A stretch of 58,334 nucleotides of DNA from Limisphaerales bacterium (GTDB lineage Bacteria > Verrucomicrobiota > Verrucomicrobiia > Limisphaerales > SXTU01). The stretch covers positions 1 to 58,334 of the forward strand of contig WRPG01000029.1 of NCBI GenBank assembly GCA_009773355.1, in the 5' to 3' direction. The notes under the pieces were generated by a model. The model did no database searches. It was not told the origin of the DNA and worked only from the letters and a program-made list of their open reading frames with translations. Every line of letters begins with the position of its first letter. Position 1 is the stretch's first letter. Below, piece by piece: positions 1 through 58,334 of this stretch. Position numbers and translations under genes: made by a program.

Positions 1-673
1 GCACGTCCGCGAGCGTGGGGAGGACGAGCTGCGGGAAGACGAGCTGGCGCTTGTCGTTGATGTAGCCGGCGGCGAGGCCGGTGACGCGCACGCGGGCGTC
101 CACGAGCGACGGCGGCTCGGCGGGCGGCGGTTCGAGCACCTGCACGTCGAGCTTCCGCGCGCCCAGCGCGAGGTGGAGCGTGGAGCGGTTGGTGGCGGTG
201 GTGACGGCGCGCACGATGCCGGCGATTTCCACGCGCTGGTAATGGAGGCGGCCGGCGAGCAGGTCGTCGAAGCCCGCCGGCACCGGCGGCGGAAGCGGGC
301 GCTGGCCAAGCCGGACAATTTCGGTGGCGCGGATGCCCGGCACAAACAGGCCGGGGTAGGTCTTGCCGGTGACTTCAATGTGGGAGCCGGCTTCGAGGCC
401 CCGCGCACTCCGGGTTCCGGAGATGAACGAGCCGCCGGTCTCGTCCTGGATGAAGATGGTGGCCGAGAGGTCCCCGCCGATGACCGTGACCACGGCGCGG
501 AGCTTGACCGGGAGTTCCAGCCTGGCTTCCTCCGGGGACAACGCGCGGAGCTGCGCGCAGTTGGTGAGCGTGCCGGCGACGGCTGGCTGCGCCGCCGCGT
601 TGCCGACCACCGCCAGCCAAACCAGCAGCAGCGCGCCAAACAGCCGGACGGCGATGGTTCTGGGCGGGCGCAC
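1..673 (-). CDS. N-terminal part of a secreted or periplasmic OB-fold-type sensor protein (runs off the window)
   Basis: The leftward reading frame is open from a GTG at 671-673 to the window edge, giving 224 codons without a stop. An in-frame TAG lies 12 codons upstream, so the start is well bounded. Residues 10-32 form a signal peptide or membrane anchor (LFGALLLVWLAVVGNAAAQ). Then follows a segment with the motifs LTNCAQLRALSPEEA, LRAVVTV, IFIQDETGGSF, IEVTGKTYPG and a second similar unit (RVEIAGIVRAV, RVRVTGLAAG). This layout of repeated small beta-barrel units matches the extracytoplasmic N-terminus of many verrucomicrobial histidine kinases. Whether a kinase follows cannot be seen here. 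The fold and the kinase link are inferred from remembered family patterns; the frame itself is secure. Confidence 0.72.
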   Translation of the reverse strand, partial: MRPPRTIAVRLFGALLLVWLAVVGNAAAQPAVAGTLTNCAQLRALSPEEARLELPVKLRAVVTVIGGDLSATIFIQDETGGSFISGTRSARGLEAGSHIEVTGKTYPGLFVPGIRATEIVRLGQRPLPPPVPAGFDDLLAGRLHYQRVEIAGIVRAVTTATNRSTLHLALGARKLDVQVLEPPPAEPPSLVDARVRVTGLAAGYINDKRQLVFPQLVLPTLADV

Positions 674-765
674 GACGGCAGGATACAGGGGGCTTCCCCG
701 CCCGCACTAGCCCGAAAGAACTACTGGCGAGTCCAAGTCGTGGAGGTGTAGGCTCCCTTCGTCCA

Positions 766-1575
766 ATGCCCGCACAACCAACTGCCACGACCATGAATCG
801 CGCCCTGCGATCACGCCGGACCGCCGGCTTCACGCTCATTGAACTGCTCGTCGTCATTGCCGTCATCGCGATTCTCGCCGGGCTGCTGCTGCCGGCCTTG
901 TCCGGGGCCAAGAAGAAGGCGCTCGGGGTCAAGTGCCTGAGCAACAACCGCCAGATTTCCCTCGCCAGCCGGCTTTACCTCGATGACCACGACGGCGAGT
1001 TCCTGCGCCTGTGGCGCAACCGCGTCGCCACGGACCCGGCGGTGGCCCAGCTCATCGTCCCGGCCCCGACGGCGATCTGGTGGGTGGACACGCTCTATCG
1101 CATGGAGCGCACCCTGCCGGACCCGAAAATCTTCAACTGCGCGGCGCTCAAGGTGGACTCGACGACGGTGTCCAGCTCCACGACGCCCGGCGCGAGCGGC
1201 TACCCGTTGGGCATCGGCATGAGCTACCGCACCGGCGCCGGCGGCCTCACCTTCACGGCCAGCACCGCCACCAAGTCCCGCGAGAACGAGGTCCGGCAGC
1301 CCAGCGCCACGCTCATCTTCGCCGACGCGGGCGACCTCGCGACGCCCATCCCCGCGAACCCGGACTTGTGGGTCGAAAAGCCGCTGGGTTCGGCGGTCTA
1401 TTTCCGCCCGCCCACGGACGGCACTTATACCACCACGCCGGTGCGGGTGGTGGCGCGGCACGCGGGCCGCACGCCAGTGGGGTTTGTGGACGGCCACACG
1501 GAATCGCTCAAGCCCAGCGCCATCGGCTTCACGCTGCCCGCCGGAAACCCGGCGGCATTGTGGGACCGGGACTAG
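766..1575 (+). CDS. Type II secretion-type pseudopilin with H-X9-DG motif
   Basis: A 269-residue protein with a class III prepilin leader: basic residues, then [10 protein letters not shown] with the conserved Phe and Glu of the processing site, followed by a 20-residue hydrophobic helix ending LLPALSGAKKK. The C-terminus has the H-X9-DG motif (H-AGRTPVGFV-DG), the signature of the stand-alone pseudopilin-like proteins abundant in Verrucomicrobiota, Planctomycetota and Lentisphaerota. It is presumably cleaved by prepilin peptidase and left in or beyond the inner membrane. Its partner and function are unknown. A second ATG at 793 would give a shorter, more usual leader (MNRALRSRRTAG) and may be the true start. 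No other secretion genes lie nearby. A paralogue lies at 54845-55672. Confidence 0.88.
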   Translation: MPAQPTATTMNRALRSRRTAGFTLIELLVVIAVIAILAGLLLPALSGAKKKALGVKCLSNNRQISLASRLYLDDHDGEFLRLWRNRVATDPAVAQLIVPAPTAIWWVDTLYRMERTLPDPKIFNCAALKVDSTTVSSSTTPGASGYPLGIGMSYRTGAGGLTFTASTATKSRENEVRQPSATLIFADAGDLATPIPANPDLWVEKPLGSAVYFRPPTDGTYTTTPVRVVARHAGRTPVGFVDGHTESLKPSAIGFTLPAGNPAALWDRD

Positions 1576-1629
1576 GCTCCGCCCGCGCTGACGCCCAACT
1601 GCGACGGCAGCCCGCCCGCCGGGCGGCGC

Positions 1630-2514
1630 TCAGAAGTGCCAGATCATGTCCACGGTGAAGCGGTCATCGAAGACGCCGGTGGGATGTGTCACGCCCTTTT
1701 CGTAGGCGAAGCCCAGCTCGAAGCGCTCGTTGAGCTTGGAGCGGAAGCCGCCGCCCACGACCGCCTGCGTCTTGCCCGCGCCCTGCGAGCTGCCGAAGTT
1801 GATCAGGTCGAAGCCCTCGACTTTCGTTCCGAGCTGGCTGCCGGAGTTCAGCACGGTGAACGAATTGGCCGCCGCGAACGGGATGAAATACTTGTGCACA
1901 TGGTAGGCGGCCTGGAGGCTGCAATGCAGCTGTGCCGTGTCGCGGGACATGTTGTTGGGCACGCGGGCGCCCACGTTGCCGGTGAGGTTGAAGTCGCCCC
2001 AGCCCTTCGCGGCGGACACGAACACGTCCCACTCGCCCTGGCCGTTGCCCTGAAAGACGCGACGGTTGCCGGTGGGCAGCTCCAGCTCGATGCCCGGCGT
2101 GAGGATGAACTGGTTCTCGCGGTCATCAATCACCGCGTATTTCAGGCCCAGCGAGATGTCCGCCCAGCCGTCCGCCTTGGTCAGCGTGGCCTTGGGGTTG
2201 AACTCGATGTAGCCGTCCTTCGTGGCGATGATCGCCAGCCGGTCGGTCACGGCCCAGCGGATCTCCACTCCATACACGCGCAGGTCGCCGTCCACGGGCA
2301 CATACGCCCCGCCCACGGGCAGGGTCTTGGCGAGTTTCTGGTAGATGAAGAGCGGGCGCACTTCATTGCGGATGAACGGGTCTTCAAAGAAGACCGGGTT
2401 CACGACGGGCGCGATGGTCTTGGCGGACCAGTCATCGGCGGCACTGACGGTGGCAACCTGCAATCCGGCGCACAGCGCGGTGGCGGCCAGCATGTTTCGG
2501 AGGGGAGTTTTCAT
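1630..2514 (-). CDS. Outer-membrane beta-barrel protein, phenol MetA-pathway type
   Basis: A 294-residue protein. I start it at the ATG at 2512-2514, because the next residues form a clean signal peptide (MKTPLRNMLAATALCAGLQVATVSA). The longer open frame upstream has no protein-like character. The mature part shows alternating hydrophobic and polar strands, the segment GIELELPTGNRRVF, and a terminal aromatic (Trp-His-Phe) typical of barrels recognised by the BAM machinery. The LPTGN segment and overall layout resemble the MetA_deg family of putative outer-membrane channels. These are found in many aromatic-degrading and non-degrading bacteria, so the substrate is not predictable. It is transcribed alone and leftward, with no pathway genes adjacent. 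Confidence 0.75.
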   Translation of the reverse strand: MKTPLRNMLAATALCAGLQVATVSAADDWSAKTIAPVVNPVFFEDPFIRNEVRPLFIYQKLAKTLPVGGAYVPVDGDLRVYGVEIRWAVTDRLAIIATKDGYIEFNPKATLTKADGWADISLGLKYAVIDDRENQFILTPGIELELPTGNRRVFQGNGQGEWDVFVSAAKGWGDFNLTGNVGARVPNNMSRDTAQLHCSLQAAYHVHKYFIPFAAANSFTVLNSGSQLGTKVEGFDLINFGSSQGAGKTQAVVGGGFRSKLNERFELGFAYEKGVTHPTGVFDDRFTVDMIWHF

Positions 2515-2758
2515 GGTCGTTTGATCACGTTGCGACCGCCGGTGCCCGAAGCGGGAGACTGTGCCCAGTCCCCCTCTCAACCCCGGGCGCTGCACTGCCG
2601 GTGGCCGCAGTTCATAACTGCACGGTGATTGGGCGGGCAGAGCGGGGCGGCTTGCATGGCGGTTTTTGCCGATTCCTGCGCACGGCTTGCGCAGCGGTCC
2701 GGCCCACCGGGGAGAATTTCCGGCTGACCAATTGCCGGCCCGGCCCCATGCTGGCGGC

Positions 2759-4009
2759 ATGTCCTGGCTGCAACCTTCCCGGTCCGCGCGCCGCTGGTGC
2801 GGCCTGCTGCTCTGCGGTGCCTTCACCGCCTCCGCCCAACCCCGGCCGCCGGTCACGTTCAACAAGGCCTTCGAGGGCGCGTCGCTCGGCAAGATCGAGA
2901 AGCTCGACGACGCCACGTTCCGCCTGCACGTCGAGGGCCAATACGATGAGCGCGGCCGCAACCGGCAGACGACGTGGTTTTACTTCCGCATGGACCACGT
3001 CGCCGGGCGCGAGCTGACGCTGACCTTCACAGACTGGGTGGGCGAATACAACGACCGGCCCGGCGCGTGCCCGATGGGGCCGACGCTGCGGCCGGTGTTC
3101 AGCTACGACGGCGAGACCTGGCAGCACACTGACGCGGTCGCGTGGGACGACGTGAAGAAGGAGTCCACGCTGAAGTTCAAGCCCGGGCGCGACACCGTCT
3201 GGCTCGCGCACATCCCGCCGTATCCGCACGCGCGGTTGCTGAAGCTGCTCGGCGAAGTGGAAACCTCGCCGCACGCGCGCGTCGAGGTCATCGGCAAGAC
3301 CGCGCTCGGCCGCGACCTGCATCTCGTCACCGTCACGGATTTCACGCGGCCCGACGCGGCGAAGCAAGTGGTCTGGCTCCAGGCCCGCCAGCACGCGTGG
3401 GAGGCGGGGACTTCGCACGTCATGGAAGGCGCGCTGCGCTTCGTCACGTCGGACGAGCCGGTGGCCTGTGCGTTGCGCGAGCGCGTCGTCTTCAAGTTCA
3501 CGCCCATGATGGACCCCGACGGCTGCGCGCTGGGCAAGGTGCGTTTCAACGCCCACGGCTGGGACGTGAACCGCCACTGGGACGAGGTGGATTTGCGCGA
3601 CCCGCGCTGGCTGCGGCTCATGCCGGAGATTTGGTATGTGAAGCAGGCCATCCTCGTCGCCCACGCGGAAAAGCCGATTGCCCTCATGGTCAACATGCAC
3701 AACACCGAGACCGCCGAGTATCTCGACACGATGGTGGACGACGAGCCGGGCCAGGCGAGGCTCCAGCGGCTCTTCGCGAAGCTCGTCGCCGACACGAGTT
3801 TCGACCCGTCGCGCAAGCTCGGCATTGTCCTCACGCCGACGAACACGACCAACGTGTTATGGAAGGAGCGCCGCGTGCCGGTCGCGCTCATGGAGCAGCG
3901 CGTCGGCCCCAGCGCGAAGCTCGGGCGGCTGCCGACGGTGGCGGACCGGCTGGCCTTCGGCCGCCAGCTCATCACGCGGATGGCGGAGGCGGCCCTGGCG
4001 CCGCCATGA
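2759..4009 (+). CDS. Secreted M14-family zinc carboxypeptidase
   Basis: A 416-residue protein starting at the ATG at 2759, which begins a signal peptide (SWLQPSRSARRWCGLLLCGAFTASA). Residues 25-150 look like the beta-sandwich N-terminal domain found in the cytosolic-carboxypeptidase subgroup of M14 (TTWFYFRMDHVAGRELTLTF, then PVFSYDGETW). The peptidase domain carries the zinc ligands in QHAWEAGTS (H-x-x-E) and MVNMHNTE (His), the substrate Arg/Asn region GWDVNRHWDEVD, and a late catalytic Glu in ALMEQRVG. The set looks complete, so the enzyme should be active. It likely trims C-terminal residues of peptides outside the cytoplasm. It appears monocistronic. Confidence 0.88.
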   Translation: MSWLQPSRSARRWCGLLLCGAFTASAQPRPPVTFNKAFEGASLGKIEKLDDATFRLHVEGQYDERGRNRQTTWFYFRMDHVAGRELTLTFTDWVGEYNDRPGACPMGPTLRPVFSYDGETWQHTDAVAWDDVKKESTLKFKPGRDTVWLAHIPPYPHARLLKLLGEVETSPHARVEVIGKTALGRDLHLVTVTDFTRPDAAKQVVWLQARQHAWEAGTSHVMEGALRFVTSDEPVACALRERVVFKFTPMMDPDGCALGKVRFNAHGWDVNRHWDEVDLRDPRWLRLMPEIWYVKQAILVAHAEKPIALMVNMHNTETAEYLDTMVDDEPGQARLQRLFAKLVADTSFDPSRKLGIVLTPTNTTNVLWKERRVPVALMEQRVGPSAKLGRLPTVADRLAFGRQLITRMAEAALAPP

Positions 4010-4114
4010 GCCGGAACGCCTGCGGCGCAAGGATAATTTGATTGTCGGCCCGGCGCATTCTGGCTACACACGGCGCTGACAGCCGGGCAACTGCCCCAGG
4101 TCCACAGCCACTTC

Positions 4115-4702
4115 ATGAAGATTCTGATCGCGGACGACGACCCGATCATTCGCCAGGTTTTGATGAACCTGTTGTCGAAGTGGGGTTACGGAGTCGTCCC
4201 CACGACCAACGGCGCGGAGGCCTGGGAAGTCCTCCAGCACGACACCGAGCTGCGCATCGGCCTGTTCGACTGGTTCATGCCGGAGATCAACGGCATGGAG
4301 CTGACCCGCCGCATCCGCGAGGCGAACATCACGCCGTTCTACATCATCCTGTGCACCGCGCGCGGCGGGAAGGACAGCCTGCTGGACGCCTTCGAGGCGG
4401 GCGTGGACGACTTCGTCAGCAAGCCCTTTGACAAGGAAGTCCTGCAGGCCCGGCTCAAGGTCGGCGTGCGCTCGGTGGAGCTGCAATCCTATCTCATCCA
4501 GCGCATCTCGACGGCGGAGGCCGGCCTCCAAAGCATCGCCCAGCTCAAGAACTTCATCCCCATCTGCAGCGTGTGCGGGCGCGCGAAGGACCTGCAGGAC
4601 CAGTGGCACAAGATTGAACTGCCCTTCCCCACGGACACCGGGGAGACCGCCTTCCACACCTGCTGCCCGGAGTGCCGGGAGAAGATCAGCAGGGTGAAGT
4701 AG
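4115..4702 (+). CDS. Response regulator: receiver domain plus cysteine-rich C-terminal module
   Basis: A 195-residue protein. Residues 1-125 form a receiver domain: acidic pair in LIADDDP, phospho-acceptor Asp in LFDWFMPEINGME, Thr in LCTARGG and Lys in SKPFDKE. After a short coiled linker (VELQSYLIQRISTAEAGLQS) comes FIPICSVCGRAKD and, near the end, CCPECREKI. The pairing of PICxxC with a late CPxC is a known C-terminal module of receiver and sensor proteins (usually LLPICMHCKKIRD...GICPEC), probably metal- or redox-binding. There is no DNA-binding output domain. No kinase gene is adjacent, so the cognate partner is unknown. Confidence 0.87.
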   Translation: MKILIADDDPIIRQVLMNLLSKWGYGVVPTTNGAEAWEVLQHDTELRIGLFDWFMPEINGMELTRRIREANITPFYIILCTARGGKDSLLDAFEAGVDDFVSKPFDKEVLQARLKVGVRSVELQSYLIQRISTAEAGLQSIAQLKNFIPICSVCGRAKDLQDQWHKIELPFPTDTGETAFHTCCPECREKISRVK

Positions 4703-4714
4703 CGCCACCCGCGC

Positions 4715-5566
4715 TCAGACCACGAACTCCAGCTCCGGCTGCTTGGGAATCAACCCCGCCGCCGCCCCCTTCGCGAGGAACCGCCGGATCGCCTCCCGCC
4801 CGCGCTCGCCGTAGTCGAGCGTCCAGTGGTTCACATACATCCCCACGAACTTGTCCGCGAGGTCGTGGCCCATCCCGCGCGCCCACTTGAGCGAATGCGC
4901 CACCGCCTCGGGCCGGTGGTCGAGGCTGTGTCGGATGCTCGCGGTGAGCAGGTCGGAGATGACCTTGCGGTCGGCGGGCGGGATGCGCTTGTGAATCACG
5001 TTGCCGCCCAGCGGCAGCGGCAGGCCGTCGTTCTCGCGGCCCCACCACGCGCCCAAATCCTCGCAGAGCTGGAAGCCGTGTTTCTCAAAGGTGAGCTGGC
5101 CCTCGTGGATGATCAGACCCACGTCCGCCACGCCGTTCTGCACCGCCTCGAAGATCAGGTCGAACGGCACGATGACATGCTCGAACTCGCGCGCCGGTTT
5201 GCCGAGATACAGTTGCAGCGCGAGGAACGCGCTCGTCATCCGCCCCGGCACGGCGATGCGTTTCGTGGCGATGGCCTCGCGCGTGAGCGGGCGCTTGGCG
5301 ACGAGCATCGGCCCGTAGCCATCGCCCATGCTCGCGCCGCTGGGCAGCAGCGCGTATTGGTCACTCACGTGCGCGTAGGCGTGGATGCTGACGGCGGAGA
5401 TGTCCAACTCGCCGCGCGTGGCGCGCTCGTTGAGCGTCTGGATGTCCTGCAAGATGTGCTCGAACCGCCAGCCGTGTGTCGGAATCAAGTCCTTCGCCAG
5501 CGCGTAGAACATGAAGGCGTCATCCGGGTCCGGCGAATGGCCGAGCGTCAACGTGCGTTGATCCAT
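4715..5566 (-). CDS. mqnD: 1,4-dihydroxy-6-naphthoate synthase (futalosine menaquinone pathway)
   Basis: A 283-residue protein of the MqnD type. It converts cyclic de-hypoxanthine futalosine to 1,4-dihydroxy-6-naphthoate on the way to menaquinone. The N-terminal LTLGHSPDPDDAFMFYAL is highly characteristic, as are DISAVSIHAYAHV, the loop SGASMGDGYGPMLVA, and the later GLIIHEGQLTF and LPLPLGGNVIHK. The fold is a periplasmic-binding-protein-like alpha/beta protein that acts in the cytoplasm. Length is normal for the family. MqnA, MqnB and MqnC are not in the window. The presence of mqnD says the organism makes menaquinone by the futalosine route and not the Men route. Confidence 0.93.
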   Translation of the reverse strand: MDQRTLTLGHSPDPDDAFMFYALAKDLIPTHGWRFEHILQDIQTLNERATRGELDISAVSIHAYAHVSDQYALLPSGASMGDGYGPMLVAKRPLTREAIATKRIAVPGRMTSAFLALQLYLGKPAREFEHVIVPFDLIFEAVQNGVADVGLIIHEGQLTFEKHGFQLCEDLGAWWGRENDGLPLPLGGNVIHKRIPPADRKVISDLLTASIRHSLDHRPEAVAHSLKWARGMGHDLADKFVGMYVNHWTLDYGERGREAIRRFLAKGAAAGLIPKQPELEFVV

Positions 5567-5642
5567 GCGCGAAAATGTCCGCTGCCCGGCGCACCGATGT
5601 CGAGCGGAGAAATGGCGCGCCGGCCCGCCGCCCCTCCCGTGT

Positions 5643-6350
5643 TCACTCCTCCGGCACGCCGGCGACTGTCAGCGGCCGGCCATTGTCCCGCGCGCCGAGC
5701 TTCGACAGGAACGGCACCGCCAGCTTCGCCCATTCCTCCGCGCCGGGATACGCCGAGGCCGAGCCGCCAAAGCAGCTCCGCAGCATGTCCGTGTTGATGA
5801 TGCCGGGATTGAGCGGCACCGCCGCCATGCCGGACGGCAGCTCCTGCGCGAGCGCCTGTGTGAGGCCCTCCATCGCCCACTTTGTCGCGCAGTAAGGCGC
5901 GACCTCCGCCGAAGTCGAGCGGCCCCAGCCCGAGCTGAAGTTCACGATGACTCCGCTGCGCCGCGCGACCATCGCCGGGACGAAGTGCCGGATGACATTC
6001 GCCACGCCCTTGAGGTTCACGTCCACCACGTCGGAGAACTCCCGCGCACCGACCTCCCACAACGGCGCGTTGCGGTTGATGAGCGCGGCATTGTTTAGCA
6101 GCAGGTCCGGCGCGCCGTGGGATTGGAGAATGCGCTTCGCCCACGCCTTCACGGCTTCGTCTGACGCCACATCTACCGCCGCGAAGTCATGCGGTGCGCC
6201 GTGGCGCTTCGCCAGTTCCGCCACCGCCGCCGCGCTGCGCCCGCACCCGACGACCGTGTGCCCGCGCCGGATGAACTCCTCCACCATTGCCCGCCCCAGC
6301 CCGCGCGACGTGCCAGTGATGACGACCAGTTTGCCCTTCGTTGCAGCCAT
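5643..6350 (-). CDS. Short-chain dehydrogenase/reductase
   Basis: A 235-residue classical SDR. The start is the ATG at 6348-6350 ([13 protein letters not shown]); the upstream extension adds only low-value residues. The NAD(P)-binding motif is TGTSRGLG, the structural motif is LLNNAA, the catalytic Ser lies in IVNFSSGWG and the Tyr/Lys pair in YCATKWA. An Arg after the second beta-strand (GCGRSA) favours NADPH. The substrate cannot be told. It is transcribed leftward, divergent from leuS, across a short intergenic region filled by an inverted repeat (6389-6510). It shares no obvious pathway with mqnD, 76 bases downstream, although both could be cotranscribed. Confidence 0.9.
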
Positions 6351-6388
6351 GCCCGCAGCGTGCCGGAGCACGACGCCGGTTTCAATTC

Positions 6389-6510
6389 CTCACGCAAAGG
6401 GCGCGAAGGCCGCAAAGGAAGAACGAAGGCTGCTCGGGAGGAACGGCAACTGCACGGCAGGCAGACCGACAATTGTTCTCCCTTTGCGTCCTTCGCGTCC
6501 TTTGCGTGAG
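6389..6510. repeat. Inverted repeat of CACGCAAAGG type between SDR gene and leuS
   Basis: A 30-base left arm at 6389-6418 starts CTCACGCAAAGG. It is matched at 28 of 30 positions by the reverse complement of the right arm at 6481-6510, which ends CCTTTGCGTGAG. The 62-base centre has no clear gene. A related single arm occurs at 32999-33030 before asnB. It belongs to the set of interspersed palindromic elements in this window. Confidence 0.8.
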
Positions 6511-6574
6511 CCAATCCCCTCCGCCAACTCCGCCATTGCCCGCCTTTCCGCGCTGCTTCAATAATCCCCGCCCT

Positions 6575-9550
6575 ATGTCGAGTCGCAGACAGTATCCGTT
6601 TGATTTGATTGAGCCGAAATGGCAGCGCGCGTGGGACGCGGAGCAGACCTTCCGCGCCTTCAACCCCGGCGACGCCGTGCCGGAGGGGCATCCATTTGCC
6701 GCGCGCTACTCACTCGCGGGCAAGACGGCTTCCGCCGCCGCGCTTCCTCCCAAGTTCTACATCCTCGACATGTTTCCCTACCCGTCCGGCGCGGGGCTGC
6801 ACGTCGGACACCCGGAGGGCTACACGGCCACGGACATCCTCGCCCGCTACCGGCGCGCGAAGGGGTTCAACGTCCTGCATCCGATGGGCTGGGACTCCTT
6901 CGGCCTGCCCGCCGAGCAATACGCCGTCAAGACCGGCCAGCACCCGCGCGTCACCACCGAGGCGAACATCGCCAACTTCACGCGGCAGATAAAATCCCTC
7001 GGCTTCAGCTACGACTGGTCGCGCGAGTTGGCCACCACCGACCCGGAATACTTCCGCTGGACGCAGTGGATTTTCCTCCAGCTCTACAACGCGTGGTTCA
7101 ACCCCGAGACGAAGAAGGCTGAACCCATCGCCAAGCTGAAGTATCCAGCGGACTGCGACACCGAGGCGAAGCAACGCGCCTTCCGCGATTCCAAGCGCCT
7201 CGCCTACGTCTCCGAGCAGCCCGTGTGGTGGTGCGAGGAGCTGGGCACCGTGCTGGCCAACGAGGAGGTCGTGGACGGCAAGAGCGAGGTAGGCGGCTTC
7301 CCCGTCGTGCGCAAGCCGATGCGCCAATGGGTGCTGCGTATCACCGCCTACGCCGAGCGCCTGCTGGATGACCTGAACACCATCGAGTGGACCGACTCGC
7401 TCAAGGAGATGCAGCGCAACTGGATTGGCCGCAGCGAGGGCGCGGAAGTGGATTTCATCCTAGCTGGACCCGAATACCCCGGAGTTAAAGCGGATAGCTG
7501 GATGAGCATCCAAATATGGTATGAACAGCGTCTGAAGAAAGGATTCGCTCAACAGCCTGAAGGCTTTGTTATCCGCGTCTTCACCACGCGGCCCGACACG
7601 CTGTTCGGAGCGACTTACATGGTGCTGTCACCCGAGCACAAGCTGGTGGACCAAATCACTTCCACGGAGCAACGCGCTGCGGTCCAAGCTTACAAAACCG
7701 AAGTCGCCAAGAAGTCCGACCTCGAACGCACGGAGTTGGCGAAGGAGAAGACCGGCGTCTTCACCGGCGCGTATGCCATCAATCCGGTCAACGGCGAGAA
7801 GATTCCCATCTGGATTGCCGACTACGTCCTCGCGAGCTACGGCACCGGAGCCATCATGGCCGTGCCGGCGCATGACGAGCGAGATTTTGAGTTTGCCGAG
7901 GAGTTTTGGCCGATGATTAAGCCGGTTGTTGAGCCAACTCTCGATTGGGCAGAAAAGCATGTCGAATTTGGCGAGGGACACGTCGGCGACAAATCCGCCG
8001 CTGCCAAGAAGGCTGCCTACCTTTCCGTCGAGCCGACACTTTGCATGGCAATCGCCGCAGGCGCTTACATTGGTGACGGCGTCGCCGTGAATTCGGCGAA
8101 TTCCGAAGTTTCCCTCAACGGCCTCCCCACCGCCGAGGCCAAAGCCAAAATCACCGCCTGGCTCGAAGCCAAGGGCCTCGGCCAGAAGACCATCAACTAC
8201 AAGCTGCGCGACTGGCTCTTCAGCCGGCAGCGGTATTGGGGCGAGCCCTTCCCCATCGTCTGGCGGCGCGACGCGAGCGGGCAGCCGTATCACGAGGCGC
8301 TGCCCGAGAGAGCGCTGCCGTTGCTCCCGCCCGCCCTCACCGATTACAAGCCCACCGCCTCCGGCGAGCCACCCCTGGCCCGCGCGAAGGATTGGGTGAA
8401 CCTCCCCGACGGCGCCGTCCGCGAGGTGAACACCATGCCGCAATGGGCCGGGAGCTGCTGGTATTACCTGCGCTATCTCGATGCGAAGAATGGCAGCGCC
8501 TTCGTCAGCAAGGAGGCGGAGAGCTATTGGATGGGCCTGAACAGTAATCAGTGTTCAGTGAACAGTGTTCAGACTGAAAACTGGAAACTGAATACTGAAA
8601 ACTCCGGCGCGACTCCGGGAGTTGATTTGTATGTGGGCGGCACCGAGCACGCCGTCCTGCACCTCCTCTACGCCCGCTTCTGGCACAAGGTGCTGTTCGA
8701 CCTCGGCCACGTCTCGACCGCCGAGCCGTTCTTCAAGCTCGTCAACCAGGGCCTCATCCTCGGCGAGGACGGGCAGAAGATGTCCAAGTCGCGCGGCAAC
8801 GTGGTGAACCCCGACGACGTGCTCGCGGAGTTCGGCGCGGACGCCTTCCGCCTCTACGAGATGTTCATGGGGCCGTTGCAGGACACCAAGCCGTGGAACA
8901 CGCGCGGCGTCGAAGGCGTGTATCGCTTCCTCGGGCGCGTCTGGCGGCTCTTCATCGAGGAGAAGTCCGAGACCGCTTTCGAGCAGGCGCAGACCGTCGC
9001 CACCCAGCCGGACGCCGACCTGCTCGACCATCTGGTGATGAACGGCACGATTGCCGACGTGTCCGCCACGCCCGCGCAACTCAAGGTGCTCCACGCCTGC
9101 ATTAAGAAAGTCACGGAAGACCTCGACCACCTGCGCTTCAACACCGCCATCAGCGCGATGATGGTCTTCGTGAACGAGGCCAACGGCTGGCAGACCCGCC
9201 CGTTCTCCGTGATGCGGACTTTCCTGCAACTCCTCGCGCCCTTCGCACCGCATTTGACCGAGGAACTGTGGTCGCGCCTGCACCGCACCTTCGGCCAGAA
9301 CCCGCCGTCGCTCGGCTACTCGCCGTGGCCCAGCTACGACCCGGCGTTGCTCGTCGAGAGTGAAATCGAAATCCCCGTCTCCGTGAACGGCAAGCACCGC
9401 GATGTCATCCGCGTCGCGGTTGACGCCGACAACGCCACGCTCGAAGCGGCGGCGAAGGCGGCGGAGAAAGTTCAGCCCTTCCTCGAAGGCAAGACGGTGC
9501 GAAAAGTCATCATCGTGCCGAAGAAGATGGTGAACCTCGTGGTGGGGTGA
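6575..9550 (+). CDS. leuS: Leucyl-tRNA synthetase with an in-frame palindromic insert
   Basis: A 991-residue class I aminoacyl-tRNA synthetase charging tRNA-Leu. The start is the ATG at 6575 ([17 protein letters not shown]), where the family homology begins; the upstream frame is repeat-derived. The signature HIGH motif is HVGH at about residues 76-79 ([18 protein letters not shown]). The CP1 editing domain spans roughly 230-510 ([32 protein letters not shown]). The KMSKS loop is at 735-739 ([14 protein letters not shown]), followed by the anticodon-binding region. At residues 655-677 (8539-8604) an Asn/Ser/Thr-rich stretch interrupts the conserved YWM...VDLYVGG segment. The DNA beneath it is an AT-richer palindrome. 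Part of the editing-domain coding sequence (about 7460-8110) is also lower in GC than the rest. Confidence 0.96.
8539..8604. repeat. Palindromic repeat inserted in frame within leuS
   Basis: Two arms of about 30 bases face each other. The left is built from CAGTGTTCAG and CAGTGAACAG units, the right from CTGAAAACTG, GAAACTGAAT and ACTGAAAACT. The arms are imperfect reverse complements (roughly three quarters identical by eye). The stretch is AT-richer than its surroundings, carries no stop codon in the leuS frame, and adds residues such as NQCSVNSVQ and [10 protein letters not shown] that other LeuRS proteins lack at this point. Confidence 0.75.
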
Positions 9551-9553
9551 GCC

Positions 9554-9620
9554 GTGGTCGCAACCTTCAGGTTGCGAATCCGTCGGGATGACTGAAGCGC
9601 AGGCTGAAGCCTGCGACTAC
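9554..9620. repeat. Paired palindromic repeat at the leuS 3' end (GTRGTCGCA...TGCGACTAC)
   Basis: Two small hairpins, TCGCAACCTTCAGGTTGCGA at 9558-9577 and CGCAGGCTGAAGCCTGCG at 9598-9615, are bounded by GTGGTCGC and GCGACTAC, which are inverted ends. The pair lies between two convergent genes and could act as a bidirectional terminator. The same unit types recur at 30923-31045. Confidence 0.8.
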
Positions 9621-9635
9621 GGTCGTGCGTTCCGC

Positions 9636-10712
9636 TCAGAACTTCCGCTTGGGAATCTCCAGCACGACCGGCTTGGGCGCGGCGCGCGGGGCGGTTTCCT
9701 GCTTGAGGACGGTTTCCGGCCCGCCGTAGTTGAGCGGGTTTTTCGGGTCGAAGTCGCCCAGTCCGCCGCGCGGGCCAAGGTCCACGGTCGGGCGGTTTCC
9801 CTGCCCCAGCGCCCCCGCAGGCGCACGGCGCTCGAAGCCGGATGGGATGCCGGCATTGACAGCCCCGCCACCGCCGAAAGGCCGGGCCGGGTCCATGCCA
9901 CTGGCGGCGGGCTGCGCCCACGGATTGTTGAAGGAGCGCTTGAAGGCATCGAGGCTGGCGTCGCGCTCCCGCTGGCGTTCCCGCTCGCGGGCCTCGGACA
10001 TCGCGCGCCCGATTGAGCCGCCGCGCGCATCGGCGGCGCTGAACAGGCCCCGCTCCTCCCCGCCGCGCTGGCTGCCCATCGCGCGGGTGTCCAGGCTGGT
10101 GGAATTCTCGCCGACCTTGGCGTTGTCGTCGCGTTGGTCACGGGTATCGCGGGAGTTACGGGCGGAATTGCCGGCGTTGTCCTTCCGGTCGCGCATGGTC
10201 CGCTGCGTTGCGTCGCCGGGCTTCATCTTGTCCGCCGGCTCTCCCTGGTCATCCTTGCCTTCGAGGAAGCGCTCCACGGCGGATTTTGGCTTCTCGCGAT
10301 CATTCCGGTCATCGCGTGTGAGCTTGTTCTCATCGTCGCGCTCGGAGCCTTGTTTGAGGATGGCCTCGGGCGATTGGAAGATCCAGTTGCGCCGCTGGTC
10401 CTGCGCCTCCAACTGCCGGCGGGTGAGGCCGGTGGTGGGCGTCACCGCCTGTGGCTGCATCAGCAAGGCATCCATCGGCAGGCCGGAGCGGGCAAAACCC
10501 GCGCCGCTGGTCCGCGCCTCGGCGGGCACCAGCGGCTCGCGGCGGTCGAAATCCTGGGCGGCCACGGCCGGGCCGGTGCGCCCCGAGAAGCGGATCGGCT
10601 CGCCGGCCGGCAAGGCTTGCGCGCCCCAAGCTAGCGCCGCGCCGAGCAGCGCGGGCCGGAGGGCGCTTCGCAGGGCCGTTCCACCGAAGTGCATGGTCAC
10701 TGCATAGTTCAT
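9636..10712 (-). CDS. Uncharacterised secreted protein, largely disordered and charged
   Basis: A 358-residue protein starting at the ATG at 10710-10712 (an inner ATG at 10694 is also possible). A hydrophobic N-terminal segment (LRPALLGAALAWGAQALPA) looks like a signal peptide. The middle is very rich in Asp, Arg, Lys, Glu and Asn (KLTRDDRNDREKPKS, RNSRDTRDQRDDN, REREREQR-like runs), with no hydrophobic core. The end is Gly/Pro-rich (GGGGAVNAG, LGPRGGLGD) and closes with Lys-Arg-Lys-Phe. I do not recognise a domain. Codon use and the uninterrupted frame support a real gene. It converges on leuS and diverges from the chemosensory cluster. Confidence 0.68.
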   Translation of the reverse strand: MNYAVTMHFGGTALRSALRPALLGAALAWGAQALPAGEPIRFSGRTGPAVAAQDFDRREPLVPAEARTSGAGFARSGLPMDALLMQPQAVTPTTGLTRRQLEAQDQRRNWIFQSPEAILKQGSERDDENKLTRDDRNDREKPKSAVERFLEGKDDQGEPADKMKPGDATQRTMRDRKDNAGNSARNSRDTRDQRDDNAKVGENSTSLDTRAMGSQRGGEERGLFSAADARGGSIGRAMSEARERERQRERDASLDAFKRSFNNPWAQPAASGMDPARPFGGGGAVNAGIPSGFERRAPAGALGQGNRPTVDLGPRGGLGDFDPKNPLNYGGPETVLKQETAPRAAPKPVVLEIPKRKF

Positions 10713-10864
10713 CCGGGAGGCGCGGTCAAAAGGGAAAGCGGCCAGCGCGGTCAGGTGATTCCCGCAGATTGCACGGCCCGACGCGCCTCCTTCGCCCGCC
10801 AGAGCGCCGACAATGGGCTTGTTTCCAAGGGGGCGTGAACTACGCTCGCGCACGTCCGGCCCGC

Positions 10865-12469
10865 ATGAAAACCATCACGCTCATCCAGCGGCTCCGCACC
10901 GGGTTTGGCGCGTTGTGCCTGGTCGCGGTGCTGTGCGGCGCGGTCGTGGCCTGGCAGGGCTGGCGGTCGGTGGAACGGCAGTTCGCGGCGGAACACCTGC
11001 GGGGCCGGGCGGCGGCGGCGGCGGAGCGGATGCGCTTCGCCACGCTGCAGATGGGCGAGGCGCTGCTCGGGGTGCTGCTGGACCCCCAGAGCCAGGCGGA
11101 GCGGCGACGGAAGGCCAAGGCCGACGAGGAGTTGATCCGCACCATCGGCGAGCTGCGGCCGCTGCTGCGCCACCAGCCGGACGTGCTGCGCGCTTTGGAG
11201 GCCATCAGCGACCAGGACGCCGGCGAGTTGAACGTCATTGAGGACAAGCTGCTCACGCTGGCCGCGACCGATGCCGCGCAGGCCCGGCGTGACTACGCCG
11301 AGAAGTATCTCCCCGCGCGCCAGAAGCAAGAGCGCCTGCTCGACGAGTTTCTCAACCGCACTGAGCGCATCGGCGCGGCGGAGCTGGACTGGCACCGCAT
11401 CGCCTTCAGCGCGGCGCTGGGGGCGTTCGTCCTCGTGGCGACGGGGGCTTTCCTCGCGCGCCGCACGGAGGTGGCGCTGGCGAATTCCCTCCAGGCGCTC
11501 TGGCAGGGCGTGGACCGGCTGCGCAGCGGCGTGCTGGACGAGCCGATTGAACTCTCCGAGCGCAACGAATGCACCGTCCTGGCCGAGAGCCTCAACCGCC
11601 TCGGTGCGGAGATGGCGGAACTGGCCGCGCAGCTCCGGCAGTCCGGCGGCGACGTGCTCACGGTCAACACCACCCTTGGCGCGGCGCTCGGCGCGAGCCG
11701 GCAGAACATGACCGAGATGGAATCGCTCGCCACGCACCTCGGCGCGTCCGCGCGGCGCGTGCTCAACACCTCCGCCGAGCTGTCCCGCACGATTCACTCC
11801 GTCTCCATCGTCGCCGACCAGACGGCGATGCTCACCGACTCCAGCCGCATCGGCCTCACGCGGATGGGCGAGACGATGCAGGCCATCCACCACGCCGCCG
11901 ACGGCATCAACGCCAAGCTCGGCATCCTCAACGAGAAGGCCGCCAACATCAGCCAGGTCATCACCACGATGGCGAAGGTGGCCGACCAGACGAACCTGCT
12001 CTCGCTCAACGCCGCCATCGAGGCGGAGAAGGCCGGCGAATACGGGCGCGGCTTCGCGGTCGTTGCCACGGAGATTCAACGCCTCGCCGACCAGACCGCC
12101 GTGGCCGCCGAGGACATCGAGCAGATGGTGCGTGAGATGCAGGGGGCCGTGACCGCCGGCGTGATGGGCATGGACAAGTTCGCCGACGAGGTCCGGCACG
12201 GCGTGGGCGACGTGCAGAAGGTAAGCTCCCAGCTTGACCGCGTGCTCCAGCACGTGCAGGCCATCACGCCGCAGATCGAGTCGGTCAACACCACCATGAA
12301 CGCGCAGACCGAGAGCGCCCGGCACATCTCCGAGTCCGCCACGAAGTTCGGCGATTTCTCCCGCGCCACGACCGACGCGCAACGGCGGGCGTGGGGCGCG
12401 GTGGACGATTTCGAGTCCGCCGCCCGCCGCATGCAGGAGCGCACCGCCCGGTTCAAACTCAAGACCTGA
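10865..12469 (+). CDS. Methyl-accepting chemotaxis protein, WspA-like (first of two)
   Basis: A 534-residue receptor starting at the ATG at 10865. TM helix 1 spans about 13-32 (FGALCLVAVLCGAVVAW). A helical periplasmic domain follows. TM helix 2 lies around 178-196 (FSAALGAFVLVATGAFLA), then a HAMP-like linker and a long coiled-coil signalling domain. The hairpin tip is near 377-404 ([21 protein letters not shown]), followed by [21 protein letters not shown]. This tip and flank match WspA-type receptors, which cluster laterally and respond to surfaces. It should control the WspE-like kinase encoded downstream. It is 12 bases from the next receptor gene. No C-terminal pentapeptide for CheR docking is present. 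It opens an apparent five-gene operon. Confidence 0.9.
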   Translation: MKTITLIQRLRTGFGALCLVAVLCGAVVAWQGWRSVERQFAAEHLRGRAAAAAERMRFATLQMGEALLGVLLDPQSQAERRRKAKADEELIRTIGELRPLLRHQPDVLRALEAISDQDAGELNVIEDKLLTLAATDAAQARRDYAEKYLPARQKQERLLDEFLNRTERIGAAELDWHRIAFSAALGAFVLVATGAFLARRTEVALANSLQALWQGVDRLRSGVLDEPIELSERNECTVLAESLNRLGAEMAELAAQLRQSGGDVLTVNTTLGAALGASRQNMTEMESLATHLGASARRVLNTSAELSRTIHSVSIVADQTAMLTDSSRIGLTRMGETMQAIHHAADGINAKLGILNEKAANISQVITTMAKVADQTNLLSLNAAIEAEKAGEYGRGFAVVATEIQRLADQTAVAAEDIEQMVREMQGAVTAGVMGMDKFADEVRHGVGDVQKVSSQLDRVLQHVQAITPQIESVNTTMNAQTESARHISESATKFGDFSRATTDAQRRAWGAVDDFESAARRMQERTARFKLKT

Positions 12470-12481
12470 TCCCGCCCGGCC

Positions 12482-14542
12482 ATGAAAAAACTCAAAGTCC
12501 GGCAAAAGCTGCTGCTGCTCGGCCTGCTGTTCGCCACGCCCTTCGCCGCCGTGGTGGCCTGGGACCTTCTGTTCGTCAAGGCCCCGCGCGACCTCGGCAA
12601 CGTGCGCGCGGAAATCGCCGCCGTCAGCGTCCAGACCCGGCTGGTCAAGCTCCTCCACGAGCTTCAAGTCTATCGCGATCTCGGCCACGCCATCGCCAAC
12701 ACCAACGACGTGCTCCGCAAGGACTTCAACGAGCAGCCCGCCGCCGTGCAACTGGCGGTCAAGCAGACGGACGACGCGGTCGCGCCCGCCGCCGAGCGGG
12801 TCGAGGGGTTGGGCGACGAGTGGCGGAAGCTGAAGTCGCAGATCGAGGACGCCTTGAAGCATCCGGCCTACGAGAAACCCGCGCTGGCCTACGCCGACCG
12901 CAAGAAGCTGATCGAGGAGGCCAAGGCGCTGGTGGTCTTTGCCGGGGACAAGTCCGGGTTGAGCGACATCGTGGGCACGGCCTCGGATCGCAAGGTGGAT
13001 GTGGCCTACCACTTCATGACCGCGTTCCAGTATCGGGGGCCGGACCTGATGGACGCGCTGTCCAACGCGCGCGCCATCTGCGTCGGCCTGGCTTCGCGCC
13101 GCAGCGTGGTCGAGTCCGAGAACCAACGGGCCGAGTTCGACGAGCTGGAGCGAAATCTTTCCCGCATCGAGTTCGAACTGACCAGTTCCGAGGGCACGCT
13201 GTTCACCGCCGTCGCCCGTGTCATGCGTGACCGGCTGGACTTGAAGCCGCGCTTTGACACGGAGTTTCAGGTGGCCCGGGCCGGGGTGGACGAGGCCGCG
13301 AGACTGATCCGCCGCACGCTCAACCAGCGCCGCGCGGACGCGTCCGCCAAGGACTTCCACGAGACACTCACGCGTGCCACCGCCGCCGTGCTCCGGCTGG
13401 AGGACAAGCTCGCCCTCACGCTGGACGAGGTCATCAAGGCGCGCATGGACACGTTCAAGGTGGACGTGCTCAAGACGCTGGCGATGGTCACGGTAAGCAT
13501 GCTCGTGGTGCTCGTCATCGCCCTGCTCACCAGCAATGGCATCACCAAGCCCTTCGACGACATCGTCGAGGTGGCGGACCAGATCGCCGAGGGCGACCTC
13601 ACCGCCAACGTCGCCGCCGTCGAGCGCACCGACGAGATCGGCGGCCTGCTGCGGGCGCTCAACCGCATGGTGCGCAGCCTCACCGACATCGTCTCGCAGG
13701 TGCAGAAGTCCGGCCTCCAGGTCAACACCTCGGTCAACCAGATCTCCGTCACCGGCAAGCAGCAGCAGACGACCGCGAACGAGATCGCCTCCACCGCCAC
13801 CGAGATCGGCGCGACCGCCAAGGAGATTTCCGCGACCTCGCTCGAGCTGGTGAACATGATGAAGGACGCCACCGCCGTCGCCGAGGACACCGCCAGTCTC
13901 GCCACCAAGGGCCAGGAAGGGCTGACCCGGATGCGCGAGACGATGACCCAGCTCACCGATGCCGCCGGGATCATCCAGTCCAAGCTCGGCGTCCTCAACG
14001 AGAAGGCCGCCAACATCAACCAGGTCGTCACCGCCATCACCAAGATCGCCGACCGCACGAACCTGCTCTCGCTCAACGCCGCCATCGAGGCCGAGAAGGC
14101 CGGCGAATACGGACGCGGCTTCTCCGTGGTCGCCACCGAGATCCGCCGCCTCGCCGACCAGACCGCCGTGGCCACCTACGACATCGAGCAGATGGTCAAG
14201 GAGATGCAGGCCGCCGTCTCCGCCGGCACGCTCGGCATGAACCAGACTGCCGAGGACATCCGCAGCGGCGTGAAGGAGGTCCAGGCCGTCGGCGCGCAGC
14301 TCGCTCAGATCATCCAGCAGGTCCAAGCGCTCGCGCCGCGCTTCGAGCTGGTCAACTCCGGGATGCAGTCGCAGGCCACCGGCGGCCAGCAGATCAGCGA
14401 TTCCCTCAGCCAGCTCACCAAGGCCGTGCAGCAGACCGCGCAGTCGCTCGAACAGTCGAACCAGGCCATCGAGCAGCTCAAGAGCACCGCCTACGCGCTG
14501 CGCGAGGGCGTGGCGCGGTTCAAACTGCCGGGTGGCCGATGA
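12482..14542 (+). CDS. Methyl-accepting chemotaxis protein, WspA-like (second)
   Basis: A 686-residue receptor. TM1 is at about 8-28, followed by a long, mostly helical sensory region (about 30-330) larger than in the first receptor. TM2 lies at about 333-354 ([18 protein letters not shown]), then a clear HAMP domain ([20 protein letters not shown]) and the signalling coiled coil. The tip ([21 protein letters not shown]) is followed by [21 protein letters not shown], essentially the WspA sequence. The tip DNA is very similar to that of the preceding gene, so the two are recent paralogues or have been homogenised. Different sensory domains feeding one kinase would let the pathway combine two inputs. 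Confidence 0.92.
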
Positions 14543-14624
14543 GGGGAAAGTGATTGGTAATTAGTGATGAGTGAGAACGCCACCGCCCGCCGCCGACTGA
14601 CTACTAATCACTAATTACTTTCCC
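14543..14624. repeat. AT-richer inverted repeat of TAATTAGTGA type
   Basis: Between the second receptor and the first CheW gene, GGTAATTAGTGATGAGTGAG faces ACTAATCACTAATTACTTTC. The arms are reverse complements with indels, separated by a short GC-rich centre. It is the only intergenic break of note in the wsp-like operon and may form a transcript hairpin. Confidence 0.6.
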
Positions 14625-14628
14625 GCCC

Positions 14629-15087
14629 ATGCTCTTCCTCGTCTTCCAAGTCGGCGCTGACCGCTATGCGCTGGAGGCCGCGCGGGTCATCGAGGTGCTC
14701 GCGATGGTCGAGCTGCACAAGATTGCCGGCGCGCCCGTTGGAACGGCGGGTGAGTTTGTCTATCGCGGCGAGCCGGTGCCGGTGCTCGACCTCTGCCTGC
14801 TCACGCTGGGCCGCGCGTCGAACTTGCGCCTCAGCACGCGCGTCATCCTGCTCCGCCACGAGCCGCAGCCCGGCGTGCTGAAGCCGCTGGGCCTCATCGC
14901 CGAGCACGCCACCGAGCTGGCGCAGAAGAGCCTCGGCGAGTTCACCTCTGTTGGCGACGGGCTGGTCGCGCCCGACCCGCGCGGGCGGCTCCGCCTGCTG
15001 CAACTGGACAAGCTGCTCACGCCCGAGCTGCGCGACCTGCTGGCGGTTTATTACTTCACGCAGACCTTGGAAACCGATGCTGTCTGA
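14629..15087 (+). CDS. CheW-like coupling protein, WspB position
   Basis: A 152-residue single CheW domain. It begins FLVFQVGADRYALEAARVIEVL, has the middle beta-strands FVYRGEPVPVLDLCLLTLG, and ends LLQLDKLLTPELRDLL. CheW proteins bridge receptor tips and the CheA-type kinase. Gene order (receptor, CheW, CheW, CheA-receiver) matches wspA, wspB, wspD and wspE of pseudomonads, placing this as the WspB equivalent. Its 3' end overlaps the next gene by 11 bases, suggesting translational coupling. Residue 1 is at a well-placed ATG, although no ribosome-binding sequence is seen. Confidence 0.88.
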   Translation: MLFLVFQVGADRYALEAARVIEVLAMVELHKIAGAPVGTAGEFVYRGEPVPVLDLCLLTLGRASNLRLSTRVILLRHEPQPGVLKPLGLIAEHATELAQKSLGEFTSVGDGLVAPDPRGRLRLLQLDKLLTPELRDLLAVYYFTQTLETDAV

Positions 15088-15829
15088 CTTCAAGAACCGT
15101 CGCCGCACCGAGGCTGGCGCTTCCCCGGAGGCCGCGCCCGCCACGGCCGCCACCGTGTCGCTCGACACGCCCAGGCAGATGACCGACTGCTGGCAGCACA
15201 TCGGCGTGTGGGGCAACGGCTCGTGCGTCGAGTTGAAGGCGCATCTGCACTGCCGCAACTGCCCGACCTACGCCGCCGCTGCGATGCGCCTGCTCGACGC
15301 CCGCCCGCCCGCCGGCTACCGGCACGAGTGGACCGAGCACCTCGCGGAGAAGACCGCCGAAGTCGCCGCCGGCACCCCGCTCCTGGTCTTCCGCATCGGC
15401 GACGAATGGCTCGCGCTCAACATCGGCGTGATGGAGGAAGTCGGCGAGACCCGGCCCATCCACACGCTGCCGCACCGGCGCGAGGGCGTGCTGCTGGGCG
15501 TGGTGAACGTGCGCGGCGAGCTGCTCGCGTGCGCGTCCGTGGGCCGGCTGCTGGGCATCGAGAAGGGCGTCGGCACCGGTTCCGCGCTGCCCGGCAAAGC
15601 CGCCGGCCGGATGCTGGTGGTCAGCCACGGTGGCGAGCGCTATGCCTTTCCCGTCACCGAGGTGCGCGGCGTCCAGCATCTCGCCTTGCCGGCGGAGGCG
15701 CCCGCGCCCGCGCCGGACGACCAAGTCCTCGGTGCGGCAGGCCGCAGCCGCGTCGAGTGGCGGGGCCGCAGCGTCTGCTGCCTTGACGAGGCCAAGCTCT
15801 TCGCCGCCTTGAACCGGAGCCTCGCATGA
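15077..15829 (+). CDS. CheW-like coupling protein with cysteine-rich N-terminal extension (WspD-like)
   Basis: A 250-residue protein starting at the ATG at 15077 inside the preceding gene. About 80 residues precede the CheW domain and contain DCWQHIGVWGNGSC and HLHCRNCPTYAAAA. This Cys-rich block is the recognisable signature of WspD (CW..IGv.G...C...HCRNCPvY), and the spacing suggests a metal site. The CheW domain runs from about 98 (LLVFRIGDEWLALNIGVMEEV) to the end (CCLDEAKLFAAL). The stop overlaps the start of the CheA gene (ATGA). In pseudomonads WspD supports lateral positioning of WspA, so a similar role is inferred here. Confidence 0.88.
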   Translation: MLSDFKNRRRTEAGASPEAAPATAATVSLDTPRQMTDCWQHIGVWGNGSCVELKAHLHCRNCPTYAAAAMRLLDARPPAGYRHEWTEHLAEKTAEVAAGTPLLVFRIGDEWLALNIGVMEEVGETRPIHTLPHRREGVLLGVVNVRGELLACASVGRLLGIEKGVGTGSALPGKAAGRMLVVSHGGERYAFPVTEVRGVQHLALPAEAPAPAPDDQVLGAAGRSRVEWRGRSVCCLDEAKLFAALNRSLA

Positions 15830-18189
15830 GCAACGACCTCCCCGACGACCTGAGCGGCTTCTCGATGCTCGACCTGTTCAAGGCCGAGGCTGAGACGCAG
15901 AAGATCGTGCTCAACGACGGCCTGCTCGCGCTCGAAAAGGGTGCGACCCCCGAGCAGCTCGAATCGCTCATGCGCGCCGCCCACTCGCTCAAGGGCGCGG
16001 CCCGCATCGTCGGCCTCGACGCCGCCGTCCGCGTCGCCCACGCGATGGAGGACGCCTTCGTGGCCGCGCAGCGCAGTCCGGTGCCGCTCGCGGAGAAGCC
16101 CGTCGCCGGCCTGCTCGACCGTGAGGATCTTGCGCCGAAGTTTCGCGGCCAAAGCGCGTTCACCACGCTCCTGGTGGACATGATGCTCGATGGCGTGGAC
16201 CTGCTCGGCCGCATTGCGCACACGCCGGAAGCCGAGATGCCGAAGTGGAGCGGCGAGCGCGCGCCGGAGATTGACGGCTACCTCGGGAACGTGGCCGCGC
16301 TGATGGACGTGCACACGCAGGCGGAGAAGTTCGCGCTCGCCGGCACCGCGCCTACGCCAGGAGCCGCCCCGGCCAGGCGCGCGGCCGCTGCTGGCGAAGA
16401 ATCGCCTGCGCCCGGAACCGCACCGACGAAGGACGAGCTGGACCGCTCGCTGCGCATCACGGCGGACAGCTTGAACCGCCTGCTCGCGCTCGCCGGCGAG
16501 TCGCAGGTGGAGGCGCACCGGCTCCGGCCCTTCACGGAAACGCTGCTGCGCCTCAAGCGCCAGCTCACCGACTTGAGCGCCGCGCTTGACCACGTCCGCG
16601 ATGCCCTGCCGACGGAGCTGCTCAACGGCCCGTTGCGCGACCGGGTGCATGCGTTGCAGGTGTGCGTCGCGGAATCGCGGCAGTTTCTCGGCGACCGGCT
16701 GGTGGACTTGGAGAGCCTGGGCCGGCGTTCCTCGACGCTTTCCGGGCGCATGTATGACGCGGCGCTCGCGTGCCGGATGCGGCCCTTCTCCGACGGCATC
16801 CAGGGCTTCCCGCGCATGGTGCGCGACCTGTGCAAGCGCCTTGGCAAGGAGGCGAATCTCGAGGTCCACGGCGAGGACACGCAGGTGGACCGTGACATCT
16901 TGGAAAAGCTGGAGCCGCTCATCACGCAGATGCTCCGCAACGCGCTGGACCACGGCCTCGAACTGCCCGACGACCGCGTGGCCAAGGGCAAGCATCGCGC
17001 CGGCAGGCTCACGCTCGAAGCGCGCCACAGCAACGGCAAGCTGCTGGTCTCCGTCGCCGACGACGGGCGCGGCGTGGACAGCCATCGCCTGCGCGAGTCC
17101 GTCGTGCGCAAGGGGCTGACCTCGCACGAGACGGCGGCGCAGTTGAGCGAGCAGGAGCTGCTGGAGTTCCTGTTCCTGCCGGGCTTCTCCACCAAGGAGC
17201 AAGTCACGGAGATGTCCGGCCGCGGCGTCGGGCTGGACATCGTGATGAACATGGTCAAGAGCGTGCGCGGCTCCGTGCGTGTGACCTCGACCTTCGGCGA
17301 AGGCACCCGGTTCCAACTGCAACTGCCGCTCACGCTCTCCGTCATCCGCGCGTTGCTGGTGGACGTCGCGGGTGAGCCGTATGCCGTCCCGCTGACCGCC
17401 GTGAGCCGCACGCTCAAGGTCGCGCGCGGCGAAGTGGAGGCCGCCGACGGCAGGCAGTTCCTCGCGCACGAGGGCCGCCGCCTGCCGCTGGTCACGGCGC
17501 ATCAGGTGCTCGACCGTGGCGAGCCGCAGGGCTTGAACGGCGAGCTGCCGGTCATCGTGCTGGGCGAGCGCGAGCAGTGCATCGGCCTGCTCGTGGACCG
17601 CTTCGCGGGCGAGCGCGAACTGGTTGTGCTTCCGCTCGATACCAAGATTGGCAAAGTGCAGGACATCGCGGCGGGCGCGCTGATGGAGGACGGCGCGCCC
17701 GTGCTGATTCTCGACGTAGACGACGTGCTGCGCTCGGCGGAACGCCTCCTGTCAGCGGGACTTTCCGGCGGCGTGCGCCAGGATGTTTCTGCCGGCGGCA
17801 CCGCCCGCCACCGCCAGCGCGTGCTCGTGGTGGATGACTCGCTCACCGTGCGCGAACTGGAGCGCAAGCTCCTCGTCGAACGCGGCTACGAAGTCGAGGT
17901 GGCCGTGGATGGCATGGACGGCTGGAACGCGGTGCGCGCAGGCCGCTTCGACCTCGTCATCACCGACATGGACATGCCACGCATGGACGGCTCCGAGCTG
18001 ACGCGGCTCATCAAGACCGACGTGCTCCTGCGCTCGCTGCCCGTGATGATGATCACCTACAAGGAACGCGAGGAGGACCGCCAGCGCGGCCTGCGCGCCG
18101 GTGTGGACGTGTTCCTCACCAAGAGCAGTTTCCAGGACGCAACCTTCCTGCGCGAGGTGGAGGACCTGATCGGCGTGCCGCCGGCGTGA
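15826..18189 (+). CDS. CheA-type hybrid histidine kinase with receiver domain (WspE-like)
   Basis: A 787-residue kinase. The Hpt domain has the phospho-acceptor His at about residue 53 (MRAAHSLKGAARIVGL). A Pro/Ala linker is followed by the dimerisation helices and the HATPase domain: N box LITQMLRNALDHGLE near 365, G boxes VADDGRGVD and MSGRGVGLDIV. The CheW-like regulatory domain covers about 500-640. A C-terminal receiver starts near 665 (VLVVDDSLTVRE), with phospho-Asp in VITDMDMPRMDG and Lys in FLTKSSF. This is the WspE architecture. In Wsp systems the kinase phosphorylates WspR (diguanylate cyclase) and WspF (CheB); neither is encoded next to it. One of the few starts here with a purine-rich GGAG upstream. 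Confidence 0.93.
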   Translation: MSNDLPDDLSGFSMLDLFKAEAETQKIVLNDGLLALEKGATPEQLESLMRAAHSLKGAARIVGLDAAVRVAHAMEDAFVAAQRSPVPLAEKPVAGLLDREDLAPKFRGQSAFTTLLVDMMLDGVDLLGRIAHTPEAEMPKWSGERAPEIDGYLGNVAALMDVHTQAEKFALAGTAPTPGAAPARRAAAAGEESPAPGTAPTKDELDRSLRITADSLNRLLALAGESQVEAHRLRPFTETLLRLKRQLTDLSAALDHVRDALPTELLNGPLRDRVHALQVCVAESRQFLGDRLVDLESLGRRSSTLSGRMYDAALACRMRPFSDGIQGFPRMVRDLCKRLGKEANLEVHGEDTQVDRDILEKLEPLITQMLRNALDHGLELPDDRVAKGKHRAGRLTLEARHSNGKLLVSVADDGRGVDSHRLRESVVRKGLTSHETAAQLSEQELLEFLFLPGFSTKEQVTEMSGRGVGLDIVMNMVKSVRGSVRVTSTFGEGTRFQLQLPLTLSVIRALLVDVAGEPYAVPLTAVSRTLKVARGEVEAADGRQFLAHEGRRLPLVTAHQVLDRGEPQGLNGELPVIVLGEREQCIGLLVDRFAGERELVVLPLDTKIGKVQDIAAGALMEDGAPVLILDVDDVLRSAERLLSAGLSGGVRQDVSAGGTARHRQRVLVVDDSLTVRELERKLLVERGYEVEVAVDGMDGWNAVRAGRFDLVITDMDMPRMDGSELTRLIKTDVLLRSLPVMMITYKEREEDRQRGLRAGVDVFLTKSSFQDATFLREVEDLIGVPPA

Positions 18190-18194
18190 GGACT

Positions 18195-18605
18195 TCAGGC
18201 CGGGGCCAGCAGCGCCCGCCGGACGGACTTGAGGAGCGTCGCCACCGGGAACGGCTTCGTCACCCATTGGTCGGGGCGGAATTGCGGCTCGTCCATCGGG
18301 AGCTCGTGGGCCATGCCGCTGAGGAGGATGGTTCTGAGGCCATGAATCTCGGACTTTCCCCGGGCGAGGAGTTGCAGTCCGTTCAGGCCCGGCATCTTGA
18401 AATCCGCCAGCAGCACGTCGGGCTTCACGGGCGAGGTGCTCAAGGCTTCCGCCGCCAGGCATGGGTCGTGGAAGACGCGGGTGCGGTAGCCGGCGAGCTG
18501 GAGGAGTTCGGCGACGATTTCGGCGGAGACCGGCTCGTCGTCCACGATGAAGACGAGCGGGGCGAGGTGCGAGGCGGCGGGAGGGGACTCGATGGCGGCG
18601 CTCAT
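18195..18605 (-). CDS. Single-domain response regulator
   Basis: A 136-residue protein that is a receiver domain and nothing more: acidic pair in FIVDDEPVSAE, phospho-acceptor Asp in VLLADFKMPGLNGLQ, Ser in ILLSGMAHE and Lys in WVTKPFPVATL. It converges on the WspE-like kinase with only five bases between stop codons. That makes it a candidate phosphate acceptor or sink for that kinase (CheY-like), but the opposite orientation means it is not in the same operon. No output domain is present. Confidence 0.88.
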   Translation of the reverse strand: MSAAIESPPAASHLAPLVFIVDDEPVSAEIVAELLQLAGYRTRVFHDPCLAAEALSTSPVKPDVLLADFKMPGLNGLQLLARGKSEIHGLRTILLSGMAHELPMDEPQFRPDQWVTKPFPVATLLKSVRRALLAPA

Positions 18606-18808
18606 GCGTTCGCAAATCTACGGCGGAAACCGTAGAGGAAGTTCCATGCCAGCCGCGGGCTTGCGAAGCGCCGCCATGAGCCACCGGGCAGGTTTTGCTT
18701 TCCATCAACTTGCCCGGCAGATACAACCACGCCCGAAGGCACGCGCGACGAAAACCGCTCACAGCGGGGCAAACATCCGGTCGCGCGGCCTAGCTGTCGA
18801 ACCATCGC

Positions 18809-20092
18809 ATGAAAATCGGCATCATCGGACTCGGCTACGTCGGACTCCCCCTCTCCCTGCAATTCGCGCGCTCCGGCGTGGATGTCACCGGCCTCGACGT
18901 GGACGACAAAAAGGTCGTCGCGCTCATGGGTGGGCGCAGCTACATCGAGCACATCCCGGCGGCGGCCATCCAGGAGCAGGTAAGCGCCGGGAAGTTCCGC
19001 GCGACCACGGACTTCTCCGCCATCCAGCAGCTCGACGCCGTCATCATCTGCGTCCCGACGCCGCTCAACAAAAACCGCGAGCCGGACATCAGCTACATCA
19101 TCAAGTCCGGCGAGGCCATCCTGCCGCACATGCACAAGGGCCTGCTCGTGGTGCTCGAATCCACGACCTATCCCGGCACGACGGACGAGGACTTGCGCGC
19201 TGTGCTGGAACGCAGCGGCTTGAAGGCCGGCGTGGACTTCAACCTCGCCTTCTCGCCCGAGCGCGAAGACCCCGGCAACCCGAACAGCGTCGTCGCGCAG
19301 ATTCCCAAGGTCGTCGGCGGCCTCACGCCGGCGTGCCTGCAACGCGCGGTCGAACTTTATGGCCAGGCCATCAAGACCATCGTGCCCGTCAGCTCCTGCC
19401 GCGCAGCCGAGGCGACCAAGCTGCTCGAAAACATCTTCCGCGGCGTCAACATCGCGCTGGTCAACGAGCTGAAGCAGGTTTATGCCGCGATGGGCATTGA
19501 CGTGTGGGAGGTCATCAACGCCGCGAAGACCAAGCCGTTTGGCTACATGGCCTTCTACCCCGGCCCCGGCCTCGGCGGGCACTGCATCCCGATTGACCCG
19601 TTCTACCTCACTTGGAAGGCGCGCGAGTATGGGCAGAACACGAAGTTCATCGAGCTGGCCGGCGAGGTGAACACCGCGATGCCGATGTATGTGGTGCATC
19701 GCACACAGGAGGCGCTCAACGCGAAGAAGAAGGCCATCAACGGCAGCCGCGTCCTCATCATGGGCCTCGCCTACAAGGCCAACGTGGACGACGACCGCGA
19801 GTCGCCCAGCTACGTGCTGCTTGACCTCTTCAAGGAGCGCGGCGCGGAGATGGCCTACTTCGACCCGCATGTGCCCGTCATCCGCCCGAGCCGCGAGCAC
19901 GGCCACTGGGCCGGCACGAAGTCCGTGCCGTGGACCAAGGAGAGCATTTCGAGCTACGATGTGGTGGTCATCTCCACGAACCACAAGAAGGCCAACAACC
20001 AGGAGCTCGCCGACTGGGCGCAAGTCATCGTGGACACGCGCAACGCGATGGCCGACGTGAAGGTCGCGCCGGGCAAAGTCTGGAAGGCCTGA
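18809..20092 (+). CDS. wbpA: UDP-N-acetylglucosamine 6-dehydrogenase (WbpA/TviB type)
   Basis: A 427-residue nucleotide-sugar dehydrogenase that oxidises the C6 hydroxyl of UDP-GlcNAc (or UDP-GalNAc) to a carboxylate with two NAD+. The N-terminal Rossmann motif is GIIGLGYVGLPLS. Other hallmarks are VPTPLNKNREPDISYI, FSPEREDPGN, KLLENIFRGVNIALVNE, the catalytic Cys in PGPGLGGHCIPIDPFYL, and the C-terminal LIMGLAYKANVDDDRESPS. The PxPLNKxREPD and ERxDPGN forms point to the WbpA/TviB group and not to UDP-glucose dehydrogenase. With the epimerase at 21264 it would make UDP-GalNAcA, the precursor of Vi-like and O-antigen polymers. It heads a rightward surface-polysaccharide run. Confidence 0.9.
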   Translation: MKIGIIGLGYVGLPLSLQFARSGVDVTGLDVDDKKVVALMGGRSYIEHIPAAAIQEQVSAGKFRATTDFSAIQQLDAVIICVPTPLNKNREPDISYIIKSGEAILPHMHKGLLVVLESTTYPGTTDEDLRAVLERSGLKAGVDFNLAFSPEREDPGNPNSVVAQIPKVVGGLTPACLQRAVELYGQAIKTIVPVSSCRAAEATKLLENIFRGVNIALVNELKQVYAAMGIDVWEVINAAKTKPFGYMAFYPGPGLGGHCIPIDPFYLTWKAREYGQNTKFIELAGEVNTAMPMYVVHRTQEALNAKKKAINGSRVLIMGLAYKANVDDDRESPSYVLLDLFKERGAEMAYFDPHVPVIRPSREHGHWAGTKSVPWTKESISSYDVVVISTNHKKANNQELADWAQVIVDTRNAMADVKVAPGKVWKA

Positions 20093-20101
20093 CCCCGGCT
20101 G

Positions 20102-21205
20102 GTGACCGCGACGCCTGAAGCTGCCGCTCCCGCTGCGGCGGCGCGCCGCAGGTGGTTCAAGTTCTGGGCCGCTGTCATCGGCCTCTTCCTCGTCGTGCTC
20201 CTGCTGGTGCTCGGTGAAGTCGCCGGCCGGCTGGTGATGTGGGCCAAGCACGGCGTGCCGGGCAAGTCCTACGGCATCTACCAGCCCGACCCCGAGCTGG
20301 GCGCGACGCACCGGCCGAACTCCTACAATTCGAACAGCTCCATCAACAACTGGGGCCTGCGCAACCCCGACGACACGGCGGAAGCAAAGCCGCCCGGCTC
20401 CACGCGCATCTACTGCTCCGGCGGCTCCACGACCTTCTGCTACAACCTCACCACGGCCGAGGCGTGGCCGCTGGTGCTCCAGGCGAATCTCCGTCGCCTG
20501 CCCGGTCGCGAGCGCGACGAGGTGCTCAACGCCGGGCAAATCTGCTTCTCCGTCGCCGACGAGTTCGCGCTTGCCCGGCGGCTCCTCCCGAAGCTGAAGC
20601 CGGACGTGGTGGTGATTTACTCCGGCATCAACGAGGGCATGGCCGCCACGAGCATGAACCTCGCCGAGCCGGGCGTGCTCGACCGCCTGCTGCGCGAGCA
20701 GCGCTGGGCCGTGCCGACCAAAAACCTCGCGCAGACCAGTTTCTGGATGCAGAACAGCGTCCTGCGCCGCTTCCTGGAATACCGCATCAACCGCTGGCTC
20801 GCGCAGCAGTTCCCCGCCCGCCCGCGCCCGGCGGCGAAACCCCGGCCGACGACCGTGCCGGCCACGCATCCCTATGTGCGCGAGAACTTCAGCCAGACCC
20901 TCCGTCTCTATCTCGCGTTCATCCGAGAGCAGGGGGCCATCCCGGTCGTCGTGGCCCACGGGGACAACGGCTCCCGCCCGCGCGACAACCCAAACGACCT
21001 GCGCAACCTCGCCGTGGAAATCGCCCGGGCGGAGGGCGCGGTGGTCTGCGACTTCGAGCCGGTGTTCGACCGGCACCCGCGCCGGCGCGAGTGCTTCATC
21101 GAGTCGGGCGTCCATGTGACCCGCGAGGGCGCGGATGTGGTGGCGGCGGAATTGCAGCGGATGATCCTGGCCGCGCAGGCTGGCCGCGCACGAACTTCGC
21201 CGTGA
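20102..21205 (+). CDS. Membrane-anchored SGNH/GDSL hydrolase-like protein
   Basis: A 367-residue protein with a GTG start nine bases after the dehydrogenase stop. One N-terminal membrane helix (about 21-42, [20 protein letters not shown]) anchors a periplasmic domain. SGNH blocks are present: the nucleophile Ser in [11 protein letters not shown], a conserved Asn/Gln-Gly stretch ([13 protein letters not shown]), [11 protein letters not shown] as the third block, and a late His in [11 protein letters not shown]. Such proteins deacetylate or acetylate polysaccharides (AlgX/AlgJ-like logic) or act as esterases. Its position between two UDP-sugar enzymes suggests work on the exported glycan. Substrate is inferred from context only. 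Confidence 0.8.
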
Positions 21206-21263
21206 GCCGCGCCGAGCACTTTTTCCGTGCGGTTTCGCGCGAAGCCGACAATCATCCCGCACC

Positions 21264-22292
21264 ATGTCCGCCTATGACAGCCTTCGTGCCGAGCTGAAGA
21301 AATCCCCGCGCACCTGGCTCGTCACCGGGGCCGCCGGCTTCATCGGCTCCAACCTCGTCGAGCACCTGCTCAAGCTCGACCAGCGCGTCGTGGGCCTCGA
21401 CAATTTCGCCACCGGGCACCGTAAGAACCTCAACCAGCTCAAGGATCTCGTCACCGCCAGCCAGTGGGAACGCTTCCGCTTCCTTGATGGTGACCTCCGC
21501 GTCGGCCACCTCTGCCACGAGGCCTGCGCGGGCGTGGATTACGTGCTGCACCAGGGCGCGCTCGGCTCCGTGCCTCGCTCCGTGGCCGACCCCGTGACCA
21601 GCAACGAGGCCAACGTCCTCGGCTTCCTGAACATCATGCTCGCCGCGCGCGACGCGAAGGTGAGGCGCCTCGTCTATGCCTCCAGCAGCAGCGTCTATGG
21701 CGACCACCCGGACCTGCCCAAGGTCGAGGACAAGGTCGGCAACGTCCTCTCGCCCTACGCCGCGACCAAGAAGTTCAACGAGATTTACGCCGACGTTTTC
21801 GCGCGCACCTACGGCTTCAAGGCCATCGGCCTGCGCTACTTCAACGTCTTCGGCCCGCGTCAGGACCCGGACGGAGCCTATGCCGCCGTCATGCCCAAAT
21901 GGGTCGCCTCGCTGCTGAAGAAGGAACCCGTCTTCATCAACGGTGACGGCGAGACCAGCCGCGACTTCTGCTTCGTGGAAAACGTTGTGCAAGCCAACCT
22001 CCTCGCCGCCACCACGACCAACGAGGACGCGGTGAACCAGGCCTACAACATCGCCGTGGGCGACCGCACCACGCTCAACGACCTCTACCGCGCCATCCAC
22101 GACGGCCTGCGTCGCCGCAACCCGTCGCTCCCCGAGCAGAAGCCGACCTACCGCGAGTTCCGCGTTGGCGACGTGCGCCACTCGCTCGCGAACGTGGACA
22201 AAGCCCGCCGGCTCCTTGGCTACGCGCCCACGCACACGTTGCCGCAGGGCCTCGAACTCGCGCTGGACTGGTATGTGGCCAATGTGGGTTAA
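21264..22292 (+). CDS. wbpP: UDP-N-acetylglucosamine 4-epimerase (WbpP/TviC type)
   Basis: A 342-residue extended SDR. NAD-binding [15 protein letters not shown], catalytic SSSSVYGD, and the Tyr/Lys pair in [11 protein letters not shown]. The motifs [27 protein letters not shown] and [13 protein letters not shown] are typical of WbpP and TviC, which interconvert UDP-GlcNAc/UDP-GalNAc or the corresponding uronic acids. It is longer at the N-terminus than GalE ([18 protein letters not shown]), also a WbpP feature. With the dehydrogenase upstream it gives a complete two-step route to UDP-GalNAcA. Located in the same rightward run, 58 bases after the SGNH gene. Confidence 0.9.
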
Positions 22293-22328
22293 TTTTCAGC
22301 AGCACAAGCCGTCGCAGCGACCTTTGCC

Positions 22329-22703
22329 ATGATCCTGACCGACTTTTCAATCGCACAGCAGCAAGCCCTGCTCGACTTGGCGATGCTGGCCATGTATGCC
22401 GACGGCAATCTCGCCGCCGTGGAGGACGAACGCATCAATCGGCTGCTCACCTCCCTGGGCTGCGACACTGATTACGATCGCGCCAAGCAATACGACGCCT
22501 CCGTCTCGCGCATCAGCCGGCACTCCACCACCCGGGACGCGGCGCGGGCGCACGCAATCCATCTGGCGAGGCAGTTCACCACCCCCGAGCACCGCCGCGT
22601 GGTCATCTCCGTGCTGGATGACATGGTCACGAGCGACCGAAGCATCGCCGCCAAGGAGGGCACCTTCCTTTCCGTCGTCCGCGAGGCGTTGCAGATGCCG
22701 TGA
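22329..22703 (+). CDS. TerB-like small acidic helical protein
   Basis: A 124-residue protein, all helical by composition. LLDLAMLAMYADGNLAAVED and VISVLDDMVTSDRSIAAKE are two repeats of the pattern helix-xDGxxxxxE. That is the shape of the TerB/DjlA N-terminal fold (COG3793-like), in which acidic residues line a metal-binding face. No signal or membrane segment. It is cotranscribed with sugar-nucleotide genes but nothing else of a tellurite cluster is present. Function is unknown; the fold call is by eye. Confidence 0.65.
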   Translation: MILTDFSIAQQQALLDLAMLAMYADGNLAAVEDERINRLLTSLGCDTDYDRAKQYDASVSRISRHSTTRDAARAHAIHLARQFTTPEHRRVVISVLDDMVTSDRSIAAKEGTFLSVVREALQMP

Positions 22704-22727
22704 ATCGTTATTCCCTTTCGACCGCCC

Positions 22728-22890
22728 CTCTCATTAGCACCCGGCTTCAGCCGGGTGTGGTGCGTGGCAGGAGCGGAAACCGTTTCAACGGTTTCCGCCC
22801 CGTTGCCGGACGCCGAACCGGGAAGCCGTTGAAACGGCTTCCCTCTCATCGCAACCCTGACACCGGGCTGAAGCCCGGTGCTAATGAGAG
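22728..22890. repeat. 163-base composite palindromic element (CTCTCATTAGCACC ends)
   Basis: The outer ends are inverted: CTCTCATTAGCACC at 22728-22741 and GGTGCTAATGAGAG at 22877-22890. Just inside lie the hairpins CACCCGGCTTCAGCCGGGTG (22738-22757) and CACCGGGCTGAAGCCCGGTG (22861-22880). Further in are GGAAACCGTTTCAACGGTTTCC and a GGGAAGCCGTTGAAACGGCTTCCC-like partner. The whole block therefore folds at several levels. It sits between the TerB-like gene and wzm. A one-sided copy lies at 51847-51916. Confidence 0.88.
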
Positions 22891-22938
22891 GAGCGTCAGG
22901 CTTGAATCTCCTTCCGCTTCGTTCAGCCTCGCATTCGC

Positions 22939-23820
22939 ATGACCGCACCTGAACCCCACGTCAACGAACTCGCCGACTACGAGCGCGTCATCCGGCCCAA
23001 GAAGGGCCTCGTGGCCGTGGACTTCGACGAGCTGTGGCGCTACCGCGAGCTGTTCTGGTTCCTCGCCTGGCGCGACATCCTCGTGCGCTACAAGCAGGCC
23101 GCGCTCGGTGTCGCGTGGGCGGTGCTCAAGCCGTTCCTCACGATGGTCGTGTTCACCATCGTCTTCGGGAAGCTCGCGGGCTTCTCGGAGAAGAAGGGGA
23201 TGAACTTCGAGACCTACGCGGTGCTCACGCTGGCCGGGCTGCTGCCGTGGCAGTTCTTCGCCAACGCAATGGCGGAGAGCAGCAACTCGCTCGTCGGCTC
23301 GTCGAACATGATTTCCAAAATCTACTTCCCACGCCTCATCATCCCGGCCAGCGCGGTCATCAGCGGCGCGGTGGACTTCGCCATCGGGCTGGTCATCCTG
23401 TTTGGGGTGATGCTATGGGCGGGCGTGAGCTGGCACCTGAATTTGCTCCTGCTGCCGGTGTTTTTCCTCGTGGCGTTCGCCGCCGCCTTCGCCATCGGCC
23501 TGTGGCTCTCGGCGCTGAACGTAAAGTATCGCGACGTGAAATACATTGTGCCCTTCATCGTGCAGATGGGCCTTTACGCCAGCCCGGTGGCGTTCCCGTC
23601 CGCCCTCGTGCGCGAGAAGTTCGGCGATGAGGTGTTTTTCCTGTTCAGCCTGAACCCGATGGTCGGGGTGATTGACGGCTTCCGCTGGGGCGTGCTGGGC
23701 GGGGCGTTCGAGCCGTATTGGCCGGGCTTCTGGGTGAGCATCGCGGTCATCGCCGCGCTGCTGGTCAGCGGCGCGCTCTACTTCCGCCGCGCGGAGAAGA
23801 CGTTTGCTGACGTGATTTAA
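22939..23820 (+). CDS. wzm: Polysaccharide ABC exporter, membrane subunit (Wzm-like)
   Basis: A 293-residue ABC-2-type permease. Residues 30-60 (LWRYRELFWFLAWRDILVRYKQAALG) are the amphipathic coupling segment typical of Wzm/KpsM/TagG. Six hydrophobic helices follow (AVLKPFLTMVVFTIVFG; AGLLPWQFFANAM; AVISGAVDFAIGLVILFGVML; LPVFFLVAFAAAFAIGLWL; and two more near the C-terminus). The LPWQFFANAM and SSNMISKIYFPRLIIPA motifs are family hallmarks. It pairs with the ATPase encoded 160 bases downstream to move undecaprenyl-linked glycan across the inner membrane. The gap to the ATPase gene is filled by short tandem repeats. Confidence 0.92.
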   Translation: MTAPEPHVNELADYERVIRPKKGLVAVDFDELWRYRELFWFLAWRDILVRYKQAALGVAWAVLKPFLTMVVFTIVFGKLAGFSEKKGMNFETYAVLTLAGLLPWQFFANAMAESSNSLVGSSNMISKIYFPRLIIPASAVISGAVDFAIGLVILFGVMLWAGVSWHLNLLLLPVFFLVAFAAAFAIGLWLSALNVKYRDVKYIVPFIVQMGLYASPVAFPSALVREKFGDEVFFLFSLNPMVGVIDGFRWGVLGGAFEPYWPGFWVSIAVIAALLVSGALYFRRAEKTFADVI

Positions 23821-23975
23821 CCACGAATGGACACGAATAGACACGAATGGGACGGCGTGCTGCGTGCTGCGTGTTGCGTGAGCATGGCAGGACGCGCTCG
23901 AAGCAATTCAAGGAACACGGATCACGGAACACGCTTGTCCCCATTAGTGCCAGTCAGTGCCGGTTAGTGGTTTCT
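23821..23975. repeat. Short-period repeats between wzm and wzt
   Basis: Three 11-base units of the type CACGAATGGA at about 23822-23851 are followed by 7-base units CGTGCTG/CGTGTTG (about 23855-23882). Then comes AACACGGATCACGGAACACG (23914-23933) and an AGTG-periodic stretch (ATTAGTGCCAGTCAGTGCCG, 23943-23962). There is no coding potential in any frame, and the stretch separates two genes that are normally adjacent. Confidence 0.7.
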
Positions 23976-23980
23976 CCCGC

Positions 23981-25183
23981 ATGAGCAAGCCCATCATCAG
24001 CGTCCGCGGCATCTCCAAGCAGTATCGGCTCGGAGCAGCCAAGTCGCAGGACACGCTGCGCGACCAGCTCACGCACTGGGTGAAGAACCTCGGCAAGGAG
24101 CAGGCGGACGCCACGGAGTCCTTCTGGGCGTTGCGCGACGTGTGCTTTGAGGTGAAGCCCGGCGAGGTCATCGGTGTCATCGGGCGCAACGGCGCGGGCA
24201 AGTCCACGCTGCTCAAGGTTCTCAGCCAGATCACCGAGCCGACCGAGGGCGAGATTTACCTGCGCGGACGGCTCGCGTCGCTGCTGGAGGTCGGCACCGG
24301 CTTCCATCAGGAGCTTACGGGCCGCGAGAACATCTTCCTCAACGGCGTCATCCTCGGCATGACGCAGGCCGAGGTGCGCGCGAAGTTCGACGAAATCGTC
24401 GAGTTCGCCGAAGTGGGCAAGTTCCTCGACACGCCGGTGAAGCGCTATTCCTCCGGCATGTATGTGCGCCTGGCCTTCGCCGTCGCGGCGCATCTGGAGC
24501 CGGAGATTCTCGTCGTGGACGAGGTGCTCGCCGTGGGCGACGCCGCGTTCCAGAACAAGTGCCTCGGCAAGATGCAGGACGTGGCGAAGAACCGCGGGCG
24601 CACCGTCCTCTTCGTCAGCCACAACATGGCCGCCGTGCAGGCGCTCTGCGGGCGCATCATCCACATGGGCGGCGGCCGCGTGCTGGGCGACGGCAACCCC
24701 GACTCGCAGATCGCCGCCTACCTCGGCGAGATCAAGAAACCCCGCACGGACATCGCCGTGCCGCTGGGCAAGGTCATCGAGTGCCGGCAACTGGAGTTCA
24801 GCCCGAATCCCATCGTCAGCGGGCAGCCGCTGGAGTTCACGCTCGAACTCGGCGCGAAGCAGCGCACGCAGCTCATTGACTGCGCCATCCTGATTTACAG
24901 CGTCTATGGCCAGCGCGTGGCCATCCTCGACCTGCGCACGACCGGCGGGCAGTTCCCCATCGCGCCGGACGCGCCGTTCCGCTGCACGGGCCGCATCAAA
25001 AACTTCCCGCTCGTCGAGGGCGACTACCGCGTGGGCCTCTTCATGAACTGCTCGGAGTATTACAGCGACTACCACGACCTCGCCTCGCTGACCGTGAGCG
25101 CCGCGACGAAGGAAGGCGAACTCGCCCCCTACGCCGCGCACTTCCGCGGGCTGGTGGAACTGGAGTGCGAAGTGAAGTTCTGA
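23981..25183 (+). CDS. wzt: Polysaccharide ABC exporter, ATPase with Wzt-type C-terminal domain
   Basis: A 400-residue protein starting at the ATG at 23981 (MSKPIISVRGISKQYRLG). The ATPase domain has Walker A GRNGAGKST near 69, the signature YSSGMYVRLAFAVA near 156, Walker B ILVVDEVLAVGD and the switch His in FVSHNMAA. Residues from about 255 to the end form an extra beta-sandwich (LEFSPNPIVSGQPLEFTLEL, GDYRVGLFMN), as in Wzt proteins that recognise the modified non-reducing end of their O-antigen. This implies a chain-terminal modification of the exported glycan. The partner is the upstream permease. Confidence 0.93.
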   Translation: MSKPIISVRGISKQYRLGAAKSQDTLRDQLTHWVKNLGKEQADATESFWALRDVCFEVKPGEVIGVIGRNGAGKSTLLKVLSQITEPTEGEIYLRGRLASLLEVGTGFHQELTGRENIFLNGVILGMTQAEVRAKFDEIVEFAEVGKFLDTPVKRYSSGMYVRLAFAVAAHLEPEILVVDEVLAVGDAAFQNKCLGKMQDVAKNRGRTVLFVSHNMAAVQALCGRIIHMGGGRVLGDGNPDSQIAAYLGEIKKPRTDIAVPLGKVIECRQLEFSPNPIVSGQPLEFTLELGAKQRTQLIDCAILIYSVYGQRVAILDLRTTGGQFPIAPDAPFRCTGRIKNFPLVEGDYRVGLFMNCSEYYSDYHDLASLTVSAATKEGELAPYAAHFRGLVELECEVKF

Positions 25184-25335
25184 CCTCCGTGGGAGACGAC
25201 GTGAGAAGTCTCTGACCTTTCCCCGAGAACAAGTGAGAGTCCTCACGTCGGCTCCTACAACTCAGGTTCTCCGCGAGTTGGACACCCACTCGCACTTCGT
25301 TGCATCATCGGCCTCATTGAACGCTGACGCGCATC

Positions 25336-28035
25336 ATGGCCGCTGAACCGCCCAACCCGTCGTTCGTCCAACGCCTCCTCACCCGGCTGGCGGACGCGGT
25401 GTATTTGCATCCGCGCGCGTTCTTCTACCCGCAGGTGGCGCTGTTCGCCGTGTGCCTGCTCTACACGGTGCGGCATCTGGAGTTCAGCACGAGCCGCAAC
25501 GACCTCGTCGGCTCGGACAAGAAGTATCACCAGAACTTTCTCGCGTTCAAAAAGGAGTTCCCTGGCCAGGACGACCTCGTGGTCATCGTCGAGAGCGACC
25601 GCCAAGACAAGAACCGGCAGTTCGTCGAGCGGCTCGGCGCGCGGCTGGAGGCGGAGACGAACCTGTTCACCGACGTTTTCTACAAGGGCGACCTCAAGCT
25701 GATGGGCACCAAGGCGCTGCTGTTCGTGCCGCAGGACGACCTCGTGGAGTTGCAGAAGAAGGTGAAGGACTACCAGCCGTTCATCCAAAACTTCTCTCGC
25801 GCGACGAACCTCGTCTCGCTGTTCAGCATCCTCAACCGCCAGTTCCGCACGGCGAAGCAGGAGACGAACGCGGAGAACGAATCCATGCTCGGCGCGCTGC
25901 CGGCGCTGGAGCGCATCGTGAACGAGGCGCGGGAGGGCTTGCAACGGCCCGGCAAGGCGCCGTCGCCGGGCGTGAGCGCGCTCTTCGGCGGCGGGCCGGA
26001 GGCGGAGCGCGAGATGTATATCACGTTCGGCAACGGCCGGATGTATCTCGTGACCGCGCACGCGAAGCGCGAGGACTTGAACGGCGACGCGGTGGAGCGG
26101 TTGCGCGCGCTGGTGGAGGAGACCAAACGCGAGGTGACTGGCGTCAGCGTGGGCATCACCGGCGAGCCGGTGCTGGAGTTTGATGAGATGGCGCAGTCGC
26201 AGGTGGACACGACGGTGGCGACCATCGTGGCGCTGGTGCTGGTGCTCATCATCTTCATCTACGGTTACGCGGAGTCGGGCCGCCCGCTCAAGGCCAACGC
26301 GGTGCTGGTGGTCGGGCTGGTCTACACGATGGGCTACACGACGCTGACGGTCGGGCACCTGAACATCCTGACCATCACGTTCGCGCCGATGCTGATTGGA
26401 CTGGCGATTGACTTCGGCGCGCACCTGGTCGCGCGATTCGAGGAGGAATTGCGGCTGGGCAAGTCTGAGCGCGAGGCCATCACGCTGGCGATGGTCAACA
26501 CGGGGCAAGGCATCTTCACCGGCGCGGCCACGACGGCGGCGGCGTTCTTCGCGATGGGCATCACGAACTTCAAGGGCATCCAGGAGATGGGCATCATCGC
26601 GGGCGGCGGCCTCATCGTGTGCCTCGTGCCGATGATGACGCTGCTGCCGGTGCTGCTGCTGCGCGGCAGGCAGAACGTCATTGACCACGTCGCGCCGCCG
26701 GTGGACCGCCGCGAGCGCATCGAGCGCATCTGGCTGAACCGGCCCGTCGCCGTGCTGGTGGTGACGGCGGGGCTGGTCGCGTTGAGCGTGGCGCGGTTCG
26801 GAAAAGTTCACTTCGATTACAACCTGCTGAACATGCAGTCGGCCGGTCTGCCGGCGGTGGTCTTCGAGCACAAGCTCATCAACACGGCGTCGAACTCCGT
26901 GTTGTTCGGCGCGGTGGTGGCCACGAACCTGGAGCAGGCGGCGCATCTGGAGCAGAAGCTGACGAATCTCACGACCGTCGCGAACGTGCGCTCGATGAGC
27001 CAGTTCCTCGCCGAGGACGCGACGCCGAAGCTCGCGCTCATCCGGCAGGTGAAGGCCGACGCGAGCGCCGTGAAGTTCGCGTCGCTCGACCTGCAGCCGG
27101 CGAACGTGCCCGAGCTGTTGCAGGTGCTGTTCTCTTTCCAAGGCTTCGTCGGCGCGGCGGAGGACGTGGTGAAAAGGGAAGGCGATGCGAAGCTGGCCGC
27201 TCAGTTCAAGTCGCTCAAGGACGCGGTGCAGGCGTGGCGCAATGCGCTGGTGGCCGCGCCTCCAGCACAGGCGGCGCAGCAGACGGCATTTTACCAGCAG
27301 GCGTTGCTCGATGATTTGGCGGACACGTTCGCGACGCTCGCCAGCCAGCAGGCCAGCGCGCTGCGGGGGGAAGATTTGCCGGCCCCGTTGCGCAACCGCT
27401 TCATCGGTGTGACCGGGAAGTATCTGCTGCAAGTTTATCCCAAGGCCGACGTGTGGCAGCGCGGGCCGCAGGAGGCGTTCGTGAAGGAGCTTCGCTCGGT
27501 GGACCCGAACGTGACCGGGACTCCGGTCCAGCTCCTCGAATACACGACCTTGCTCAAGGACAGCTACATTGAGGCCGCGTGGTATGCGACCGCCGCCATC
27601 GCGCTGATGGTGCTGCTGCACTTCCGGTCGCTCGTGTGCGTGGTGCTGGCGCTGCTGCCGGTGGCCATCGGGACGGTGTGGATGGTGGGCTTCATGGGGT
27701 GGACAGGGATTCCCTTCAACCCGGCGAACATCATGACGCTGCCGCTGGTGGTCGGCATCGGCGTGACCAACGGCATTCACATCTTGAACCGCTTCGCCGA
27801 GGAGCGGAACCCGACCATCCTCGCCCGCAGCACAGGCTTGGCGGTGCTGGTCTCCGGTCTGACGACCATCGCGGGCTTCGGCAGCCTCATCCTGGCGAAG
27901 CATCAAGGCATCGAGAGCCTCGGCTACGTCATGGCCGTGGGCACGGCGACGTGCATGGTGGCGGCGCTGACCTTCCTCCCGGCGGTGCTGCAACTGCTCC
28001 TGAAACTCGGCTGGAGAAAAGAAAAGGCCCAGTAA
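25336..28035 (+). CDS. RND/MMPL-family transporter, HpnN-like
   Basis: An 899-residue membrane protein with the two-fold RND layout: TM1 (about 31-50), a large periplasmic domain (to about 290), a block of five to six helices (TIVALVLVLIIFIYGY, ANAVLVVGLVYTMGYTTLTV, LIGLAIDFGAHLVARFEEE, AAFFAMGITN, LIVCLVPMMTLLPVLLL), then a second TM, periplasmic domain and helix block. The motif GLAIDFGAHLVARFEEE and its second-half counterpart VGIGVTNGIHILNRFAEE place it in the HpnN/MMPL group, which moves hopanoids or other lipids to the outer membrane. No squalene or hopanoid genes are in the window, so the cargo is uncertain; its neighbours make a glycolipid link possible. It ends at a strong hairpin (28027-28060). 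Confidence 0.85.
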   Translation: MAAEPPNPSFVQRLLTRLADAVYLHPRAFFYPQVALFAVCLLYTVRHLEFSTSRNDLVGSDKKYHQNFLAFKKEFPGQDDLVVIVESDRQDKNRQFVERLGARLEAETNLFTDVFYKGDLKLMGTKALLFVPQDDLVELQKKVKDYQPFIQNFSRATNLVSLFSILNRQFRTAKQETNAENESMLGALPALERIVNEAREGLQRPGKAPSPGVSALFGGGPEAEREMYITFGNGRMYLVTAHAKREDLNGDAVERLRALVEETKREVTGVSVGITGEPVLEFDEMAQSQVDTTVATIVALVLVLIIFIYGYAESGRPLKANAVLVVGLVYTMGYTTLTVGHLNILTITFAPMLIGLAIDFGAHLVARFEEELRLGKSEREAITLAMVNTGQGIFTGAATTAAAFFAMGITNFKGIQEMGIIAGGGLIVCLVPMMTLLPVLLLRGRQNVIDHVAPPVDRRERIERIWLNRPVAVLVVTAGLVALSVARFGKVHFDYNLLNMQSAGLPAVVFEHKLINTASNSVLFGAVVATNLEQAAHLEQKLTNLTTVANVRSMSQFLAEDATPKLALIRQVKADASAVKFASLDLQPANVPELLQVLFSFQGFVGAAEDVVKREGDAKLAAQFKSLKDAVQAWRNALVAAPPAQAAQQTAFYQQALLDDLADTFATLASQQASALRGEDLPAPLRNRFIGVTGKYLLQVYPKADVWQRGPQEAFVKELRSVDPNVTGTPVQLLEYTTLLKDSYIEAAWYATAAIALMVLLHFRSLVCVVLALLPVAIGTVWMVGFMGWTGIPFNPANIMTLPLVVGIGVTNGIHILNRFAEERNPTILARSTGLAVLVSGLTTIAGFGSLILAKHQGIESLGYVMAVGTATCMVAALTFLPAVLQLLLKLGWRKEKAQ

Positions 28036-28060
28036 CGAGAATGCACCCTCGTCACTGGGC
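28027..28060 (+). terminator. Hairpin overlapping the stop codon of the RND transporter gene
   Basis: GCCCAGTAACGAG pairs with CTCGTCACTGGGC (12 of 13 positions) around an 8-base loop. The TAA stop lies in the left arm. No T-tract follows, so it may be a Rho-independent-like or processing hairpin; termination is inferred. The rest of the gap, to 28260, holds no recognisable gene or repeat. Confidence 0.5.
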
Positions 28061-28260
28061 TGTGAGGAACCGAGGTCAAATGGAACCTCAACCAACTGAC
28101 GACATAGGCTAATAACTTGTGAATAAATGTCAAATACGCAGATTCCCTGACGACCTGACCCGCCGCTAACGATATTCGGAACCCCGCCAGCCGCCGCCAC
28201 CGAACTGGTCCCGGCGGGCAAACTTGACCCCAAACGCTTCTCTCCTACCATCCCGCCCGC

Positions 28261-29766
28261 GTGGTTCATCGCACCGCCAATCAGTTTGTGAAGGGGACAC
28301 TCCTGTCCCAGCGCGGTGGCAGCGCGCGGTTCGTCGTGATTTTGGTTTTCTGCTGCCTCCTGCTCTCGGCTCTCCGTCCCACCGCCGCCGAGTGGACCGC
28401 CGGCCCGTTCGCCCACGAGTTTTCGCTGACGCTGTCGTCCGGCACGCGGGAGGAATGGCTTGGGCCGCTCTACTACCGCGAAGTTTCCGAAGGCCAGACC
28501 ACCTGGGCCATCCCGCCGCTCTTCTCCCGCACCGTGAAGCCCGATGTCGAGATGGAGGAATATGACGTCCTCTACCCGTTCCTTTCCTACGACCGCTTCG
28601 GCGCGGAATACCGGTGGCACCTCTTCCAAGTCCTCAACTTCTCCGGCGGCCAGACGCAGGACGAGAAGAACTCGGACAAGTTCACCGTCTTCCCGTTCTA
28701 CTTCCAGCGCCGGGCCGCCGACCCGTCGCTGAACTACACCGCGCTCCTGCCGTTCTGGGGCACGCTCAAGGACCGCCTCCTCCGCGACGAAATCAAAGTC
28801 CGCCTCTTCCCGCTCTACTCCCGCACAGTGAAAAAGGATGTCGTCACTCAGAACTATCTGTTTCCCTTCTTTCACCTCCGCCACGGCACGCAGCTTGATG
28901 GCTGGCAGTTCTGGCCGCTCATGGGCCACGAGCACCGCGACCCGTTCACCAGCACGAACTACCTCGGCCTCGAACAGCTCACGCTCGGCCACGACCGGCT
29001 CTTCATCGTCTGGCCGTTCTTCTTCAACAACCACAGCGGCGTCGGCTCGACCAACCCCGTCCACCAGCAGGCCTTCCTCCCGCTCTACAGCCATTACCGC
29101 TCGCCGCTGCGCGACTCATCCACCTATCTCTGGCCGTTCTTCACCTTCACCGACGACCGCGAGAAGAAATACCGCGAGTGGGGCGCGCCGTGGCCGCTGG
29201 TGGGCTTCGCGCGCGGCGAGGGCAAGCACATGAACCGCGTCTGGCCCTTCTACAGCCACGCCACCAACGCCGTCCTCACCAGCGACTTCATCCTCTGGCC
29301 GCTCTACAAATACAACCGCGCCCAGGCCGACCCGCTCGACCGCGAGCGCACGCGCATCCTGCTCTTCCTCTACAGCGACCTCTCGGAGAAGAACACCCTC
29401 ACCGGTCAGGCCAAGACCCGCGCCGATCTCTGGCCCATCTTCACCGCGAAGACGGAGCTGGATGGCCGCGAGCGCTTCCAGCTCTTCGCCCCGCTGGAGC
29501 CGCTCGTGCCGAACAACAAGTCCATTGAGCGCAACTGGTCGCCCGTCTGGTCCGTCTTCCGCTACGAGAAGAATCCCCGCACCGGCGCGGAAAGCCATTC
29601 GCTCCTCTGGAACCTCCTCCGCTTCGACACCAGCCCGACGAACTCGCACGCGTCCTTCTTCTTCGGCATCGCCAAGTGTGACAGCGACGAGCGCGGCGCG
29701 AAGTGGCGGTGGTTCGACTGGAAGCGCTCAAGCGAGCCAACTGCCCCGCCGCCGCAGCCAAAATGA
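28261..29766 (+). CDS. Secreted beta-repeat protein with WPF/LYS repeats, unknown function
   Basis: A 501-residue protein with a GTG start and a signal peptide (FVVILVFCCLLLSALRPTAA). The mature part is a regular series of short units of about 20-35 residues, each with an aromatic-Pro-aromatic core: VLYPFLSYD, TVFPFYFQR, ALLPFWGTL, RLFPLYSRT, YLFPFFHLR, QFWPLMGHE, IVWPFFFNN, AFLPLYSHY, YLWPFFTFT, APWPLVGFA, RVWPFYSHA, ILWPLYKYN, DLWPIFTAK. Each unit is probably a beta-hairpin, making a solenoid or an outer-membrane barrel. I know no named family. The stop overlaps the glycosyltransferase start (ATGA), so it is coupled to polysaccharide synthesis. It lies downstream of the lipid-type RND transporter. 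Confidence 0.8.
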   Translation: MVHRTANQFVKGTLLSQRGGSARFVVILVFCCLLLSALRPTAAEWTAGPFAHEFSLTLSSGTREEWLGPLYYREVSEGQTTWAIPPLFSRTVKPDVEMEEYDVLYPFLSYDRFGAEYRWHLFQVLNFSGGQTQDEKNSDKFTVFPFYFQRRAADPSLNYTALLPFWGTLKDRLLRDEIKVRLFPLYSRTVKKDVVTQNYLFPFFHLRHGTQLDGWQFWPLMGHEHRDPFTSTNYLGLEQLTLGHDRLFIVWPFFFNNHSGVGSTNPVHQQAFLPLYSHYRSPLRDSSTYLWPFFTFTDDREKKYREWGAPWPLVGFARGEGKHMNRVWPFYSHATNAVLTSDFILWPLYKYNRAQADPLDRERTRILLFLYSDLSEKNTLTGQAKTRADLWPIFTAKTELDGRERFQLFAPLEPLVPNNKSIERNWSPVWSVFRYEKNPRTGAESHSLLWNLLRFDTSPTNSHASFFFGIAKCDSDERGAKWRWFDWKRSSEPTAPPPQPK

Positions 29767-30926
29767 AACTCCTCTTCGTGTCGAACCTGTTCCCCGACTC
29801 GACCGCCCCCGGTCACGGACAGGTCAACGCCACGGTGCTGCACCAACTCGCGCGGCATTGCGAGATTCGCGTCATCTCCCCGCGCCCGATGCTGCCGTTC
29901 AAGAGCTGGCGGGGCCGCACGCCGCGCGACGAGGACAAAATCTTCCAGCCGCTCTACGTCCGCACCTTCTACGTGCCCAAGTTCGGCGGCCCGTGGAACC
30001 ACCGGCTCATGGCCCGCGCCCTCCGCGAACCGGTGCGCCGCGTGCGCGCGGAGTTTCCCTTCGAGGTCGTGCTCGGCGCGTGGATTTATCCCGATGCCTG
30101 TGCGCTCGATTTGCTGGATGTGGAGTTGCAGGCCCCGCTCGTCGCCATCGCACAGGGCACCGATGTCCACAGCTACCTGCACATGCCGCTGCGGCGGCAC
30201 GCCATCGTGCAGGCCCTCAGCCGCGCCGCCGCCACCATCACGCGCAGCCGCGACCTCTCGACCCGCCTCCACGACGCCGGCGTGCCCTTCATGAAGCTGC
30301 GCCCCATTTACAACGGCGTGGACACCGCCACCTTTCGCCCCGGCGACGCCCTCGCCGCGCGCAGGGATTTGAACCTGCCTGCCGACGCACAGGTTATTCT
30401 CTACGTCGGAAATTTTCTGCCGGTGAAGAACCCGCTCCTGCTCATCAGCGCGCACGCCAAGCTGTGCCGCGTCTCCGCCGAGCCGTGCGAGCTGGTGATG
30501 ATTGGCAGCGGCCCGCTGGAGGGGAAGCTCCGCCGGCTCGCCGGCAAGCTCGGCTTCAGCGCGAACGTCCGCTTCGTGGGCCGCAAGTCGCCCGCCGAGG
30601 TCGCGCGCTTCATGCAGGCGGCTGACGTGCTCTGCGTGCCAAGCAAGCAGGAAGGCGTGCCCAACGTCATCCTCGAAGCCTTCGCCTGCGGCCTGCGCAC
30701 CGTCGCCACGCGCGTCGGCGGCATCCCCGAGGTGCTGGACAAGGATTTCCTCGGCCGCCTTGTCCCCAGCGCCGACGTGGACGCCTTGGAGAAAGCCTTG
30801 GGCCAAACCCTCATGGAAGCCCCCGACCGCGCCGCCATCCTCCGCCACGCCGCGCAGTTCTCGTGGGAACAGACGACGCAGCGCTACATGTCCGTGCTGG
30901 AGGAAGCGTGCGAAGGCAGGTCGTAG
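29763..30926 (+). CDS. GT4-family glycosyltransferase
   Basis: A 387-residue GT-B enzyme. N-terminal domain: LLFVSNLFPDSTAPGHGQV, then VVLGAWIYPDACAL and VAIAQGTDVHSYLH. C-terminal donor-binding domain: YNGVDTATFRPGD, ILYVGNFLPVKNPLLLI, ELVMIGSGPLEGKL, VRFVGRKSPAEVARFM, and the E-x7-E motif in SKQEGVPNVILEAFACG. The features match retaining GT4 enzymes of the WcaL/PimB-like type that add hexoses to lipid-linked glycans or surface polysaccharides. The ATG overlaps the upstream stop. The TAG stop codon itself lies inside the first base quartet (GTAG) of a palindromic repeat (30923-31045), which appears to have set the C-terminus. Confidence 0.92.
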   Translation: MKLLFVSNLFPDSTAPGHGQVNATVLHQLARHCEIRVISPRPMLPFKSWRGRTPRDEDKIFQPLYVRTFYVPKFGGPWNHRLMARALREPVRRVRAEFPFEVVLGAWIYPDACALDLLDVELQAPLVAIAQGTDVHSYLHMPLRRHAIVQALSRAAATITRSRDLSTRLHDAGVPFMKLRPIYNGVDTATFRPGDALAARRDLNLPADAQVILYVGNFLPVKNPLLLISAHAKLCRVSAEPCELVMIGSGPLEGKLRRLAGKLGFSANVRFVGRKSPAEVARFMQAADVLCVPSKQEGVPNVILEAFACGLRTVATRVGGIPEVLDKDFLGRLVPSADVDALEKALGQTLMEAPDRAAILRHAAQFSWEQTTQRYMSVLEEACEGRS

Positions 30927-31045
30927 TCGCAGGCTTCAGCCTGCGAATCGGTTTGTAGCGGCGGTCTGTGACCGCCGTCATCGCACCTCGGCGCTCGCAG
31001 AGCGCCGCCACAGGTTTGATTTCGCAACCTGAAGGTTGCGCCTAC
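30923..31045. repeat. Four-hairpin composite palindromic element at a convergent junction
   Basis: The element opens with GTAGTCGCAGGCTTCAGCCT (30923-30942) and closes with CAACCTGAAGGTTGCGCCTAC (hairpin about 31024-31040, end 31045). Between lie GCGGTCTGTGACCGC (30961-30975) and GGCGCTCGCAGAGCGCC (30990-31006). The left GTAG provides the TAG stop of the glycosyltransferase, and the right CTAC, read on the other strand, provides the TAG stop of asnB. It is related to 9554-9620. Confidence 0.88.
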
Positions 31046-32958
31046 GAACGCAGACTCTCCCGCCCGGTCATCGAGCGCTCGACGAAGATGCGGTGCCAGA
31101 GTTCGAGCCAGAGCAGGGACCACAGGCGGTGCGTGTGCTGGGCCGCGCCGCTGGCGTGCTCGGCGATGAGGCGTTGGATTTCGGCACGCTTAAACCAGCC
31201 GGCCTTCACGAGGTTGCCGTCGGGGAGCATCCGGTTCAGCGCGGGGGCGATGTCGGTGCGGAGCCAGTGTTTCAGCGGGAGGCTAAATCCTTTCTTCGGG
31301 CGGTAGATGACTTCCCAGGGCAGGTAGCGCTCGGCGAGTTTCTTGGGCAGATACTTTTGCACGCCGCCGCGCACCTTGAGCAGCGGGTCGAGGGAGCTGG
31401 AGAGCGCGCAGAGGTCGGTGTCGAGGAAGGGGCTGCGCAGTTCGAGGGCGACCTTCATCGAGGCCACGTCCACCTTCACGAGGTAGTCGTTGGACAGGCG
31501 CGCCATGAGGACGTGGTAGAGATTTTGGTCGAGGATGTTCAGCCCCGCCATCTCGGCGGCGTGCCGCTCGTAGATGTGCCACGGGCGGTGCGCGCCAAGG
31601 GACGCGCGGAAGGTGTCCGTGTAGAGCGCGTCGCGCTGGCGCTGGTTGAAGGCCATCGAGTAGCCGTGCCGACGCGCCGGGTCCGGGCTGGCGTGCGTGG
31701 CGAGGGTTTTTAGCTTTTGCGCGAAGCCGGTCCGCTCGGCGGCGAAGAGCCAGTTTTCCAACGGGCCGCGCACGAAACCGGGCATCAGCGCGTCGTAACG
31801 CATCGCGTGGAAGGATGCGCGGGCGATGTCGTAGCCGCCGAAGAGTTCATCGCCGCCGTCGCCGGTGAGCGCGACGGTGACGAACTCCTTCGCGGCCCGC
31901 GAGACGTAGTAGGTGGGGATGGCGGAGGAGTCGGCGAAGGGTTCGCCGTATTCCCAGACGAGCGACGGCAGGATTTCGAGCACGTCGGGCTTGAGGCGGA
32001 TTTGCTGGTGCTCGGTCTGGTAGCGTTTCGCGACGGCGTCGGAGTATTCCAGTTCGGAGAAGTCCTGTTCCTCGAAGCCGATGCTGAAGGTCTTCACCGG
32101 CTTGCTGGAAAGCTGGCTCATCATGGCGACGACCAGGCTGCTGTCCACGCCGCCGCTGAGGAACGCGCCGAGCGGCACGTCGGCGATCATGCGCTTGCGG
32201 ACGGCTTCCTTGAGCGCGGCGTCAATGCGCTCCAGTGCCTCGGCCTCGGTGACGTTGAGCTTGTCGCGGAAGTTCGGCTTCCAGTAGCGCACCGCGCGGG
32301 TGCGCACGCCGCCGGACGGGTCGCGCTCGAAGACCATGTAGTGCGACGGCGGGAGCTTGCTGACCTCGTTGTAGATCGTGTGGTCGGTGGTGACGGCGAG
32401 GTGGTGCAGGTAGCAGTCAATCGCCGCGTGGTTGACCGTGAGCGACGCGCCGGGCAGCGACCAGAAGGCCTTGCTGTCGGAAGCGAAGCGCACGGTCGCA
32501 CCTTGCTGCGAGTAGAAGAGGGGTTTCTTGCCGAAACGGTCGGTGGCGATGAGGAGCGTGTCCCGCCGCGTGTCCCAGACGCCGATGGCGAACATGCCGT
32601 CCATGCGCGCGACGACGCCCTCGCCCCATTCCTCGTAGCCGTGGACGATGACCTCGGTGTCGGAGTGCGAGCGGAACTGGTGGCCCTTCGCCTCCAGCTC
32701 CGTCCGCAGCGCAGGGAAGTTGTAAATCTCGCCGTTGAACGTGACCCAGATCGTCGAGTCCTCGTTGGTCATCGGCTGGTTGCCGAGCGGGGAGAGGTCA
32801 ATGATGCGCAGCCGCCGGTGGCCGAGCGCCGCGTGCCCGCCGAGCCACTGGCCGCCGTGCTCCGGGCCGCGGTTGACCATCACGTCGCGCATCGTGACCA
32901 GCTCGGACTCCGCGACGGGGCGACGGTCGAAGTGGACGATGCCAGTGATGGCGCACAT
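31042..32958 (-). CDS. asnB: Glutamine-hydrolysing asparagine synthase family amidotransferase
   Basis: A 638-residue protein. The glutaminase domain starts with the nucleophile Cys2 (MCAITGIVHF) and includes VNRGPEHGGQW, LGHRRLRIIDLS, FNGEIYNFPALR and SDTEVIVHGYEEWG. The synthase domain has the PP-loop LSGGVDSSLVVAMM, SIGFEEQDFSELEYS, ALTGDGGDELFGGYD and PKKGFSLPLKHWLR. All catalytic elements look intact. AsnB paralogues of this length in polysaccharide loci can amidate uronic-acid sugars. The UDP-GalNAcA genes nearby make that possible, but ordinary asparagine synthesis is equally compatible. It converges on the glycosyltransferase gene across the repeat that supplies its stop codon. Confidence 0.93.
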   Translation of the reverse strand: MCAITGIVHFDRRPVAESELVTMRDVMVNRGPEHGGQWLGGHAALGHRRLRIIDLSPLGNQPMTNEDSTIWVTFNGEIYNFPALRTELEAKGHQFRSHSDTEVIVHGYEEWGEGVVARMDGMFAIGVWDTRRDTLLIATDRFGKKPLFYSQQGATVRFASDSKAFWSLPGASLTVNHAAIDCYLHHLAVTTDHTIYNEVSKLPPSHYMVFERDPSGGVRTRAVRYWKPNFRDKLNVTEAEALERIDAALKEAVRKRMIADVPLGAFLSGGVDSSLVVAMMSQLSSKPVKTFSIGFEEQDFSELEYSDAVAKRYQTEHQQIRLKPDVLEILPSLVWEYGEPFADSSAIPTYYVSRAAKEFVTVALTGDGGDELFGGYDIARASFHAMRYDALMPGFVRGPLENWLFAAERTGFAQKLKTLATHASPDPARRHGYSMAFNQRQRDALYTDTFRASLGAHRPWHIYERHAAEMAGLNILDQNLYHVLMARLSNDYLVKVDVASMKVALELRSPFLDTDLCALSSSLDPLLKVRGGVQKYLPKKLAERYLPWEVIYRPKKGFSLPLKHWLRTDIAPALNRMLPDGNLVKAGWFKRAEIQRLIAEHASGAAQHTHRLWSLLWLELWHRIFVERSMTGRESLRS

Positions 32959-33026
32959 GAGTTGCGGCGGGATTAAACCGCAGGACGGGGGCGGGTTTCA
33001 ACGCAAAGGCGCGAAAGCACGAAGGC

Positions 33027-33344
33027 TCAGAAAAATAGTTTCCGACGCCGGGCCAGCTCTGCCTCCGAATCTCGTGCGCCGTGCAGCACGCCGAGCACGA
33101 TGACCGTCTGCCCTTCCACAAAGTAGAACGTGCCGTAGGGAAACCGTCGCAGGTTCAATCGCCGGATGTCAGCGAACCGGACGCGATAGACCATCGGCTC
33201 CTGCGCAAGTCGTCGCAGCACGACGGCTGCTTCCGCCAGAAAGCTGTCCCCAAGCTCCGGTGCCTGCCCCTCATACCAAGCAAACGACTCCAGCAGGTCA
33301 GCCCGGACGAGTGGATGGAACGCGAGCGCGAACTTCACGGGCAA
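33027..33344 (-). CDS. RelE/ParE-family toxin
   Basis: A 105-residue protein with the RelE/ParE fold pattern: FHPLVRADLLESFAWYEGQAPELGDSFLAE (two helices), then YRVRFADIRRLNLRRFPYGTFYFVEG and TVIVLGVLHGARD strands. The closing HGARD is a hallmark of this toxin superfamily. ParE members poison gyrase and RelE members cleave mRNA; the sequence is nearer the ParE/plasmid-stabilisation group. The 5' end overlaps the antitoxin gene by 47 bases, so both are on one transcript with antitoxin first. Confidence 0.87.
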   Translation of the reverse strand: MPVKFALAFHPLVRADLLESFAWYEGQAPELGDSFLAEAAVVLRRLAQEPMVYRVRFADIRRLNLRRFPYGTFYFVEGQTVIVLGVLHGARDSEAELARRRKLFF

Positions 33345-33570
33345 TGCCTCCCAGATACTCGTTCAGCTCCGCGTCGGCCCCGACTTTCTCGAAGCGTTCG
33401 GGGTGGTCGAAGTATTCCTGTCGGCGACGGAGCAGTTCCTCCTGTTGCGCGGCGGGCGTCTCGTCCGGCGGGATCAGGTCGTGACGGTGGTCGTCAAACC
33501 ACTCGGCGAAGCGCTGCAGCTCCTCGGCGGACAGCGCCTGAACCTGCTGTTCCAGTTGCTCCACGCTCAT
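33298..33570 (-). CDS. Antitoxin of the addiction-module (RelB-like) type
   Basis: A 90-residue acidic protein encoded just before, and overlapping, the ParE-like toxin gene. The N-terminal region VEQLEQQVQALSAEELQRFAEWFDDHR is the short helical module common to antitoxins of the addiction-module family. The Glu/Arg-rich tail (QEELLRRRQEYFDHPERF) would wrap the toxin. Position and size fit a type II pair. The 47-base overlap is longer than usual, so one of the two starts could be misplaced. Confidence 0.78.
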   Translation of the reverse strand: MSVEQLEQQVQALSAEELQRFAEWFDDHRHDLIPPDETPAAQQEELLRRRQEYFDHPERFEKVGADAELNEYLGGIAREVRARVPSTRPG

Positions 33571-33612
33571 GGGGGGACTGTAGTCCTCGCGGAAGGATTC
33601 GCGACACTTTCT

Positions 33613-36054
33613 TCACCGGCAGTTCACAGCCTTCTCCTGCTTCTGCCCCGCGAGCTTCATCGGCGGCGTGGTGCCGTTGCTCTTCGGCAGGTTGAGGAGG
33701 CGCTGGGCTTCAGTGAGGAGGAACTTCGTCTCCATGAACGGCTGGTAGCTGATGTCCTGCCAGCGGATGAGGCCCTCGCCATCAATCAGGAACGTGCCGT
33801 GCAGCGGCTGCTGCTCGAAGTCGTCGTGCGCGCGGAAGGCCTTGAAGGCTTTCAGGCCGGAGTCCGAGAGCAGCGGGATGGGGAAGCCGCCGTTGTATTT
33901 CGCCTTCTCGACCGTGAAGTTCAGGCCCTCGACGCTGTCGGTGCTCACGGCCACGAGTGAGATGCCGGCCTTCTTGAACGCCTCGGCCTCCGGTGCGAAC
34001 GCCACGAGCTGCTCGATGCAGTGCGCGCAGCCCGCGCCAAGGTAGAAGATGACGATGACCGGCTTGCCCTTGAACTGGCGGAGGGAAATCTTCTTTCCCT
34101 CGCCATCGGGCAGCGTGAAGTCCGGCGCGGCGGAGGGCTGCCAGCGGAACGGCCCGAGCGACGCTAGGCTGGGGCGCCTGCCGAAGTCCGACGGGCGCAT
34201 CAGCGGCGGACGCCAGTCAGCGGCGAGCTTCAAATCCTTCGCCACGGGCGCGAGGCGGCGGAAGACCGGCGCGTTGAGGTCGGCTTCGGCGCTCAACTCG
34301 CACAGCTTGAAGAAGGCGTCGAACGCTTCCTTGAACTTGCCGCCCTGGTAGGCGAGGTCCACGTAGTTCGCGAGCGGCTGCACCTGCTTCTCGCCGAACT
34401 TCATCGCCTCCTGCGCGAGCTGCTCGGCCTTGGCTTTGTCACCGACTGCGAAGTGGAGGCGGGCCAGGCGCTCCTTAGGAATGCCGGTGGCTTTGCTCAA
34501 CCGCTCTTTCGCAGACGCGAACTGGCCTTCCTTCAGCGCGATGAGAATGCGCAGCTCGGCGATGGCGTTGGTGATGGAACTTGTGCTCGCCGTGGCGAGC
34601 AGTGCGGCTCCGCCGCCGTAGCCGCCGGCGGGGGCGCTCTTCTTCGTGGTGACAGTGGGCGCGGACTTGGGAGCAGCGGGCTTGGCCTCGGCAGCCTTGG
34701 TGGTAGGGCCGCCCTGCTGGGCGGCCTTGGCTTCGGGCTGGACGCGCGGCAGCGCGTCCCTACCAGTTTCGGGTTTCTGCTCGGCTGGCTTGGCGGCCGG
34801 GGCATTCGTCGAGGGCTTGGGCGTGATTTTCTTGGCGAGGGCTTCGAGGGCGGCGATCTGGTTTTTTCCGGCCGTGATGTCGCCGGTGTTCAGCGCGGCG
34901 AGGCCGAGCGCGTGGAAGCGGCGTGCCTCGTGGTCGTTGTTGTCCGTGGGCTGGAGATAGACCGTGCGACTTAGCGAGAGGAGTTCCTCCCACAGCTCGA
35001 AGCGCACGAGTGTTTCGAGCAGGCGTTGGTAGCCGTAGTTCGAGCTGCCCCTGGAATGCGTGTTGAACTTCGGGTGGCGCGGCAGCTCGATCATGTTCTT
35101 CGCCAGGTCAACCGCCCGGCGCGCGGCCCCGATGTTGTTCAGGTCGCGGATGAGCCACTCGTTGTTGTGCGCGAAGTTGTGGATCTGGTCGGGCAGCACG
35201 TAGTTGCCCATCATGTAGGCGTGGTCCACGCGGGCGCTGGCCTCCTGCTGCCACGCGGCGTCGGAGTAACGCTTGAGCGCCGAGTAGGTGTGGCCGCTCA
35301 TGTGCCACATGTGCGCGATGCCGGGGGCGGAGAAGCCGTCGTTCGCGGCGGAGACGAGCGCGTTGGTCGCGCGTTCACCCGCGTCCCACAGGTGGATGCG
35401 GTAGTGGTTCGCGGGATGAAGCGGGTTCGCGGCGAGGATGGGATCGAGCAGCGCGTCCACCTTCTGCTTGTCGCCGTAAGGCACGCCCTTGGAGTTGTCG
35501 CTCCAGTATTGCACGGCCAGCAGCGCCTTGGCCTCCACGTCGGCCGGGAAGTTCTTCACGATGGCTTCGAGCGCCTTCTGATATTCCTGCCGGCGCTCCT
35601 TCTCCGGCTTCTTCTCATCGCGATGGAAGTTGGCGAGCGCGGCAATCCACTGCTGCTCGCGCGGGCTGACGCCGGCCTGGAACTTCTCGGCGGTCTTGAT
35701 GAACTCCTTCGCGCGCTTCGCGTTGTTCACGTTCGCCATCGCGATGCCCCAGTAAGCCGTGGCGCAGAACGGGTCGAGCGCCGCCACCTGCCGGAACGAC
35801 CGCTCGGCCTCGAAGTAGAAAAACCCGTGCAACTGCCCGATGCCCTGGTCGAAGAACTTCTGCGCGAGCGGGTTCTTGGTGGCGATGGGGAAGTGGACGT
35901 TGCCCATGCCGGGCATCAAGTGCGCCTGCTGGCGCGGTCCCTCGTTGTAGGCCTCGCCGTGGAGCGACTGGCCGGCGGGCGTGTCGTGGTCCGCGCGGGC
36001 GGCGGTGGCGGGAGCGAGACACGCGACGAGAAGGAGCGGGAGGGAACGGTTCAT
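33613..36054 (-). CDS. Secreted TPR protein fused to a C-terminal peroxiredoxin (AhpC/TSA) domain
   Basis: An 813-residue protein starting at the ATG at 36052-36054, which begins a signal peptide (NRSLPLLLVACLAPATAARA). Residues 20-400 are helical repeats of TPR type (FFDQGIGQLHGFFYFEAERSFRQVAALDPFCATAYWGIAMANVN is split over two helices), with conserved HMWHMSGHTYSAL and YQRLLETLVRFELWEEL. A Lys/Ala/Pro-rich linker (about 415-480) contains a palindromic repeat in frame at residues 431-452. More TPR-like helices follow, then a thioredoxin-fold domain: PDFTLPDGEGKKISLRQFKG, GAGCAHCIEQL with peroxidatic Cys, and ISLVAVSTDS. Probably a periplasmic thiol peroxidase or reductase on a scaffold. Target unknown. 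Confidence 0.85.
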   Translation of the reverse strand: MNRSLPLLLVACLAPATAARADHDTPAGQSLHGEAYNEGPRQQAHLMPGMGNVHFPIATKNPLAQKFFDQGIGQLHGFFYFEAERSFRQVAALDPFCATAYWGIAMANVNNAKRAKEFIKTAEKFQAGVSPREQQWIAALANFHRDEKKPEKERRQEYQKALEAIVKNFPADVEAKALLAVQYWSDNSKGVPYGDKQKVDALLDPILAANPLHPANHYRIHLWDAGERATNALVSAANDGFSAPGIAHMWHMSGHTYSALKRYSDAAWQQEASARVDHAYMMGNYVLPDQIHNFAHNNEWLIRDLNNIGAARRAVDLAKNMIELPRHPKFNTHSRGSSNYGYQRLLETLVRFELWEELLSLSRTVYLQPTDNNDHEARRFHALGLAALNTGDITAGKNQIAALEALAKKITPKPSTNAPAAKPAEQKPETGRDALPRVQPEAKAAQQGGPTTKAAEAKPAAPKSAPTVTTKKSAPAGGYGGGAALLATASTSSITNAIAELRILIALKEGQFASAKERLSKATGIPKERLARLHFAVGDKAKAEQLAQEAMKFGEKQVQPLANYVDLAYQGGKFKEAFDAFFKLCELSAEADLNAPVFRRLAPVAKDLKLAADWRPPLMRPSDFGRRPSLASLGPFRWQPSAAPDFTLPDGEGKKISLRQFKGKPVIVIFYLGAGCAHCIEQLVAFAPEAEAFKKAGISLVAVSTDSVEGLNFTVEKAKYNGGFPIPLLSDSGLKAFKAFRAHDDFEQQPLHGTFLIDGEGLIRWQDISYQPFMETKFLLTEAQRLLNLPKSNGTTPPMKLAGQKQEKAVNCR
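34701..34764. repeat. Palindromic repeat inserted in frame within the TPR-peroxiredoxin gene
   Basis: The ends TGGTAGGG (34701-34708) and CCCTACCA (34757-34764) are exact reverse complements. Inside are two hairpins, GGCCGCCCTGCTGGGCGGCC and GGACGCGCGGCAGCGCGTCC. On the minus strand it encodes roughly TGRDALPRVQPEAKAAQQGG within the protein's disordered linker, with no stop or frameshift. Confidence 0.85.
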
Positions 36055-36214
36055 GTGCTCAAGCGCGGACGGCGCGGCGCTCCGGGCCATTCAGCGGGTG
36101 TTGAAGCCTGCGCCAAACGCAAAGATGACGCAAGGGTCATGGTGCTGCCCGTTGCCCATGCCGCGCGCACGCCCATCGAAATGTTTTCGGATTCGTCGGG
36201 CTGACGGCGGCCGT

Positions 36215-39200
36215 TCAGCGGGCGGCTTCCGGGCCGGTCCGGGCGTCCCATATGCTCACCGTGCCATCGTGGCTGGCGGAGACTAGCCGGTGGCCGTCGC
36301 AACTGAAGGCCACGCTGCGGACCCAGTCGGTGTGGCCGCGCAACGCGAGCGTTTCCTGGCCGGTCGTGATGTCCCACAGGCGCACGGTGCCGTCGCCGCT
36401 GGAGGAGGCGAGGCGCGCGCCGTCGGGGCTGAAGGCCACGCTCCAGATGGGCCGCGTGTGGCCGTTCAGCGTGAGCAGCTCGCGGCCGGCCGCGGCGTCC
36501 CACAGTTTCACCGTGCGGTCCTGCCCGCCCGAGGCGAGCCACTTCCCGTCCGTGCTGACGGCGATGCAATAGACGAGGCTGGTGTGGCCGGTGAGCGTGC
36601 GCGTTGCCTGGCCGGTTTCAGCGTCCCAAATTTTCAAGGTGCGGTCCTCGCTGGCGGTGGCGAGCCACCGGCCTTCCGGGCCGAAGGCCACGCCGCGAAC
36701 CGACTGCGTGTGGCCCGTGAACGTGCGGAGCACCTTGCCGCTGGCCAAGTCCCACAACTTGACCGTCCGGTCCGAGGCGGCGGAGGCCAGCCGGTGCCCG
36801 TCCGGGCTGAAGGCGAGGAAGGTCAGCGTGCCGTCATGCTCGGTGAGTTCCCGGATGGTTTCGCCGCCAGCCACGTCCCACACGCGCGTCGCGCGGCCGT
36901 AGCCGGCCGAGGCGACCCATTTCCCGTCCGGGCTGAAGACCACGCTCATGACTTGCCCGCCGTGGCTTATCACCCGGCGCGGTTCCGCAGCCTGCTCGGT
37001 GCCCCACAGTCGCACCGTCTGGTCCGAGCCGGCCGATGCCACCAGCGTTCCATCCGGGCTGAACACGGCGGAGTAAACTGAGCCGACGACGCCCTTGAGC
37101 GTGAGCGAATCCCGCGTGCGGGTGGCATCCCAAATCTTCACCGTCTGGTCGTCGCTGGCCGAGGCCACATGGATTCCGTCCGGGCTGAACGCCACGCCCC
37201 GGACCGGGCTGTTGTGGCCTTTGAGCGTGAGCAATTCCGCGCCACCTGTGGCGTCCCAGACCTTGAGCATCTGGTCCTCGCTGGCAGAGACGAGCGACTT
37301 CCCGTCCGAGCTGAACGCCACGGCGTGAACCCGGCCCGCGTGGCCCTTCAACGTCAGGTTCGTCGCCCCGCTGGCAACGTCCCAGACCCGCACGGTGCCG
37401 TCGTAGCTCGATGAGGCCAGCCGGCCCGAGTCGGGACTGAACGCGAGGCCGGTGATTTGGTCGGCGTGTCCGCGTAAGTCCCGCGACTGCTCGCCGGTGC
37501 TGGCGTCCCACAACCGGACGAGCCAGCCCTCGCTGCCGCCCGCGACCCACTTGCCGTCCGGGCTGAACGCCACGCTGGTGAGGGGCCGCGTTTGTCCGGT
37601 CAGGGTGTGGATGGGCTGACCGGTCGCGGTGTCCCAAATCCTGGCGGTGCGGTCGTTGCCGACGGACGCGAGGCGCTTTCCGTCCGGGCCGAACGCGATG
37701 CTGCGAACGGGGCCGGTGTGTCCAGACAACGTGAGCGTCTCCTTGCCGGTTGCGGCATCCCACAACTTCACCTTGCCGTCGGTGCCTGCCGTGGCCAGCC
37801 GTTGTCCATCGGGGCTGAAGGCGACGCATCTGACCGGGCCAGCGTGCCCAAGCAGGGTGAACTTTTCCTTCCCGGTCGCGACGGACCACAGTTTCACCGC
37901 CGGCTCGTTGGCGGACGAGGCCAGCCATTTACCGTCCGGGCTGAACGCCACGCTCAAAGCCTGGCGGGTGTGGCCCGTCAGCGTGGTCTCGTCCCCGCGA
38001 CGGAGGCGGTCGAGGTAATGCCACTCGAAGCCGCGAAGGTCCAACTCGCCTGGCTGCGGGCGGTGGCGGTCAAGCAATTCGGCCAGCCGGCCCACGCCGC
38101 CGTCGTCCCACGCGCGCTTGGCGAGGTTCATGTGCGCGATGTAGAGCAGGCGGCGGGCGCGGCGGGTTTCCTCGTCCGCGCGGTCGCGCTCGGCCACCGC
38201 CTTGTCGCGCTGGGTGTCGGCGACCTTGCGCAACTGGGTCTGCGCCTGCTCCGCCGTGACGGCGCGTTCGCGGGCGGCCTGCTCCTGGAAGAACATCCAG
38301 GTCGAGACGCCGAGGCCGATGACGAGGGAGGCCGCCACCGCCATGCCCGCCGCGAAGCCGATGCGGTGCCGGCGCACAAACTTTTGCAGCAGGTAGAGCG
38401 TGTCCGGCGGGCAGGCCAGCACCGGCTCGTGCTGCCGGTGGCGCTTGATGTCCTCGGCGAAGGCGCTCGCGCTCTCGTAGCGGCGCGTGCGGTCCTTCTC
38501 CAGCGCCTTCATCACAATCCAGTCCAAGTCGCCCCGCAGTTGCGTGGAAAGCTCCGCCGCCTCGGCGGCGCGCTGCTGCGCGATGGCCAACAGGTCGCCG
38601 CGCTTGAGCCGGGACAGCCGCATCGAGGGGCGCGGCGGCTCCACCTCGCAAATCGTGCGGCGCATGGCCATCAAGCCGGACTCCATCAGCGTCTCCGGGT
38701 CGAAGGGCAGCCGGCCCGAGAGCAGTTCATACAGCAGCACGCCGAGGCTGTAGATGTCCGCGCGCGTGTCCATGTCCACGCCGCTCATTTCCGCCTGCTC
38801 GGGACTCATGTAAGCGGGCGTGCCCACGAGGTCGCCATACTCCGTGAGCAGCGTCTGCTCGTTGAGCTGCGCCTCGGTTGCTTTCGCGATGCCGAAGTCA
38901 ATGACCTTGGGCACCGGCACGCCGTTGTGGACGGCAATGAGGATGTTGGAGGGCTTGATGTCGCGGTGGATGATGCCCTTCTGGTGCGCGTGCTGGATGG
39001 CCGCGCAGACCGTGGTGAAGAGGTCGAGCCGCGCGGCGGTGTCGAGCCGTTGGTCGTCGCAGTAGTTCGTGATGCGCGTGCCCTGCACCAGCTCCATCAC
39101 GAAGTAGGGCCGGCCCGTGGCGGTCGCGCCGGCGTCGAACACCTGCGCGATGTTCGGGTGGTCCATCATCGCCAGCACCTGCCGCTCGGCCTCGAAGCGG

Positions 39201-39553
39201 GCCATGACCGCCTTGGTGTCCATGCCCAGCTTGATGACCTTGAGCGCGACCTTGCGTCGCACCGGCTCGGACTGCTCGGCCAGATACACCACGCCGCAGC
39301 CGCCCTCGCCGATTTTCTCGATGAGCTTGTAGCGCCCGATGACATCGCCAGGGTTTTCCGTCGCGGAATTGTGGCGGACTTCACCAGTGCGCCCCGCGCT
39401 CGACGGCGACGCGGCGGCGGTATCAGGCACGGTCGCGGTGGCGGGGCATGCGGAACCCGCCGCGTCGGGGAAGCACTTGGGGCAACGGCCTGTCGGCGCG
39501 TCCGCCGGGAGCGGACCACCGCACTTGGCACAGACGCGAGTGGCGTTCATCAA
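36215..39553 (-). CDS. Zinc-ribbon Ser/Thr protein kinase with 14 WD40 repeats
   Basis: A 1112-residue protein (start at ATG 39551-39553; a second ATG follows directly). Residues 8-28 form a zinc ribbon (CAKCGGPLP...CPKC). The PknB-type kinase domain covers about 75-350: [36 protein letters not shown] and [12 protein letters not shown], all catalytic residues intact. One membrane helix at about 397-420 puts the C-terminus outside the cytoplasm. A short coiled coil leads to 14 WD40 units (about 523-1105), each like GHTxxVxxVAFSPDGxxLASxxxDxTVKLWD, enough for two seven-bladed propellers. This architecture is typical of Planctomycetota/Verrucomicrobiota. It presumably senses or binds a partner outside and signals by phosphorylation. 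Confidence 0.94.
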
Positions 39554-39610
39554 GCGCGGGCATCATGCGGCGTGGTCGTGGGGGAAGCAACTGTGAGGAC
39601 TGGCGGAGAA

Positions 39611-39704
39611 GAGGGGGAACTTTCAACTTCCAACGCTCAACTTTCAACGGGACCGTCCGTCCACGCCTCTGGACGTTGGAAGTTGAGCGTTGGACGTCTC
39701 TCCG
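39611..39704. repeat. Inverted repeat of CAACGCTCAACTT type between kinase and argC genes
   Basis: CTTCCAACGCTCAACTTTCA (about 39628-39647) faces CGTTGGAAGTTGAGCGTTGG (about 39674-39693), with a GC-rich centre. The sequence is made of the short words TTCAAC, CCAACG and CTCAAC. It fills most of the 158-base gap upstream of the kinase gene and downstream of argC. Confidence 0.7.
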
Positions 39705-39711
39705 CTCCGGC

Positions 39712-40767
39712 TCAGAGCAGCCCCGCCGTCTCCGGATAGCCGCACATGATGTTGAAGCTCTGCACCGCCTGGCCGCTCGCGCCCTTCACGATGTTGTCCT
39801 CGGCGCTCATGACGATGAGCCGGCCGGTGCGCGCGTCGAGCCGCCACGCGAGTTCGAGGACGTTGGTGCCGACGACGTTCTTGGTGTCCGGCAGCGCCTT
39901 GCCTTCGAGCACGCGCACGAACGGCTCGTTGGCATACGCGGCCGCGTAGCACGCGGCGATTTGCGCGCCGAGCGCGGCGGCCTCGTCGGCGGTGGCGAAG
40001 TGCTTGGCCGGCGCGAGGTAGAGCGTCGTGAGGATGCCGCGGTTCACCGGGATCAAGTGCGGCGTGAACTGAATCGTCACCGGCCCGCCCGCCGCGAGCG
40101 CGAGCTGCTCCTCGATTTCCGACAGGTGCCGGTGCTTGGGCACGCCGTAAGGGCGCACGCTCTCGTTGCACTCGACGAACAGGTAGTCCAGCTCCGCCTT
40201 GCGGCCCGCGCCGCTCACGCCGCTCATTGAGTCGGCGATGATGCCCTGCGGCTTGATGAGGCCGGCACGCAGCAGCGGGAGCGTCGGCAGCAAAATGCTC
40301 GTGGGATAGCAGCCGGGCGAGGCGATGAGCGTCGCGCCCTGGATGGCCGCGCGATGAACTTCCGGCAGGCCATAGACGGACTTCGCCAGCAGTTCCGGCG
40401 CGGGATGATCGTGCGCGTAAAACTCCTGGTAGATCGCCGCGCTCTTGAGCCGGAAGTCCGCGCTGAGGTCAATGACGCGCGCCCCGCCGGCAAGCAACGG
40501 CACGGCGAACTCCGCCGCCACGCCGTGCGGCAGCGCAAGAAAAACCACTTCAGCCTGCTTGGCGAGCACCTCGGCGTTCGGCTCCACGAAGCGCAGCGCC
40601 CGCGCGCGCGGATGACTGGCGAACTTCGGGAACACCTGCGCGACCGTCTGCCCCGCCTGCTGGCGCGAGGTGACGGCGACCAGCTCCGCGTGCGGATGCG
40701 ACAGGAGCAGCCGCACCAGCTCCTCACCCGAGTAACCCGACGCACCGATGATGGCGACTTTCGTCAT
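39712..40767 (-). CDS. argC: N-acetyl-gamma-glutamyl-phosphate reductase
   Basis: A 351-residue enzyme of arginine synthesis that reduces N-acetylglutamyl 5-phosphate to the semialdehyde with NADPH. N-terminal Rossmann motif VAIIGASGYSGEELVRLL, then VFLALPHGVAAEF, DLSADFRLK, and VYGLPEVHR. The catalytic Cys is in LIASPGCYPTSILLPTLPLL. The C-terminal HRHLSEIEEQL and FTPHLIPVNRGILTTLY are diagnostic. Length is normal for the type 1 family. No other arg genes are adjacent, so the pathway is scattered in this genome. Start is the only good ATG. Confidence 0.96.
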   Translation of the reverse strand: MTKVAIIGASGYSGEELVRLLLSHPHAELVAVTSRQQAGQTVAQVFPKFASHPRARALRFVEPNAEVLAKQAEVVFLALPHGVAAEFAVPLLAGGARVIDLSADFRLKSAAIYQEFYAHDHPAPELLAKSVYGLPEVHRAAIQGATLIASPGCYPTSILLPTLPLLRAGLIKPQGIIADSMSGVSGAGRKAELDYLFVECNESVRPYGVPKHRHLSEIEEQLALAAGGPVTIQFTPHLIPVNRGILTTLYLAPAKHFATADEAAALGAQIAACYAAAYANEPFVRVLEGKALPDTKNVVGTNVLELAWRLDARTGRLIVMSAEDNIVKGASGQAVQSFNIMCGYPETAGLL

Positions 40768-40840
40768 GCGCGGGAGTTGTCCGTGTTGGGCGGGGGCTTG
40801 TCAATCGCCACCAGCGGGCGTCCGGCCGCACGGGCGGCGT

Positions 40841-42154
40841 TCAGGCGACGGCGGGCTTCGCCTCGGCCAGATCGAAGCTGAGGAGCGAGGCGAGGTGTTG
40901 CTCCCGCACCCCGTAGAACCCGGCGAGCTGCCTGACCCGCAGGGCCAGCTCCTCGCGGCTGCCACGCTGGCGGCGCTTCACGGCGGCGATCATCAGGTTC
41001 TTCGCCGTGTGCTCGGTGGAGATGAACTCGAAGACCTTCGTGTCGTAGCCGGCCCATTCGAGCAGCGCGGCGCGCAGGGCGTCGGTGACGAACTCGGCCT
41101 CGCGCTCCAGCAGGATGCCGTGCCGGAGGGATGAGGCCAGGACCGGCGGGGGGATGAGCTGCGGGCGCAGCTCCTTGTGGCAGCAGGGCGAGACCACCAG
41201 CAGCCGCGCCCCCGCGCCGATGCCGCGCGCGAGCGCGTCGTCGGTGGCGGTGTCGCAGGCGTGCAGGGCAATGAGCGCGTCCGCCGCATCCAGCGCGGTG
41301 CTGGCGATGGAGCCGGCCTGGAAATGCAGGCGGTCGAAACCGCACGCGGCGACAACCCGGTTGCATTCCGCCACCAGTTCGGCGCGCGCCTCGATGCCCA
41401 CCACGCGGCTGCCGGCGAAGTGCATCTGCTCGAGCAACTGGCTCACCGCGAACGTCAGGTAGCCCTTGCCGCAGCCCATGTCCACGACCGTGAGCGGGCG
41501 CTGGATGAGCACGGTGACGGCCCGTTCCGCCTCGGTCTGGCGGCGGGCGCGCCGCTTGAGCCGCGCGGTCTCGCCCAGGTCGTCGCTGTTTTCCTCGGCG
41601 GCGAGCGGGGCCGCGGCCCCCTGGGCGAAGGCCTCCGCCAGCAGGGGCCGCAGCACTTCCACAAACTGGTTGATCTGCCGGAACTTGTCCGCCATCGCCT
41701 CCCGCACGCGCCCGTCGGGCAGCGTGACGTTGAGTTCGCGCAGCCACGGCTCCGTGGGCAGGATGCTGCGCGGCTTCGTGCGGTCGTGCTCCAGGGACGG
41801 CGCTTCACCGTGGGCCGGCTTGCGGACCGCGATCCGCGCCGAGTCGTCCTCGCGGATGGTCAGCTCGGCGGTGCGCTCGGTGGTGAACAGGTTGGCGCAG
41901 AGGAACGACTCGCTCAGGAGGTTGGCGACCTCGGTGAGCGCGGCCTCGGCCGGCAGGTTCTTGAAAATGTCCCGCGTCCCGTGCCGGTAGGTGAAGGCGA
42001 CGCGCAGCCCGGCCTTCAACTGCACCGGGCGGAGGAAGACGTTCTTCAAGTCCGCCGCCGGGTCGCGCGGGCGGCTGACGGTGAGCTTCACGAAGGTGCC
42101 GCGCGCGAGCGCGTCGCGGAAGAGATCGAAGAGCTTGTCCTGGGCGGCGATCAT
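40841..42154 (-). CDS. Class I SAM-dependent methyltransferase, GSTCD/Methyltransf_32-like
   Basis: A 437-residue protein. The N-terminal half (about 1-190) is a poorly known domain (LTVSRPRDPAADLKNVFLRPV, LTEVANLLSES). The C-terminal half is a Rossmann methyltransferase: SAM motif VVDMGCGKGYLTFAVSQLL near 225-245, acidic loop VVGIEARAELV, the motif ALIALHACDTATDDAL, and VVSPCCHKELRPQL. HACDTATD plus SPCCH is the fingerprint of the family that includes human GSTCD C-terminal domain and bacterial homologues of unknown substrate, possibly RNA. It is divergent from the EboE-like gene. Confidence 0.85.
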   Translation of the reverse strand: MIAAQDKLFDLFRDALARGTFVKLTVSRPRDPAADLKNVFLRPVQLKAGLRVAFTYRHGTRDIFKNLPAEAALTEVANLLSESFLCANLFTTERTAELTIREDDSARIAVRKPAHGEAPSLEHDRTKPRSILPTEPWLRELNVTLPDGRVREAMADKFRQINQFVEVLRPLLAEAFAQGAAAPLAAEENSDDLGETARLKRRARRQTEAERAVTVLIQRPLTVVDMGCGKGYLTFAVSQLLEQMHFAGSRVVGIEARAELVAECNRVVAACGFDRLHFQAGSIASTALDAADALIALHACDTATDDALARGIGAGARLLVVSPCCHKELRPQLIPPPVLASSLRHGILLEREAEFVTDALRAALLEWAGYDTKVFEFISTEHTAKNLMIAAVKRRQRGSREELALRVRQLAGFYGVREQHLASLLSFDLAEAKPAVA

Positions 42155-42213
42155 GGGATTGCTTCTGGCGAAAGTCTGGCGGCAGACACGCCTTGTTGTT
42201 ACACCTAGCCGCG

Positions 42214-43383
42214 ATGAAATTGAAGCACGGACTCCACCTCGCGTATTGCACGAACATCCACCGGGGCGAGTCCTGGCCGCAGACCTTCGAATCGCTCCAG
42301 AAATACGTGCTGGCCGTGCGCGACCGCCTCGGGACGAAATCGCCCTACGCCATCGGCCTGCGGCTGGGCGCGGACGCGGCGCGGGAGTTGAGCGGGCCGG
42401 CGACGCTCGCGGGCTTCCGCCGCTGGCTGGACGCGGAGCAGTGCTACGTTTTCACGATCAACGGCTTTCCTTACGGGCGCTTCCACGGCACGCGCGTGAA
42501 GGAGCAGGTCTATGCGCCGGACTGGACGACGCCCGAGCGCGTGGCCTACACGAACCTGCTCTTCGACCTGCTGGGCGAAATCGTCCCGGCGGGCGTCGAG
42601 GGCAGCGTCAGCACCGTGCCCGTGTCGTTCAAGGAGTTCATCAAGAGCGCGGCGCAGGCGCGGGCGGCGCGGGAGAACCTGTGGAAATGCGTCGAGCACA
42701 TCGAACGCGTGGCGCGGCGCACGGGCAAGACGCTGCATCTCGGGCTGGAGCCGGAGCCACTGTGCTACTTGGAAACCAGCGCGGAGGCGGTCGAGTTCAT
42801 CGAGCAGATGCGCGCCGACCGGCCCGGCGACCTGCGCCTCGACGAGCATCTGGGCGTCAACTACGACTGCTGCCACCTCGCGCTGCAATACGAGTCCCCG
42901 CGCGAGGCGCTGGGCCGGCTGCGCCAGCACAAGATCAAGGTGAGCAAGCTGCACCTGAGCAACGCGCTCAAGGTCAAGCCGACCGCCGAGGCGCGGCAGG
43001 CGCTGCGGTCCTTCGCGGACGACGTGTATTTTCACCAGGTCATCGCGCGCGCGGCGGACGGCACCATCACGCGGCACAAGGACTTGGACGACGCGCTCGC
43101 GCTGCACAACAAGCTTCCCCCGGCGGCCACCGACGAGTGGCGCATCCACTTCCACATCCCGCTGCACTGCCCGCCGACACCGCTCTTCGGCACGACCGCC
43201 GACCATGTGCAGGGCGTGATGGACGTGCTGAAGGAGACGCCTTCGCTCTGCTCGCATTTGGAGATGGAGACCTACACCTGGGAAGTCATGCCCGCGGAGA
43301 TGAAGAAGCGCAACGTGGTGGACCAGCTCGTGGACGAATACCTCTGGACCATCGCGGAGCTGGCGAAGCGCGGGCTGGCGTGA
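42214..43383 (+). CDS. eboE: EboE-like TIM-barrel protein (metabolite traffic family)
   Basis: A 389-residue protein starting at the ATG at 42214. It begins KLKHGLHLAYCTNIHRGESW, the strongly conserved opening of the EboE family, with further matches FTINGFPYGRFHG, VKEQVYAPDWTTPERVAYT, LGLEPEPLCYLET, VNYDCCHLALQYE, KVSKLHLSNAL and a final HLEMETYTWEVMP. The His, Glu and Asp residues on strand ends suit a metal-dependent sugar-isomerase-like barrel (AP endonuclease 2 superfamily). In other bacteria eboE sits with eboA-F, a set linked to moving prenylated or secondary metabolites to the periplasm. None of those partners is next to it here. Confidence 0.85.
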   Translation: MKLKHGLHLAYCTNIHRGESWPQTFESLQKYVLAVRDRLGTKSPYAIGLRLGADAARELSGPATLAGFRRWLDAEQCYVFTINGFPYGRFHGTRVKEQVYAPDWTTPERVAYTNLLFDLLGEIVPAGVEGSVSTVPVSFKEFIKSAAQARAARENLWKCVEHIERVARRTGKTLHLGLEPEPLCYLETSAEAVEFIEQMRADRPGDLRLDEHLGVNYDCCHLALQYESPREALGRLRQHKIKVSKLHLSNALKVKPTAEARQALRSFADDVYFHQVIARAADGTITRHKDLDDALALHNKLPPAATDEWRIHFHIPLHCPPTPLFGTTADHVQGVMDVLKETPSLCSHLEMETYTWEVMPAEMKKRNVVDQLVDEYLWTIAELAKRGLA

Positions 43384-43389
43384 GCCGGC

Positions 43390-43776
43390 CTAACGCAGCG
43401 CGAGCATCAGCGCGCCCTCGGCCAGGACCAGCGCGGCCAGCCCGAGCCAGACGAGCGTCTCCCGCACGCGGTTGTCCGACTGCCGGACCTCGGCGAGCCA
43501 GAACTGCACCTTCACCGCGCCGAGTTCGATCACATCGCCATTGCGAAGCGTAAGCTCGTCGAACTCCGCGCCGTTGACGCTGGCGCGGCCTTGCCCGAGC
43601 CGGCTCAGGCGGAAGCCATCGGGGACGCGCAGGTCGAGTTGCAGGTGGTTTTCCCAGACGCCGGCCTCGACCAGTTGCAGGTCATCCGTGCTGGCGCGCC
43701 CGATGATGCAGGGAAACCGGCTGGCGTTGTGGGCCGTCCCCGCGCGGCTGCCGTTGAGGACGCGGAGCTGGACCAT
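43390..43776 (-). CDS. FHA-domain protein with C-terminal membrane anchor
   Basis: A 128-residue protein. Residues 1-95 form an FHA domain: LRVLNGSRAGTAH, the first binding strand PCIIGRAST with the conserved GR and Ser, ENHLQLDLR in place of the usual SRxH, and VNGAEFDELTLRNGDVIELG with the NG motif. Residues 107-126 (LVWLGLAALVLAEGALMLAL) are a membrane helix. FHA domains bind phosphothreonine peptides. It is coupled to the preceding export gene by a TGATG overlap and closes the leftward secretion operon. The weakened SRxH motif makes phosphopeptide binding uncertain. Confidence 0.85.
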   Translation of the reverse strand: MVQLRVLNGSRAGTAHNASRFPCIIGRASTDDLQLVEAGVWENHLQLDLRVPDGFRLSRLGQGRASVNGAEFDELTLRNGDVIELGAVKVQFWLAEVRQSDNRVRETLVWLGLAALVLAEGALMLALR

Positions 43777-44378
43777 CAGAAGAAACGGCGGGGAACGTAG
43801 ATGCGGTCGCCGGGGAAGAGCGGCCGGTCAAGCGAGGGGTTCTCAATGGCGGCCTTGCAATCCATCGTCTCCTTGCGGCCGTCGGAGCGGGTGACGGTCA
43901 CCTTGGTCTTGTCGCCGAACTCGCTGAAGTCGCCGGCGGCGGAGATGGCCTTCAGGACGGTCAACCCCGTCGTGTAGGGGTAGCGGTTGGGAATCTTGAC
44001 AAACCCGCCGACGAACACGAAGCGATCCTCCTGCTTCACCGTCACGGTCATCTTGGTGTAGAAATTCGGGACGTAACGCGCGCGGATTTCTGCCTCCAAC
44101 TTTGTGCGGCTCTTGCCGGCGGCCTGGAATGACTGGTCGAGGTGAAGGGTGATCTTGCCGTCCTCGGAAATGGTCAAGTCGGCGGCGATGGTTCCCGTTG
44201 GCAGGTCGGCCAGCAGCACTTGAATCTTGTCGCCGGCGCGCAGGGTTTCCACCGAGTCGGCCATGAGTGCTCCCCGAGGGGCGGCCGGGGCGCGGCCGGC
44301 CCCGGAACCGGGCGTGTCGCACGCGAGTCCCAGACAGCAGGCGAAGGCCAGCGCGAACAGTTTCCACACGTTGTTCAT
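43776..44378 (-). CDS. Polysaccharide export protein, Wza-like
   Basis: A 200-residue protein starting at the ATG at 44376-44378. The signal sequence (NNVWKLFALAFACCLGLAC) ends in a possible lipobox Cys, suggesting an outer-membrane lipoprotein. The Poly_export domain (about 40-120) has TLRAGDKIQVLLADLP, LTISEDGKITLHL and LEAEIRARYVPNFYTKMTVTV. An SLBB-like unit follows (FVFVGGFVKIPNRYPYTTGLTVLKAISAAGDFSE). It ends LFPGDRIYVPRRFF. It is shorter than E. coli Wza and lacks the C-terminal barrel helix, so a separate outer-membrane barrel (46686-47933) may complete the pore. Cotranscribed with the copolymerase upstream. Confidence 0.9.
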   Translation of the reverse strand: MNNVWKLFALAFACCLGLACDTPGSGAGRAPAAPRGALMADSVETLRAGDKIQVLLADLPTGTIAADLTISEDGKITLHLDQSFQAAGKSRTKLEAEIRARYVPNFYTKMTVTVKQEDRFVFVGGFVKIPNRYPYTTGLTVLKAISAAGDFSEFGDKTKVTVTRSDGRKETMDCKAAIENPSLDRPLFPGDRIYVPRRFF

Positions 44379-44414
44379 GGGCGATACGGTGTCGGGCCGA
44401 AACGGCCGGGGCAA

Positions 44415-46604
44415 TCAGTATTTCGGCTTGATGGTCGGCGCGTCGGTGGCGGGGGCGACGGGTTTGCGGCGGTCCACCTTGCCGGGGGGCTTGCCGTTGG
44501 CGCCCGGCTCGTCGGCGTTGTTGTTGCTGTGGTAGTGGTAGCCGCTGTAGTAGTAGTAGGAGGCGTCGCTCGCGAGGTTGATGTTGTTCAGCACGACGCC
44601 GATGAGCCGCCCGCCGACCTTCTCCACCATCTGCCGCGAGCGGATGGCGAGGGACTGCGGATACTTGCGATACTGGATGACGAGGATGGCGAGGTCCGCG
44701 CCGCTGGCGAGGACGGTGGCGTCGCTCACGCCCATGATCGGCGGGGCGTCGAAGAAGACGAAGTCGTAGCGGCGCTTGGCCTCCTTGATGAACTCCTTCA
44801 TCTGCGGCGAATTCAGGATGCCGAGCGCGCTGCTGGGCAGGCGGCCGCTGGGGAGGAAGTTCAAGTTCGGCAGCGAGGTGGTCTGGATGACTTCCTCGAG
44901 CTTGTTCTGGCCGAGGAGGTAGTTGGTGAGGCCGAGCGAGTTGGACAGGCCCAGACGCTTGTGGAGGCTGGGGCGGCGGAGGTCGGAGTCCACGAGCAGC
45001 ACCTTGTTGCCGTTCTGCGCGAAGATGGTGGCGAGGTTCAGGACGGTGGTGGACTTGCCCTCGCCCGCGCCGCCGCTGACGACGGTGATGGCGTTGGCGT
45101 GCTCGTCCTTGCGGGTGAAGAGGACGTTGGTGCGCAGGACGCGGTAGGCCTCGGCGTGCGGGCTGTCCATGCCCTCGTCCAGCAGCGCGCCGACGTTCTG
45201 CGGGATGACGGCGAGCACGGGGGCCGAGAGCGCGCGCTCGACGTCGTCAATGGTCTTCACGCTGGTGTCAAGATACTCGATGAAGAAGGCCAGGCCGACG
45301 CCGAGCAGGAGGCCGACGAACGCGCCGAGGGCGATGTTGAGCACCACCTTGGGCGAGGCGGGCTTGACGGCCGGCTCCGCGAAGTCGGTGACGCGCACGG
45401 CGGTGGTGCGCTTGATGTCCCGGTCCAGCTCCTCGACCTTGATCTTGTTCTCCACGGTCTCGCGCAGGCGCTGCTGGCGCTCCAGTTCCTGCCCGGCGAG
45501 CTGATAAACACGCCGGCTTTCGGCGATCTCCCGGCTCTGCTTCTTCACCTCCTCCAGCTTCTGCGTGCGCTCCGCCAAGGTGGCCTTGTCCGCCAGCAAG
45601 TCGGTCTCCAGCCCCTTCATCAAGCCGACGACGCGCGCCTCAATCTGAGTCTCGATCTTGGCGATGACGTCCTTCATGCGCGCGTATTCCGGGTTTAACG
45701 GGCCAAGATCCTTGCTCTTGGAGATGAACTCCTTCTCGGCCAGGCTCAACTCATCCAGCCGTTTGGTCAGCAGTTCGTCCGGGGCGACGTAGTTCAGGGC
45801 GTTGCGGAGCTGGTCGGCGGGCAGCTTCTTAAGCTCGTCGAAGCGGGTCTGCTTGCGCCGGTAGGTGGTGGCGAGCTGGATGTTCTCCTGCTCCATGGCG
45901 CGCATCGTGTCAATGTCCAGCGTCCCGATCATCCCCGGCGTGTCCATGGTGAGGATGATGCCCTTGTCCTTGAGGATCTGGTTGACGTTGCTCTTGGCGA
46001 CCTCGACGAAGCCGTGATGCTCGGTGAGCTTCTCGCGCAGGGTTTTCAAGCCCTGGTCCACCAGCCGCAGCCGGAGCTCGTCGCGGCTGGCCTTGTAGAC
46101 CTCGGCGATCTTGTTGGCGATCTCGGCGGCCTCCGCCTTGTCCTTGCTGTAAACGTTGATCTCGATGATGGAGGTGTTGCGGACCTGCCGGGGGTCAATG
46201 AGCTTGATCAGCACCTGGTAGGCTTTGAACTTGGACTGGCCGAGTCGGTATTTCTGGTCCCAGCGCTGCACGAGCTTGAGGTCGTCAATGACCTTGTAGA
46301 GCACCTCCTTGGACTGGAGAATCTCGAACTGGGTCATCACGAAGTAGGGATCGAAGCCGCCCTGCTGCTGCTGGGGCATCAGGCTGGAGATGTCGCCCAC
46401 GTCCTTCTGCACGTCCATGCGGACGGTGCTCATGAAGGTCGGCTCCATCCAGTGCGTGAGCACGGCCGTGGTGCCCACCACCAGGGCGAAAACGACGAAG
46501 ATGAGCAGCCCGCGCATCCGGATGATGCGCCAGTAGTCGAGGAAGTGCAGCCGGTTCTCCGGCGTGCCGGCGGCTGGGGTGGCGTAGTTCGATGCAGCGT
46601 CCAT
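44415..46604 (-). CDS. Polysaccharide copolymerase with BY-kinase domain (Wzc-like)
   Basis: A 729-residue inner-membrane protein. Wzz domain with TM1 at about 32-52 (GLLIFVVFALVVGTTAVLTHW), a long periplasmic coiled coil (about 165-400), TM2 at about 419-444 (LNIALGAFVGLLLGVGLAFFIEY). The cytoplasmic tyrosine kinase has Walker A GGAGEGKSTT near 512, Walker A' VLLVDSDLRRP, and Walker B FVFFDAPP. The C-terminal tyrosine cluster YYYYSGYHYH (about 679-690) is the autophosphorylation site. Such proteins set chain length and gate export with Wza-like partners, which is exactly the next gene. No polymerase (Wzy) or flippase (Wzx) gene is nearby. Confidence 0.94.
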   Translation of the reverse strand: MDAASNYATPAAGTPENRLHFLDYWRIIRMRGLLIFVVFALVVGTTAVLTHWMEPTFMSTVRMDVQKDVGDISSLMPQQQQGGFDPYFVMTQFEILQSKEVLYKVIDDLKLVQRWDQKYRLGQSKFKAYQVLIKLIDPRQVRNTSIIEINVYSKDKAEAAEIANKIAEVYKASRDELRLRLVDQGLKTLREKLTEHHGFVEVAKSNVNQILKDKGIILTMDTPGMIGTLDIDTMRAMEQENIQLATTYRRKQTRFDELKKLPADQLRNALNYVAPDELLTKRLDELSLAEKEFISKSKDLGPLNPEYARMKDVIAKIETQIEARVVGLMKGLETDLLADKATLAERTQKLEEVKKQSREIAESRRVYQLAGQELERQQRLRETVENKIKVEELDRDIKRTTAVRVTDFAEPAVKPASPKVVLNIALGAFVGLLLGVGLAFFIEYLDTSVKTIDDVERALSAPVLAVIPQNVGALLDEGMDSPHAEAYRVLRTNVLFTRKDEHANAITVVSGGAGEGKSTTVLNLATIFAQNGNKVLLVDSDLRRPSLHKRLGLSNSLGLTNYLLGQNKLEEVIQTTSLPNLNFLPSGRLPSSALGILNSPQMKEFIKEAKRRYDFVFFDAPPIMGVSDATVLASGADLAILVIQYRKYPQSLAIRSRQMVEKVGGRLIGVVLNNINLASDASYYYYSGYHYHSNNNADEPGANGKPPGKVDRRKPVAPATDAPTIKPKY

Positions 46605-46608
46605 GCGT

Positions 46609-46648
46609 CAAAAAGGAAAAGAGGCCAGAGTTTGTTGGCTCCAGCCTC
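46609..46648 (-). terminator. Possible attenuator between barrel and copolymerase genes
   Basis: On the minus strand GAGGC and GCCTC flank an 18-base loop that includes the small hairpin GGCTGGAGCC. A T-rich run (TTTTCCTTTTT) follows just before the copolymerase start. It looks like a weak intrinsic terminator that could lower downstream expression relative to the barrel gene. The stem is short. Confidence 0.33.
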
Positions 46649-46685
46649 CCTCTCGAATCACAAAGTCGTCAATCAGGAAGATGCC

Positions 46686-47933
46686 CTACCAAGTTGCCTT
46701 GAAGCCGAGATAGATGCGGTTGCGGTAGTAGCTGCGGCCGTTCAAGTCCGAATCAAGCCGGTCGTAGTTGTAGCCAGCTTCCGCCGACCAGAATTGGGTA
46801 AACTTGTATTCCAAATTGCAGCCCACTGAAAAAAAATTGTCCGACTTGTTGTGTTCTACTGGATCGTTCGATTGGTTAAAGGTGGTTAGCTGGTATTGCC
46901 CGATCAGGCTTGCGTTGATGAGCGGCGTAAACTCGTAGTTCAAATTCCAGTAAACAACGGTTGCTTCGGAGTCCAAAACAACCACATCACTTTGAGCGCG
47001 GGAGTGTTTGATGCCCAATTGTAGCATGCTGTTCTCCTTCAGCGCGTATGTGCCGGAGAGGTCCACAAACGGGTTGGAAGCAGTGTCGCTGGAGAGTGGC
47101 GTAATTGCTAGCGCCTGCTCAATTCTCCGGACATTCGGAAACTCAGTGAGCTGATAACCGAACCGGCCGCTCACACTAAACTCCGGGGAAAAAGTGTGAT
47201 CAGCTCCAATAAAAAGATAATGCGACCGGCTGTCGCGCGCGTCAGGCGTGACGCCCGGCGCAGCGACGATGTCCTTGCTAGTTTGGTCGACCAAGCCGAA
47301 GGAATAGCCGGCCAAAGCAACCGTGTTTTCAAACACCTGCCACCGACTGTTGAGTGTGAAAAGATGTTCAACGCGATCCAGCAGGGCTGAACGGCTTCCC
47401 AATCCGGTCTGCTGATAGTCGTAATACTTGTTCGAATAAGCAGCTTCCAAGGTTAAGAGCGATGTCATCACCGCTGAGAAATTCAGGTCAAAGATGTTGC
47501 CCAGGTTGTTTCCCTGAGTTCGCAATGGAGTGGCTACCGCACCTGGGTCAAGCACGCCCGGCTCTTGCGAAATTGTGAAGCTATCGCTAGCCTTGATTTT
47601 GAACCGCTCCGTGAATTGATGCGTGCCTTGCACTCCGAGGTTAAAACTGTGGTCGGCGGAGTTTTCACGGCGATCCTCATAGTAACGCATCCCGTAGCGC
47701 GCACTGAGGTCGAGAACAGTTTGATCGTGGGTAAGTTTATAGACACCGCTCGGGCTAAAATCCGTGCCCCAACTGGACCGCTTGCCGCCCTTCGGCAGCG
47801 TCAGATAGTTGTCATCATAAAACGTGCGGACGCTGGCGGTGACGTTCCACGGCTTGGCGTCCTGCGCCAAGGCGGGCTGACAGACGGCCGCACCGAGCGC
47901 CGCGATTCCGGTTGTCGCAATGATCCGATTCAT
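46686..47933 (-). CDS. Outer-membrane beta-barrel protein of the exopolysaccharide operon
   Basis: A 415-residue protein starting at the ATG at 47931-47933 with a clear signal peptide (NRIIATTGIAALGAAVCQPALAQ). The mature part is strands of alternating polarity (TASVRTFYDDNYL, TVLDLSARYGMRYYEDR, FNLGVQGTHQFTERFKIKASD, WNLNYEFTPLINASLIGQYQL) and ends in an aromatic residue (GFKATW). This matches the outer-membrane barrel (BBP2/VpsM-like) genes that precede Wza/Wzc-type genes in exopolysaccharide loci. It probably contributes the outer-membrane pore. The coding sequence is noticeably AT-richer than its neighbours. It is probably the first gene of the leftward operon and has a weak AAAGG upstream of the start. 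Confidence 0.82.
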   Translation of the reverse strand: MNRIIATTGIAALGAAVCQPALAQDAKPWNVTASVRTFYDDNYLTLPKGGKRSSWGTDFSPSGVYKLTHDQTVLDLSARYGMRYYEDRRENSADHSFNLGVQGTHQFTERFKIKASDSFTISQEPGVLDPGAVATPLRTQGNNLGNIFDLNFSAVMTSLLTLEAAYSNKYYDYQQTGLGSRSALLDRVEHLFTLNSRWQVFENTVALAGYSFGLVDQTSKDIVAAPGVTPDARDSRSHYLFIGADHTFSPEFSVSGRFGYQLTEFPNVRRIEQALAITPLSSDTASNPFVDLSGTYALKENSMLQLGIKHSRAQSDVVVLDSEATVVYWNLNYEFTPLINASLIGQYQLTTFNQSNDPVEHNKSDNFFSVGCNLEYKFTQFWSAEAGYNYDRLDSDLNGRSYYRNRIYLGFKATW

Positions 47934-48032
47934 AAGACCTTTGGTGTCCGCGTTTTCCACTGAAAATTCGGGGCTTTGGTAAGGGATTGACCTCCGCAGG
48001 TCAACGCTATTCTTGCCGGGTGAAACCCCGAT

Positions 48033-48878
48033 TTACCCCTGAATCGCCTCGCGCACGCGCTCCAGAATGACCTCCGCCAGCCCCGGCTCGCTGCCGATGC
48101 TGGGTGCATACCAAAGGCGCCTGCCGTGCCGCTCCGTCGGGTTGCGCCAGGTCGGCTGGCCGCTGCGGAAACGCTCCTGCACGACCGCCGCCGGTTCGCC
48201 CAGCATCACCGGGATGTCCTCGTAGGAGTGGAGGCCGTCGCTGATGAAGAAGGGCACCATGACCAGGTTCCGCGCCTGTGCCATCCGCCAGCAGTCACCG
48301 ATGCGCGGCTCCTCCTCCATAAAGACCGGGTGAACCTCCGCATACTCGCCGCGCGCGCGGATGAACTCCACCTGCCGCTCGATGGCCTTGCGGGAATTCT
48401 CGTTGTTCCCCGTGCCGTGCCCGGCGATGAAGAGCGCCGTGTCCGCCGGCTTGGGCAGCGCGGGAAACGGATGCTGCTCCACCACCGCCCGCGCCCGCGC
48501 CAGCAGGACGTTGGTCATGCTCGGGTGCGTTCCCACGGGGCCGCAGTAATGCAGCGTCTGCCCGCCCCGCTGCTGAACGCGCGGGAAATCCCGCTGGCCG
48601 GGCTGGCAGAAGCCCAGTTCGCGCGGGATGACCTCCTCCGTAAAATACCCCTCGCTGATGAACAGCGGCACGATGAACACGCGCGGCGCGAACACCCCGC
48701 GCAGCACGCCGCCCACGGACGGCTCCTCCTTCCAGAAGCACTCGACCACCTGCGCGAACACCCCGCGCCGCCGCAGCTCATCCGCGTGCTGGTGCGTCGG
48801 CGCGGCGGAGTCCGCGTTCAACGTCGAACCGTGCCCGACCAGCACCAGCGCCGCGTCCGAGAAAGAGTCACTTGCCAC
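48033..48878 (-). CDS. CbiX-family sirohydrochlorin chelatase-like protein
   Basis: A 281-residue protein with a GTG start. It is a duplicated CbiX fold: first half ALVLVGHGSTLN...RVFIVPLFISEGYFTEEVIP, second half ALFIAGHGTGNNENSR...LVMVPFFISDGLHSYEDIP. Both halves keep the metal-binding His of GHG and the second-ligand region, as in two-domain class II chelatases that insert Co2+ or Fe2+ into sirohydrochlorin. No cobalamin or siroheme genes are adjacent, so the product (vitamin B12, siroheme or another tetrapyrrole) is not known. Transcribed leftward, divergent from the ABC exporter. Confidence 0.86.
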   Translation of the reverse strand: MASDSFSDAALVLVGHGSTLNADSAAPTHQHADELRRRGVFAQVVECFWKEEPSVGGVLRGVFAPRVFIVPLFISEGYFTEEVIPRELGFCQPGQRDFPRVQQRGGQTLHYCGPVGTHPSMTNVLLARARAVVEQHPFPALPKPADTALFIAGHGTGNNENSRKAIERQVEFIRARGEYAEVHPVFMEEEPRIGDCWRMAQARNLVMVPFFISDGLHSYEDIPVMLGEPAAVVQERFRSGQPTWRNPTERHGRRLWYAPSIGSEPGLAEVILERVREAIQG

Positions 48879-48936
48879 GCGCCATGAGTAGCGCGGAATC
48901 GGGCAAAGCCCAAGCCCGTTCCTGCCGCCGGTTTAT

Positions 48937-48968
48937 AACTTTGAACCTTGAACTTTGAACTTGGAACG
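48937..48968. repeat. Short direct repeats of the word GAACTT
   Basis: A run made of AACTTTGAAC, CTTGAACTTT and GAACTTGGAACG, with the core word recurring every 7-8 bases. A reverse-oriented relative (TTCAAGGTTTCAGGTTCAAAG) is at 57759-57793 upstream of thiC. No coding potential. Lies in the divergent gap between the chelatase and ABC genes. Confidence 0.6.
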
Positions 48969-48988
48969 TCACCCTCCCCGCGTCCGCC

Positions 48989-49948
48989 ATGTCCCCGCCG
49001 CCGCTCAACCAGGTTCAGCGCCCCGCCGTTCGGCTGACCAACGTCACCAAGACCTTCGGCCAGCACGCCGCCGTCAACCAGCTCTCGCTCGAAGTCCCGA
49101 CCGGCTGCACCTACGGCTTCATCGGCCCCAACGGCTCCGGCAAGACCACCACCATCCGCACCATCCTGCACATCTTCCACCCGGACTCCGGCGAGGTGGA
49201 GGTGCTCGGCGAGCGCAGCACGCGCGCCGCGAACGACCGCATCGGCTACCTGCCCGAGGAGCGCGGCCTCTACAAGAAGATGACCGTCCGCCGCGTGCTC
49301 GCCTACTACGCCGCGCTCAAGGGCATGAAGCGCGCGGACGCCGCCACCGAGATTCAGAAGTGGCTCGCGAAAATGGGCCTTGCTGAGTGGGCCGACAAAA
49401 AAGTCGAGACGCTCTCCAAGGGCATGGCGCAGAAAATCCAGTTCATCGCCGCCGTCATCGCCCGGCCCGAGCTGCTCATCCTCGACGAACCTTTCTCCGG
49501 CCTCGACCCGGTGAACCTCGAAGTCCTCCGTGCCGCCATCCTTGAACTGCGCGCGTCCGGCACCACCGTCATCTTCAGCACGCACGACATGGCGATGGCG
49601 GAGACGATGTGCGACTTCATCTTCATGATATACCGGGGCAACAAGGTGCTCGACGGCACGCTGGCCTCGATTCAGCACAGCTTCGGCGAGGACACCATCC
49701 GCGTCGGTTGTGCCGGCGGCGCGGAACTCCTGCGCAGCCGGCCGGGCGTGGAGCTGGTGCGCGACCTCGGCCAGTCGCAGGAACTCCGCCACCCCGACCC
49801 GCAGGCCCTCCTGCGCGACCTCGCCGCGCGCACGACCGTCCGCCACTTCGAGGTCTGCAAACCCTCGCTCCACGACATCTTCATCCGCATCGCTAAACCG
49901 GACTCGCAGGAGATGCAGGCGGCCAGGACAACAGGAGGCGGGGCGTGA
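48989..49948 (+). CDS. ABC transporter ATPase, NatA-like
   Basis: A 319-residue ATPase. Walker A GPNGSGKTTTIRT at about 47, Q-loop region IGYLPEERGLYKKMTVRRVL (the EERGLY motif is typical of the NatA/DUF4162 group), signature LSKGMAQKIQFIAAV, Walker B LLILDEPFSGLDPVN, and switch His in FSTHDMA. About 80 residues follow the ATPase core, with a C-terminal domain of the DUF4162 kind (LRSRPGVELVRDLGQSQELR). It should power the permease at 50465, for export of sodium, peptide or drug. The two exporter genes are separated by a SMI1/KNR4 gene. Confidence 0.92.
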   Translation: MSPPPLNQVQRPAVRLTNVTKTFGQHAAVNQLSLEVPTGCTYGFIGPNGSGKTTTIRTILHIFHPDSGEVEVLGERSTRAANDRIGYLPEERGLYKKMTVRRVLAYYAALKGMKRADAATEIQKWLAKMGLAEWADKKVETLSKGMAQKIQFIAAVIARPELLILDEPFSGLDPVNLEVLRAAILELRASGTTVIFSTHDMAMAETMCDFIFMIYRGNKVLDGTLASIQHSFGEDTIRVGCAGGAELLRSRPGVELVRDLGQSQELRHPDPQALLRDLAARTTVRHFEVCKPSLHDIFIRIAKPDSQEMQAARTTGGGA

Positions 49949-50017
49949 AAAGCTTCCTCAACAATCAGCCGCCTGCTTTTCCGTCGCGATTCCGTCGAGC
50001 TAGATGTCTGCCACGCC

Positions 50018-50434
50018 ATGCTCTCCCCAGCCGCTAAACAGAAGATTGAGAAACACATCGCAGCTCTGCCGCCCGCATTGCGGCATGAGCCAGCTACGGA
50101 GGCACAGCTACACGAATTTGAGGCGACGTATGGGTTGATACCTGAAGACTACCGTTGGTTTCTTGCCACCTGCGGCGGTGGGCATTTCGGCTCTGAGAGG
50201 GTTGATTGTATCGCTCAACTCACCAAGGGGCATGCCAAGTTCAGACGCGAGTTTGGGGCTCCGCGTGGCTGGACGATGAGCGACGTGTTCGTCGTTGGTT
50301 GGGATAGTGCGGGTAACCCGTTCGGCATAGAGACACCCACTGGTCGAGTAGTCGTTGAGGACCATAACTTCGGTGGCATCCATGAGCTTGCTCCGAGCCT
50401 TGAGGAGTTCATGCTGAGAGGAGTTTGGGCGTAA
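50018..50434 (+). CDS. SMI1/KNR4-family protein
   Basis: A 138-residue protein. The pattern EAQLHEFEATYGLIPEDYRWFLATCGGGHFG followed by VVGWDSAGNPFGIE, TGRVVVEDHNFGGIHELAPSLEEFML is the SMI1/KNR4 (SUKH) fold: a helix, the IPxDYxxFL motif and a glycine-rich turn. Bacterial SUKH proteins often act as immunity proteins against contact-dependent or polymorphic toxins, but no toxin gene is nearby. The gene has lower GC and different codon use from the ABC genes on both sides, suggesting later insertion between them. Confidence 0.85.
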   Translation: MLSPAAKQKIEKHIAALPPALRHEPATEAQLHEFEATYGLIPEDYRWFLATCGGGHFGSERVDCIAQLTKGHAKFRREFGAPRGWTMSDVFVVGWDSAGNPFGIETPTGRVVVEDHNFGGIHELAPSLEEFMLRGVWA

Positions 50435-50464
50435 GACACGAGCAGGGCTTGACCATTTCTCCCC

Positions 50465-51811
50465 ATGAACAAAATCTGGCGCGTCACCTGCACCGAATAC
50501 CTGAACGCCGTGCGCAGCAAGGCGTTCATCCTCGGCGTGCTGGCGCTGCCGGTCATCATCGCCATCTCCATCGGCGCGCAACTCTACGCCCAGAAGAAGA
50601 CCGACCTCACCCCGCGCCGTTTCGCCGTGCTGGACCGCTCCGGCCAGCTCTACGCGCCACTCGCGGCGAAGGCGAAGGCCCGCACCGACCGGCTCCGTTC
50701 CGGCAACCCGTCCGTGTCCGTGCAGCTCAAGGGCCAGTCGCTCAAGATGGACCTGCCCAAGCAGGCCGAGTTCGTGCCGGAAGAGTTCAAGTTCAGCGGC
50801 AATGACTTCAAGGCCGCCGAACTCCAGCTCTCCGGGCGCGTGCGGCGCAAGGAGCTGTTCGCCTTCGTCATCATCGGCCCGAATGTTCTCAACTCTGGCG
50901 CGACCAACGGCGCGGATGTGCTCTACCACACGCAGACACCGACGTATCAGGATTTGCCCGGCTGGATTGAAAGCACGCTCAACAACGAGGTGCGCGAGCG
51001 GCGCTTCACCGCCGCCGGCGTGGATTCCAAGCAGGTGCGCGACCTGTCGCGGCCCGTGCCGGTCCAGCGCCTCGGCCTCGCCGAGCAGAAGGCCACCGGC
51101 GAGGTCGTGCAGGCCAAGCGCGAAAACCGCTTCGCCACCATGCTCGTCCCGCTGGGCGGCATGTTCCTGCTCTACATGGTGGTGATGACCAGTGCGCCCG
51201 CGCTGCTCAACACGGTGCTCGAGGAGAAGATGCAGAAAATCTCCGAAGTGCTCCTTTCGAGCGTGTCGCCCTTCCAGCTCATGCTCGGCAAGCTGCTCGG
51301 CACGGTGCTCGTGTCGCTCACGCTGTCGGGGCTTTACGTGGGCAGCCTCACCTGGGTGCTGTGGCGGTTCGACCAACTCGACAACGTGCCGGGGCATCTC
51401 TTCGCGTGGTTCTTCCTGTTCCAGGTGCTCGCGCTGCTGATGTATGGCTCGGTCTTTCTCGCCGTCGGTGCGGCGTGCAACGAAATCCGCGACGCGCAGA
51501 GCCTGATGTTTCCGGTGATGATGGTGGTCATGCTGCCGTATCTCATGTTCATGCCCGTGCTGCAATCGCCGGCCAGCCCGTTCTCGCGCGCCGTGTCGCT
51601 CTTCCCGCCGGCCACGCCCATGCTGATGTTTCTGCGCATCGCCGTGCCACCGGGGCCGGCGTGGTGGGAAGTGGCGCTGGGCGTGGTGCTGACCACGGCA
51701 TTCATGCTCGGCTGCGTCTGGGCCAGCGCGAAGATTTTCCGCATCGGCATCCTCTCGCAGGGGCAGGCTCCCAGCATCCCGAGGATGATCCGGTGGGTGT
51801 TCTCGAAGTGA
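50465..51811 (+). CDS. ABC transporter permease, NatB-like
   Basis: A 448-residue ABC-2/ABC-3-type permease. One N-terminal helix (about 21-38, AFILGVLALPVIIAISIGAQL), a long extracytoplasmic domain (about 40-215), then five helices (GGMFLLYMVVMTSAPALLNTV; LGTVLVSLTLSGLYVGSLTWVL; LFAWFFLFQVLALLMYGSVFLAV; MFPVMMVVMLPYLMFMPVL; VALGVVLTTAFMLGCVWASAKI). The motif VLEEKMQKISEVLLSSVSPFQLMLGKLLG is the diagnostic NatB/CcmB-like cytoplasmic helix. It pairs with the ATPase at 48989. Substrate not predictable. Confidence 0.92.
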   Translation: MNKIWRVTCTEYLNAVRSKAFILGVLALPVIIAISIGAQLYAQKKTDLTPRRFAVLDRSGQLYAPLAAKAKARTDRLRSGNPSVSVQLKGQSLKMDLPKQAEFVPEEFKFSGNDFKAAELQLSGRVRRKELFAFVIIGPNVLNSGATNGADVLYHTQTPTYQDLPGWIESTLNNEVRERRFTAAGVDSKQVRDLSRPVPVQRLGLAEQKATGEVVQAKRENRFATMLVPLGGMFLLYMVVMTSAPALLNTVLEEKMQKISEVLLSSVSPFQLMLGKLLGTVLVSLTLSGLYVGSLTWVLWRFDQLDNVPGHLFAWFFLFQVLALLMYGSVFLAVGAACNEIRDAQSLMFPVMMVVMLPYLMFMPVLQSPASPFSRAVSLFPPATPMLMFLRIAVPPGPAWWEVALGVVLTTAFMLGCVWASAKIFRIGILSQGQAPSIPRMIRWVFSK

Positions 51812-51846
51812 GCGGGCTTCGACCCAAACATTCTGTGCGATGCACC

Positions 51847-51916
51847 CTCTCATTAGCACCCGGCTTCAGCCGGGTGTAACCAACAGCAAGCGGAGCAAAC
51901 CGGTTTAACGGTTTGC
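51847..51916. repeat. Half-copy of the CTCTCATTAGCACC palindromic element
   Basis: It begins CTCTCATTAGCACCCGGCTT and continues CAGCCGGGTG, identical to the left half at 22728-22757. It has a 20-25 base spacer and then the hairpin GCAAACCGGTTTAACGGTTTGC, analogous to the GGAAACCGTTTCAACGGTTTCC of the full copy. The right inverted half is missing, replaced by a different element. Confidence 0.85.
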
Positions 51917-51932
51917 GTCCCCGCCGCAGCTT

Positions 51933-52005
51933 GTAGCTCGACATTCCAATGTCGAGCGCTGAAGCAACGTCGCCGTCGAGTCTCGACATTGGAATGTCGA
52001 GCTAC
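51933..52005. repeat. Nested palindrome with 24-base exact inverted arms (CTCGACATT units)
   Basis: Arm 51933-51956 begins GTAGCTCGACATTCC. Arm 51982-52005 is its exact 24-base reverse complement. Each arm is itself a palindrome (CTCGACATT-CC-AATGTCGAG). The spacer is 25 bases. The terminal GTAG/CTAC matches the ends of the 9554, 30923 and 34701 elements. Confidence 0.9.
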
Positions 52006-52066
52006 GCTGCCGCCAAACATCGGATTTGCCTTGCCGACGGTTGGCTCTACGCTCCCTCCACCAAAC

Positions 52067-52843
52067 ATGAAACGCCGCGCCTTCTTGAAAACCTCCCTCG
52101 CCGCCTCCGCCGTCACTGCTGCCGCCTCCGCGTCCGCCGCGGCCAAGCCCGGTGCCGAGTATTACGAACTGCGCACCTGGTCGCTCAAGGCCGCGAAGCA
52201 GCCGCTGCTCGACGCCTACCTGAGCCGCGCGTTCATCCCCGCGCTGAAGCGACTCGGTATCGGGCCGGTCGGCGTGTTCACCGAGACGCTGCCGAACAAC
52301 GAGCTGAAGGTCGTGGCGCTCATCGTTTATCCCGCCCCGGAGCAATTCGCCACGCTGTCCACCCGGCTCGCCGCCGACACCGAGCATCAGAAGGCCGGTG
52401 CGGAGTATCTCAATGCCAAGGCCGCCGATCCGGTTTATTCGCGCATCGAAAGCTCCTTCTTCGTCGCCATCGAGGGGCTGCCCAAGCTCGCGCGGCCCGA
52501 CGCGACGAAACCGCGCCTCTTCAACCTCCGCATCTATGAGAGCCACAACGAACGCGCGGGCAAAAAGAAAATCGAGATGTTCAACCGCGGCGAGCTGGAC
52601 ATCTTCAGGCGCGTGGGCCTCACGCCCGTGATGTTCGGCGAGGCGCTCGCAGGCGCGGCGATGCCCAACCTCACCTACCTGCTGGTCTTCCCCGGCGAGG
52701 ACGGTCGCAAGCAGGCGTGGGACACGTTCCGTGCCGACCCCGCGTGGCTCAAGCTCAAGGCCATGCCAGAATACGCCGACAAGGAAATCGTCTCGCGCAT
52801 CACCAACCGCCTGCTCACGCCCGCTCCATATTCGGAGCTGTGA
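52067..52843 (+). CDS. Tat-exported NIPSNAP-family protein
   Basis: A 258-residue protein starting at the ATG at 52067. The N-terminus KRRAFLKTSLAASAVTAAASASAAA is a twin-arginine signal. Two NIPSNAP (ferredoxin-like) domains follow: YYELRTWSLKAAKQPLLDAYL...VGVFTE and FNLRIYESHNERAGKKKIEMFNRGELDIFRRVGLTPVMFGE, the second with LTYLLVFPGEDGRKQAWDTFRADPAW. Tat-exported NIPSNAP proteins are common in Planctomycetota and Verrucomicrobiota; their role is unknown. Palindromic repeats crowd both flanks. It seems to be a single-gene unit. Confidence 0.9.
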   Translation: MKRRAFLKTSLAASAVTAAASASAAAKPGAEYYELRTWSLKAAKQPLLDAYLSRAFIPALKRLGIGPVGVFTETLPNNELKVVALIVYPAPEQFATLSTRLAADTEHQKAGAEYLNAKAADPVYSRIESSFFVAIEGLPKLARPDATKPRLFNLRIYESHNERAGKKKIEMFNRGELDIFRRVGLTPVMFGEALAGAAMPNLTYLLVFPGEDGRKQAWDTFRADPAWLKLKAMPEYADKEIVSRITNRLLTPAPYSEL

Positions 52844-52848
52844 CGCGT

Positions 52849-52942
52849 GGAGCGCGGCCTTCACGCCGCCGAGCTGTCCGTGGCAAACGGCGGGAGGCGT
52901 TTGCGGGTGTCGTGACTTTCTGCGGCCTGAAGGCCGCGCTCC
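52849..52942. repeat. Inverted repeat of GAGCGCGGCCTTCA type
   Basis: A 21-base left arm (52849-52869, starting GGAGCGCGGCCTTCA) matches the reverse complement of the right arm (52922-52942) at 20 of 21 positions. Each arm contains the small palindrome GCGGCCTGAAGGCCGC or a near copy. The centre has a GCAAACGGCGGGAGGCGTTTGC hairpin. It sits between the NIPSNAP gene and the aldolase gene. Confidence 0.85.
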
Positions 52943-53005
52943 CCCGCGCGTGAGAAACTGCTTGCGTGTTTGGCGGCGGGGGTGTTTCTCCCGGCAAAGC
53001 ATTTC

Positions 53006-53776
53006 ATGAAAACTTCCTTGCCGCCGAACGCCTTCAAGCAGGCCCTCCGCGCGGGCCGTCCGCAAATCGGCCTGTGGAGCAGCCTGTGCAGCAGCCTCAC
53101 CACACAGATCATCGCGGGCGCGGGCTTCGACTGGCTGCTGATTGACACCGAGCACGCGCCGAACGAGCTGCCCGCCGTCTTCAACCACTTGCAGGCATGC
53201 GTCGGCGGCACGGCGGCGCCGGTCGTGCGCGTGGCGTGGAACGACGCGATTCTCTTCAAGCGCCAGCTCGACATCGGCACGCAGAACTTCCTCGTGCCCT
53301 GGGTGCAGAACGCGGACGAAGCCCGCGCCGCCGTGCGCGCGGTGCGTTATCCGCCGCAGGGCATTCGCGGCGTCGCGGTCACGCACCGCGCGAACCAGTG
53401 GGGCCGGGTGACGGATTACTATCAGCGCGCCAACGACGAGGTCTGCGTGCTCGTGCAGCTCGAGACGCGCGCGGCGCTCAGTCAAATCGAGGCCATCGGC
53501 GCGGTGGACGGCGTGGACGGCCTCTTCATCGGGCCGAGCGACCTCGCGGCGGACATGGGCCACCTCGGCAACAACCGGCATCCCGACGTGAAGGCGCTGA
53601 TCGAGGAAGCGCTGCCGCGCATCCTCAAGACGGGCAAGGCGGCGGGCATCCTCGCGCCGGTCGAGGAGGACGCGAAGCACTGGTTGAAGCTGGGCTTCAC
53701 GTTCGTCGCCGTGGGTTCGGACTTGGGAATCCTGGCGCGCGGGAGCGAGGCGTTGGCGGCGAAGTTCAAGTCGTGA
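53006..53776 (+). CDS. HpcH/HpaI-family aldolase
   Basis: A 256-residue class II metal-dependent aldolase cleaving 2-keto-3-deoxy acids to pyruvate and an aldehyde. The start is the ATG at 53006 ([27 protein letters not shown]). Family motifs: [14 protein letters not shown] with the catalytic His region, [56 protein letters not shown] (metal-binding Glu/Asp) and [13 protein letters not shown]. Closest in style to the 2-keto-3-deoxy-L-rhamnonate / 4-hydroxy-2-oxoheptanedioate group. Its stop overlaps the GTG start of the dehydrogenase gene, so the two act together, probably in sugar-acid breakdown. Confidence 0.93.
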
Positions 53777-54840
53777 ACGTCCCAGCCGAACAACTTGCAG
53801 CCCAGGCCGCCGCCATCCTCCGCGCGTGGGGCCTCGACGACGACAGCATCGCGGCGACGGTCGAAGTCATGCTCTACGCGGACTTGCGCGGCATCGAGTC
53901 GCACGGTGTCTCCACGCTCACGCTCTACGACGAGTATCGGCGCTCGAACAAGCTCACGCTCCGTCCGCAGCCGCGCGTGATCCGCGAGACGCCAGTGACG
54001 GCGCTGCTCGACGGCGACGGCGGCCTCGGCCATCTGCCGTCGCAGCGCGCGATGCGGCTGGCGGTGGACAAGGCGGCGAAGTGCGGCGTGGGCGTCGTCT
54101 CGGTGCGGAACTCGAATCACTTCGGCGCGGCGGGCGCCTACGCGATGATGGCGGTGGAGCGGGGTTTGATCGGGTTCGTCACCTGTGCGACGTGGCGGCC
54201 GGGCATCGTGCCGACGTTTGGCGCGGACGCGATGCTGGGCACGAACCCGATTGCCTTTGCCGCGCCGGGCAAAAGCGGTCCGCCCTTCTGCCTCGACATG
54301 GCGACCAGCACCGTGGCTTTCAACAAGGTGAAGATGGCCGCGTGGCACGGGAAGGAACTGCGGCCCGGCTGGGCGATGGACGCGAACGGCCAACCGCTCA
54401 CCGACGCGGCAGCGGCGGTGAAGAACATCCGGCTCACGCCCCTCGGCGGCCTGCCGGAGATGAGCAGCCACAAGGGCTACGGCCTGGCGACGATGGTGGA
54501 GATCCTGTCCACGACGTTGAGCGGCTCGTTCTTCGCGGCGACGCGCCCGCAGGAGCATCCCGCCGCGCCACGCCACAACGTCGGCCATTTCTTCCTCGCG
54601 CTAGACCCGAAGGCGTTCGCGGAGGAAGGGGAATTTGAGTCAGGCTTGGATTCAATGCTCGTCGCGCTGCGAGCGACCCGCCGCGCGGAGGAGAGTCAGC
54701 CGGTATTGGTCGCAGGCGATCCTGAACAAGAGCAACTAGTGACGCGGCGGCGCGACGGCATCCCGCTGTCGGAGGAAATGCGCAAAACCTTACGCGGGCT
54801 GGGCGAAGCGGTCGGGGTGCCTTGGCGGTTGGGCCAGTGA
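53773..54840 (+). CDS. Ldh2/malate-lactate dehydrogenase-family oxidoreductase
   Basis: A 355-residue NAD(P)-dependent enzyme with a GTG start overlapping the aldolase stop (GTGA). Motifs of the family: [16 protein letters not shown] with the catalytic His, [61 protein letters not shown], and [22 protein letters not shown]. The N-terminus is complete by family comparison. Members reduce 2-keto acids such as (S)-2-hydroxyacids, sulfolactate or ureidoglycolate. Pairing with an HpaI-type aldolase suggests reduction or oxidation of a keto acid in the same route. It converges on a pseudopilin gene with a 4-base gap. Confidence 0.92.
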
Positions 54841-54844
54841 CAGC

Positions 54845-55672
54845 CTAGAAGTTGAAAAAGTTCGTCCTGCCCTGCGCCGCGTTGACAATATACCGCGCGG
54901 TGGCATTGGGGCCGGGCACAGGCTTTGCCTTCACCGCCGCGCCATCCATCAAGGTCCACAATAGTCGTCCACCATGAGCACCGCTTTTCGCCAACTGGCC
55001 CGTGAAGCGGGTGGGGTCTTCGTAGTATCCCGCAGGGGCATTGGCGTCGTGAGGGACCACGTTCGTGCTCATGTCGGAGGTGACGAAGTTGCGGCTGGGC
55101 TGCGGCCACTGCTGGACGCGCTTGCTCGGCGTCCAAACGCCGGTGTTGCCCGTGAAAGCATTCACCCCGTTCAGCCGGCCCCACATGAGCGTGATGTTCG
55201 CGTTGCGCTCGTCCACGGGGCGGTCGTTAAACCGGATTTCGTAGCGACTGGTGGCGTTGCGAAAACTGCCGGCGAAACGAGACTCGCCATACAGCGCCGG
55301 ACAGCGGAACAGCTTCACTTCCTGGGCGGTGGTGGTCCATGTGTTCGTAGGCGGAAGACTGGCGTAGCTGCGCAGGAAGAAAGCCCCATACACGCGATCC
55401 ATCAGATCCAAGTCTTGCCGCATGTAGCGCGGGTAAAGCGCCGTGCTCATCCCGCCGGGCAGGAAGTCATCATTGTCGCCGTGGTAGAGGTTGACCGCGA
55501 GGATGATCTGCTTGCTGTTGTTGGTGCAGACGCCGCCCTTGCCGGCCTGCTTGGCCTTGGCCAGCGCGGGCAGCAGCATTCCCGCAAGGATGGCGATGAT
55601 GGCAATGACAACCAGCAGTTCGATGAGGGTGAAACCTTCGGGCTTTGGCGTGGCTGGGCGCGCAGTCTTCAT
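54845..55672 (-). CDS. Type II secretion-type pseudopilin with H-X9-DG motif (second)
   Basis: A 275-residue protein. Leader [13 protein letters not shown] is followed by the [29 protein letters not shown] helix. The body has the usual CxxNxKQIxLAxxLY segment ([22 protein letters not shown]), a cysteine in LFRCPALYG, and C-terminally the H-X9-DG motif ([12 protein letters not shown]). Same family as 766-1575 but clearly divergent. Predicted to be processed by prepilin peptidase; no pilus or type II secretion genes are near. It is transcribed leftward just after thiC's end, with 109 bases between. Confidence 0.92.
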
Positions 55673-55749
55673 GGCTATGTTCTGGTGCTGATGCGGTGGA
55701 AGTTAATGCGGCGCACGGCATCGTCAACGAGAAGTTTTGGCTGCCAGTT

Positions 55750-55765
55750 GAGGCCACGTAGCCTC
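55750..55765 (-). terminator. Small hairpin downstream of thiC
   Basis: GAGGC and GCCTC flank a six-base loop 17-32 bases past the thiC stop. There is no T-tract after it on the minus strand, so its role as terminator is tentative. Confidence 0.3.
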
Positions 55766-55781
55766 GTTAGAAATAGGGGAC

Positions 55782-57793
<2,012 letters not shown>

Positions 57794-57849
57794 GACCGCG
57801 CGTTGTCGCGTTGCAGGCTGCGGGAAAGAGGAAAAGGGGGCCGGACGGG

Positions 57850-57965
57850 CACATCCCTTCGCCGGCATTACCCGGAGCAGGTTCGATGGGTCGGCGGCGC
57901 TCCCGCGTCGCCCTCTCAGCCTTTGCCGCATCTGCGGCCGGTTGGCTCCCCGATTCGAGGGGCAG
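57850..57965 (-). promoter_or_regulatory. TPP riboswitch (THI element) upstream of thiC
   Basis: On the minus strand the stretch 57965-57850 carries the conserved blocks in order: GGGGAGCC, a variable P3 hairpin (CCGCAGATGCGG), GGCTGAGAGGG, GACCCATCGAACCTG, then CCGGGTAATGCCGG and CGAAGGGATG. These are the canonical TPP-aptamer motifs (CTGAGA, ACCCxxxGAACCTG, CxxGxTAATxCCxG, CGxAGGGA). The aptamer ends about 97 bases before the thiC ATG, leaving room for an expression platform. The whole gap 57753-58110 holds this element, the short repeats at 57759-57793 and an otherwise featureless GC-rich stretch (57966-58110). Confidence 0.95.
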
Positions 57966-58110
57966 GTTACGCGGCCCGCCGGACGGGTCAAGCGGGCGGT
58001 TGGCGGGAGCGCGGTCCGGCAGCCGCCGCCACCCGGATGGCGCGCTCCGATGAAAAGCACGTTTGCCCGCGCCGGGAATTTGTGTTCCGCTGTGGGCAGG
58101 CATTCCGAAC

Positions 58111-58334
58111 ATGAGCACTTGGCGATACGTTCAAAATGGCCAGCCCTCCGCGCCGGTGGACACCGCCGCGCTGCAAGCGCTCCTCACCAGCGGCACGCTC
58201 TCCCCCGACACCTATGTCTGGCGTGAAGGCATGACCAACTGGCTCGCGGCGAAGTCGCTGCCGGAGTTTGCGAGCTGCCGGCCCGCCGCATCCCCGCCGG
58301 CGGTGCCGGCGTCGCCCGCCGCCGGCAGCGCCGC
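58111..58334 (+). CDS. GYF_2 (DUF4339) domain protein, N-terminal part
   Basis: The frame is open from the ATG at 58111 to the window edge (74 codons). Residues 3-55 are a GYF_2 domain: TWRYVQNGQPSAPVDTAAL, then LLTSGTLSPDTYVWREGMTNWLAA. This is the usual W-Y-x3-G...PVxxxxLxxLlxxGxlxxdtxVWrxGMxxW pattern. A Pro/Ala linker follows (SPPAVPASPAAG), as in proteins where the domain precedes membrane helices. The remainder is outside the window. Divergent from thiC. Confidence 0.9.
   Translation, partial: MSTWRYVQNGQPSAPVDTAALQALLTSGTLSPDTYVWREGMTNWLAAKSLPEFASCRPAASPPAVPASPAAGSA

Follow-up and report, generated by a model that had tools for sequence, protein, structure and literature searches.

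The element and its host gene

The window analyzed here is a 58,334-nt stretch that makes up one contig of the source genome, a 6.16-Mb draft of a Limisphaerales bacterium assembled in 162 contigs. On the minus strand, positions 33613 to 36054 hold a gene for a protein of 813 amino acids, which is read from its open frame, NCBIfam matches, predicted structure, and orthologues as a helical, TPR-like part followed by a C-terminal peroxiredoxin/thioredoxin-like domain. The NCBIfam peroxiredoxin-type matches, at about residues 642 to 766, fall below the curated cutoffs, and the AlphaFold2 model (38 orthologues; mean pLDDT, 83) contains both the TPR-like helices and a peroxiredoxin-type domain. Between the helices at residues 393 to 410 and 491 to 508 runs a linker of alanine, proline, lysine, and threonine (residues 417 to 483; minus strand, 34606 to 34806) that is predicted to be disordered, with pLDDT values below 50. 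All 11 genomes of the genus have an orthologue of the gene, and this hypervariable, GC-rich linker is its only region with large length differences within the genus. Wider relatives of the protein number in the hundreds and occur in Verrucomicrobiota and Planctomycetota. The nearest named relatives are uncultured freshwater and groundwater Verrucomicrobiota, several of whose records bear a Pedosphaera-type label.

Inside the linker, at 34701 to 34765, lies a 65-nt element that is a head-to-head dimer of two GTAG-tagged, REP-like hairpins. Its outer ends form an exact 8-nt inverted repeat (TGGTAGGG/CCCTACCA). Unit 1 (GTAGGGCCGCCCTGCTGGGCGGCC; plus strand, 34703 to 34726) consists of a GTAG tag and a perfect 8-bp stem with a 4-nt loop (GGCCGCCC-TGCT-GGGCGGCC), and unit 2 (GTAGGGACGCGCTGCCGCGCGTCC; minus strand, 34740 to 34763) contains a second perfect 8-bp hairpin (GGACGCGC-GGCA-GCGCGTCC). 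Both units fit the 24-nt family pattern described below, and both hairpins directly adjoin an outward-facing GTAG, with a 13-nt spacer (34727 to 34739) between the units. Folded as single-stranded DNA, the element reaches -25.9 kcal/mol, compared with -14.9 +/- 2.2 kcal/mol for shuffled sequences (z = -5.0), and none of 200 shuffles attained its folding energy.

Read on the minus strand, positions 34702 to 34764 comprise exactly 21 codons, which encode GRDALPRVQPEAKAAQQGGPT (residues 431 to 451) within the low-pLDDT linker that separates the helical part from the peroxiredoxin domain. In the comparison of orthologues, these residues were not found in the ten sister species or in any genus outside, and distant relatives mostly carry a charged stretch of about 69 residues of helix-like composition at this position. 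An initial sequence-only reading of the window had proposed exact 8-base inverted ends, two internal hairpins, about 21 in-frame linker residues, and a comparison of orthologues for their presence, and each of these points held; its hairpin element is real, but the length of 64 nt that it gave is corrected to 65 nt.

The window contains other palindromes. An intergenic dimer at 51933 to 52005, with 24-nt perfectly complementary arms (GTAGCTCGACATTCCAATGTCGAG), belongs to a different GTAG family, and GTAG hairpins of another family (GTAGTCGCAGGCTTCAGCCTGCG) lie at 30923 to 31045 and 9598 to 9620; a related hairpin is read in frame within the MutS gene of one sister species (L284). The GTAG...CTAC ends of the element had been taken as a sign that it was the same kind of unit as its intergenic neighbors. 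The tag is indeed common to them, but the stems differ, and a single family uniting the element with those at 30923 to 31045, 51933 to 52005, and near 9598 was rejected. A very stable intergenic palindrome (GGAGCGCGGCCTTCA...; -63 kcal/mol as RNA) is situated between two same-strand genes at 52849 to 52942. It was a candidate for the other of the two in-frame insertions claimed for the window, and the gene finder flagged it as coding, but translation puts the palindrome between the genes, leaving that other insertion unconfirmed.

A repeat family that preserves reading frames

The 24-nt unit, GTAGGGMYGNNNTGCNNNNCRKCC, occurs 55 times in the source genome, whereas the reversed-pattern control yields no occurrence. 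These exact units are spread over many contigs, mostly as head-to-head dimers, and amount to about 42 sites. The spacers within the dimers measure 0 to 96 nt and are mostly unrelated in sequence (21 dimers listed). The base 5' of the GTAG is always a guanine, which is usually preceded by a thymine. (A looser GTAGGG...CCCTAC pattern was matched 50 times, against 33 in its control, a count that is not relied on.) Of 116 genomes sampled from the order, 37 contain the unit, and they represent 26 of 81 genera.

Coding context was assigned with our own codon-usage gene finder applied to the loci, which can bridge short intergenic gaps, as it did at 52817 to 52950. By these calls, 29 of the 42 sites of the GTAGGGMYGNNNTGCNNNNCRKCC family lie in genes, with the same frame on both sides of the repeat, as opposed to 2 of the 14 sites of a second GTAG family with the stem GTAGGGCGCGGTGTCC (P = 0.0005, Fisher exact test). 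When confident genes alone are counted, the number for the GTAGGGMYGNNNTGCNNNNCRKCC family is 22 of 42 (P = 0.015). Of random 61-nt stretches drawn from the same loci, 82% are coding, indicating that the GTAGGGMYGNNNTGCNNNNCRKCC family shows no enrichment in genes over random placement but is tolerated there, unlike the second family.

The list of confident coding copies, compiled by hand, has 22 entries: 19 use phase 1 and 3 use phase 0 (P = 0.0009), and none uses the phase in which TAG would be read. The lengths of complete coding dimers are similarly restricted, with 10 of 11 being 3k+1 nt long (P = 0.0001). The phase 1 peptide starts with GRADLPVGQ or GRDALPRVQ and ends with AAQQRGPT or DAQQRVPT. 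The family is thus multicopy and located mostly in genes, its coding copies keep the frame, and related genomes lack the element at the window's site; the frame-preserving selection is shown statistically. The sequence-only reading had anticipated further genomic copies, as found, and had supposed that the element class either tolerates or is selected for open frames. These alternatives are settled in part: selection against frame-breaking copies is clear, and any benefit to the host is conjectural.

NCBIfam assigns the host proteins to families that include MutS (with two inserts), UvrA, LigA, MutL, DnaX, IleRS, RsmB, helicases, ABC-F, and exosortase, and several of the matches span the insert. 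About a dozen of the copies sampled from other families of the order also lie in coding sequence, most of them sharing the phase. This outside group includes two copies in IleRS (L267 and L256), one of which matches the source genome's copy in position and frame. The IleRS of the source genome (L010:36-3032) also has a PilB/GspE N-terminal-like domain, inserted at about residues 525 to 621 and adjoining the palindromic peptide, and a further palindrome-like peptide before VYLEGSDQHRGWF.

Empty and refilled sites in sister species

The genes compared across sister species were picked for carrying the GTAGGGMYGNNNTGCNNNNCRKCC family in the source genome, and the presence of other families in the sisters was not part of the choice. 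In LigA, five sister genomes have an empty site, a short loop that typically reads SAGEKEEVAW, where the source genome reads S-GRAELPLGLDAADAQQRVPT-EVEEVAW. The filled site exceeds the empty one by 57 nt, and the dimer is 58 nt long. This insert is in a loop of the zinc-finger region, at which E. coli LigA has only a few residues between the aligned segments, and in MutS an insert lies just before Walker A.

At four sites (two in MutS, one in LigA, and the linker of the window gene), sister species carry other palindromes, all of them in frame. These comprise GGAGCGCGGACG units and CCCTCACCCCGGCCCTCTCCCC units, both multicopy genus-wide; a GTAGTCGCAGGCTTCAGCC-type element, which occurs twice in the window; a GTAGCAGCCGACGTGAG-type element, present in many of the loci examined; and a GTAGGTCAGGCTTCCAGCC-type element, seen in only a few loci. 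Gaps in the MutS alignment, of about 930 columns, are confined to two regions, both of them palindrome sites, and the one large gapped region in the LigA alignment is again the palindrome site. The four sites are nearly the sole length-variable parts of these proteins. Some sites are mixed: LigA of one sister genome (G005) has half of a GTAGGGMYGNNNTGCNNNNCRKCC-family element followed by another family (CCCTCACCCCGGCCCTCTCCCC), and LigA of another (G001) holds two families.

Genomes having a family in common are in some cases separated on the species tree, so a family may have been inserted anciently and then lost in places, or inserted more than once; even so, the families found per site imply at least about three to four events for every site. 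The peptides that different families encode at one site have no sequence in common, only a polar, loop-like composition, which speaks for tolerance rather than a specific function.

Relation to known elements and origin

GTAG-tagged hairpins are substrates of RAYT transposases, and REPINs are mainly extragenic. The element is a GTAG REP of the published kind, having in both units an unpaired GTAG beside a short stem-loop and belonging to a high-copy, dispersed family in which dimers are common. It is set beside families GTAG-1 to GTAG-24 by description rather than by consensus. Its family departs from the usual location of GTAG REPs, mainly between genes, but intragenic members were accepted by Di Nocera et al. 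(2013; PMC3733652), which weakens "extragenic" as a trait and not membership by tag and stem. In that study of 24 GTAG families, most REPs were intergenic; intragenic in-frame dimers were most numerous in Opitutus terrae, a member of the same phylum (Verrucomicrobia); intragenic REPs were enriched in repair genes, uvrA and the DNA ligase gene among them; and in Xanthomonas, the recB genes of two species carried different REPs at about the same site. The resemblance extends to the GTAG tag, the short stem-loop, head-to-head dimers, several families per genome, in-frame copies encoding 20 to 30 residues, and the targeting of uvrA, DNA ligase, RNA helicases, and tRNA synthetases. In contrast to those REPs, most copies of the present family are in genes, the locks on frame and length are measured, and unrelated families occupy the same sites across sister species. 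Descriptions of a family residing mostly in genes, of a measured frame lock, or of same-site filling by several unrelated families were not found in the open-licence literature.

The older precedents, cited in PMC3733652, are the Rickettsia palindromic elements (RPEs) and the protein-coding palindromes of Wolbachia described by Ogata, Claverie, and colleagues. Like the present family, these are inserted in frame in the open reading frames of many unrelated proteins, probably at tolerated positions. However, RPEs have the tag CGTC and no known transposase (PMC3733652), whereas the tag here is GTAG; the element works like an RPE but is not one. With REPINs (Bertels and Rainey 2011; PMC3116915), which are thought to be moved by RAYTs, it shares the GTAG tag and the inverted pair of REP hairpins as a unit. 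Unlike in classical REPINs, the spacers of the present dimers are mostly not conserved, differing in sequence as well as in length, and the 11 draft genomes yielded no cognate RAYT.

Genes with a Y1_Tnp domain are present in 8 of the 11 genomes of the genus, and some are flanked by other GTAG REPs. One RAYT-like gene (L316, in G005) has GTAG hairpins of another family on both sides, and a second (L313, in G001) has hairpins of other families nearby, making both REPtron-like units. A RAYT gene flanked by the GTAGGGMYGNNNTGCNNNNCRKCC family was not found in the 11 draft genomes of the genus, which weakens the RAYT reading for this family and leaves its mobilizer unproven. Elsewhere (L047; G000 C27, about 165 kb), a Y1_Tnp (RAYT-like) domain follows a hydroxyproline-epimerase-like protein in one open frame of 599 amino acids, and the neighboring gene has other palindrome-like peptides inside it.

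We consider it likely that the element belongs to a coding-tolerated family of GTAG REPs whose copies a RAYT inserts and selection restricts to open frames in loops and linkers. A RAYT-type transposase probably moved the family, as suggested by its tagged hairpins: a single-strand (Y1/HUH) enzyme of this type would act on them and insert copies. The dimer would begin within G/GTAG and end within CTAC/C, giving a net insert of the dimer length minus one, as is exact in LigA; dimers of 3k+1 nt would thereby add whole codons. One of the phase 0 confident copies is a complete dimer of another length, so this rule is not universal. In one of two open phases, such an insert would encode a short polar peptide containing glycine and proline (GRADLPVGQ...AAQQRGPT). 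Selection would then purge insertions that break frames or folded cores, and the survivors would be those in loops and disordered linkers, as in the linker joining the helical part to the peroxiredoxin domain. Most likely, the predicted peptide is carried as a tolerated passenger rather than serving a function.

The inserts might instead be beneficial, retained by positive selection because they tune repair and translation proteins or usefully lengthen linkers. Repair and replication proteins do appear prominent among the identified hosts (MutS twice, UvrA, MutL, LigA, and DnaX), the same bias toward repair genes is reported for other species (PMC3733652), and sister species have had the same sites refilled independently by different families. 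Tolerance of loops and linkers accounts for the same facts, however; several sister genomes apparently do without the LigA insert, and a polar, loop-like character is all that unites the peptides at one site, making a benefit unlikely. We give still less credence to a role of the hairpin in mRNA, in which the stem slows ribosomes and aids domain folding and the peptide is incidental. Its very stable fold and its location, with the helical part on one side and the peroxiredoxin domain on the other, are what such a role would predict, but the bias in frame and phase points to a constraint acting on what is translated, orthologues that lack a hairpin there are intact, and translating ribosomes would unwind the stems.

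Reuse of sites could also reflect target choice by the transposase rather than loop tolerance, with older palindromes attracting new ones. The mixed LigA sites in G005 and G001 fit such an attraction, as does the near confinement of length variation in MutS and LigA to these sites. This account is doubtful, given that the four sites are also natural loops and that the clean empty sites, seen in LigA only, have no remnant palindrome to serve as a target. That the palindrome arose by chance in the GC-rich Ala/Lys/Pro linker, or through faulty assembly, has a negligible probability. Hypervariability of the linker and the many contigs of the draft genome would allow for it, but the dozens of exact units against none in the control rule out a chance palindrome, the folding score is extreme, and in-frame copies recur in independent draft genomes from other families of the order.

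Returning to frame-filtered GTAG REPs, we tentatively entertain an extension, as a possibility short of an even chance, in which a few fixed positions in core repair and translation proteins act as docking sites that unrelated families refill in frame, either because the transposase is steered there or through selection.

Until now, in-frame palindromes have mostly been treated as a curiosity of Rickettsia and a small number of other genomes. Within this order, there are genomes that carry a score or more of in-frame copies, sister species in which a site is filled or empty, and single sites that hold several families, so that the alternatives of tolerated selfish DNA and new protein segments become testable by comparison. 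In proteins predicted from metagenomes of the group, peptides of this sort will show up as unusual insertions. If the positions in repair and translation proteins do act as docking sites, the elements would constantly supply essential proteins with material for loop evolution.
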